Below are positions 1-64,000 of a DNA stretch of 64,000 nucleotides, in pieces; the first letter of the stretch is position 1, and each line of letters opens with the position of its first letter. The stretch comes from Antedon mediterranea (taxonomy: Eukaryota > Echinodermata > Crinoidea > Comatulida > Antedonidae). The DNA lies in NCBI RefSeq assembly GCF_964355755.1, contig NC_092671.1, positions 33,373,304 through 33,437,303 of the forward strand, read 5' to 3'. The notes under the pieces were generated by a model. That model saw only the letters and a program-made list of their open reading frames with translations, was not told where the DNA came from and did no database searches. The translations under genes were made by a program, and so were the position numbers.

Positions 1-84
1 TGGGTAGGGTTGTCTAAAGTATTTTATAACACACATAATTAGTTAAAGTTAAATTTGTTATGCATTTTGTTGTAGGTAGGAAAA

Positions 85-180
85 AATGAAGATTCTATCT
101 TGCCTAGGATACAACAATGCGGCGAGAGTTGGAACCTCAATCTCACGATCAGTAGTCCAACACACTGCACCACATGCCCT
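85..180 (-). repeat. tRNA-derived SINE, head plus short body
   Basis: Read on the minus strand, this begins with a pol III A-box-like stretch (GTGGTGCAGTGTGTTGG) and about 30 bases later has a B-box-like GGTTCCAACTC. It continues into a body containing CCTAGGCAAGATA, a tail style seen in many invertebrate SINEs. It does not close into a tRNA acceptor stem, so it is a retroposed copy and not a tRNA gene. Ends are approximate. Confidence 0.55.
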
Positions 181-1256
181 TATATGTATGTCACTGGACA
201 TTTATTTAAGACAAAATTGAATTCAGAAAAAAAATCCAGTTAATAGTTAATGGCCTATTTAGCAGAAACACACCCCAAAAATTATTTTTATTTCACTCGA
301 TTTAGAATTCATTAAAAAAATATAGAAGAAATGACAACTAAAATTATTAATATATGAAGTGTTCAAGGCTATTCTTTTAACATAGGATAAACTATATAAA
401 TAAATGCTTAAGCTTGGATATCCTAAAAAAAATCCTATAGTATATCTAAACCCAGTACGAAAATAAGGCTTCAAACTCTTAAAACGCAAAAACCTTGTAC
501 GCATATTAGGATGTTGAAATCTCCAGTGATTTAGCAAATATTTCTGCATGTGAGAACTCCATGTAATCTTAATCACATTTTTTATCCTAGCAATGAATTG
601 TTGATTCAAGCATTTAAGGCCCTTTTAAAAAAAATATTTCTCTCAAAATTGTCCGTAGAGTATGTAGGTGGCGCTGCGTGGTTCCTAGCGCAACCAAAAA
701 TGCGTTCAACCTGCCTGAGTGACTCCTAGGTCACCAATGGTTTGGAATAGGCTTATTGAAGTAGTCATTTTAAAACTTAATAATTTTCAATAAAAACAAA
801 CTAAAATTTCAAAAGATCACTAAATATTTGTTTTTAATAATCTATTTATTTTTTAACTACAGTTTAAGTTTACTTTACTGTTTATCAACATTGTAGAGCT
901 GACTGCATTTTTTGGTTGGCTAGCAACCATGCAGGGCCCTCTATCGTTACCGTGATACTGTATTGTGTTTGGAAAATTCAGATATTTTTATGTGTTGACT
1001 TATACTTCGGCCATAATAAATAATGCATGGCAAAGATAGGGGCTGAACGGTACGGTAGTAGTATCTACTCTATTATAAAGTTATACACTTCTTAATGATA
1101 TACAGTAAATTATACAATTGTGTACATCATATAAAATACAAGAACATGTGTATGGTGCACACAAATTGAACTAAATAACCGTGAAAAAAGCATGTACAAA
1201 TATGAAATCACACATACATTCTAAAAGTCAATTCATAAAATTGGTATATACAAAAG
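181..1256. other. AT-rich intergenic, nothing recognised
   Basis: No supported exon. A 116-codon open frame on the minus strand (259-609) has AT-driven composition, no recognisable motif and no splice context, so it is not called. Confidence 0.5.
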
Positions 1257-1425
1257 TAGAACCAGTGCTTTGGACACTTCTCTATTCAGGGGACACCCAT
1301 ATTAAGAGGACATTTGAATCCTGTAAAGCAACCTAGGGACAATACAAAGCACTATGGCCAACTGTGATTCAGGGACACTTTGTTTGGTCCAAAAGTGTGT
1401 CCCCTTAATGGGAGTTTCTATCTTC
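1257..1425. repeat. Dispersed repeat with GGGGACAC motifs, copy 1
   Basis: Contains several forms of CTATTCAGGGGACAC and its inverse GTGTCCCCTTAATGGGAG, bounded by AGAACC on the left and a related inverted motif on the right. Related sequence occurs near 8829-8955, 22407-22492 and 41868-41995, with weaker traces near 9840 and 49610. The internal inverted symmetry suggests a small non-autonomous DNA element or short satellite; the class is not resolved. Confidence 0.5.
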
Positions 1426-1948
1426 ACCTACTTGTAATAATTGAAGGAAATAATGCAAAATTAGTATTCATTTCTTTATTTATTCCTCCGTTATTTATTT
1501 GCGACATTGGTTATATTTAAATCCTACTGATGCAAGTAGGAATAAATGTTTAATAAAGGAATTACCGGTACTAACCATGTTATTCACAACAAGAAAATAC
1601 ACACTTGTTAGATATTTTTCATGCCATAGTTGAATGAACGAGACGTAATACAGTTTAAATTTGTTGTTCCGATGTAGACAGAAGAGCGTGTGCATTGGTT
1701 TTTATTGTAATCTCAGAATAGTTATATTGTATTGGATAATAAAATTGCAATGCTTTGATGTGCTCGTAAGCAAAGATAATTATGTATTTCATGAAATGAT
1801 ATTACATTTTTTATTACCATGAATAGAGCTTAAATATACTGCACACAGTTGCTTTCAACTCTATTATTAGTATATAAAATGTAAGATCATCTTTATGAGT
1901 AAAACAGCGCCACCAGTTTCATAAACATTGATTGGAGTTTTTCCTTAT
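1426..1948. other. AT-rich intergenic, nothing recognised
   Basis: A short minus-strand open frame (1495-1695) has no family resemblance and is taken as chance. Confidence 0.5.
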
Positions 1949-3264
1949 ATGGAACTCAGGGGTGCAGCCAGTGGGGGGGTCACGGGGGTCCTGACCCCCC
2001 TTTTTTTTAGAAAAAATAAATAAAAACATGAGACAACAATACAGATCAATCATCCTGGAGATACTGTGGAAGATTACTACCGAGCAGTATTACCAAATCA
2101 ACTTCTTGATTACAAACCGAGTTAAAAACCCGTTTTTCTGCCGATAACAGGCCATGCTTTAAAATATTTGGCGTAGCACCCGAGTCTATCGTGAAGTGTA
2201 ATGTTGAAGAAGTCTTCAAGGAACTTGAATTTGGTAGGATGATCTGCCAAGACACAAACATCTTCATTCCGAGCTTCAGTGATGGAAGCGACTGTGTAAA
2301 ATTAGCGGATCCAGATGTGTTCCCGAATGTGTGTGCACTTCTTCTAATCGCGTAGGCCTATGCCCGTAACGTCTGCTTAAGCTGAGCGGAGTTTTTCGAC
2401 TTTATGGAGAACGAAAACCTGTTTGGGAAATCACATGTCTTATGAGCAGCTTTCGGGATTGTGCCTCATGAACATACACTTTAACATGAACATTAATACA
2501 GAGAATGTCATTCGCGAATTCTGTCTCCAAGCCAAGAAGAATGTTCCAAACTTATGTTTAAAGATGCATCACGCGATGTCAAGAGCGCCGTTATAGTAAC
2601 TAACGTAAAATGTATAATAATAATTTAGAAGTTAGTTATTACAATTATGTATAAGCTACTATCACCTATACTATACATTCGAACAAAATAGGTATATTTT
2701 TAAACAAAATATTGTATGTACTGGGTATGATAAGCGTCTCACATACACACGGAGCCAATATAGCTTCTTGGACTTGCATAGTGTATGAACTCTAACCTTA
2801 CGGTTCTCATTTAATAATATCACTCCCTCCATGCTATCATTCTAATTTCTTTTTTCAAACTTTTGCATCTCTACGTTCATTTCATGCAACTTTTGTATTG
2901 GTGAAAAGGGAGGAATTCAAATAATTCCTCCTCTGAGTTTACAGCCTCTCTACACAAATCAACAAACAAGCAAGAAAAAAAGTGTTTGTCTGTGGCAGCC
3001 TGGAATATAAAAATGTTCTGTAATGAAAATGAGAGTTGTTTTTTGTTTTCTTTGTTTCAGTTTATTAGTGTTAACATTGTCATATTTGTGTGTGCGTAAA
3101 CCGATTCAAATGATCTAGATTGCCCTAGACCGCCAAAGCCCAACCGCGGGGCCCTTGGCGTCCCCCTGGCCCCCAGCCCATGGTTGCTCGCTTCGCTCGC
3201 AAAATACTCACATATTGGTTGACCCCCCCTTTAATTCTTTGCTGGCTGCGCCCCTGATGGAACT
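1949..3264 (+). mobile_element. Decayed hAT DNA transposon with 8-bp target-site duplication
   Basis: The element runs 1957-3256 and is flanked on both sides by the identical 8-mer ATGGAACT (1949-1956 and 3257-3264). Its ends are CAGGGGTGCAGCCAG and the near-inverse CTGGCTGCGCCCCTG. An 8-bp duplication with CAGGGG termini is the hAT superfamily signature. Inside, the plus strand keeps a broken C-terminal transposase segment (separate entry). At about 1.3 kb it is far shorter than an autonomous hAT, so it is internally deleted. Near the right end a CG-richer stretch (3120-3200) has no clear role. Confidence 0.85.
2314..2575 (+). pseudogene. hAT transposase C-terminal dimerisation domain, broken
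   Basis: Around 2314 one frame reads DVFPNVCALLLIA and then hits TAG (2353-2355). From 2381 a different frame reads AERSFSTLWRTKT followed by YEQLSGLCLMNIHF. The order (F)PNV, then AERSFS, then LSGL..L.NIH is the conserved C-terminal (dimerisation) block of hAT transposases of the ZMYM/52-kDa-repressor-like group. The in-frame stop and the frame change between the two blocks show that it is dead. Traces of the preceding domain (DYYRAV, about 2065-2082) lie upstream in poor condition. Confidence 0.8.
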
Positions 3265-4042
3265 TATAAAGAGAACAAACTAGGGACATTAAATAACGCT
3301 GTTCATTGAGTTCTTAAATATTAAACTGATTCTATATCTATAAACATTAATTTAGTTTCAATATTATTTTATAATATCTCATTAATAATCACATGATGAA
3401 TATTTTTATATCTGATTTTATCATATAATTTCTCATTTATAATAATGTACATTAACTATAAAAAATTAAAATAATTTAAATGTTATATGAATCATAGGTG
3501 TGTTATTATCAGAATTTGTCATTTATAACAATTACAATAATTATTCCATAATTATTCCTTTTAGTCATGATGTGCGTTGTTGTAACCTTTAGGAACATGT
3601 CACGAATGTGAGAACATGTTTAACAAAACCTTTTTTTCCGTCTCCCTTAGGCTTCCAACATTAGGAACACAAAAGCATTAAGAAACAGTATGCAAAAGAA
3701 GCATAATTACTATTTAAAAATAAACTTTTAAAACACCTATGGAACGCTGGGAGTGCCATTAATGGAAGAATAGTACTAAGGCATATCAAACGTTTCTCAC
3801 CCCTGTTTTTTTTTTCACATACCGTAGTAATTCGTAATCCAGTGACAATTTGCGAGTCGAGTGGTCCGGAATATGGTCACCACCCACAAACTATAATCAT
3901 AAAATTGATGTAGGTTCGAGGCTCTCCTCAGCCATTAGTTCTGGATGGAACTTCTTGGGTAGGACTTATAATACAACGTTCAGTGGTTCATCAATGCATG
4001 TTGCAAATGATATAATGTCATCTTTAAGAAGAAGTGTTATGG
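3265..4042. other. AT-rich intergenic, nothing recognised
   Basis: No exon or repeat recognised. Homopolymer T runs occur near 3630 and 3807. An open frame at 3850-4083 overlaps the next transposon end and has no family resemblance. Confidence 0.5.
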
Positions 4043-4213
4043 CCAGTGGCGTAATGCAGAGGCCTCTGGGTAAGGTACCCTAAGTTGCCCGTTTTTAACC
4101 TTATACAACGTATTTTAATGCCATTTTCCCCTCCAGGCCCTGGTCGGGTGCCCCTATAAGCTTCGAGGCCCCTGAATCTATCCAGTTAGCGCTCATAACC
4201 ATTACGCCACTGG
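4043..4213. mobile_element. Short MITE with CCAGTGGCGTAATG inverted ends
   Basis: The left end reads CCAGTGGCGTAATG and the right end CATTACGCCACTGG, an exact inverted pair of 14 bases. The interior has the motif GGCCCTGGTCGGGTGCCCCTATAAGC. If the element starts at CAGTGG, the flanking octamers (GTTATGGC and GTTCTAGT) match at five of eight bases, compatible with an old hAT-type duplication. A decayed relative lies near 41190-41347. Confidence 0.7.
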
Positions 4214-4828
4214 TTCTAGTTCAAGTCAATATTGTACAGTTCTAGTCACTATGAAGACATGAAATAAATAAGGCACTTGGCAATGATATTTTGTTAACAT
4301 GTATACAGTAAATACTGTATAAATATCAAATAAAGACTTGAACGTTTTATTCTTCATATCAACCAATACTTCACTGTCTACTGCAACCAAACACTATTTA
4401 CAACTATAAATAGAATAGAATAGAATGGTCTCAAAAGAATAAGGTATTCTTTGAAAAAATGATAGGATATTTCTTCAAAAATAATAGATTTACTTTTTAT
4501 ACTTTACATTATGCAGTTTGTAATATTGCAATTATTTTTTTTAATCAATTGGGTGTGATATCGTAAATATCTAAGCTTCCACTTACCCTAATGATTACTT
4601 CTAAGTAGACCCAGGTAGGGGTAAAAGAATAACATTAGCATAAAAATAAATGAATATGGCTAGAGAATAGATTTAATGACTTAAAACAATTGTATATTTA
4701 TTGTAGTACCAATATATGGTAGATGTGTATCTATCTTACTGTATCTTCAACTTTTGTATTACATTTTAGAAATCTGCCTCCAGAATTTAGAGAGTATTAT
4801 TTTTAGCATGGCTAGTTTTATTTTTACT

Positions 4829-5860
4829 TTAACACTTTGACTGCCAGAGGTTTTTCCAGTTAGAAACTGCCACCGCCAGCGTTTTCAGCCCAATTAGATG
4901 TTTTTATTAAAGCTGATTGAAACTATGTATGTAATCTGATTTATATGTAATTTAGACTAAAATAATCATAAGGATTTTAGCTTTACAATGGTACCAAGTA
5001 TGATTTTCAAATCACAATATGTAAATCGTAATAGCAAAATAAAAGTAACCAACTTTTTTAGTTTTTCATAGTTTCGCGCAAGAAAGTCGAGATAATTGCG
5101 ATTTTGTGCAAGACATCACAATATGAAAATATCGCCCGGTGAGATCAACAAACAACGAAAAAGTTACTTACACGGCACCGATAGGCCTATAAAAACAAGT
5201 TATCACTATCAAAAAATGTATTACATTTTATAAATCATAAATCTTACATCAATTTTTCGCCAAAATCCACATAGTAAAGACACCAGGCCTAGTTAACCAG
5301 GCCTGAAGTTGGTCCGGAACCCTTTTACGACTAGGACTAGGGTAGCCTAGTACTACTAGCCTAGTAAACTGATGATAATATCCATACCATTTCTAAACAA
5401 GTTTGTTGTGTGAAACTCGGTTACTTACAGTGAAACACCAAAACAATTAGGGTATACATACAATAATAAAATGAAAGACTTCATATTGAAAATGACTCCA
5501 TTATTTTTTATTCAGAGAACAAACAAACATGCCAATCCACAAAAACCTTTGTAATGCTTCAGCGGCATAGCTAGCGCGCGACCGATACACAATGCGCCAA
5601 GCCATCGCTCTATGCGCTACTGTGATGCGCGGTGTATGTTATTCCGACAGGTACCATTTTGACAGTCGTTCGTAACCAAATTAGTTACTTTCAAATAGTA
5701 AAATATTGACGGTCCAGACCGAATATAGTGTCCATATTTATAGTATATACCAATAATTAATCTATCTACCGGATTTCGTAAAAAAAGATCTTCATGTTTG
5801 GCAGTCAAGCAATATGTTTCCAAACACGAAGATCTTCGTGTTTGGAAGTCGGAGTGTTAA
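4829..5860. mobile_element. piggyBac-like non-autonomous element flanked by TTAA
   Basis: Ends are TTAA-CACTTTGACTGCCA on the left (TTAA at 4829-4832) and the inverse of TTAA-CACTCCGACTTCCA on the right (TTAA at 5857-5860). piggyBac-type elements target TTAA and often have such termini. The interior has a subterminal near-palindrome AACACGAAGATCTTCGTGTTT (5822-5843 region) and no recognisable transposase. The open minus frame 5617-5823 is not clearly a transposase. Confidence 0.65.
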
Positions 5861-8828
5861 AGTAATGCTTGATAGATACCTCAAATATTTGAATCACAAT
5901 TTCATAGATTTTGAGGTGCGGATTTAGGCAGCGGATGAACAGGCAAGCATCTCTCCTAAAACATTTAACAGCCTTTTCTTTTTTAAATAAAATAATTAAT
6001 ATCGACGGATCATCTTTATCATTTATGAAATATTTAACCCCTCACTCCTCACCAAACTGGATCGGCCCCTGATTTTAAATATCAATTAAACAAATTTATC
6101 TATTTTTACAATTTAAATGGTTTTTTTTTGTATGTTTGGGTATATATGTACAACTGCATTCTACACATAAATGTTCAATATTTGTATACTATGTCTTAGT
6201 TTATTAATAATTAATAAACTGTTTATTTAACATTGACTTTGGTTTGTAATCAAAATGGAAGTGATGGTAAATTAAAAAATATATATCATGTAGCATATAT
6301 TTTACTTATGGTTACTAATCAGTTGTTTTTTTTTGTGGGTGAGATTTGTTACAGTTTTTATAAAGAATTCACAAATCGATAATAATACAAAATATTGTAC
6401 TGTTCACTGAAGCACATAATTAGGAGGAGGAGGAAGAATTCCTTGAATTGAATGGCATAATTGAAAAATAGAAAATACAATAGAGTACCGTATACATTCA
6501 AGCTGATTGACTTTTGTACATTAGGATTAACAGGCTTTGCAGTTTAGTTATCATAGATTGAATGGAGAATTTTTGAAAACAAAATTTAAACTTATCGGCA
6601 TGCATTTGGACTCTATGATCATTTTATTTATTTTGGATAGTTCATCCATATACAAAAAACAAAAAGAGAAACAATTCGGAGTGGATTCAGGAGCGTAGGG
6701 CAGCCAAAATAAAATTATGATATCGGTACTACTTTTTATATCTATTTTTGACAGACTATTATTGTATGGAGCACTCTTTGTCGTGAGTGAAGAAAATAGT
6801 TTGAACATTTATTTTTTAAATTGGTAAATGTATGAAACAATGTGAACTGTAAATGTAATTATATATGATATTAAGTTTATAGTATATTTCTGGATTTTTT
6901 TTATCTTTCTATCAATATCATATGAACCATAAAAAGCATAACAATAAGTTCAATACTTATCATTATAATTATATGACAATTTTGCTCTATATCTAATTTG
7001 TATGCGACTGGTGTTATCATCTTCAAATGGAATGTCAAATATATCATCAGCTAAAATGAATTCCATGTGCTTTCATATATTGTAGAACATTAAGCATTGC
7101 AGCATTGTAAAATATATTATATTTTATTATTTTTATTTAAAAATCAGCTCAAGCTTACTGGGTTTCTGATAACAAAATTACTTACTGCAGTAACTGTTAC
7201 TGCAGTAGAATAATTGTAACAGGTCTCTTATAAATGTATGATTAAAAAAAAAAATACAAGGATATCAATTAATTTACATAGTGTAACCACACACACTTAC
7301 ATATAATAAATGATTAAAAAATGCAAAATTTGTATTTTTTGGGTTTCAATGTGAATTTTTGCTCCCTACATTTTAATATTTGAGTTATGTTCAGAAAGTT
7401 AATAATTTCAGTACAATATTCATAATGATTAAAATAAATCTGGTGTTTATCAAATTAAATTCATAGGAAATGTGTGTATAATTTGTGCATATATGCCATT
7501 AACAAACGTTGTTCATTGGAGCATGAAGCATCATGCTTACTTATTTTATACAACTGGTGCTGATCATTTAACTTCTGCATTAAACTGCAGGCAAGAAATA
7601 GATTATTTAAACTTTATAATATGTTACTACTAGACAATATATAATAGAAAACAAATTACTTATTCAATTAAATTGAATGTTTATAAGTTCTATTATCTTT
7701 TGTAATTTATTCTGTTAGTACAAAATATTTACATAATTGCGTTATCCATTTCTTTTATTTAGTATTCATAAATGCATTCTTTAATGCCTTACTCTATAAG
7801 ATGATCATTAAATCTTGTAAATTTGCGACATTAAATAATTCCATTTTCATCATCAAATTGTATAATTCTCTCACAAATCACTGCCCTTTGTAACAGTCAC
7901 CAAATCCACCTCTCAGGTTAAAAACCACAACATTAAATAATTCAATTAATATTCATCCATATTATTTAAATGCTTTCTCCATGTTCATGATCTCAACAGA
8001 GAAATTGAATATGAATAAATACTATAGTAATTTGACAGGAGTGTAAGTAAATGGATGAAGTATGAACAAAGCTTGACTGTTGATGTAGAAGGCATGGAAG
8101 AAGCATTAGCTTAACACCTTAACAATGATTCAACCAGCTTCTCAAACATCTTGTATGGACACAAAGGTGACAATATTATAAATCAAAAATGATAACATTA
8201 TATATTGATTAGCATTCATTGACTGGCCCTTTGCCATAATTAGCTGTAATTATTTGACATAGAACCACCTGCTTGTAAATTATGTAAATCCCGCAGAATG
8301 TCACTGTACTGAGCAGCAAGGAAGACAGTTAACTGGTTTTGAAATGTCAATGGCCTGGCAAAGGGGGTCAACGATGCCTATTTTTGTTCTTAGAAGGTAT
8401 AATTATAGATTTTTCTTCAAGTCTAAAAAGTTAATGTAGATAGGGGTAAAGTTTTGGAGAGTATTAAAACAGGTAAATTTCGCCTAGAGAGAAATAAAAG
8501 AGATCAACATTTGTGATGACGAAAATAGATGTTAATACATTTAAAGGCACACAATAACAATTTCAGTTTATGATGTTTAATAGCAATATTTTCAAATACA
8601 GATTTCATTATTTTATTAATGAATAAAATTGATAATAACGAATGAATTTAAATATTTAATAACAGCTTTATATAGCTTTTACGATGCACTAAAATTGGTA
8701 ATTTGACACGTAATTAGATTGACTATCTGATTCCTACTTATTATTGATAAGCTCTACAATTAAAAAGCAATACACAAATGTCATCAATAACCAAAAATAC
8801 ATCTACCTAATGCTATAACTGAGATACA
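5861..8828. other. AT-rich intergenic; one short perfect hairpin
   Basis: No supported gene. At 7183-7207 two 12-base arms (TACTGCAGTAAC and its inverse) are separated by one base. A weak pair of inverted ends (CTGGCCCTTTGCCA near 8222 and its inverse near 8355) may bound a roughly 140-bp relic. The rest has extreme A/T content. Confidence 0.45.
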
Positions 8829-8955
8829 ATAGAACTCCTCACTCATTTGAAACATTCCTATTCTAGGGACACTCCCATTGAAACAAATGACGGACAATTT
8901 GTTTTTAGTCCAACTTTGCAGAGAAAACTCCTATTAGGGAAAACTTTGTTTGGTT
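8829..8955. repeat. Dispersed GGGGACAC-type repeat, decayed copy 2
   Basis: Motifs AGAACTCCT, CTAGGGACACTCCCATT and AACTCCTATTAGGG match the family seen at 1257-1425, but the copy is diverged. Borders are approximate. Confidence 0.4.
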
Positions 8956-9942
8956 TGATCGATTTTTTTAAAAACCCAACCTGAAAAAAAAAAAAATAAA
9001 ATAAAAATGTTTAATTTGTTTTATAAAAAAAATTTAATTAGCATTATACGAGACATCAATGATGCAAAGATCAGCCATCGTTAACTCAACGTAGAAATGA
9101 TATAATATATTATTTTTAAAAAAAAGTATTTAATCACAGACCTTGTGTTTATACAATTGATGATAATCTTGTAGAAAATAAATTTACACACAAGTTTGAA
9201 AAATAAAAAACATAAAAAAGAATAAAAAGACACCTCTAAAAATGCCATTAGTAATCTTTATTAGTTAGCAAGACATTTTGTAAATGTGTCGTCAATGTTG
9301 CGATATTGTTATAATATGCAAATTGCAATGCTGTGCATTGGGTTAAGCGCTTCACATCTTTTCATATCCCCAGCTATCAAAGTCACATTTTACACAGAGT
9401 TCAAGGTAATCGTGTAGTTCAAGGCCATCATAAAAAAAAAAAACAGACTGCTGCATAATATGCTATCTATCCAATATCATTATAAACAAGAACATTCCTG
9501 TTAAAATGTTGTGAGGCAATATGATAACATTTTTCTAATCATCAGTTTGAACCATCTATTCAAATAGTTGACAAAAGGATAACCTTGAGAAGAATGCCAT
9601 AGGTGTTAAACAATACTTGTTATCATTATATAATATATAGTTATAAAAAAAACAAATGTAAAAATCATACCACAGAACAGCCTTCCCCCATTTTATTATA
9701 TTAGCAATACGAGCCTTCCTTTACTTTTGTTAACACATTCAGGGTTGCACTTTTCCTTTCCCCATAAGCTCAGGGGCCGCTGGGTTTAGCCAGTGAGTGT
9801 ATATATATATACTGCCGATTGTTTGTTTCATGAGAAAATGCCCACTTATGGAGAGGTGTCCTAAAAAATGAGTTCTGTTTCTCAAAATTGAAGATACTGG
9901 ATTCATTTTATTAATTTTAACTTATTTTATATTTATTTACTG
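8956..9942. other. AT-rich intergenic, nothing recognised
   Basis: No exon recognised. A trace of the GGGGACAC-type repeat may begin near 9830, and a short TA run lies near 9801. Confidence 0.4.
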
Positions 9943-10073
9943 TTGTAACTCACCAATAACAGGATGGAAACTAAAGTGAGGCTTTCATTTGAGGGTAGAG
10001 AAGATAGAAAGAGTTCTGAGGTACACACCAACACACCACTAGGGTCAGGATTGAAGCCTGAACCTTGGCTTCT
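9943..10073 (-). repeat. Decayed tRNA-derived SINE, relative of 14851-15066
   Basis: Shares ACAGGATGGA, CATTTGAGGG, GAAAGAGTT and the inverted B-box region GTCAGGATTGAAGCCTGAACCTT with the better copy at 14851-15066. The A-box portion is missing, so this is a truncated or eroded copy. An apparent plus-strand open frame (9964-10185) runs through it and is not a gene. Confidence 0.5.
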
Positions 10074-11270
10074 GTCTTACTATTTTTTTCATTTGTACAA
10101 AAAAAATTGCAAATTCATGTATGTATTTTTTCCTTATATTTTTTCTTGTCTTTTTTATGAAAGTGACTCAATTTCAATAGTCTAAGCACTGGCTAAGGTA
10201 AACACATGCTACACATTTGTAAAGTTATTGTTCAAAGTTTACTTGTAAAGGTTATTTATATCACACATGGACTAAAGATCTCTGATTCAGAGTCTGAACA
10301 AGATATAAAAAAGAAGACTTTGTTTTATTTTAACCACTCATGAGAATTGAGTCCTTATGTACTTTCAAGTAATCTTGTAGGCATGCCAATTTCAATTAAC
10401 TGAAAATACAAGAATGAAAGTTGGCCTTAAATTATCTGACATCACAAAGGGAAGGCCTACAATTTTCTTTACACCCAAAAACATAACAATTAAGAGGCAG
10501 AACATGCAACTCTTCCTGTGAATATTTAACAAAGTTTGTAACCCATTACTGACTGTTATCTACAAAGGCAATGGGTGCACTTTTTACATGACTAAGCACT
10601 GTGGTGTGGACTTGACCCTTCCACTATGCTAATTTGATAGCAACTGTTGCCAGTAAATTCTGGTTATGAGACAACCCAGAGCATGTGGTAACCTGTCCAG
10701 ACCACAGTCAATCGGAAACTTAATAAGAATATAATGCTATGATTGACCAAACCTGACACAATTAATATCCTAGAACAGGCCCCAAAAATATACCAGGGGC
10801 AACTGTTACCCATTAAACAACAGGTCACCTTTATCTGCAACATCCCCACATATTACCATGGGATAAAATATGCCAAATCAGATTTTTTTGTTCATTTTTG
10901 TCCATTATTTTAAAACGATTTAAGTTATCTAAAATAGAATATTTACTGTATGTCAATAATAAAAATATAAAAAACAATAAAAATTACAAATATATATGAA
11001 ATATTAAAAAAAAATTACATTATTACTTTTAGTTTATATGGAAAATATTTATAAAAGAGGAAAAAATAAGATGTTTTAAAATTTAAATTGTATAATTATA
11101 GAAAAATGAATAATCGTAATGTCTCTGATAATATCATTTAACGATATAAGAATAATTTGGTAAATTGATTAAATCTCAATAAATTTTTTCTCTTGACAGA
11201 ACTTTCAGACAACATTGGAAATAAGTCGGCCTCTTACACAACATTTAAAAAACTAGAACTAGACAAAATA
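10074..11270. other. AT-rich intergenic, nothing recognised
   Basis: A less AT-rich patch lies at about 10500-10850, but its frames show no family motif and no splice pair could be argued for. Confidence 0.45.
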
Positions 11271-12313
11271 GACCCCATTTACACTTCAGCTTTTGGCCGG
11301 CTCGAGGCCGGCTCCGAGCCAAAAGTGCACAAGTATAAACACTCTGGTAACAACCGAGCCGGCTCAATTTTGAGCCTAGTCTAGAGTAGGCTTCGGGCCG
11401 GCAATTGTGGGCTTCGGGCCGGCACTTCGTATAGTGTAAACACTCGCGGTCATAAAATGAACGTTCTGGGTCAACCATAGTTTAAAGTTTACGAAACTTA
11501 TTGCTGATGAACGGGAATTCTTCATTGAAATTAAATTGGTGAAGATGTATACGCCTTTTTTACGAAACGGAAGACATTTTCGATCGATGACAAACAATGC
11601 TGTGCAACGAAGCGTAACCAACAGAAATAAAATAGCGTTTTCAGGGGATTTTAGGACACCATGCGGCGCCTATGCTTATACACTGTGGTGTTTTTTTCGA
11701 TGGCCTTTAAGAAGTGGAAACAAATTTTCTAATTTTTTTCAATCACACAGTTATGTAGGCTAATCTTTAAAGAACATTTTACAGTAAAAATTTTGTCCAT
11801 ACGGCTGTCCGTTGAGGAGTTACGAATTAACGGAGTAACTTGTCCTCAGAAAATAGTCTGAAAACGCTATGTTATTTCTGTTGGTTACGCTTCGTTGCAC
11901 GGCATTGTTTGTCATCGATCGAAAATGTCTTCCGTTACGCGAAAAAGGCGTATTGATCTACTACTATTCTTCAGAAAACGAGATGCAAACATTAGTAGTA
12001 AAGCAATAATACAATTGTTTTGATCCTTATTAAATACCGTTATTTGATTCTTTTTTGCTAAATTTCGATAGGTTTAAGTTTAATAATATTAACTTTTTAA
12101 GACGTTTGGTGGGCGCACATGAGCGGATACGACGTGAATGTAGCGAAATCGTATCATCGAGCACTCTTACGCGAGAGCAAGTGTAAACACAATAGTAAGG
12201 GCCCGAGGCCGGCTTTTTGGGTAAGTGTAAACACATTGCGGGCTAAAAAGAAAGCCGGCGTCGGGCCGACTTGGGGCCGGCGAAGAAATCGTCGATGAAG
12301 TGTAAATGGGGTC
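11271..12313. mobile_element. Foldback-type DNA element with nested inverted repeats
   Basis: The ends are GACCCCATTTACACTTCA on the left and its exact inverse on the right (ending 12313). Just inside lie GGCCGGC-rich inverted tracts (left 11293-11425, right 12200-12290). A second, longer pair of inverted arms of about 100 bases lies at roughly 11536-11640 and 11858-11957; both carry GAAAATGTCTTCCGT or its inverse. The GC-rich termini contrast strongly with AT-rich surroundings. No transposase is visible, and the several open frames here are by-products of the inverted arms. No clear target-site duplication was found. Confidence 0.75.
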
Positions 12314-13439
12314 TTAGTCTATTCAAAAGTTGACCAAAAAATAATAATTAAAGTAATAGATAAGGTGTACAATGCTAATAGGAGTATAACAGATGTTATG
12401 ATAGAAAGACCATAGTTTAGATGATAGATTAATGTCAAATTAATACTTTGTCAGACAGGGTTACTTGAATATGATTTGTTACTCTTTTCAAACACATCAT
12501 TAAAAGGTGATAATGATAACAAATATTAGTGGAATGATGATGATGATGATTACCAAGGTGATCATAAGAAAAGACTCCATTGATATCTTATAACAACATC
12601 AACGCTAAATACAATGTATATTCATGATTATTTTGATGACATGATGATGACATAGTAATGACTAAAAAATGGTGATGATGATAATGAGGAGGGCAAATTG
12701 AATCTAATAATGCCTCTAATCAAACACATTACAAAGCTAATCAAACTGATGCCCATGATGTATGGGATATCATCGCCATGGAAACTAAGCTGTAGCTAGG
12801 ATTGAACTGAAATGACCAACTGAAAAATTTTAATTACACTACTCAACTAATATATTCATACCTTGAAATACTTTTAGAGTTATTTTATACACATATAAGT
12901 TTATCTGGATAAAAGTTTAGCCATAAAATATATATACATGTTTACAGTAGGCCTATAATCATTTTTTTTCCACAAAAAGAGGATCAACATTTCGGAACCA
13001 TAATGGAAACATGAAAAATAATTTATAATACTTTTACCAGCTTTTTATAAAGAACCAATATTCTTTCAAATTTTTAATAACTATAATTAATTATAAAACA
13101 ATATATGATTTTAATATGTTTTAATCTTCTCTTGTAGTGGCCTATAATACTCATATTATTATAATATTAAGCCCATTGATTTCATTCACTAGTATAAAGG
13201 TTACTTCTTATGACTAATAATTTATATGTTGGAGGTTTTTTAATAGTAATTAGATAAAAAGGTACAAACTAATTAATCAGCAGCATTAATTACAGTGAAA
13301 TTCACAAGATCCACCTGCCGTGAATTTGTACAATATAGCAATCACTAATTCTGCTTCAACCACATGACCTACATGAAGGGCATAAATAATGAAGGATATT
13401 AAATTATTATTTTAAATATTATATTCAGTAATCATTCTT
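12314..13439. other. AT-rich intergenic with GAT-rich patch
   Basis: A short GAT/ATG triplet run lies near 12534-12551, with looser GATGATG clusters to about 12690. No exon recognised. Confidence 0.45.
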
Positions 13440-13760
13440 TTCTTAAATGTCATCAGGAACTGGTACTCATTTTTTACTAGCTTCGGTTGGTTAGCAGGGT
13501 ATGACTTTTTTACTTGCCCGATATCGTGGGTGTCGTTTTTACTGGCCAATGTAGTTTTTACTGGCCACAGATCTAGTATGGCTAGTAATAGAAATGAGTG
13601 ATTTGTATTGTACTAGCCACAAGTAGTTTTTACTATAATAGCCATGACTTTTACTAGCCAGGAATGATTATTGCTAGCCAGATGTAGCCAAAGAAGGAGT
13701 GGTTACTACTAGGCCTAAATAGATAGGTGTATTTTAACTGGCCCAGAATTGTTATTAGCT
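13440..13760. repeat. Degenerate repeat built on TTTTACTGGCCA
   Basis: Variants of GTTTTTACTGGCCA and ACTAGCCA recur about ten times at irregular 15-40 base spacing. It looks like a decayed minisatellite. No related array was seen elsewhere in the window. Confidence 0.5.
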
Positions 13761-14850
13761 AGGCAAAAAGTAATAGTTTTTAATATGTAGGGGTAATATT
13801 TCTTGGGTTTGAGATTGGTAAATATATAAAATATAATATTCAGAATTACATAACATTAGATAACAATTCTAAAAATTGATTGGTGGAGTTAGGAGAGTGT
13901 CAGCGTTTTTGATCTGAAGATGGATCAGCACTTGCTCATAAACATGATTTGTTAATTAATTAGTTTGTATAGCGTGCCAAAATAAAGTCAGATTTCTGCC
14001 AGAGAAAATGATTAAGTCATTCACTAAAACTAGCAATTTATTCTTTTCTAAATATTTGTCAGGGCGAATGTTTAAAATATATGCTTGTCTCATTGTGCAT
14101 GACAAATGAACATACCTAGGGTATGTCATCTCCGCCTGAACAATTTAAGGGTAGAAGGTTGACAAATCAGATTAGGAAATTAATAAAGGTTTGACAAAGC
14201 AGACACTTGCCAAGCATGTAACAGGAAAGTGTGGTTATGTTAGAACAGTGTTTTTTAATGCTTACGACCTACAATGACTGGCAATCATTAAAACATAATG
14301 CCAATCCATAATTAAGAAAAAACCAGACCACTGAGGAGACTGTGGTTCCCAATTTCAATATATATATATTTAACACAACTTTATATATAATATATGTCTA
14401 TTTGACCTTTAAACTGTATTTTAAATTAAAAAATGTATTGTAATTTGGTTTCTTTGTCTTTCTTTCAAATTGTGACATATATGTCGGAACATCTTAATTC
14501 TAACAATGTTAAAACTATGCATAAAACTTAGAGGGCAAAATAAATGCTGGTATTATTCACATACTGATATTTTATTATACGGTAGTTCAAAGAAAACGAT
14601 AAATATTTGTTTTATACAATAAATCTATTAATAAAATGTTGTACAATTGCCGCCAGCATAAAGAGACACAAAGGTTCATAATTTTGAATGTACAGGATAC
14701 TATTAAATATCATTTTAATGCTTCCACTCAATGATTACAAATTATTTAAGTATTTTTCGTCAACATTTCCATTCACATGGCTAACGAATGATTTCACTTG
14801 GAGGGGCTTTAAAGTTTTTTTTGGTTTTTTTTCATACCCATCCAACAGCA
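13761..14850. other. AT-rich intergenic, nothing recognised
   Basis: No exon, RNA or repeat with recognisable structure. Confidence 0.45.
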
Positions 14851-15066
14851 AGTAACTTGCCAATTACAGGATGGATAATCTATTTAATAGTTTATCATGC
14901 TTATAAACTAAGTCTCATTTAAGGCTTAGGGAGTGGTGTTGAAAGAGTTACAAGTTACAACAATGGCACTACTGTAGGTGATTTGTTTGTGAGCACTTAG
15001 TCAGGATTGAACCCTGGACCTTAGGATTGGAAGGCAAGCATGTTAACCACCAAGCTACAGCTCCAC
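14851..15066 (-). repeat. tRNA-derived SINE
   Basis: On the minus strand the head (15066 downwards) reads TGGAGCTGTAGCTTGGTGG with an A-box-like TAGCTTGGTGGTTAACA, then a B box GGTTCAATCC at the right distance for a tRNA. The 5' heptamer does not pair with the sequence after the B box, so this is a SINE and not a functional tRNA. The body extends to about 14851 and shares blocks with 9943-10073. Confidence 0.65.
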
Positions 15067-16057
15067 TATTTTTTTTTCAGGTAATCCTGACATAAAAAGA
15101 CAAATAAATATAACGATATTCAATACAATTCAAACATACATACAATTCAATTCAAAACAATTTTGAATTCTCAGCAAATAATCATGTTAAAGATTTATTT
15201 GCTGTGTATTTTCAATTGAAATTTTCACCAAAAAAATAAATAAATTCTAAATTCATTTTCTGCAAAGAGATTATTGTTTTGTATTACTGATTTGTTTAAT
15301 CAAAAACACAAAAATATAAATTTAAATAAATTTGCAAGAAAAGATCTAACTAGGAATTAGGTAAATTTATTCTTTTTTAAATGAAAATAACAAAAACAGT
15401 ATATTAATCAATAGTAGATTATAATTTGTACTCATCATGAATTTAATAGTAGAGGGGATAGTACTTGGAAGAGTGACCTTTAGGGCACTTTCATAGAGGG
15501 CAGTAGAATCTATCTGGACATGTGAAATGGACAGTGAGTGGACATTGGTGGTTCCAAACAGATCATATAACCTCAAGGGAATAAATACTTAAAATATATT
15601 AGCTTGCTAGCATAGGGGGGAAATTGGCTAGTAAAAGTGATCATGATATTATACTGAGGGACAGCTGGCTTTTTTAAAATGGACAATAGCAATCTGACCT
15701 CAGGAAAATAACAGCCATATAGTATAGAAATATTACACAAAGGGCCTACCAAAATCAGAATATTACATATCTTTTGGTCAGAATAGAAATACCACAATGA
15801 TAAGTATAAACCACAACAAACAATAAAATCCATCAGACTTCAAAAGGAATGAATGAATGAATGTTTTTCCAGACTGAATAGTAGTGCTTAGTAAACAATA
15901 AGCAACAAACTGTTTTCTAAAACTTTGCAAATTGTATAAGAAATACCAGAGAGAAGTGTAATATACTTCTAAAAAAGATCTTGTATAATGTTAAGAATTT
16001 TGTAAAACAAATCAAATTAGTGAATAAAATCAAATTGGTGAACACATTTGAACATGT
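15067..16057. other. AT-rich intergenic, nothing recognised
   Basis: Two short minus-strand frames (15367-15576, 15573-15833) abut but show no protein family signature. A GAATGAAT run lies at 15848-15862. Confidence 0.45.
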
Positions 16058-16296
16058 TTGATCTACATTTATTGTCTGAATGTCTTGGGTTTGGGCAAGC
16101 TGAATGCCTTAGGTTTGGGCAAGCTGAATGCCTTAGGTTTGGGCAAGCTGAATGCCTTAGGTTTGGGCAAGCTGAATGCCTTAGGTTTGACCAAGCTGAA
16201 TGCCTTAGGTTTGAGCAAGCTGAATGCCTTAGGTTTGAGCAAGCTGAATGCCATAGATTCGGGTAAGCTGAATGCCTTACATGTAGGTTTGGGAAA
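16058..16296. repeat. 24-bp tandem array, about eight units
   Basis: The unit is 24 bases, GAATGCCTTAGGTTTGGG plus CAAGCT, repeated about eight times with few substitutions; the last units are more diverged. Because 24 is a multiple of three and the unit lacks stops in several frames, overlapping frames stay open on both strands. These have no start, splice or family support and are treated as array artefacts. Confidence 0.9.
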
Positions 16297-16861
16297 CCTC
16301 AAACGCAGCTTACAATGTTGATTCTGTGTGATGACAGAGTGTATCGTAGGGGTAATAACCACCATAACAAAATGTGAATAATGTTACAAATTGTAAAATG
16401 AAAAAGAACTTCTAGACAATTATAGTTTATAAATAGAATGAGATGAAATTTTAAATTCACAATTACCCTGGATGAAAATTATCATTCTCTTATGAAGTTC
16501 TATACTATAGCGTCTAATAAATTGAAAGGGTGTGATTTTTGTCTGGTTAAAATGGGTGAACGTTTAATGTTTCTTTAAGAAGCATGATATGGGCTTTTTG
16601 GCACTATTGTATTGATTGAATAGTTAATTAATTGATTGAGTGATCTCAAAATGCTTTAAGCAAAATGAATTTGAAAAGGATGTTAAATAACCATAAGAAT
16701 ATAAAATAATTGCAGTGCCTTAACCACGGCACACAGTGGTGCGGTGATGGTAAGAAATTGGTCAAAAGTTACATGTTGTTGAGTTGTGTAGGGCAACTGG
16801 ACTTTTAAATTATCTTTCTGGTGATCTGATGATATCTTTGTGAAAAACTAACTTGTTTGTG
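16297..16861. other. AT-rich intergenic, nothing recognised
   Basis: No exon recognised. Confidence 0.45.
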
Positions 16862-16955
16862 CTGGCTACAGGATTGTCAACGGCCTCTGTGAAAAAGTGG
16901 TCAGGTTGAAAATTTACCAACCGTACTGGTAGCTACAGACCTGAATTGACTGGTA
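16862..16955. repeat. Dispersed repeat (AAAAAGTGGTCAGGTTGAAA type), copy 1
   Basis: Shares about 80 bases with 17985-18075: ATTGTCAACGGCCTCTG, AAAAAGTGGTCAG, TTACCAACCGTACTGGTAGCTA. Only two copies lie in the window and the class is unknown. It may be the end of a retroposon or DNA element. Confidence 0.55.
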
Positions 16956-17984
16956 CAGTATCATTTGAATGTATAAAGAGATATGATGAAATGTATTATA
17001 CAAAATGAATTAATATCATCTATTACTGAATATTTACAAGGTGCGTAATAGATTGCCCAAGACACCTGAATTTGAAAACATCTTTTACAAAAGCATTATA
17101 CATAGTTTTTGCTTGTAGGCTTGTCTTTTGTTTCAAACCATGCACAACAAAAATGGGCATTGACGGAGTTCCCATCCAGGAAACAGTTCATACGTTACGC
17201 ATAAAGTAAAAACACCGCCAGAGGATGACAGATGAGACTAGGCATGCTGGGATACAAATAGAAGTGTCATAACTGGATAGAAAAAAAATATAATATTACA
17301 TCATGTTTTCAAGGAAAATTACCAAAAATCATCTCTCCCTCTTCAAATGATGAAAGCATTATTTTGCTATTTTTATTTTCTCTTTTTTCTTCTTTTAAAC
17401 TATAATTATGATGTTTTTTGTGAAACTAATTTTATGGTTTTATTTGGCCTAAAAGTCTAAATATCAAGAATTTTGTGATGATGATAGAATGATAGCTAAC
17501 AAAAAGACCTTCAACCCAGCTTACCTCAAACACAGCACCTACCCAAGAAAACATTAACTTTTTTTATTCCTCAAATATATATATATTGTTTCCGTCTGAC
17601 CTTTTTAATAAAGTTATTAAACTATATTACAATATCACACAAGAAGACCAATACAAAGAACTGATCCAATCATTAAAAATGAACTAGTGGTTTAAATATT
17701 AATTTGATACATTTCTTGGAAAGGTTAAATAAAGGACATAAAATATTAAAGGAGAATTAACATGGTTGATAACCTGTGCAGAAAAGATGATGGTTATTAA
17801 ATGATTATTGTAATCAAAGTCCAAATAGCTTGTAAGTTGTAGAGTGCATGGGATCTAAAGCTGACCAAGTAAAGCTTATATGTTAAGAATTTAGTGAATA
17901 AACTCATAATGGCTACACATTTCACTGTGCTGTAGCCACAAAAATTAAGGTGGTGGTTCAGTTTTCACAACAAGAGGGAACAAT
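16956..17984. other. AT-rich intergenic, nothing recognised
   Basis: No supported feature. A GC-richer patch at 17155-17270 has no convincing frame or splice pair. Confidence 0.4.
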
Positions 17985-18075
17985 CTCCTGTGTGGGCCAT
18001 GGGGTTGTCAAAGGCCTCTGGCGAAAAGTGGTCAGATTGAAACCTTACCAACTGTACTGATGGCTATGAGCCTTG
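17985..18075. repeat. Dispersed repeat (AAAAAGTGGTCAGGTTGAAA type), copy 2
   Basis: Second copy of the repeat at 16862-16955, same orientation, with matching blocks GGTTGTCAAAGGCCTCTG, GAAAAGTGGTCAGATTGAAA and TTACCAACTGTACTGATGGC. Confidence 0.55.
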
Positions 18076-18288
18076 CATTTGAAGTTTTGTCTACTGTACA
18101 ATGATTGGATTAACAGACAGACTGACTGTTGCCATCTACTAAAATGTGAGAATAAAAGAATATTGATACTATTTAGATACTATTAAACTCTTGTCTTCAC
18201 CAAAATAATATTAAACCAAGGAAGGCTCCATAAATTTTTCAAAATTCACTATTGACACAACAGATGTGTACAGAAAAAAGAATCTTAC

Positions 18289-18445
18289 CTTTATATCTTG
18301 GCTTTGCATTTTTATTGGCAGATAACCCGCTGTTCTTACAGTCTGTTGGACTGCGCGTCGTACTGTTGATAGCGTAGTGCGCATTCGGAGAAGTTGCGCG
18401 GTGAATTGGATCAGAATCGTAGCTTTGATCGCAGCAGTCAGCCAT
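18289..18445 (-). CDS. Orphan first coding exon of an unrecognised gene
   Basis: A 157-base exon is predicted on the minus strand. It starts at ATG (18445) in a strong Kozak context (ACAATGG) and encodes 52 codons (MADCCDQSYDSDPIHRATSP..., ending ...AKPRYK) plus one base. It ends at a good donor, G|GTAAGATT, at 18288-18281. An in-frame upstream ATG (18460) in a weaker context would add five residues. Composition is balanced and rich in Ser, Thr, Asn and Asp, unlike the AT-driven frames around it, and looks like a disordered N-terminus. I do not recognise the family and found no downstream exon between here and the left edge. It could be the start of a gene whose introns span much of 1-18 kb. 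Confidence 0.5.
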
Positions 18446-18460
18446 TGTTCTATGAATCAT

Positions 18461-20459
18461 TTTTGTAAATTTTTTTTATCAGCTGCTTAATAGAAAACTC
18501 CAGCAATTATACCTTCCTGTAGAGAGAGAGAGAACAAATTGTATGTTACCAAATTATAAATGTTGCTGTCCTATAACAACACCAGCAAAACACCAGAGTT
18601 TACTCATAGTGTCAACACTGGTGTATTGTTTCTGCTAGTTCATTCACAATGTTAATGTGAAACAGGTATTGGGAGTCTTTCTAGTATGTGATTTACTGTG
18701 CTGTAGACAACTGTGATTTACAGTTTGTACTCTTGGTTTGGACCAGGCTGGTCATTTTATTCTCTAAGAATTGGTAAAAGAAAAATATATGTTGTCACCC
18801 TAGATCAGGTACTATTTCCTCAACTTCTGAATGTAGTTTGAAACCTTTCTAGTACAAACCAGTCAATTTGTATAATGTATATTTACATAAACAGATACAT
18901 AAAGAAACATGTACAAACATAAAAACACAGCTTAAGATGTATAAAATATGGGACACCATTATGCATTATACATTTTTAATAATTTAAAAATGTTCCCATA
19001 CCTTTGGTCACTTTGATATGTGTGTAAATACGCGATGTAGGAAACTGTATCAAACAAATGTAAAAACTCTATTTATAGAAGTCACTATCTTTAAAATATA
19101 TATTGACTTAAATACCTTTTACAAATTGAGATTTGACTGTTACATGTCCTCAATATAATAGCCATTATACAGGGTAGAGTATTATGCAGGAAATAATGTA
19201 ACATAGAATATGATTGATGATTTAAAAACTTAGCCAAAATGTAATTTCAAGTTTAGTTCTAATGATACATAGTTTACGATGTCCAAAAAAGAGAATGTAA
19301 AGCATATACATTTAATTTATATATATAGATTCAAGGTTACAGGAAACGCAGTAGAGAGATGACAAAGGCATAAAAACCAGTTCAACCAAGCTAAATAAAG
19401 CAAACTACGAGGCCTAGAAAGAAGGCAGATGTAACAAACACATGCAAGCATATTCTAATAGCCAAGCATTGTGAATCTTTATGATCACTTCATCATTTTA
19501 TTCTGAAATAATTACAAAAGTCTTCAATTAATGTTAGCTGTTCAATTGGGGCAGGGTCATGTTTTTGTTGGTGAATGATGATACAGAAATCATTAATCAT
19601 TGTTTTTTCCCTTTTACAATGATAAGGAATATACAGAAGACAAGGTTAATACATTGTTCTTGAATACAGTAAAATATTTCAACACCGAAAGATACATTAC
19701 ATTACTCAATACATCTTACAAGAATGACCTATAACTCATTCTATGCATCGGATACAAAGGCCTACTTTAAAAATCCAATTATCATTACAGATTTTGAATG
19801 GCCATAAAAAACAATACTATAGTAATTGTACAAAAACCACTAGTAATGACATAGCTTATTTCCAGTATATTCATTAATGTTATATTGTCACGTATAGTCG
19901 GTAATACATTTAAGAATGTTGTAAATGAATTTCTTTTCTAGTTTGCTGTACAAAGGCTACTTTTAGAATTTTAGGGATTTAACAAGGGTGTTTGCAGCGA
20001 TGTTGTACAATGAAAGGGTAGCTCCATGTTTAACATTCTTATTGTTATTATAAATTTAAATATATTCTATTGTAATAACATTAAAAAAAACCTCACTTAT
20101 TTTTTACAGTTGGAGCAGTAAGTAAGTTCCATTTTTCAGACGTTTTCATAACATGTGATAACAAATTTTACTTTCTTTTGATTTAAATTCGGATTTTCTT
20201 ACTTCAGAAAAAGGTCTTAAATTTACAGTCAATAATTTCCTATCTGTTAACACTACAAAAATGTCCTGTATCATCACCTTGTAATTGCATGTTTATAAAT
20301 TTTAAAGACTGAGCGACCATTTAAAGACACCTTCCCTACAATTTGTGACGTTTTGTAAAAATAATATACATTACTTTAAAAACATTACACCAGGTCATTC
20401 CTTGTCTTAAATACGTTTAAGTACGTTTTATGGTAAATTATGATAAAAAGTGAGAAACA
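18461..20459. other. AT-rich intergenic or 5' intron, nothing recognised
   Basis: No exon recognised. If the orphan exon at 18289-18445 is real, this interval could hold its 5' intron. Confidence 0.35.
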
Positions 20460-20815
20460 ATGCACTACCTAAGTAGCTAGCGGCGAATGACCTCTCGTGG
20501 ACGGTCTTTAGACCTAGCCTAGCTAGGCTTAGTTTTGTAGGCCTAGCTGGTAGACATCGGTAACGTACAAACATCGTACGCTAGCTATATACCTAGCCTG
20601 ACGTTGTATAGTTGCTGCATTAATTGTGTTTCTATTTTTGCCAGACTCCGTTGATACAAATTGGGGTAAAAACTAGGAGTCTTCTATTTGTTTTGGCCTC
20701 ACAATCGATCGAAAAGTGGGTGAATTACAGAAGAAAAACAAAATATCAACCTGCGCGCAATGCATTTTGGGATTTATAGCGGGCCGCTATAATTATTAGA
20801 ATCGACTTATTTTTC
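20460..20815. promoter_or_regulatory. CpG-richer patch, possible promoter
   Basis: This stretch is richer in CG dinucleotides than its surroundings. It contains a CTAGGC-rich tract (20505-20600), GCGCGCAATGCATTTTGGGA near 20754, and a 17-base near-palindrome TATAGCGG-G-CCGCTATA around 20777. It could be the promoter of the minus-strand gene whose exon lies at 18289-18445, but no transcript start is demonstrated. Confidence 0.25.
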
Positions 20816-21684
20816 ACATTCTCAACCATTTAAAGACAAAAAATTATCGCAATAGGACCATATAGTATTATTTTTTCATTAAATATAGTTTGTGATCTTA
20901 AATTAGATCTAAAAAACGTAGGGAAGGTATTTAAAAAAAAAAAATGAAGATACCAATTATAGCCTTTTCCTCTACCCATCTTATATTTACCTACATTCCA
21001 ACTACTGTCTGCTTTGTGTAGGTTCATAGAGTTTGTTGAATGGGGAAACAAGCCCAATGACTGATGACATACAGAGAGAGGAGAGAGGTTATCTATAAAA
21101 TTACATGAATTTGGCAGAGGATCTGAATCCAAAAGCTAAAGAATGCAATATGGTATGGGATGGGGGAGCAAGGAAGTAAAGGTGTTTCCATCACTGAAAT
21201 CTAACCTCCAATTACTTTACTGAACACATCACTGTATTATATACAAATGAGGCATGGCATCACAATACAGGCACAGAGTTACAACCCCGACTTGAGATAT
21301 TACCTTGAAGTTTGCAATGTGAACAAATTGCCTAACATAACATATCCATTTTTAGATTTTAACAAATAATGATGCCAGAAACACTTATCTTTAACATAGT
21401 GTATCAAACTCCTGTTTATGAAAAAATATGTATCTACTGTATATCTATTTTGCAATTTTTAAAGTCGTTTCTATTGAAAATCCATTAGGAAATAATACAG
21501 TTGTTCGCTCAATAATTTACATACTTTATAACGATATTGTTAAAAAAACTGCTAACCCGAATCACATCATGTTTGGTACCTATCTGTACAAAAATATATC
21601 AGAAACCATATTTGTTAACAACCTAAAGGGTTTTTTTTCTAAATATAAAGCCAATGGAAATTGGTTTTATTAACATTTCTACAG
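20816..21684. other. Intergenic, nothing recognised
   Basis: A 100-codon minus-strand frame (20830-21132) and an 81-codon plus-strand frame (21428-21673) show no family signature. The former might be part of an unrecognised repeat. Confidence 0.4.
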
Positions 21685-22354
21685 AGGTCGTGTTCGTACG
21701 GTGATTAAAATAAGCGCTTAATTTCACCCATGCCTCGGGTTATAAATTGAGCGTTGTTCGTACTTGAAATATTTAACCGCTTAAATGCTTAATCGACGAA
21801 TCACAAACCGGAAATTACGTTTTAAGGTCAGTTGTCTTTACAACCTACGACCCCATTTTCGCACGCTAGTTACGTGTGGTATATTTTTTACTCGCGATCT
21901 TTCTTTGCAATAACAATTACTTGCTACCTTTTACACTGCTTATCCTTGCAACAAACCTATGCCTCTTAACGCCGATAATCCTGCCGAAATATGCCTTCTC
22001 CTGACGACCATTATTTTACTCATTTTGAGCCCAATGTTACACGACGGAAACACCACCGACCAGCTAGGCCTACACCAACAAGGATAGCACTAGCTGACGA
22101 TCGCTCTCGAAGCGTGTATGGAAAAGCTTCGTAGGAGAAATGACGGGCCTAGGCAGCGAACGTTTGTCAAAATTTGACACATTGAGATTTATTATCCTCG
22201 AAGGCAGAGTATAATTGGATTATCGCTGAAATAACCTGCAAATTTGGTGAACATTTTGCCTCGAATTTTTTGTAGCCTGAGGCAAAAGTTAATTGGATCA
22301 CGCGAACGGAAATCTGGAATAAGCTGGTATTTTCAACCCCTACGAACAGGCCCT
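21685..22354. mobile_element. Non-autonomous DNA transposon with GTTCGTA inverted ends
   Basis: Left end GGTCGTGTTCGTACGG is an approximate inverse of the right end CCCTACGAACAGGCCC, followed on both sides by a related AAAATA-containing tract. The 670-bp interior is GC-richer than its flanks and has no transposase. No duplication could be fixed, so borders are approximate. Confidence 0.55.
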
Positions 22355-22406
22355 AAGAGTTTGTGAAAGACAATGCTAGTACCGGTATATGTTTTCAAAC
22401 ACAAAT

Positions 22407-22492
22407 CAGCCAACCCCTATTCAGTGGACACCCCTTAATAAAGGACACTCTTTTGGTCTGCAAATGGTGTCCCTGTAATAGGGGTTCTATTG
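22407..22492. repeat. Dispersed GGGGACAC-type repeat, copy 3
   Basis: Contains CAACCCCTATTCAGTGGACACC and AATAGGGGTTCT in inverted arrangement, as in 1257-1425 and 41868-41995. Confidence 0.5.
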
Positions 22493-22757
22493 TAATGAAG
22501 GTTTATTAATTTAATACTCAGGTAAACTCTATGAGTTACAGATTACAGATGAATGGCTCTATATCCTAGAAAAAACCTATAATTAGACAACCTATCCATT
22601 TATTCTGGTCAGTTGTCACTACTACAAGGTGACAGGTAGTGATTGAAACATTTGTGTATTGCAGATGATGTTTCTAGACTAAGTGAGAAAATATTAGCTA
22701 GGTGAATGTCTAAGAAAATTAAACCATTAATAGAAATATTAGAGGGGAACATAATGT

Positions 22758-22894
22758 AATTCCGTGAGATTTTAAAGCTCAAGTTGAGTTCTTAATAGTT
22801 TTGGAATCCTCCCCCAGTTTCAATGAATTCTACTAGTCCTAAGGATTCCAAAACTGCCAAGAACTCAACTTGAGCATTAAAATCTCATGGAATT
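22758..22894. repeat. Long imperfect hairpin, 53-bp arms
   Basis: The arm 22758-22810 and the arm 22842-22894 are inverse copies with about 48 of 53 positions matching; the loop is 31 bases. Both arms begin AATTCC and end GGAATCCT or its inverse. No tandem neighbours and no duplication are obvious. It may be a minimal MITE or, if transcribed, an extended double-stranded RNA hairpin. Confidence 0.85.
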
Positions 22895-24255
22895 GATATT
22901 TGGAACATAGGTTCGCCACTATATGTAATGTTAACTAATTCCGTCATTATTTCTGGTTGCTCTATTTTAATTTCAGAAAAAAATGCAAATGTTCAATTTA
23001 AACAAGCTCACAATTTAGTAGAATATTATTTTTAAGGCCAAAAAAAAAAAATTATTGTGTTGGCCACGCCCGACCAACCTTAAACTGACGAAAATAAAGG
23101 TCGGTTTTTTTTTGGTTTTTTTTAGCCAAAAACGGCAATTGTGAAACCAAATGGTGAAAAAATATTGTCTTATTCGCCAAATTGGCGAATATATTTCACC
23201 TCCGCCGGACGTTTAAAAAAAAGAAGCGTGCAACCAACCGTGAATCGATCACCTGATAACCAGAATACGCGATTATCAATTTTGGGAGGATCCAAGTTTT
23301 AACTAAATAAATGTTTTGATTACACAGTGGTTGAGACACGTTTTTAATAGTTATCAAATTTTTAAACCCCCTCATAAATAATGGACTCTACCAATGTTGA
23401 TCTGCAAAGAACAACAGATCGTACATCGCATGAGGTTGTTGAGGCGGTGTTTTTTGGTTTTACTATACAGTACTACGATCCAATTACAAACTTGTTAAAT
23501 GATTTAAAAGGCATGGATTCGCCCATGGAGTAAAGTTACTCCATGATTCGCCAAGCAAGTAGGCCTATACGTTTAATAAAAATTTACCCAAGATTGTCGT
23601 AAGCTCTTTTGTTCAAACTTGTTATTTATTTAGCAGTAATCCACCCGTTCCGGCATGCATGCTAGGCCTCTAGCCGGGCCAGCCTAGGCCTACTCCTCGC
23701 TTGATCGATCGATGACGCTGGTAGGGAATTTCCCCGCGATAAGAAATCGGCGAAATATACTCATAAACGACCTACATTTTAATGTTATATCTTTAATGCC
23801 TGGCCAGTGTAATTACGTATGGATAAAACAATATAAAACTCAATATTTTTCATCTGAAATAATATGTTAACTCGCGTAATGTAACATATAACACGTAGGC
23901 CTAAATAGTTTATTTCGGTATTGATTGTTTTTGGGTTTATGGTAGCCAGGCCATGAAGGACATAGACATAGCAGCCCTAGGCCTATGCCTCAAAAAGCTA
24001 TAGGCATACGTTTATTTAATAAACCTTTTTTCAACTTTTGTTGAAACAATAATTTTATCTAGTGTTAGTCTAGGGTGCTATGAAAAGTGTTTTTAAAGTC
24101 TTTTTGTATCATTTGTGTAAATTGTTTATTTTTTTGCCGGCACACATTAAATTCAAAAAATAATATAATTGGTATTATACTGTTTTAAATATTAAACAAA
24201 CTGACTATACTCTTCAAAACAGATCATCCCAAAACTATCGAGTTAAACAAAGTCA
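22895..24255. other. Intergenic, partly CTAGGC-rich
   Basis: GC-richer patches at 23060-23290 and 23630-23720 contain GGCCTAGG-type motifs and a GATCGATCGATGA run, but no supported exon. Confidence 0.4.
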
Positions 24256-24626
24256 AAGGGGGTACGTTTATATCCATGGAGTTATGCTTTCATATCCCAA
24301 GCAATGTCATATTATAATTAACGTCGTAACAGCAAAGTGTTCAGACTCGCTGAACCTAAGATTTTGTTAGAAACTGAAGTGTCGCTGAACATCTGGTATG
24401 CAGGAGTAAATTTGATTGGTTGCAGGTCAAAATCATTGATGCATCACTTTCATAACGTAAAAGTCGTTTACTAATCTTGTACCTTGAGTTGTCATAACGA
24501 ACGAAAGATCAGTGTCATAAGAGGTGGCTTCCACTAATCTTTTCCTGGTTCAGACCTTTGGAGTTAAGTTGTAAGCCGTGTATGATACGAAAGCATACAG
24601 TAACTCTGTAGGTCTGAACAGGCTCT
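24256..24626. mobile_element. MITE, ATGGAGTTATGCTTTCGTATC family, copy A
   Basis: Begins near TATCCATGGAGTTATGCTTTC and ends near the inverse TACGAAAGCATACAGTAACTC plus GGTCTGAACAGGC. The interior shares long blocks (AAGCAATGTCATATTATAATT, GTGGCTTCCACTAATC) with copy C at 26729-27090. No coding capacity. Confidence 0.7.
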
Positions 24627-25429
24627 AAAAACAAATGGAAAATCTAAAAACTACAGTTGGTCTAGCTCAAAAATATCCAAAATTTTGAATAATTTTTTTT
24701 TAAATGAATACATTTAGTTATTCAATTCAATTAAACTTTGATTTCAGACAATTGTCCATTCCATATGGTATAATACATTACACAAAAAAAAGATGAAGGA
24801 GAGAGGAAATATGAAAGTACTTATTGTTTCACAACTAAACCGACTCTTTAACATTTTCAGCGAACTAGCTTTTTACAGTAGATGTATATTTAATAAGTAT
24901 AGCACACCCAACTACACATTTACTTCTAATATACACCATATGCAAGTCAAATTCTTGGGTGCAGTGATCTTTTAAACCGATTTCATTATTTTATAGACCA
25001 AAGATTTAGGCTCTCACTTTTAAAGATGTACCAAATTCCAAAGATCCCCTTCCTCCTCTTCCACACTATTTCAACATTTTGTATCTCTCCTTGTGATGCA
25101 TATGAATTATTTTTCAGGACAATACATTTTTAGCTGGCGTTTTCTACATTAGCTGTTGTAACATGCACACGCGTGCCTGATGAGAACACTAATCAATTCC
25201 ACATAACCTAATAAGAACTGCCAATTGAAAATACCACAATGAATAATGAGTTGATAAAATAAAACAACAATATCTTATAGTCATTTTTTAACAAGGATAT
25301 GGAAAAATAAGCAATACAATTAAAAGGTAAACAACATTTCCAGGTGATCCCTTGTTTGCGGTCATCATCATTGTTATGTTAAACTGGATTTAATATAATC
25401 TTAGATTTTAGAAGAAAGAATTAATCCAA
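24627..25429. other. AT-rich intergenic, nothing recognised
   Basis: The short plus-strand frame 24793-24975 has no family support. Confidence 0.45.
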
Positions 25430-25494
25430 CTAAATCTCTGAAATATGATTCAACACAAAATTATTTTGTGTTGAATCATATTTCAGAGATTTAG
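25430..25494. repeat. Perfect palindrome, 31-bp arms, 3-base loop
   Basis: The arm 25430-25460 (CTAAATCTCTGAAATATG onwards) is matched without error by its inverse at 25464-25494; the spacer is TTA. A run of A (25495-25504) and a run of T (25507-25518) follow directly. Perfection over 31 bases in neutral DNA implies a recent origin or selection. It is unrelated in sequence to the MITEs on either side. Confidence 0.95.
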
Positions 25495-25659
25495 AAAAAA
25501 AAAAGGTTTTTTTTTTTATTACAAAACCACTGATTACTTTTGAAAAAAAATACCTGTAAGTGTGAATATTTGTTAATGTGTAGATTAAAACACTTTTTTT
25601 ATTTTAGCTAAAAATAATTATGATGCCAGACACCTGGCATAAAGGAATCCTTGCAAAAA

Positions 25660-26126
25660 CCGTACTGACGCGGGTATAAGCCCATCCCCCTTGGACATGA
25701 AATCACGTCAAGTTTGGGGGGTGGGCTTATACCCGAGGATCCAAAAATGCAGATCGTCAAAAACAGCACATGTACACTGTGTATTCCACCATGCGAGCGA
25801 GCCCCCCTCCTCACGTGTACGACGTTGCCTCTAAATACACGAGGTGTAGAGTGTCGAAAAATTAAGCTTATAGTTCGTGTGATTTATCGTAGAATATCTT
25901 ATACTCATATGGCCTAGCGTATATTAGCCTAGCTTGGTTATGATCAAAGGTAGTGTATTCGGTGTATGGACGTCGCCAAATACAAAATAATGTATTACGA
26001 CACACACTGTAGATCTTCGAAGTAATGGGTGGGCTTATATCCGAGTGCCTCATTTTTCATGAAAATTAGTCAAAAGTCGGGGGTGGGCTTATACCCAAGT
26101 ATGGGCTTATACCCGCGTCAGTACGG
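25660..26126. mobile_element. MITE with CCGTACTGACGCGGG inverted ends
   Basis: Left end CCGTACTGACGCGGGTATAA and right end its inverse, extending at least 25 bases (into AAGCCCA). Extra internal copies of GTGGGCTTATACCC lie near both ends, giving nested inverted repeats. The interior (467 bp in all) has CG-containing sequence and no transposase. Open frames on both strands follow from the symmetry. Confidence 0.8.
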
Positions 26127-26480
26127 TAGTTTAAATTGCATGCATGTGTAATTTTTCTATTGCCCTTCACTTGTTTTAATTTATTTACAGTATATTTTGG
26201 CTTTTATTTTTTTAAACAAAGAGTACATTACTTCTTTTTTTAATACCAACCTTGCTTTTCAATTTTGTTACATGATATAGGGCAGCCTAACATTCTTAAT
26301 ATATGGCCAGAATGATCCAAAACCAAAATAAATTTGAAATTCATTTATATACCAACCCACCCTATGTAGTAAAATACGGTATAATAGGCTACGTCATTCT
26401 TATCTGATGTCTGAAAATCGCTTTCTGTTTTACAAGTCTGTATTTTCCAGACAAAAATCAAAACGTCGACTTTGTAACTT
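26127..26480. other. AT-rich intergenic, nothing recognised
   Basis: No exon or repeat recognised. Confidence 0.45.
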
Positions 26481-26719
26481 AGGGCATGTTCAAAACTACA
26501 GAGTTATGCTTTCGTATCGTACATGGTGTACACGTCTATTATGATACAAAAGTCATGCATTAACAATTTTGACCATTAACCAATCAAATTTACTCCTGCA
26601 TACCAGATGTTCGCCCAAATCGGTGACACACAGTTTGAAACGAAAGTGTTAGTTAAGCATATCTGAACACTTTTGGGTTACGACGGATAGCATAACTCCA
26701 TGGATATGAACATACCCTA
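26481..26719. mobile_element. MITE, ATGGAGTTATGCTTTCGTATC family, copy B (short)
   Basis: Ends GGGCATGTTCAAAACTACAG...TATGCTTTCGTATC on the left and GCATAACTCCATGGATATGAAC on the right. It is shorter than copies A and C (about 240 bp) and lacks much of their interior, so it is an internally deleted sibling. Confidence 0.7.
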
Positions 26720-26728
26720 ACATAAAAT

Positions 26729-27090
26729 GGTTCAGATCCATGGAGTTATGCTTTCGTATCGCAAGCAATGTCATATTATAATTAGCAACGTAACAGCAAA
26801 GTGTTCAGATTTTCTTATGTAACGCTTTCGTTTCAAACTGAATTGTCACCGATTTGGGTAAACATCTAGTATGCAGGAATAAATTTGATTGGTAACAGGT
26901 CAAAATCGTTGATGCATGACTTTCGTATCGTAAACGGCTCCGTTCATTAATCATGTACTGTACCTTGTACTGTCGTAACGAATGAAAAATCATTTGAGGT
27001 GGCTTCCACTAATCTTTTCCTGGTTAAGACCTATGGAGTTGTACGCCGTGTACAATACGAAAGCATAACTCCATAGGTCTAAACAGGCCC
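26729..27090. mobile_element. MITE, ATGGAGTTATGCTTTCGTATC family, copy C
   Basis: Ends with CCATGGAGTTATGCTTTCGT and the inverse ACGAAAGCATAACTCCATAGG. It lies about 10 bp from copy B and shares interior blocks with copy A. Confidence 0.75.
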
Positions 27091-28061
27091 TTACTAAATG
27101 AAGTTATAGGCTTGAGATAAATTAACTACCACCAGTAATTACAATGATTCTACAATCACTTCGCTCTATTTAAAAAGGACATTCCATAGAAAATTAACAA
27201 ATAATAATAAATATAGTATTTTAAAAAGACCTCAAGACCAGAGAAAAATACAGTAGCTATAATTACAATAGCTCATTCTATGATTACTGTAAATAAACCA
27301 GCGTAGAAATTTAAATAAAACCTGCTACTGGTCATTAACCCTCAAATTAAAAACCAGATTGACAGCAATTTCTGTATACATAACTGTTTATTAAACAATG
27401 GCCTATATAAACAAAGACTTAAAATTAATTTCATCAACTTTGTTCAGTGTTTCTATAGTCAGTATACTGTTTGATTACCTATCTGTTGCAGACCCAATGT
27501 ACACAACTTATGCAAATAGATTAACAGTCTCTAGCCTATCAGTCATTGGCTTATATTTTCATTCAGTTGTCTGCTGAAACTTCAAATAACCAGATTATAT
27601 TGAATTATAAATTATAATAAATAGATGAATTTAAGCGAAACGTCCGTAATTTCTGCGAAAATTTGGTCAAACTATGGATGTATGATAAATACCGGTACTA
27701 CAAATATATATACAAACTATGCAAAATTATGACTTGGCCTTAAAAATCCATGGTAAAACACAATTTATAGACAAATCAACAATCCAAATAAAGGCCAATT
27801 TATACAGATGAGCGGTAAGCAGAAAAAAACCATATATAGTTTGTCCCAAATAGAATCTGTATCTTACCCTGAGTGGAAACCTCCCATCCGCTCCACACTA
27901 TGTGTAAATGGTCATAAGGAATAATATAGATTATTCAACTCATGTTGATTAATTCATCTGAATGATCAGGAAAAAAATGATGAAACTAAGCCAGGACTAT
28001 TTTAAAGCACCTTTGGCTGGTCCCAACATTGACCAATGCCTAATGGGACCCCAGCTCCATA
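27091..28061. other. AT-rich intergenic
   Basis: No exon recognised. The last 80 bases (TTGGCTGGTCCCAACATTGA onwards) may be the body of the 5S-derived SINE that follows. Confidence 0.4.
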
Positions 28062-28172
28062 TACAGCACCCGATGATCCAAGACGGTCTCCTATCCAAGC
28101 TCTAACCCGGGCCCATCGTTATTAACTTCGGTGATCTGACGAGAATTGTTTCAACGTGGTAAGGCCGTATAT
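28062..28172 (-). repeat. 5S-rRNA-derived SINE or 5S pseudogene, copy 1
   Basis: Read on the minus strand the order is ACGGCC, ACCACGTTGAAA, TTCTCGTC, GATCACCGAAGTTAA, GGGCCCGG, AGCTTGGAT, GAGACCG and CGGGTGCTGTA. These are the landmarks of animal 5S rRNA in their proper order over about 110 bases. Substitutions in the internal control region and in the 3' part indicate a non-functional copy. Sequence continues downstream (28061 to about 28000) as a possible SINE body. A second diverged copy is at 58863-58968, on the same strand. Confidence 0.8.
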
Positions 28173-30566
28173 AAAAAAATAAAATAAGGTATGTAATAAT
28201 TATAAAAAACTTAATATTGCAAAACTAGTATGTTCAAATTGCAGCCAATTTGTAAATTGCTTTGTGTAAAGTCTGATTAAATAAGGTAATGGAGCAGCCA
28301 ATGGATTAAAAATGTAATATCAAAAATGTTGTACATTTTTATGGCATGTAATAAAACTGCATTAGGGTATAATTCAAAATGACATGAATAATTACCAATG
28401 AAATCAACTGTTAAAAATATGCTTATAATCTAATTTACTGAAACCGGATGATGGAGAAATTAGTGAATAATTAAAGTAATTTGGTAAAAGTATTAAATTT
28501 TGATAATTAACATAGGTATTATAGATAAGAAGAAGAAGAATCATGTCAAAATTAGTTTACTGCAGTTGCTGAAGTTGTTGAATATTATGTTTGTTAATAG
28601 CAATCCATTTTGGGATAATCATACATACTGTTTACTGCTGTGACTGACTGAAAATGTCCACATTAGTAGGTACAACTTAAAATAGTATGCAGTGAGCAAC
28701 AGTTTTATTTTGACATGACCCATAAAAATATATTGAGAATTCCATATAAAATTCAAAATTAAATTAATATAATAGGCCTAGCATTAATGCTTAACTTTTA
28801 ATATTTTATCTGGCAATACATACTGTTTTCACAACAAAAGAATCTTAATTAATTGACCTGATAAATATATTTGTTATATGCTGTAATACATCTAGTTTGA
28901 TTCATTAATATAATATGTAAATTTGATTGTAAATAACTAAGCCAAGACCTTGGCCTACATTCTACAATCACAACTTACTAATTATAAATAGATTTGGTAT
29001 TCTTGAACAAGTCAAATTCAATATTAAACAATCCATTTTAAATGAACTCCATTTAGTTGGTTTTCACACACACACTAGACTACTATGCATGCATAGAAAA
29101 TATAGTTCCAAAACATATCAGAGTTATAACTGACAAAAGTGCTATGTGACATCAGTTAACTTTGTTATACACCTCTGTGGCATTAACTCTTGTACCTCCG
29201 ATATAAATCTAATAGGTATATTCGATAATTAATGTTAAACCATTATGCGAACGTAGGACTATAGAGTAATTACTTAATTGTAGGACAAAACAATTTTCCA
29301 ATAGAAAAGAGTGTGTTAAACATACAATATATGAAATCCCTATCTGATTGACAGGATGCCATTTTAAAGAACATAAGGTGCTGGGTATTCTAGGCTATCA
29401 CTTACATAACATATTTATAGAGGGTGCTATTTATAGCTTGAAGTTATACAACTAATAAATGCATTTAACAATTGTCAACGTACTGGAAACCTTTAAAAAA
29501 AAACAAAGCCGTGCACATTATTCTTAAAAATATTATATTCTTTATTTAACAGTGTGTGGCATGATTTTGAATGATCAAAAGTCAGGAATTTTTAAGGATA
29601 TTTTTTCACAAAAGGGGAGAAAATTTAATATCAGCTAGGTTCTGAAAGACCTATTTAATAGTATAACCACACTTCAGCTGCTGGAGAAGAAGGGGTTTGT
29701 TCAATCCCTCCTGGTTGCGGGCTTGTATAGCAACATAAATCATTGCATGATTGAAAACATGGATGAAAATATAGGTAAACCGAAGAGAAAAATACATTAC
29801 GAAAAGAAGGTTAACATATACATAAATTTCACACTCCTGCCGGATAATGGAGTAGTCATGCAACAGCGCCCTCAAGAGATGCACCCACCTAGCATCGTCA
29901 TCATTTCTTTTCGCAATGTTGTTGTGTGTTTTAACTTTGAAACAAATAAATGTTCTTAAAGTAAAAAATACAGTTACTGTAGTCAAAGTAACTGTATATT
30001 ATTGACAAGATCCCTGTTATATTATGCAACAGTTCTTCAAAATGTCAATGGCCGAAACTGATGTTATCTCCACCCCTATCAGCAGACTTTGGTAATTTAA
30101 ACGCTAGATTCGGTTGATAACCGAAAAGAAAAATTCCTGAACTTTGACCTGAAATACTATACCTTCATATTACTGACCAAACACAGACAATGTAAACTGA
30201 ACAACTAGCTGATAAACAATACAACAATGATAACTTTTGTTATAAGCCTTAAAAAATTCTGGAGTCTGGAACATGTTAGATAAAGATCATATTTCAAATA
30301 CAGTAGCTAAAAAAAAGTGTACTGTTTAGCATAAATGTTCAGTGTATTCTGAGATATATAAAAGTGCAAATCAAAAATATTATTAAAAATGAGTATTATG
30401 AGTAGTAAGATGTCATCAGGGTAAATCCTGACAAGAGCTTGTCAATTAGCTAAACACTATCCTATATCCTGCATTAATTTAAATAAAAAATAATAATCTT
30501 TCAATGTAATTAAACAATGCACAGTAATAACCCAGAAATGTTATCAATGTAAATACATGTAGTTTT
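28173..30566. other. AT-rich intergenic, nothing firm
   Basis: No supported gene. A block at 29640-29960 has overlapping open frames on both strands (111 and 78 codons) and a GC-richer composition; it may be an unrecognised repeat. A 10-base-arm hairpin (TACAGTTACT and inverse) lies near 29970-29995. Confidence 0.4.
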
Positions 30567-30591
30567 TATTATTATTATTATTATTATTATA
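30567..30591. repeat. (ATT)n microsatellite
   Basis: About eight uninterrupted ATT units. Confidence 0.9.
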
Positions 30592-30680
30592 ACAAAAACA
30601 ATATTTTGGTCTTAATTTCCAGTAAATTGTAAAAAGGTATACTGGATTAACTTTGTTTGCATGATAATCAACACACATTA

Positions 30681-30868
30681 AAGCTCTGTATACACTACTT
30701 TATCAAACTTTATGTGACAAAAAATGTGATGTACCAATATATGGACATGATGATGTCATATCACTACCATATTTGGGCATATTGCTACCATATTTGGTCA
30801 TATCGCTACCATATATGGGCACATCACAATTTTTTTGTCAAACTAGTTTGATAGTGTAGACAGAGCTT
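30681..30868. mobile_element. MITE, AAGCTCTGTCTACACTATC family, copy 1
   Basis: Left end AAGCTCTGTATACACTAC and right end the inverse of AAGCTCTGTCTACACTATC, with flanking TA consistent with a Tc1/mariner-type target. The interior carries two or three short direct repeats of CATATCACTACCATATTTGG. Other copies are at 42129-42296 (ODAD4 intron 4) and 53485-53610 (a PRMT2 intron). Confidence 0.75.
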
Positions 30869-31239
30869 AATAGCCACCAAAGTAAATTTGATAAACCCGA
30901 TAAGGTTGGATGGGTCATTGGATTGGTCATGTGAGATATCTTGAAAATGTGGTAAAAATAAAAGACTTGAAACATTAACCAAAGAGCACAGCCTATCCTG
31001 GATAGGCAAGCATGTTTGTCACATACCTAAAGTGACAATTATTATGTAACACATTTTTAATTGCTTTGAAGAGGGTATAAAATACACTGTATTATCTTTT
31101 TCTCAATTTTCAACATTTCCGTAGCAAAGGGGACATCTCATCCTATAATACCATTATGTCATTTAAAGAGGATCATAATAATGTACAGAATGCTTGCTCT
31201 GAAAATGCCTGTGTGGTCTTATGTGGATTCAGAGTTTTG

Positions 31240-32345
31240 TTAAAATATAGGAGTAGGAGACAAGGAAGAATAGGAGGAAGGAGAGGGGAAGAGATGACAA
31301 GAGTTTTATTGTAGAATAGGAGGAGGAAAGTAAATCCAGAGTTTTGTTGTAGAATAGGAGGAGGAGGAAAATAAATCCCGAGTTCTGCTGTAGAATAGGA
31401 GGGTAAAGTAAATTCAGAGCATTGTTGTAGAATAGGAGGAGGGGGAAAGCGAATCCAGAGTTTTGTTGTAGAAAAGGAGGGGGGGGGGGGGGAAAGGAAA
31501 TCAAGAGTTTTGTTGTGGAATAAGATGAGTGGGAAAGGAAATCTAGAGTTTTGTTGTAGAATAGGAGGTGGGGAAAAGGAAATCCAGAGCTTTGTTGTAG
31601 AAAAGGTGGAGAGAAAAGGAAATCCAGAGTTTTGTTGTAGAAAAGGAGGAGGGGAAAGGAAATCCAGAGTTATGTTGTGGAATAGGAGGAGGGGGAAGGA
31701 AATCCAGAGCTTTGTTGTAGAATAGGTGGAGGGGGAAAGGAAATCCAGAGTTTTGTTGTAGAAAAGGAGGAGGGGAAAGGAAATCCAGAGTTATGTTGTA
31801 GAATAGGAGGAGGGGGAAGGAAATCCAGAGTTTTGTTGTGGAATAGGAGGAGGGGGAAGGAAATCCAGAGCTTTGTTGTGGAATAGGAGGAGGGGAAAGG
31901 AAATCCAGAGTTTTGTTGTAGAAAAGGAGGAGGGGAAAAGGAAATCCAGAGCTTTGTTGTAGAATGGGAGGAGAGAGAAAGGAAATCCAGAGTTTTGTTG
32001 TAGAAAAGGAGGAGGGGAAAGGAAATCCAGAGTTTTGTTGTGGAATAGGAGGAGGGAGAAGAAATCCAGAGCTTTGTTGTAGAATAGGAGGAGGTGGAAA
32101 GGAAATCCAGAGTTTTGTTGTGGAATAGGAGGAGGGAGAAGAAATCCAGAGCTTTGTTGTAGAATAGGAGGAGGGGGAAAGGAAATCCAGAGTTTTGTTG
32201 TAGAAAAGGAGGGGGGGGGGAGGAAGGAAATCTAGAGTTTTGTTGTGGAATAGGAGGAGGGGGAAGAAATCCAGAGCTTTGTTGTAGAATAGGAGGAGGG
32301 CAGGACATAGAGTTTTGTTGCAAAATAGGAGGAGGGAGATGAAGG
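31240..32345 (+). repeat. Purine-strand minisatellite, about 40-bp unit
   Basis: About 27 units of a 38-41 base motif GGAAATCCAGAGTTTTGTTG + TAGAATAGGAGGAGGGG, with A/G variants and G runs of up to about 15. The plus strand is strongly purine-rich (GGAGGAGGGGAAAGG), a composition able to form triplex or G-quadruplex structures. The minus strand stays open for 276 and 237 codons in two frames (repeated Pro/Leu/Phe/Ser). Since two overlapping frames are equally open and no promoter or splice signals are visible, coding is doubtful. Confidence 0.95.
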
Positions 32346-33170
32346 CTATATAAAATGGAGATTTGGTTTCCACTGCATAACAATTATAAAGTGGGGAAAA
32401 AACATCTTATAAACCAGACGGAGCACTAGCAATACACATAATTACTATTAATAGATATGCACACACTGTATAATTCACAGGGTGGAGGTTTAGACACCAT
32501 AAACTACCACCACCCCCTCTGTATCTGCCTCATGGAATTTTCTATATAATAAAGATGGCAAAAACATTTTAATGATATAGAGATCAGAGATGTGGGTGTC
32601 CTCGGAGTGTGAAACGTGCATGCCGTACTTCCACAATAAAAGTTCCTGTTAAAACGATTATAGATGAAAAAGATAAATACAGTTTAACCTAAGTCTGTAG
32701 ATACAGACAGGTATAGCTTACTCTACTATCAGGACAAGTTGTAATATGGGAAGATGGTTCACCAAGAACACATGGGCCACAAGTCATTTTAGAATTCGGT
32801 TTTTTTTTTTCGAGGGGAGGACGTCAGACACCTGCATTTTAGCTGACCATCATTTACTGCACCAAGTATAACATCAGTTCTTTGACTAAGGTGTATAAGG
32901 TTTTACTTAAATTCATTACAGGCATTAGTCATGTCAATCTTGTAATGATAATAAAAATTATCATAGCTTTTTTTTTAATTTCTACCAGACATGATGATGA
33001 CCTACCACCATGCCATGTATGTTACACTATCCTATCTATTGCAAGGCCAAGAATAACATATTAAACTTGAAATAATGAGAGAATATGCAAATTTTGCGTA
33101 GTCATACTTAACTATAAGTAAAGCAGGTGAATAAAAACAGACCATTACAAGAAATATCAGTTCTATTTAA
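32346..33170. other. Intergenic, nothing recognised
   Basis: Slightly GC-richer at 32580-32640, but no exon could be supported. Confidence 0.4.
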
Positions 33171-33560
33171 CCTACGTTAACCCGACATGCTGTTTATGTG
33201 CTGAGCCAAGCAGGCCATGTCTGGCAAATGAATGCGATGCGCTCAGCCGATGTATCATGCGGAAGACAGACAGCAGCAAACGGCAAACCTACAGATTTTA
33301 AGCATGAACTTAAAAACAAAACTTAGCTTACTTTATTACACACCTACAATGGTGCGGATTTGGAAAGCTGGTCTCTAAACACTCCACATATATCGACAAG
33401 ATTTATGAAACCTCCATCACAATCTATAATCCGTTTATTCTGTCCACCTTATCGTCCGCATTATAATGTCATACTGTTGTGTGCAGCGCTAGCGCTGCCG
33501 ACTACCGACCAAGTTTAGCGATCACTGTCTGACCTATCTCGACTTTATGGTCAAGGTCAT
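33171..33560. promoter_or_regulatory. GC-richer patch, possible minus-strand promoter or 5' exon
   Basis: Non-repetitive sequence with more CpG than its surroundings. It contains the perfect 14-base palindrome CAGCGCTAGCGCTG (about 33484-33497) and TCAAGGTCA (33551-33559), an exact extended half-site of the kind bound by ERR/SF-1-type nuclear receptors. On the minus strand a donor-like G|GTAAGCTAAG lies near 33332, so a non-coding 5' exon could run from here leftward. No transcript is shown. Confidence 0.25.
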
Positions 33561-34980
33561 AAAACTGGTGGATGGAACTAAACTCTGACACTCCGATTAG
33601 ATGGCATCGGCTATTTGTTATATCACCCAACATTATAATAGAATCAATCGCGTCGTCAATGTATTATTTAAAAAAAAATGCCATTAATTTTATTTTCCGT
33701 ATGGGTGAATAGCATAAAAACAAAGGGATATGAGCTTGCCAAAAAACATCTACCAGACAAATAAAAATTACTGTATTTTTCATTGGGTATTGGGTATTAG
33801 CCTACCATAGGTCTAATAATTAGTGTTGAATTAATAATTAAATATGTCGATCTTTATTTCATCTTCATCAATATTCTATAAACACAACATAATTACAGTA
33901 ACATAACAATAATAAGTAATAGTAACAGTAATAAGAATGTTATCTATTTTTTATTTAGCTAATACAATTGAGTTTAGACCCGCCCTAAAAATTGTTTTCA
34001 AGTTTCTAATCAATTATTGATTGAAAGTTAATACTAATCAATTGATCAAGTCAATTAGACTGTTTTACTGAGGAGCGGACGGTTTCATTTCATTCATAAG
34101 TAATTACTGTAATTATTATAATCATTCATTTCTATAATCAACATAAAAAGTAACGTTTTTAGAAATGTTTATATATAAATGTACGGTATTTAATGTATGT
34201 TTAACAACGCGTTTCTGAAAGTTATATTAATCTACTCAAACTATACTTGTACTTTATTGATTTATTAAAGTTTACTGGAATCATTAAGTGTATCTGTTTA
34301 TACATTGTCTATTAATTAAATTATTTTTCTTATTACAGTAAAAACAGAAACTTATTAGTAAAACACGTATAGTATCCATTAATTGAAAGGAGTCTTTTCC
34401 CTAATTTTTCCTTTCTTTATATGTCATTGTTTAACATCATCTTTAAGATGTGAGTTTTACAAAACTTTTGCTCAGCCTATATCTAATTATCAGTCGGTGT
34501 TATGTAACACTGGAGGCTCTATAACACTATTAACGATGGACTCTTGTGTGCGCGTTAATATTTTTGTTGTTGTTGCATACTATTTAATATTCATAATATT
34601 TCAAATTAATAAAAAAAACATATATAAGTCTATCGAGAAGTAAAATTATGTAGCAAAATGTATTATATTTAAATAATTTGTTACATAAAGCGATTGTAAT
34701 CAAACACATTGGGCTAGGGTTCTACGAGATCAGTTCTAATTGTTGACAGAAAAGTTGCAGTGCGCCATCTTTCATGTGGTTATCCTTTTTAATATCGTTT
34801 ACCTCCAACTCCAGCCGTTTTCAATATTACTATAAGTTTACTTGTAAAGGAAACACATTTTCTTACATTAATTTATTTCGGTACACTCAGATTAAAACGC
34901 TTTATTGCATACTAACATCTAATTAAAACTAACATTAATAATAACTAGAGATTGGACTTAAAAACATGCTTAGTGTATGT
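33561..34980. other. AT-rich intergenic upstream of ODAD4
   Basis: The 86-codon plus-strand frame 34383-34643 is composition-driven and unsupported. The last 100 bases before 34980 may belong to the ODAD4 promoter. Confidence 0.4.
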
Positions 34981-35000
34981 GACATTTACGCTTAGCAATG

Positions 35001-35014
35001 GTTGCTATGGTAAA
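35001..35014 (+). promoter_or_regulatory. RFX X-box upstream of ODAD4
   Basis: GTTGCTATGGTAAA is one substitution per half from the ideal X-box GTTGCC-ATGG-AAC/TAAC bound by RFX factors, which drive ciliary genes. It lies 114 bp before the main ODAD4 start codon, the distance and context expected for a ciliary promoter. Confidence 0.6.
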
Positions 35015-35127
35015 GAGGTCAAATGAGGACAATAATAAACGACGCTCTTTCATCATCAAACAACAGGCTGGCTACGACCAAAAACTAAATCGATCATAAA
35101 CCTTTTTATTAAAATTTGATTCATAAA

Positions 35128-38100
35128 ATGCCTTACGAAGGAGAAGAAGGCTCCGACAGCATTCAGAAAGGATCCTTTGCCATATTTGTAGCTGAAGGTG
35201 ATGTACTTTTTAAGCAAGGAGAGTACAAGAAGGCTTTAGAAAGTTACAGTGAGGTGAGCTAGCTCAACACAAAAACAACAAATCGACGATTTACGGGGGG
35301 AGCACATGCGCAGCTGGCATGCCATTGGCATTGATTGAGTATCTGTCGATAAGGCTTGTTTGTTGGTCGTATAGGCTAGCTAGGTTAGGCCTAGCTAGGG
35401 CTTAGTCTAGGAAGGACCATTAATGGACGTGGCCTAGCTAGCCTAAATAAGTCCAGCCAGACAACCAAGCCGATCAAAAGATAGGCCTAGGCCCTAACTA
35501 GGCCTAGCTAGGGCCAGGCCTATATAAAAAGTGGGTCGTGCACATCCATACAGTTCCAGGACCAATGCCTAGCTAGCTAGCCTAAGTAGGCCTAGCTAGC
35601 CTAGCCTACCCTAGGCCCTTCCCTCTGGCCTACAGTAAATGCCTAGGCCTAGTTTTTGGTAAGAGCGTAGGCCTAGGTATATTATTACTAGCTATACGAG
35701 GCTAGCTAGCCTAGCCATCTAGGCTTCAGCATTGACTTTCATCTGTGTCTATGCAGGCATGCCTATTTTAAGACTGAGCTGAGTGAAAATCAGGCTAGGC
35801 CTACTACTAAAAGGTCTCCATCTGATTGGCCAAAAGTAGTAACTTGTCCTTGATTATTATGTAACAATTAACACTTTGAATAACAACTTCTGCTGGGCCA
35901 GTCTATTCATGATTAAAACTGTATAATAAAAACATTTTTATTAAACATAGCCTAGTATTGATATTGATTTTTAATAATTTGGTTCATTGCTAATTTAGTT
36001 GTGTAGGCTTATAATAAAATAGGGGTTAATTATTACATTGAATGATATTAATTTTAATAGCAAGGTAAACTATTCTTTAAAATGAATAACCCTATAATTC
36101 TATTTGGAATAATCCATTGTCATCCCATCATTGCCCCTTTGGGACTAGTTGTTTTATAAATAAATGCCAAACTAAACTAATTAAAATATTTTTACTGTTT
36201 GTTTACTTATGCATATAAATGTGAATACTCAAAAGCTTATTCATTGTAAAATGTGAAATTATATGTAATAAATGAATGACTATTATTATTATTATTAAAG
36301 CCATTCTGTATTTGCAATGAGGTACCTGTATAATAATGGAAAACTATCAATGGGTCTACTTACAAACTGCTAATACCTTTGTTAAAAGAACAATTGATTT
36401 CTGGATTAAGACAATTGTAAAGGTCTTTACAAAGGTCATGTCTCTCTAAAGTAGTTTCTATGGAGATATCAAGCTACACCTAGTGCATAGTGAACATAGA
36501 TTGTTAACTGTTTGCAAGAACCAGTATTAAACCTTAGATGATCTAAGGTAGAAACAGAGAAGGCTTAGCCAAGTTCATTTACTTTTGATGATCACTGTAT
36601 TTTGATAGTTGGTTACTGTGTAGGACTCCACTCTATATTGATAGGTGGTAATACTGTATTGATAGTCTTTACTGTGGATATAAATCATGGATGATTACAT
36701 TGATCCAGCAGTGGAAAGAGCAGAGCTCTTAAAGCTCTTACAGTCGTACATTGGTGAAGCTGAGGATCATATGCGGAAGAAAGAGTTTAGAAGAGCAAAA
36801 GAGGGTTATGATTTGGTAAAGATGGTTGGATCATTTTTGTTTTGATTGTTGTTTTTGGTTTTTCATGATGTTCTAGTTGCAAGTAGACTATTATAGCCTA
36901 TAAAGTAATGTTTGGAGTACAATAGTGTGATTTTTCAAAAGTTGACAATGCCTTACTATTCGGTTTTTAAATATATATATATCGAGGCTTCATTAATCAA
37001 TATTCTTCAATGTTTCGTTTTTCTTTAGGCTCTTGAAATTGAACCTTCTGATAAAAACTGTCTGGTAGCCCGGTCCAAGTGTCACTTACAGCTGGGAGAT
37101 GCAGTATCAGCTCTCAAAGATGCAGAGGCCTCGCTTACTGAGGATAAAGATTATCACAAGGTAAGTTAAGATTTATTATTTATTTATGCCATGAACATTT
37201 ACTGGTTCATAAAAAATAAGGTATATAAAAATAAAATGCATTGTTTTTAAAACTGTGCAAAGGGTTCAAATGGCACTGCAATGTTTAGGATACAAACAGG
37301 AGTCCCGTCCTTCATTGCTTAGTACAGTATTCTAATCAAACAGGAGTCCTGTCCTTCATTGGTTAGTACAGTATTCTAATCAAACAGGAGTCCCGTCCTT
37401 CATTGGTTAGTACAGTATTCTAATCAAACAGGAGGCCCGTCCTTCATTGGTTAGTACAGTATTCTAATCAAACAGGAGTCCAGTCCTTCATTGGTTAGTA
37501 AAGTATTCTAATCAAACAGGAGTCCAGTCCTTCATTGGTTAGTACAGTATTCTAATCAAACAGGAGTCCCGTCCTTCATTGGTTAGTACAGTATTCTAAT
37601 CAAACAGGAGTCCAGTCCTTCATTGGTTAGTAAAGTATTCTAATTGAACAGGAGTCCAGTCCTTCATTGGTTAGTACAGTATTCTAATCAAACAGGGGTC
37701 CCGTCCTTCATTGGTTAGTACAGTATTCTAATCAAACAGGAGTCCAGTCCTTCATTGGTTAGTACAGTATTCTAATCAAACAGGAGTCCAGTCCTTCATT
37801 GGTTAGTACAGTATTCTAATCAAACAGGAGTCCCGTCCTTCATTGGTTAGTACAGTATTCTAATCAAACAGGAGTCCCATCCTTCATTGGTTAGTACAGT
37901 ATTCTAATTAAGTGTTTTTTTCGGTTGTGCATGTCATACCACATAGTATTAAGTCTACCGATGTGTCCATGAATCTATTGGTTTTTTGTATCCACCCTTC
38001 TGAAAGGGTGTGGGTATTTGTTTCACAGCTGAAGTGAGTATTACTGATTCAATTGTAATTATTAAACGATTTCGATCCAAGTCGGCCCTAAACCGTCTCG

Positions 38101-41100
38101 GCCAAAGTCAAGTCGGCCCCAAGTCAAGTCGGCCCCAAGTCATCTCGGCCTCAAGTCAACTCGGCCTCAAGTCAACTCGGCCTCACGTCAACTCGGCCAA
38201 AAAATAATCGGTCAACTCGGCCCCGTTAAAGTATGGAATGCAAAAGGTACAAAGGAAGGGGATTGATAAAATAATATTTCTTCACATTTTATTACCTATG
38301 AATAATTCTGACTTTTAATGAATATTAATATTTAGACAATAATACTTTTAGCAAAAAAAAAAGGAAGGATTTCACCAATTTTTCTTTATTTACGTTTAAT
38401 AAAATTTCAAATTGCACAAATTGTTCTGAAATTGCGCATAACAAACAATTGATTAATAAGCTAGCATTCATACTATTATTAATGATTACAATATGAACAT
38501 TTGGATAATAAATAGGAACACATTGTAGGCATACACCCAATATGATGATGCACGTACGTGGGCGCGTATGTTCGTTCGTGCGTCAAAATTCAATAAACAT
38601 GTCCGATATGCGAGGACATATATTAGGTGTAATAAGATTGTTTGGTTGGATTGTTTGGTTGAATCATTGAGGTATTAATTAATGTTAATTCTATGGTTGA
38701 ATCACGTGTAGATTTCTTCAGTGTATGCATTTGATTAGGCGACAACATCTGAAACCAATTCGTAGCTGCACCTCCCTGTGCCTTTGGCAGCTATTTCGAT
38801 ATCTACAACTGCTACGTGTTTTCGCTGACCGGGGGATTCCCCTTTTTTAAAAACGCAAATCATGGACAAAAACGATATGTACAGTTAAGTACGATCATTT
38901 TTCTATGGCCAAATGGTGGAACCATGGAGCTATAATAGCTCCATGATGGTCTTCAATTTACTAAAATGTGGTACCTGCACGTGTTTTTGTAAAACGCGGG
39001 TACTTCTATTCATATCGGCAATGATATAATTTTTTATTTTCTTATTTCTTAATTGTTTTTAAAGAGTGGATAGTAATAATCATAATAATATTAAGCACTT
39101 TTTGCGTTCCATACTTTATTGTGGCTGAGTTGACCGATTAGTTTTTGGCCGAGTTGACGTGAGGCCGAGTTGACTTGAGGCCGAGTTGACTTGGGGCCGA
39201 CTTGACTTTGGCCGAGACGGTTTGGGGCCGACTTGACCTGCACCCTATTAAACACCTAATAACACTAAGAAATAAAGTAGTTTTTTCCCCCGACTTCTTT
39301 TGAATTATGTATTAAAACAATATTACTTATCATTTATCATTTACAGGGACTGTATCAGAAAGCCGAGGCTCTTTACCAGACCGGTGATTTTGAAATGGCC
39401 CTTGTTTTCTATCACCGTGGCAACAAACTCCGTCCTGAGCTACAAGAATTTCGACTAGGGATACAAAAAGCACAGGAAGCCATAGATAACTCAGTTGGCA
39501 GTAAGTCATGTGATAATTATTAACATCAGTGGCAATGCTAGTGGTGGATCTAGAGAGGTAGATCCCCCACCAGAGCCTAGTGGTGACTATGACAGGCTAT
39601 CATATCATTGGCAATGCTTAGTGGTAGATCTAAAGAAGTACATCCACCACCAGAGCATAGTGGTGACTATGATATAGGCTATCATATCATTGGCAATGCT
39701 AGTGGTGGATCTAAAGAAGTACATCCACCACCAGAGCCTAGTGGTGACTATGATATAGGCTATCATATCATTGGCAATGCTAGTGGTGGATCCACCACCA
39801 GAGCCTAGTGGTGACTATGATATAGTCTATCATATCATTGGCAATGCTAGTGGTGGATCTAAAGAAGTACATCCACCACCAGAGCCTAGTGGTGACTATG
39901 ATATAGGCTATCATATCATTGGCAATGCTAGTGGTGGATCTAAAGAAGTACATCCACCACCAGAGCCTAGTGGTGACTATGATATAGGCTATCATATCAT
40001 TGGCAATGCTATTGGTGGATCTAGAGAGGTAGATCCACCACCAGAGCATAGTGTTGACTATGATAGGCTATCATATAATTGGCAATGCAAGTGGTGGATC
40101 TAGAGAGTTTGATCCCTACCAGAGCGTAGTGTTGAGTATGATAGGCTATCATATCATTGGCAATGCTAGTGGTGGATTTAGAGAGGTAGATCCACCACCA
40201 GAGCCTAGTCGTAACTATGATAGGCTATCATATCATTGGCAATGCTAGTGGTGGATCTAGAGAGGTAGATCCCCTACCAGAGACTAGTGTTGACTATGAT
40301 AGGCTATCATATCATTGGCAATGCTAGTGGTGGATCTAAAGAAGTACATCCACCACCAGAGCCTCAGTGGCAATGCTAGTGGTGGATTTAGAGAAGTACA
40401 TCCAGAACCTGATGGTGACCATGCTATTGGGAATATTTTTAACAAAAAAGCAAAGAATTAAATTAGATTTTGACAAAGATTGTATTTTCACACATAGACA
40501 TAAACATGTGTCTCTTCATATTACTCCGACTCCACTCAAGGGTCATTAAGTATTTGACATAACCTCAACAAATAAAGTCATGCTATCACCAAAATCATAG
40601 CATGGTGAATCTAACATATTTCATTTTGGCCAGTGATTGTTTTAATTGTGGGGAGTAAAAATGTTTTACTAATTTTCTCTAAATTCAATTTCTCTAACTT
40701 GCCTGGATTAACCAAATATTAAAAAATATAATGATATTTAATGTCACCTGTACAGTCTGCTTTGCCTTCTTGATCAACCAATTTCTTTATTTATACAATA
40801 ACAATTTTTGTAATCTTTACGTATTTATCTACATACAGTATCTATAAATATAAGTTGTTCTGATATCTTCTTTATCAACAGGCCCATCAAAAGTGAAACT
40901 TGAAAACAAGGGTGATCTATCATTCTTCAGCAAACAAGATGAGGTAATAAGAACTAGAAAATAATTAGCTTTTGTACTGAAGATTATTACTTCTCATTTA
41001 AAATGAACTTTGAACCAGCAAGCATTCAATGTCAAATCTTGGTATCATCAAAACATAACGGTTTTCTAACATTTTATTTTGGTCATTTGAGTGAAAACAT

Positions 41101-44100
41101 ACTTGTGTGTAAACATGTGTTAAACTATCAATTCTTTCATGACCTAAAAAATAAAACAGCCACAGAAAAACATGTACAACTGTCCGTGCTGCATATAGGC
41201 CCCTGCTTAAGACTCCTAAGTGGCCCCAATGTTAGAGATCTTGGAGCATTTTTAGCCTTTTTCTAAATGCCTGTTGTTTCTTCTGGGCCATGCTCAGGTG
41301 CCCCTGTAAGCTCTGAGCCAGCAAGTGCTCATAGCTGTTATGCCACTGATTCCAACCAGATTCTTTTAAGCCTATTATGTTCTGATAGCGTCTGCCATGG
41401 ATAGTAGTAATTTAACCCTATTGATTTAGTAGTGAATAAAATTATTTGTAAAATTACTGTAGATGATAGTTACAGACTTACTAATTTAAAAATATTTGTA
41501 AATATAACATTAAGTCTAGAAATAAATTAGTAATTTTACCAAAAATAAAATTGTTCATCCCATGAGGATGGCAATCAGAATTGTAATATGTGATTAGAAT
41601 TTTTTACCAAGATGCCTTTGAACTTTGAAAGTTTTGTTTTAAGATATATTGTATTGTGTTAAAACTAAAACACTAGAAATCAGTCTCTTTGCACTTAAAG
41701 TGTATTTTTTAGTGCAAATACAGACTAAATTAATATCATGAATCTTACAATGACTGTACTCTATAATGAACAAAATCTATTAACATTTATAATTAGTAAT
41801 ACCATAGAGCACTATAATATCTCTATGGTAATATAGTATAGAAACACAATTTAAGGAGATACCATTTTTAATAGGGGTGTATTGTCCCCTGAATAGGGGT
41901 TGGCCATAGTAGTGTTAAATTGTTCACAATTGTTTCACAAAAGGGTTCCCCTTAATAGTTGTGTCGCCTGAATAAGGATTGGCTGTAGTTGTAAAACCTA
42001 TATTGCCCTTGTTTGTCTCATGGAAAGGGGTCTGTCTTCTAGGGGTGTTCTCAGAAGGCATCAACATAATAAATAAGACAATAATGGTAGGTGGTCAATG
42101 GCCACAAAAACACACACAATTACTGCCTAAAGCTCTGTCTGCACTATCAACTAGTTTGTCAAATAAAGTGTGATGTTCACAAATGTGGTAGTGATATGCC
42201 CAAATATGGTAGTGGTATGACATCATCATGTCCATACAGTGTATAGGCACATCACATTTTTTGTCAAATAAAAGTATGATGGTGTAGACATCTTTTTATA
42301 TTTTACTCAGGTCTTAAAATGAATCAATTTGATTATGATAATATAATAACTCATTCCTATTATTGTAGATGAAGACGACAAAGAAACAGCCTCGAATGGG
42401 GTACACCAAGCCAGGAACCAAACATGTTGACAACAAACAGAATAAACGTCCAGTGAGAGCAGAGCAATCTGACAAGGAGAAAGAGATCACAAAACAACTG
42501 TTAGGAGATCTGTACAAGGATCGACTTTATCTGGATAAGTTGCTGAAGGACGGCGGTGAGTTTAGTAGTGATGATAATCAACAATAAGCCAATATATTTA
42601 AAATTAATTTGTTGCCCAGCCAAAAGTTTCAGAATACTAATGTCAGCATTTAAAACTTCTAGGAATAAAAAACACATGATAAATGAAATAATTATAATTA
42701 TTGGAAATTTTGTAATATATGTATTATGATGTTCAATTTGTTTTTATGACCTATAGCAGTAATTTTAATCAATTTTATACATATTTTGTTAATTGAAACA
42801 CAATTAAAAAAAAAAAAAAGGAAACAAAAATTAACCTAGAAAAACACAACTAGTCTGACCATCGGTTCTACAGTACTAGCCATAGATAAAGGTACAATAA
42901 TATATTATTTCCAAAGTAAACTCACAATTTGAAAACATTTATTTACTCAGAAGAGATAAAATAGACTGAACCAAATCTAGGAAATATGAATCCTATTGAT
43001 GTTTCATTTACTGTATGCCATTAGTTTTCTGTAATCTCTGTCATCTAAGTTGAAGATTAGGCTTCTAACAGTTCTTGTGATTTCGCAAATTTAGACTTAA
43101 CAAGACCAACCACAGAGAGCGGTAACCAGATATATGATTTGGTGATGCAGGGATTACGATATTTAGATACACGAACAGAGTTCTGGCGTCAACAAAAGCC
43201 AATGTATGCACGCAATCGAGACAAAGCCGAGGCCAGCAAGGGAAGACGGGACAAGAGTAAAGTGCCAATGGATCCTGCAAAGTACATCCTTAAAAATCTG
43301 GAAGAAATTGATAATTGTAAGTAAGCAAATAAAAAGTAGTATTCAGGTTATCTTCTTCTATTTTAAGGAGCAAACTTCATAGTTGAAGGCTACTGCTCCA
43401 CTAAGGGTCCCATTGTGACATCGGCAGCCAACTACGGCGCCAATACGTCTGTGTTTGTGTATGAATGAACTATATACACCAGGGTAACCCCCTACTCGTC
43501 TCGAAAGATTTACTAGGTTCTTTAAAGTGCACATGAGCCAGATGTACACTGGACCTACGGTTTATAGTCCTCCGAGAAGACTTGTTCTACTACCAGAACC
43601 ATGGAGCGATTGAGCCTCGAACCCTTGCCAATGTTATGGCTATGGATTTCGGTTCCACTGTCTTAACCGCTCGGCCACACTCACACTCGGCCACACTGTA
43701 CATCAATACAACTCTTAAATAAAAAGAACAAAATTGTATAAAGAATGAAGTTATGTTACCAGTCCTTCTGCCCCTTCCTACTATACTGTGGTCATATGTT
43801 TGCCCACAAAGTAATTGGAATTTATGCTGAACTTCTTGGTGGACACACAACCTCTAGCTTGGCATTTATACCTCTTGACAACCAAGTTTGCATTGCTGGC
43901 TAGGGGTTACATTCAAGCTCACAAAAGCAGGATGTTGCTCACTAACACAAAGCTACTTCGATTATTAGATTATACTACATCATGTTCACAATACAGTACT
44001 ATACATTTTATTTACTTAATTGGCGCTTAAATCTTCTCCTTTCTGTTTTTTTCTAGCCTTGGCCAAGAACAAACCAAAGGATGCTCTTAGCCAGTCTAAA

Positions 44101-46767
44101 CGTGTCCTGAAGACGGTGGAAGGATGGAAAGAAAGTGACGTACCTGATAAAGATGACTATCTTGCCAATTTACATAGTTGTATTGGTAATGCACACTTGG
44201 ACCTAGGAAACATGGAGTTTGCATTGAAGCATCATAATATTGATTATGATTTGTGCCAGTCAAGGTAAATCAAAATATTCTTCATCCAGATATTAGTATA
44301 CAGGCACAGTGCCGAGAGTAAATAAATATTTGCATATGCGGTTGTCTTCTGTGCCTAGACGGAGCAATGATCCATTCATTGTAATCAATGAGCACTATAA
44401 AAGAACTAGGAATATCAGGTTTCAAGAATGTATCAATTTGTTTTTGAAATTGAAAGATGTTAGGAGAAAGAGGTGACTTTCAGTTCTGTAAATGTGTGTG
44501 TATTTTATTATTTTGACTATGTTGACTTTGTTTTCTGTCACCATGTTCGACTGTGTGCCTATAGATACACAGTTGACAGTGCCGACTAAAACTGATGAAT
44601 TTACATTTACAATAGGGAAAGTGAGGATGGACGATCAAGAGCATTGGACAATCTCGGCAGAGTCCATGCCCGTATCGGTCAGTTCACAGAAGCAGTCAAG
44701 TATTGGAAAGAGAAGTTACCAATGGTCAAGTCGGCGTTAGAGGCAACCTGGTTGTACCACGAGATTGGCCGCTGCCACTTGGAGCTTGGTGAATATCAAG
44801 AGGCTCATGATTTTGGTGAGAAGAGTTTGAAGGCAGCACAAGAAGCTGGAGATGATGTCTGGCAGTTAAATGCCAGTGTTCTTATTGCCCAATCAGAGGG
44901 TGCGTACATTTTAGTTTCTTCATGTGTTTTCCTTATTTTAACCAGTGTACACAGTTGTGTTTGACTCTACTATGTACCCATTTATACACGAAACGCAAAC
45001 ATAAGTAAACGTGTCTTGCCTATTAGAACATAATGCACCACAATGCGATGAGCCCACAATCAAACACCTAACACATGCTGCATCACTGCCCTGCACTTTG
45101 TCCTGTACTTTATAACAAACTGCAAACAGACTTTGAGGCTAAAAAAGGACACTTATGCTTTCCTTCATCAATTCTAGTCTACTTGTATTTTTGTTTGTGG
45201 GTGATTATTTTTAGATTTTCTTTTACTCTACAGTAAAACTTGGAGATTTACATGAAGCTATTGAGTCATTTGAGCGGTCACTCGAAATGGCAAAGATCCA
45301 AGGGGATTTCCCAGCTCAAAAAGCAATTTCAAAAGCTTTAGAAGATCTTAATGAAAAGATCGTTAAAGGACTGAAAGGAGAGGATGAGGACGAGGAAGAA
45401 CAAAATGAAAACAAAAATGATAAAAAGAGTGATGACGAAAAAGATAATATAGAAGAGAAGGAAGATGCAATGAAGGATTATAAAAGTGAAGATGAAGACA
45501 GCAAAAAGGACAAAGATAAAGAAAAGGAGGAACATAATGATTCGTCATCAGGTATTATAGTTTATTTTTACTTGTTTTTGAATGTTTTTTGCATGTAAAC
45601 TAGCATTTTCTTAGACAGTGCCTAGCTATTTATTAGCCCTTACCATGATATATCATGTTTTATTTAAACTCATTATTATTTTTTAAAACAGTGTGTTAAT
45701 AATCTTGCAATTAATCCCTGCGTATACCCGGTACTACCGGGTATAAACAGACGTCGTTGAAATACGTATACACGGTAATACCGGGTATGGGAAAAACAAT
45801 GATTTGATCGTATTTGCCTATAATATATAGCACCCTCTATATTTTTTCGATGAACTTTAATATTTATTCAAGTCATTACAATTCCAGCAAAAAAAACGGC
45901 CCTCTATAGTTGTATTATCGTCTTGAAAATAATGCGCCCTCTATAGTTAATTAATTAATTATATATAGTATAGTATATAATAGTATTTCTATCTTGGAAA
46001 GTTGTCTTGAGTAGCATAATGGCGACCATTTTTAAAGCAACAAAAATTTACCAGCCCCAATAGGGCAACATCGTGTTTATCACAACACGCAAAAAAAAAA
46101 TTCTGAAACAATAGTTATTTTTTGTACTATAGTGAATTTTTGGAAACTGTCATTATTTTCACGATTTTACCCCAAAACTTTGATTTGTGCATAATTTTTA
46201 TAAAACAATAAAAATAATTCAATTTTTTTAAATATTTTTATTTGTTATACGTATCTTCATCAATATCCAGTTGGAAAAACGTATTCCATAAAAATTTCTT
46301 ATAGAAAATATAGTTTTTATCATTGATTCGATAAAAAACACGAAATCCAAAATACCTGTAATGACGTCACATGACGTCATCAATATGCAAATTACTTTTT
46401 TGTTATACCTAACTGTAGACTAACCCTTTGCCCATCACCCACCACAAAAATAATTACACAATTATCTCAATTTGTATTATTTTGCAATTTATTAAAATAT
46501 CATGTTTTTTTAAAAATATATATTACGCACAGAGGTGGGAATAATGCTTCGCAGTGAAAGGGTTAATCATCGTAACCATTTAATTGTTCATATTATAAAA
46601 ATTGAATTAAATTTTTTTCAGATGAGAGTGTCAAGTCAGACAAGTCCCATAACTCGCACAAATCTAGCAAATCGGACAAATCAGACAAGTCCGACAAATC
46701 AGACAAGTCTGACAAATCAGACAAGTCAAAACACTCGGAGGGCAAAAAAGATGTAGACGAAACATAA
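35128..46767 (+). CDS. ODAD4: Outer dynein arm-docking complex subunit 4 (TTC25)
   Basis: A TPR protein that helps dock outer dynein arms on ciliary doublet microtubules. Coding exons: 35128-35253, 37029-37160, 39347-39500, 40882-40943, 42369-42555, 43095-43316, 44057-44264, 44616-44899, 45234-45551, 46622-46767. All junctions are GT-AG and in phase, giving 612 residues (human is about 670). Family-typical peptides include KNCLVARSKC (exon 2), YQTGDFEMALVFYHRG and IQKAQEAIDNSVG (exon 3), LENKGDLSF (exon 4), FWRQQKPMYAR (exon 6), LYHEIGRCHLELG and WQLNASVLIAQ (exon 8). TPRs fall roughly at residues 15-120 and 290-490. The last 120 residues are charged and low-complexity (Glu/Asp/Lys, then Ser-Asp-Lys repeats) and replace the different human tail. 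Poly(A) signals follow at 46792 and 46806. Confidence 0.95.
35340..35810. repeat. CTAGGC/CTAGCT-rich tract in ODAD4 intron 1
   Basis: Dense irregular repetition of TAGGCCTAGCTAGCC-type words without a fixed period. Smaller tracts of the same words occur near 5280-5370, 20505-20600 and 23640-24000, mostly near gene starts or GC-richer patches. Confidence 0.7.
36687..36815 (+). CDS. ODAD4: Alternative first coding exon of ODAD4
   Basis: Within intron 1, an ATG at 36687 opens 43 codons (MDDYIDPAVERAELLKLLQS...KEGYDL) that end in phase 0 at a donor TTG|GTAAAG. Main exon 1 also ends in phase 0, so either can splice to exon 2 at 37029. The two ends align as one TPR helix pair: AEGDVLFKQGEYKKALESYSE (main) and GEAEDHMRKKEFRRAKEGYDL (alternative; shown as aligned blocks). 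An in-frame TAA sits at 36681-36683, so this exon cannot be read through from upstream and must supply its own start. The predicted isoform has 613 residues. A weak X-box-like GTTTCTATGGAGAT lies about 230 bp upstream. Inference: a second promoter, or a tandem exon duplication. Confidence 0.75.
37285..37909. repeat. 44-bp minisatellite in ODAD4 intron 2
   Basis: About 14 head-to-tail units of 44 bases: CAAACAGGAGTCCCGTCC + TTCATTGGTTAGTACAG + TATTCTAAT, with only a few variable sites (CCCGT/CCAGT/CCCAT). High similarity between units points to recent expansion. Each unit contains an inverted CCAAT pentamer (ATTGG). Confidence 0.95.
38060..39253. mobile_element. Foldback DNA element with 8-bp target-site duplication, ODAD4 intron 2
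   Basis: The element spans 38068-39245 between identical octamers TATTAAAC (38060-38067 and 39246-39253). Its inverted termini are about 140-170 bp and are built of short tandem words, CAAGTCGGCCCC and CAACTCGGCCTC, ending at GTATGGAAC on the left and its inverse at 39105 on the right. The 870-bp interior has no transposase, but carries a CG-rich GCACGTACGTGGGCGCGTATG patch. The 8-bp duplication fits a hAT-type origin; the repetitive termini resemble foldback elements. Confidence 0.85.
39520..40400. repeat. ~81-bp minisatellite in ODAD4 intron 3
   Basis: About eleven units of roughly 81 bases: ATCATTGGCAATGCTAGTGG, TGGATCTAAAGAAGTACATCC, ACCACCAGAGCCTAGTGGTG, ACTATGATATAGGCTATC (joined in that order), with some shortened units. 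Each unit holds an inner inverted repeat (GTGGTGGAT...ATCCACCAC). It starts 20 bases after the exon 3 donor. Open frames through it are due to the near multiple-of-three period. Confidence 0.9.
41190..41347. repeat. Decayed relative of the CCAGTGGCG MITE
   Basis: Shares GTGCCCCTGTAAGCTCTGAG and CTCATAGCTGTTATGCCACTG with 4120-4213. The opposite end is not recognisable. In ODAD4 intron 4. Confidence 0.45.
41868..41995. repeat. Dispersed GGGGACAC-type repeat, copy 4
   Basis: CCCCTGAATAGGGGTTGGCC and CCTGAATAAGGATTGGCTG match the family of 1257-1425. In ODAD4 intron 4. Confidence 0.45.
42129..42296. mobile_element. MITE, AAGCTCTGTCTACACTATC family, copy 2
   Basis: Left end AAAGCTCTGTCTGCACTATC, right end an eroded inverse (GATGGTGTAGACATCTTT). 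The interior ATGCCCAAATATGGTAGTGG matches copy 1. In ODAD4 intron 4, 72 bp before exon 5. Confidence 0.7.
43363..43690 (-). repeat. tRNA(Ser/Leu)-like SINE, full-length copy
   Basis: On the minus strand the head reads GTGGCCGAGCGGTTAAGACA, an A box of the long-variable-arm tRNA type (Ser/Leu). About 45 bases later comes GGGTTCGAGGCTC, a B box. The body follows (TCCATGGTTCTGGTAGTAG, GGTCCAGTGTAC, GAGTAGGGGGTTACCC, GGGACCCTTAGTGGAG). Other copies: 57650-57940 (full), 51018-51160 (body only), 59733-59790 (head only). In ODAD4 intron 6, antisense to the gene. Confidence 0.8.
45711..46566. mobile_element. Possible piggyBac-like element in ODAD4 intron 9
   Basis: Bounded by TTAA (45711-45714 and 46563-46566) with CCCTGCG-like left and inverted CCCTTTCACTGCG right termini. 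The interior has CCGGTACTACCGGG-type short palindromes near the left end and TGACGTCA motifs (46363-46380). The terminal match is short, so the call is tentative. Confidence 0.35.
46640..46731 (+). repeat. Coding tandem repeat for Ser-Asp-Lys tail of ODAD4
   Basis: GACAAATCAGACAAGTC-type 9-base units in exon 10 encode about eight SDK tripeptides (KSDKSDKSDK...). Pure in-frame repetition close to the stop codon predicts length variation between alleles. Confidence 0.85.
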
Positions 46768-46849
46768 TATTATATAAGTATTTAAGATGTAAATAAATTT
46801 CTGGTAATAAAGTCCATCAGATACTGTCATGTGTCACTTTGATTCATGT

Positions 46850-48895
46850 ATTAAAACACCTTGATTGTTATCTCATTTTAATACTATATTTTAATCTATT
46901 GTAAAATGAGAAAATATGAAATAAACTATCACTGCTCAAATTTCAATATTGTGTCTTCCTGTTATTTTTAATAATCCAGATTGAAATAAGCATTTTACTC
47001 TGTATTTTTGTATTCTGTTTTTCTTATATACAATATATATTGTCAAATTCCAATTTTTCCAACACAAACATGTTATTTTCAATGAATAATATGATAGGAT
47101 TTATGTAACCCTAGATAAAAGAAATATGCATATATAATTTCCATTGGGGTCTGTGATTACCTATCTCAATATTAAAACATTAATGTCAAGGTCGATTCTA
47201 TATATCCTGGGAAAAGTAACAAAAATGGAGTAACTTCTAATTTAAATAAAATTTTATTTTAAATAAAATTTTGGTTTACTTGCTTCTTTCCATAAGCTTG
47301 TTATTTATTTTTTTAAAATGCTACTACAGTACACCAGCGCCAAGGTACTGTAGATAAAGACCAGCTGGCAGCGCTATTTCTCAAAACCTTGAAAAGAAGC
47401 CCATGGGTTTCTTATTTTAGGACTCTTGGATGGCTTCTTTTTAAATGAATGCTGTGAATTGCTACTACAATAGGATGTTCAAAGTACCATGTGGAATAAA
47501 TATATGAGGCTTGAGCGTTGAGAAGAGTTGTTAGGTCATATATTGATACTGTATGATAACAATCATACATTTATTGAAAAGAAGCCCATACTACAGCTTT
47601 GAAATGGGATTTTTTATTTTTGCAAACCACATGGGCTTCTTTTTGAGATAGTGGGCTTATTTTTTAGGTTTTATGGTACTATGTTATGAGTGCATCAAAT
47701 GCAATGAAATAGTAAAGTAAAGATAAAACAATGAATATACAGAGAATGATGAGCCTTATTTGTTAGCAAACATTGCAAACTGTGGCCAACGAAAGAAGCA
47801 AGCAATTAAAGTAACAGCAAGTTTCTAATGTTGAATTGGTTTAATTCTATATTAAAATATGATTTTATACCCAAGAGTATTACACACATTGAATGTTGAC
47901 AATTTATTAGTAAGCAATGATTAAATTTTTATGGTGATGTAAGTAGGTTTACTAGTGAGTGCTTTCTTAAGTATATTGGTGCCGATAGGTAAGTGTGCGT
48001 AAATAGTCGTGCAGGGGGTTGTTAAACAGTTGGCAGCTTTCCGCGACCTTCCAAAGGGGATTGCTAAAGGTAATCAGGTATTTTGAAAGTGATCATACAA
48101 TGTGAAATTATCGCGTTGCAAGTTTGCAGAAATAAACTGTGTACCATGTTGCAAAAGTGAGGAAAATATTTCTTGTTGGATTTTTTAAATTGAAGCTGGC
48201 TTACAAGTACTGTACGTAATACTGTATACAGTATTTAGAAAATCGTTTTTGTTGTTTGATCCCAAATCGTTTGTGTCAACATTTCAAGGGTGGATCCGGA
48301 AGGTGAATTTCTAGGGATGTGTGCTATTTAGTGGGTTTAGTTTCACATTCTTTGCCATACCATTTCACCATATTTGGGTTCCATGCAACTCTTTGTACTT
48401 TTGTACTGAAATTATTCAACAATTTGAGGATATTATAACACATCAAACACACAGAAGATACTTTTCACATTAATAATTACAAAACAATGTGTTTTTTTTA
48501 TGGTATACATATGTGTTTAATATGTCTTTTTTTTTTTTTTATTCTCAATACCCTACTCATTGCTGTCAGACAATGATAAGTAGCTCTATATTTGCACAAG
48601 GACGTACATATTTGTTTGTCGTTACCCATTACTTGGGAATGTTTCTTTACTTGAGTTCTTGAAACAATTTTGGGGGATTCTAGATTGTACAATATCAGGG
48701 ACAGATCCAGGATTTTTAAATACTGTAGAGGGGTCCAGGGCATAAAAATGACACACTGAGTATTTGAGCTGCTTCATTCATTTCCAAAATTTAGGGTGGG
48801 GTGGGGGGGGGGGGGGTTTCTTGAATCCTATCCACAGTATGTGTAAGTACTAGGTCATTGGAAATTCAAAGCTCCATCATATTATCCACCTAATG
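46850..48895. other. Intergenic between ODAD4 and PRMT2
   Basis: The two genes converge here. Three copies of AAAGAAGCCCAT in both orientations (47390, 47578, inverse near 47630) may mark a decayed inverted-repeat element. A G run of about 15 lies at 48797-48815. No exon supported. Confidence 0.4.
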
Positions 48896-49035
48896 CTTGG
48901 TTCCCACTAGAGATGCAACGAAAGGACGTAACGCAATGTAAGTGATTTGACTAATCACAAGCGATTGATTATTCAAAATGTCGGTTGTCATTGGTCAACT
49001 TGCTTGCGTTGCGTTACGTCCTAGTGGGAATCAAG
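48896..49035. mobile_element. MITE with CTTGGTTCCCACTAG ends, copy 1
   Basis: Left CTTGGTTCCCACTAG and right the inverse of CTTGATTCCCACTAG, then inverted GGACGTAACGCAA tracts. The core ATTTGACTAATCACAAGCG is shared with the copy at 63352-63463. Total about 140 bp, nearly a complete fold-back. Confidence 0.8.
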
Positions 49036-50299
49036 ATAGTAAGATACAAAACCAAAAACAGGTATATAGTTTACTTGGTATATTTTAATTTCCTATCTAT
49101 ATCCTAACAACTATTACTCATTACATCTATACTAATTACACATTGTGTTAACTAATATCCCTCTCTACCCTAAGGTCCAAACGACCTTCTTCTCTTAGGT
49201 TCACAAGGTTAGTATGCTATCTGACACTATTTCTTTTGAACCTAAATTTACATTTATATTTTAAAACATTGAATGAATGAATAATCAATGCTTTGCATAC
49301 AAATAAAATAAATCTATAATTAAAATTACTGTTTTTCCCATGTGATGCATTTAGCCAATGCACCCCATCATTGACTATTTTTAGGTAATACTTTTTTTTT
49401 TAAACTTATTTTTGCACATCATGTCAATTGTATTAATACTGATTGCCTTTACATCTTCTTTCATTAGTGTTAATTAATTTAAATAAATTAATTTAAATAA
49501 TTACCACAATCATTATTGTTTTTATAGCACCATTGAAAAACAACAGGGGTTTGTAAATGAAAATTGTTCTGTTTCTCCACAGCAATTGATTATACAGTAG
49601 AACTCTTGAACCTTCATTAAAGGGGGCACATTCAGGACCCAAAAAATGTTCCTCAAAAGTACCACTATTTCACAGGAAAGTTTTATGTATCTTATAATAG
49701 CTGAAATGTTAACTTGGAGATACCCAAACAATTTAGGATGAAAACTTATGATAAACAGAATATTTCTATAGCAGTCAAATAAAAAATATAATAAACATCT
49801 AATACATACATACTACAAAAAAGATATATAAGAATATTAGATATTATTATATGTTAAAGTAATAGATATTAAATTATACATTAGACTGTAAACTAACATT
49901 AAAATGATTTCTTCAATAAAGTTAAAATATATCAATAGTGTACATGATATTAAAAATATACAAATCATGTGAATTGAGAAAGGGTTCATATAACACATAA
50001 TGTCATATTCACCACTTTCATCCTGACCCACCCTGTGATTGTTATTATGGGATAGGATGATTTTTGGATGGTGACATTTAACTGCATGATAACTTAACCT
50101 CATTTTACTAACATGCAGATTATTCAACATTCTAATAAAATATATTCACTTCTAGTAATAAATATATATTTTTTTGCAACTCTTTTCGTTTTTGTTGCCA
50201 TGCAAAACATCATTTTCGTTTTCGTTATTGTATTCGTAAGGTTGTAAAATCTCCCTATTTTTTATGCTATAAATCTAAAAACAAGATTCATATGATACC
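49036..50299. other. AT-rich intergenic
   Basis: No exon recognised. A trace of the GGGGACAC-type repeat may lie near 49605-49690. Confidence 0.4.
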
Positions 50300-50890
50300 A
50301 CTGTCATTCAATCTGTCAAACAATCAATCATTCAATCAATCATTCAATCAATTACTCAACCAATCAATCATTCAACCAATCATTCAATCAATTACTCAAC
50401 CAATCAATCATTCAACCAATCATTCAATCAATTACTCAACCAATCAATCACTCAACCAATCAACCATTAAACCAATCATTCAATCAATCATTCAACCAAT
50501 CATTAATTAACTCAATCAATCACTTAACCAGTCAATCACTTAACCAATCAATCAATCAATCACTCAATCAATTATTCAGTCAATTCTTCAATCAATCACT
50601 CAACCAATCATTCATTCAATCACTCAATCAATCAATCAATCAATTATTCAGTCAATCATTCATTCAATCAATCATTCATTCAATCAATCAATATCTCAAC
50701 CAGTCAATCACTCAATAAATCAATCATTCAATCAATCAATTATTCAATCAATCACTCAACCAATCATTCAATCAATCACTCAATCAATCATTCAATCAAT
50801 CACTCAACCAATCATTCAATCAATCACTCAATCATTCCATCACTTAATTAATCAATCAATCAACAATTTAATAAATCATTCAATAACACT
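50300..50890. repeat. (CAATCAATCATT)-type array
   Basis: About 590 bases of 4-base periodic sequence made of CAAT, CATT, CACT and CAAC words, with a looser 12-24 base higher order. The plus frame 50292-50510 (Asn/Gln/Ser/Ile) is an artefact of the array. It lies beyond the PRMT2 stop codon on its downstream side. Confidence 0.9.
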
Positions 50891-51017
50891 CTAATAATTA
50901 TATTAATATTCACCTCTTTTAATAAATATTTCAATAGATTGCAAAATAGATTGATAAATTAATCGATCACTTACTAACTGACCATCTTAAAAATTGCTAT
51001 GCACTAATACTTTAAAA

Positions 51018-51160
51018 AAACTGGAGGTCCAGTGTACACATCTGGATCGTGTGCACTCTAAAAAACCCAGTTCATTTTTCAATTTAGTAGGGGGTTACTC
51101 CGGTGTACTGGTCCGTTCAGCCTGTTTGGTGGGACCCCTTAGAGGAGAAGAAAATGTGCC
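51018..51160 (+). repeat. tRNA(Ser/Leu)-like SINE, body fragment
   Basis: GGAGGTCCAGTGTACACATC, GTAGGGGGTTACTCCGGTG and GGGACCCCTTAGAGGAGAAG match the body of the copy at 43363-43690; the tRNA head is absent. It begins 65 bp past the PRMT2 stop, so it is probably in that gene's 3' UTR, antisense. Confidence 0.7.
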
Positions 51161-51224
51161 GTCTACATTCTATGTAACTTAATGTACAACAGAAGAACTG
51201 CTTTCCAGCATTCACAAATGATCA

Positions 51225-60261
<9,037 letters not shown>

Positions 60262-60648
60262 CTCAAGGCCTAGAATAAAAACGATTGTTAACATAGCACA
60301 GTGTATGAAACATAGTTTTAAAAAATACAGATTATTATTTCAATGTACTCTAAAAATCATGACAATTTACCTTAACTGTTCAATCATGATTTAGGCCGAT
60401 ATATTCGCATTACTTTTAATGCTCTTTCGTTCTTGTGTACTTTTTAACAATCATGTACTGTACTTTTGAACATTTAAACAGTTATTCCTAAAGTGACCAA
60501 TAATAGCGGCCCAGCTCGATTTTCACGTGGCGTTTGTTGAAAATATTCCATACTGCATAACGCCGATTCTTTCAGTCTTTCTGACACGTCAACGTTCGTA
60601 CAAACATACGTGGAAAAACACAAGTCTAATTCTTTCATAATATTTATA
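60262..60648. promoter_or_regulatory. PRMT2-SEC61B bidirectional promoter
   Basis: The start codons of PRMT2 (minus) and SEC61B (plus) are 387 bp apart. A PRMT2 5' non-coding exon probably ends at the donor AAG|GTAAAT (60371/60370), with an intron of about 100 bp to the acceptor before 60269. Three ACGTG cores lie at 60524-60530 (CACGTGG), 60585-60591 (CACGTCA, inverse TGACGTG) and 60607-60613 (TACGTGG). There is a CCAAT at 60498. TGACGTG is the core of the UPR element bound by XBP1/ATF6-type factors, fitting a translocon gene; function is inferred. Confidence 0.5.
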
Positions 60649-62700
<2,052 letters not shown>

Positions 62701-63351
62701 GCTGCCCGAAAATACAACTAATAAATTAAAAGTGGATGATAGGAACGACAAAATGGAGGCAATAATGTTTGTGACTGCTTGAAATATGCACAACAAAGAT
62801 ATTTTTCTGAACATTTTCATTCAAGTAGCTGTAAAGGAAATCGCCTAGATGAACTTTAATGTAACAGTTGACAAACTTTATTGCCTTTTAATTATAACAT
62901 CTTTGTTTATAAACATTTCAGAATTAAAAATCTAGTCTTTGTATAGCAAAAACTATAAGTCCAAGGGTGGGGGAAGGGAGTAGACAAGGAAACATACGAA
63001 CTCAGTCTATAATTTTAAATTGCTTTAATTAAAATTAAATTTGTGTCTTTGGAATGTTCGAAGGGCCAAATTATCAATTATGTAATGTAAACCTTAAAAG
63101 GTTTACCCATGAAAATGAATTTCTTTGTAAAATACATACTGTAAGACAACTAAAAATAATATAAGAATAATTATTACTGTGTATTTGATGTTAATAAATG
63201 AAACTTGAATTAATATGAAATACATTGATGTCACAGACTAAATAAATCATATGCCATAACCTACAGTACTCTTAGTAGCATATACTGTAGATTTTTATAA
63301 ATGTTATTTCAGACAAGAAAAATAGTACCTGAGCTAGTTGCATTTCTAAAG
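62701..63351. other. SEC61B 3' UTR and downstream
   Basis: Several AATAAA motifs (62720, 63193 region). The minus-strand frame 62593-62820 is a shadow of the SEC61B last exon. Nothing else recognised. Confidence 0.5.
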
Positions 63352-63463
63352 CTTGGCTCACACAAGTAATTTGACTAATCAGAAGTGATTATTCAAACTG
63401 TCGCCCGTCATTGGCCAACTCGATTGCTTTGCGATCAAGTTATTACACACTAATGGGAACTTA
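63352..63463. mobile_element. MITE with CTTGGTTCCCACTAG ends, copy 2
   Basis: Shares GTAATTTGACTAATCAGAAG, TTATTCAAACTGTCGC and GTCATTGGCCAAC with 48896-49035. Ends are eroded (CTTGGCTCAC and TAATGGGAACTT). Confidence 0.7.
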
Positions 63464-64000
63464 CAATCAAACGAATATTTACTGTAAAATGTTGTGCACA
63501 TTATTTTATTCAAACTTTTTTAGTTTATAAATGAAGATACACTGTAGTTTCATTCTATAGACAACTATACCATGGAGATAAAAATCATTGTTGAAATGGC
63601 TATTTGATAGCAGCTGGTATTAATTACGCAGTCATTTTGTTGTTTTCCCCTGTGCAAACATCTAATAATTTATAATTGTGCATTCAAATATTATAGAAGA
63701 CATCCGTATAAAACAGGTATAATATCGGTATTATAAAAAATGTACTTATTCTATCAAACACCAAATTATGGATTTACATTATAAAAAACAATCCTGGAAT
63801 AAAAACAAAATGTAGTACATACAAAGTTTACAGTATATTAAATTAAATGTTATATTTGTTATTTCTGTCTATATAAAGAAATACATGAATATACATATAT
63901 TATAGAAAAACTTATTAACCTAAATTATCAAACACACACTCAAAACAAGTATTTTGTAATTGTAAATAATGAAAATAATCATCTTAAATATAAAAACAAC
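63464..64000. other. AT-rich, nothing recognised
   Basis: No exon or structured repeat up to the window edge. Confidence 0.45.

Follow-up and report, generated by a model that had tools for sequence, protein, structure and literature searches.

A predicted alternative first coding exon within intron 1 of ODAD4 in Antedon mediterranea

ODAD4 (TTC25) of Antedon mediterranea is predicted to have two first coding exons, the main one and a second, inner exon located within intron 1, which would give the protein another N-terminal segment. From the sequence, we consider that the inner exon is probably a real alternative first coding exon. Its composition is coding-like, its last residues fall in the register of a tetratricopeptide repeat (TPR) and its phase matches that of exon 2. 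The initial annotation had proposed this arrangement, and the proposal is supported by the amino-acid and codon make-up of the exon, its TPR register, its frame, its position and the stop encountered when the two exons are joined through the best upstream acceptor. The segment encoded by the inner exon would comprise a lead of about 20 residues, a different helix A and the start of helix B of the first TPR; it would be spliced to the same exon 2 as the main exon, and the transcript would begin either at a start of its own or with an untranslated leader.

The ODAD4 locus and its two first coding exons

The 64-kb window (the whole stretch of DNA analysed, 64,000 nucleotides) contains the sole ODAD4 gene seen in the genome (18 contigs, 354 Mb). 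Ten exons make up the gene model, the AG/GT boundaries of which were set by hand. The main first exon gives an open protein of 612 residues, and the inner exon joined to the same downstream exons gives 613 uninterrupted residues (Table 1). Either exon would give an intact protein because both feed phase 0 into exon 2. The coordinates of the pair were confirmed: both exons open with ATG and reach a GT in phase 0, ahead of the ALEIEPSDKNC that begins exon 2, so that the inner exon has what is expected of one of a pair of alternative first exons, an ATG of its own and a phase matching the shared exon. Its translation includes the peptide LLQSYIGEAEDHMR. The inner ATG lies in a favourable start context (A at -3, G at +4) and is preceded by the in-frame TAA that had been annotated six bases 5' of it; with this stop ahead of the ATG, use of the inner exon requires either a separate transcript start or a leader that is not translated.

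Table 1. Coordinates of the predicted ODAD4 features within the window
Feature	Position	Strand	Remarks
RFX/X-box-like site GTTGCTATGGTAAA	35001..35014		11/14 against GTTGCCATGGCAAC; 113 bases 5' of main ATG
Main first coding exon	35128..35253	+	42 codons; phase 0; donor GAG/GTGAGC
Possible untranslated leader of inner exon	36645..36686	+	if candidate acceptor ATATTGATAG/GTGG is used
In-frame TAA upstream of inner ATG	36681..36683	+	begins six bases before ATG
Inner exon, predicted alternative first coding exon	36687..36815	+	43 codons, MDDYIDPAVERAELLKLLQSYIGEAEDHMRKKEFRRAKEGYDL; phase 0; weak donor TTG/GTAAAG
Shared exon 2	37029..37160	+	132 nt; phase 0-0; begins ALEIEPSDKNC
Exon 3	39347..39500	+	set by hand, AG/GT and frame
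Exon 4	40882..40943	+	set by hand, AG/GT and frame
Exon 5	42369..42555	+	set by hand, AG/GT and frame
Exon 6	43095..43316	+	set by hand, AG/GT and frame
Exon 7	44057..44264	+	set by hand, AG/GT and frame
Exon 8	44616..44899	+	set by hand, AG/GT and frame
Exon 9	45234..45551	+	set by hand, AG/GT and frame
Exon 10, with stop TAA	46622..46767	+	set by hand, AG/GT and frame

The identity of the gene is supported by comparison with the solved ODAD4 chains 8j07 and 9cpc, which we take to be mammalian, and 7rro. The inner form (its first 507 residues searched) matched 8j07 with 504 bits and 7rro with 503, over query residues 14 to 506 or 507; across the three chains the scores ranged from 490 to 504 bits and the alignments began at query residue 14 or 16. 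The similarity extends along the conserved length of ODAD4. Chain 7rro is bovine ODAD4 (PMC10139691). Exon 2 also has the length and the 0-0 phase of its human counterpart, the skipping of which is reported to shorten an RT-PCR product in frame from 396 to 264 bp, that is by 132 bp or 44 residues (PMC12468610). From this shared in-frame length we conclude that the exon 2 junction is old.

Searching the animal's own genome with the inner exon plus exon 2 returned two matches in the window and a single one elsewhere (E 6.56). With a query of 379 residues from the remaining ODAD4 exons there were 15 matches, seven in the window and eight elsewhere, the best of the latter lying on contig C3 (46.6 bits, 32% identity); no other ODAD4-like locus was seen with this query, and a paralogue elsewhere in the genome was rejected, with the proviso that only top candidates are scored by the search and that gaps and withheld stretches are treated as N, so that a paralogue could be missed. 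At the DNA level the region 36300–37000 matched only itself (very common words being skipped), with no second copy, and an origin of the inner exon from a repeat or transposon was rejected on this basis. No relatives were confirmed in viral contigs.

Other features of the window were recorded alongside the gene model. ODAD4 intron 2 holds a tandem array at 37293–37908 (a 44-nt unit repeated 14 times, 96% matches), and intron 3 holds another at 39525–40370 (a unit of about 80 nt, 10.7 copies), whose long open frames (HIIGNASGGS...PPPEPSGDYD) seem to be a product of the repeat. Long open frames of a repeated unit (FSTTKLWISFP...) at 31173–32406 on the minus strand are attributed to the repeat because several frames are open at once. 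At 50139–50894 on the plus strand there are further open frames due to repeats, with many Asn, Gln, Ser and Ile residues (NQSINQSFNQ); and an open frame at 59090–59683 on the minus strand, with a stretch that looks SH3-like by eye, is probably part of another gene.

Coding composition and TPR register of the inner exon

An open frame of 43 codons following an ATG is not rare here, as 110 of the 1,791 noncoding ATGs in the window have one, and the inner exon on its own matched no Pfam family. Searched alone against solved chains, it found neither ODAD4 nor any TPR protein, its best match being a PadR regulator (13.3 bits, E 0.93). These observations speak for a frame that is open in intron 1 by chance. 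Against this, no decoy equalled the inner exon in codon score or in TPR register, as set out below; on this sequence evidence the exon is unlikely to be a chance frame, and as an overall explanation we give chance almost no credence.

Codon scores were calculated with a coding model of 2,517 codons from TPR-coding loci and the ODAD4 exons, from which both first exons, though not exon 2, were left out. In frame, the inner exon scored 0.47 bits per codon (main exon 1, 0.40; exon 2, 0.42), while its other two frames had negative scores and contained one and six stops. Open 43-codon windows of noncoding DNA (499) and ATG-started open 43-codon frames (110) all fell below the inner exon. A coding model built only from loci outside the window gave 0.40, 0.38 and 0.35 for the inner exon, main exon and exon 2 respectively, and with it the score of the first 19 codons was reached by none of 487 ATG-started decoys. 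For these three decoy sets, the noncoding model derived largely from the decoys' own DNA; when noncoding model and decoys were drawn from separate stretches the inner exon scored 0.39, again unmatched (0/299). All decoys came from this window, partly from both strands, and the sets of 499 and 299 include overlapping windows.

Synonymous codon choice taken alone gave a different picture. The inner exon scored -0.016, with 99 of the 299 decoys at least as high, by comparison with 0.006 for exon 2, 0.125 for main exon 1 and a decoy mean of -0.055. The inner exon is thus unremarkable in this respect, and the codon signal is therefore one of amino-acid make-up; the measure has little power, however, because exon 2, a real exon, does not stand out either.

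The initial annotation had described a TPR-helix-like segment preceding exon 2, and its register supports this. With exon 2 fixing the register, we scored the last 21 residues of the inner exon using a profile of 87 TPR segments from 31 loci of the same genome (some loci overlap, and these are not 87 independent repeats). The segment scored 5.9, whereas decoy frames that run up to a GT (1,366, known plus-strand exons being left out) reached 0.98 at most. Six other offsets of the exon, all in one direction, scored from -5.6 to -20.6, and when its 21 residues were shuffled 100,000 times, 0.2% of the permutations reached 5.9. Together with exon 2 the inner exon would thus make up the first TPR of ODAD4, the repeat continuing in register over the junction. 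The main exon scored 25.0, making the inner exon the weaker TPR. The codon and TPR tests overlap, as the coding training set is TPR-rich.

The inner exon was also searched together with exon 2. The Pfam family TPR_2 matched this combination with 27.8 bits (a whole-protein score over two stretches, with a cut-off of 27), by comparison with 14.9 bits for exon 2 alone and 44.0 for the main form; the best stretch, residues 21–51, spans the junction. TPR_1 gave 16.9 bits, under its cut-off of 27.8. Among solved chains the three best matches of the combination were all ODAD4 (51.0, 48.9 and 44.2 bits), to which exon 2 alone gave 41.7, 39.7 and 38.2 bits; the inner exon thus adds 6 to 9 bits to a match carried mostly by exon 2. 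The main form matched these three ODAD4 chains with 73.2, 70.0 and 68.0 bits, although engineered TPR arrays ranked above them. AlphaFold2 models from single sequences predicted one unbroken helix (residues 7–41) for the isolated inner exon and a helix-turn-helix for the isolated main exon. The unbroken helix counts against the inner exon as part of a TPR, but such models, made without neighbouring exons or alignments, carry little weight.

The suggestion that the two first exons arose by an old exon duplication fared less well. They share 5 of 24 residues, and their BLOSUM62 similarity in register is 29, compared with a decoy maximum of 9. For comparison with ordinary repeats we used 40 generic TPR helices, namely those of the 87 segments that are gap-free in the first 21 columns, duplicates included. 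The inner and main exons score 25 against each other; from the side of the inner exon, the main exon outscores all 40 of the generic helices, whereas from the side of the main exon 12 of the 40 do as well as the inner exon, with at least 25. Against the corresponding segment of 8j07 the main exon scored 51, which no generic helix reached (0/40), and by this comparison it is clearly the counterpart of the N-terminus, or first exon, of ODAD4 as known from solved chains. The score of the inner exon against that segment was 14, a value that 8 of the 40 helices reached. An old duplication is a possible origin, plausible by position.

Splice and promoter signals of the two first exons

Both first exons had been described as ending at good donors. 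This held for the main exon, with a score of 5.57, but not for the inner exon, which scored 0.68; exon 2 scored 8.73 (general donor frequencies were used for the matrix). A score equal to that of the inner donor or better is found for 7.9% of the 3,455 plus-strand GTs in the window. Three further donors of the gene model likewise lack G at +5 (GTAATA, GTAAAT and GTATTA), but these follow AG.

Upstream of the inner ATG, the best candidate acceptor lies at 36645, with a score of 3.3 (97th percentile of 3,490 AGs) that falls in the range of the nine acceptors of the gene model; acceptor scores were calculated with home-made weights. Joining exon 1 to this acceptor leads to a stop after five codons, and by that route the two first exons are therefore alternatives to each other. 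The same acceptor and stop could instead mark a poison exon, in which an upstream acceptor such as 36645 places the inner exon in the main transcript and decay triggered by the stop tunes the level of ODAD4. An exon of this kind would need neither a coding-like composition from its own ATG nor a TPR register, both of which the inner exon has, and we regard this reading as quite improbable.

A further possibility is that part of the exon, 36744–36815, is an in-frame cassette that adds 24 residues between exons 1 and 2 in one mRNA. TTACAG stands just 5' of 36744 and the joined frame is open; the acceptor there is weak, however (-1.6, 80th percentile), the 19 codons upstream of 36744 are also coding-like, and 24 additional residues would be expected to disrupt the 34-residue spacing of the TPRs. 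A cassette therefore seems highly improbable to us.

The site upstream of the main exon that resembles an RFX/X-box motif was found with a general consensus, and is one of three matches at 11/14 in the 64 kb. A stricter X-box pattern (GTTNCY N0-3 RRNRAC) misses it and has four matches in the window, none of them near either first exon. Upstream of the inner exon the best RFX-like match was 9/14, with 0.73 expected by chance, and an RFX site as the inner promoter was rejected since this match is at chance level. The difference between the two exons in this respect suggests, at the sequence level, that they may be under different control.

The weak donor, the weaker TPR, the lack of any promoter mark found at the inner exon and its lack of a synonymous codon signal would all be compatible with a relic, that is, a former alternative start whose transcription has been lost or is mere noise. 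The exon has nonetheless kept 43 codons free of stops and frameshifts and an exon-like amino-acid make-up, though few of its residues match the main exon, and we consider a relic unlikely. A real alternative first coding exon is the reading we prefer.

Relation to known isoforms and possible roles in different cilia

The initial annotation knew of no earlier description of this arrangement, and this agrees with the openly licensed PMC literature, in which a search for ODAD4/TTC25 with an alternative first exon found no description in the text available; the phrase there concerns DNAH5 (PMC11344339). A predicted inner isoform may already be present in some annotation record. For human ODAD4 a transcript with an alternative exon 3 is mentioned (PMC12468610), whereas an alternative first exon is predicted here. 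A single alternative first exon is reported for human DNAH5 (PMC11344339), likewise a gene of the outer dynein arm, although it encodes a dynein heavy chain. Human UGT1A, for which thirteen first exons are reported to be homologous and to have a promoter each (PMC9013439), similarly joins several first exons to common downstream exons to give different N-termini; ODAD4 here would have just two, with a likeness at the level of the TPR.

Expression of the inner exon would, we infer, involve transcription from a separate promoter in another cell type or at another stage. The altered first TPR of the ODAD4–ARMC4 solenoid could then affect how the protein contacts a partner, is transported or docks in axonemes of that type. 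Use of the two forms in different ciliated cell types would fit, by analogy, with reports on docking subunits that vary with the type of cilium (PMC9349282, PMC11779644, PMC4427456). In mammalian sperm CCDC63 takes the place of ODAD1 (PMC11779644); Drosophila Ttc25 is reported in chordotonal neurons, with Ttc25like as a possible distant counterpart in sperm (PMC9349282); and docking-complex components are used differently in the cilia and sperm flagella of Ciona (PMC4427456). The mammalian and fly pairs are separate genes, by contrast with the one gene and two predicted starts described here. Isoforms from one gene are reported for Drosophila CG17150/DNAH3, which has cell-type-specific forms in chordotonal neurons and in sperm through alternative splicing (PMC6367277), although this too is a dynein heavy chain and not a docking subunit. 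Two tables of the same 2019 fly survey differ on CG13502, which is chordotonal-only in one of them, whereas the other adds testis (PMC6367277).

Why the axonemes of epithelial cilia and sperm use different versions of a few proteins has been called unclear in a recent structural study (PMC11779644). We tentatively raise the possibility, which we hold to be less than even, that one ODAD4 gene gives rise to two dynein-docking complexes, for example in epithelial cilia and in sperm flagella, through a choice of first exon that rebuilds the first TPR; promoter choice would then do what mammals and flies achieve by gene duplication for other docking subunits. If so, the isoforms would differ in the first TPR only, and differences in partners, transport or docking would map to about 43 residues, which would offer a clean test. 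It would also mean that surveys of ciliary parts made at the level of the gene can miss diversity at the level of the isoform.
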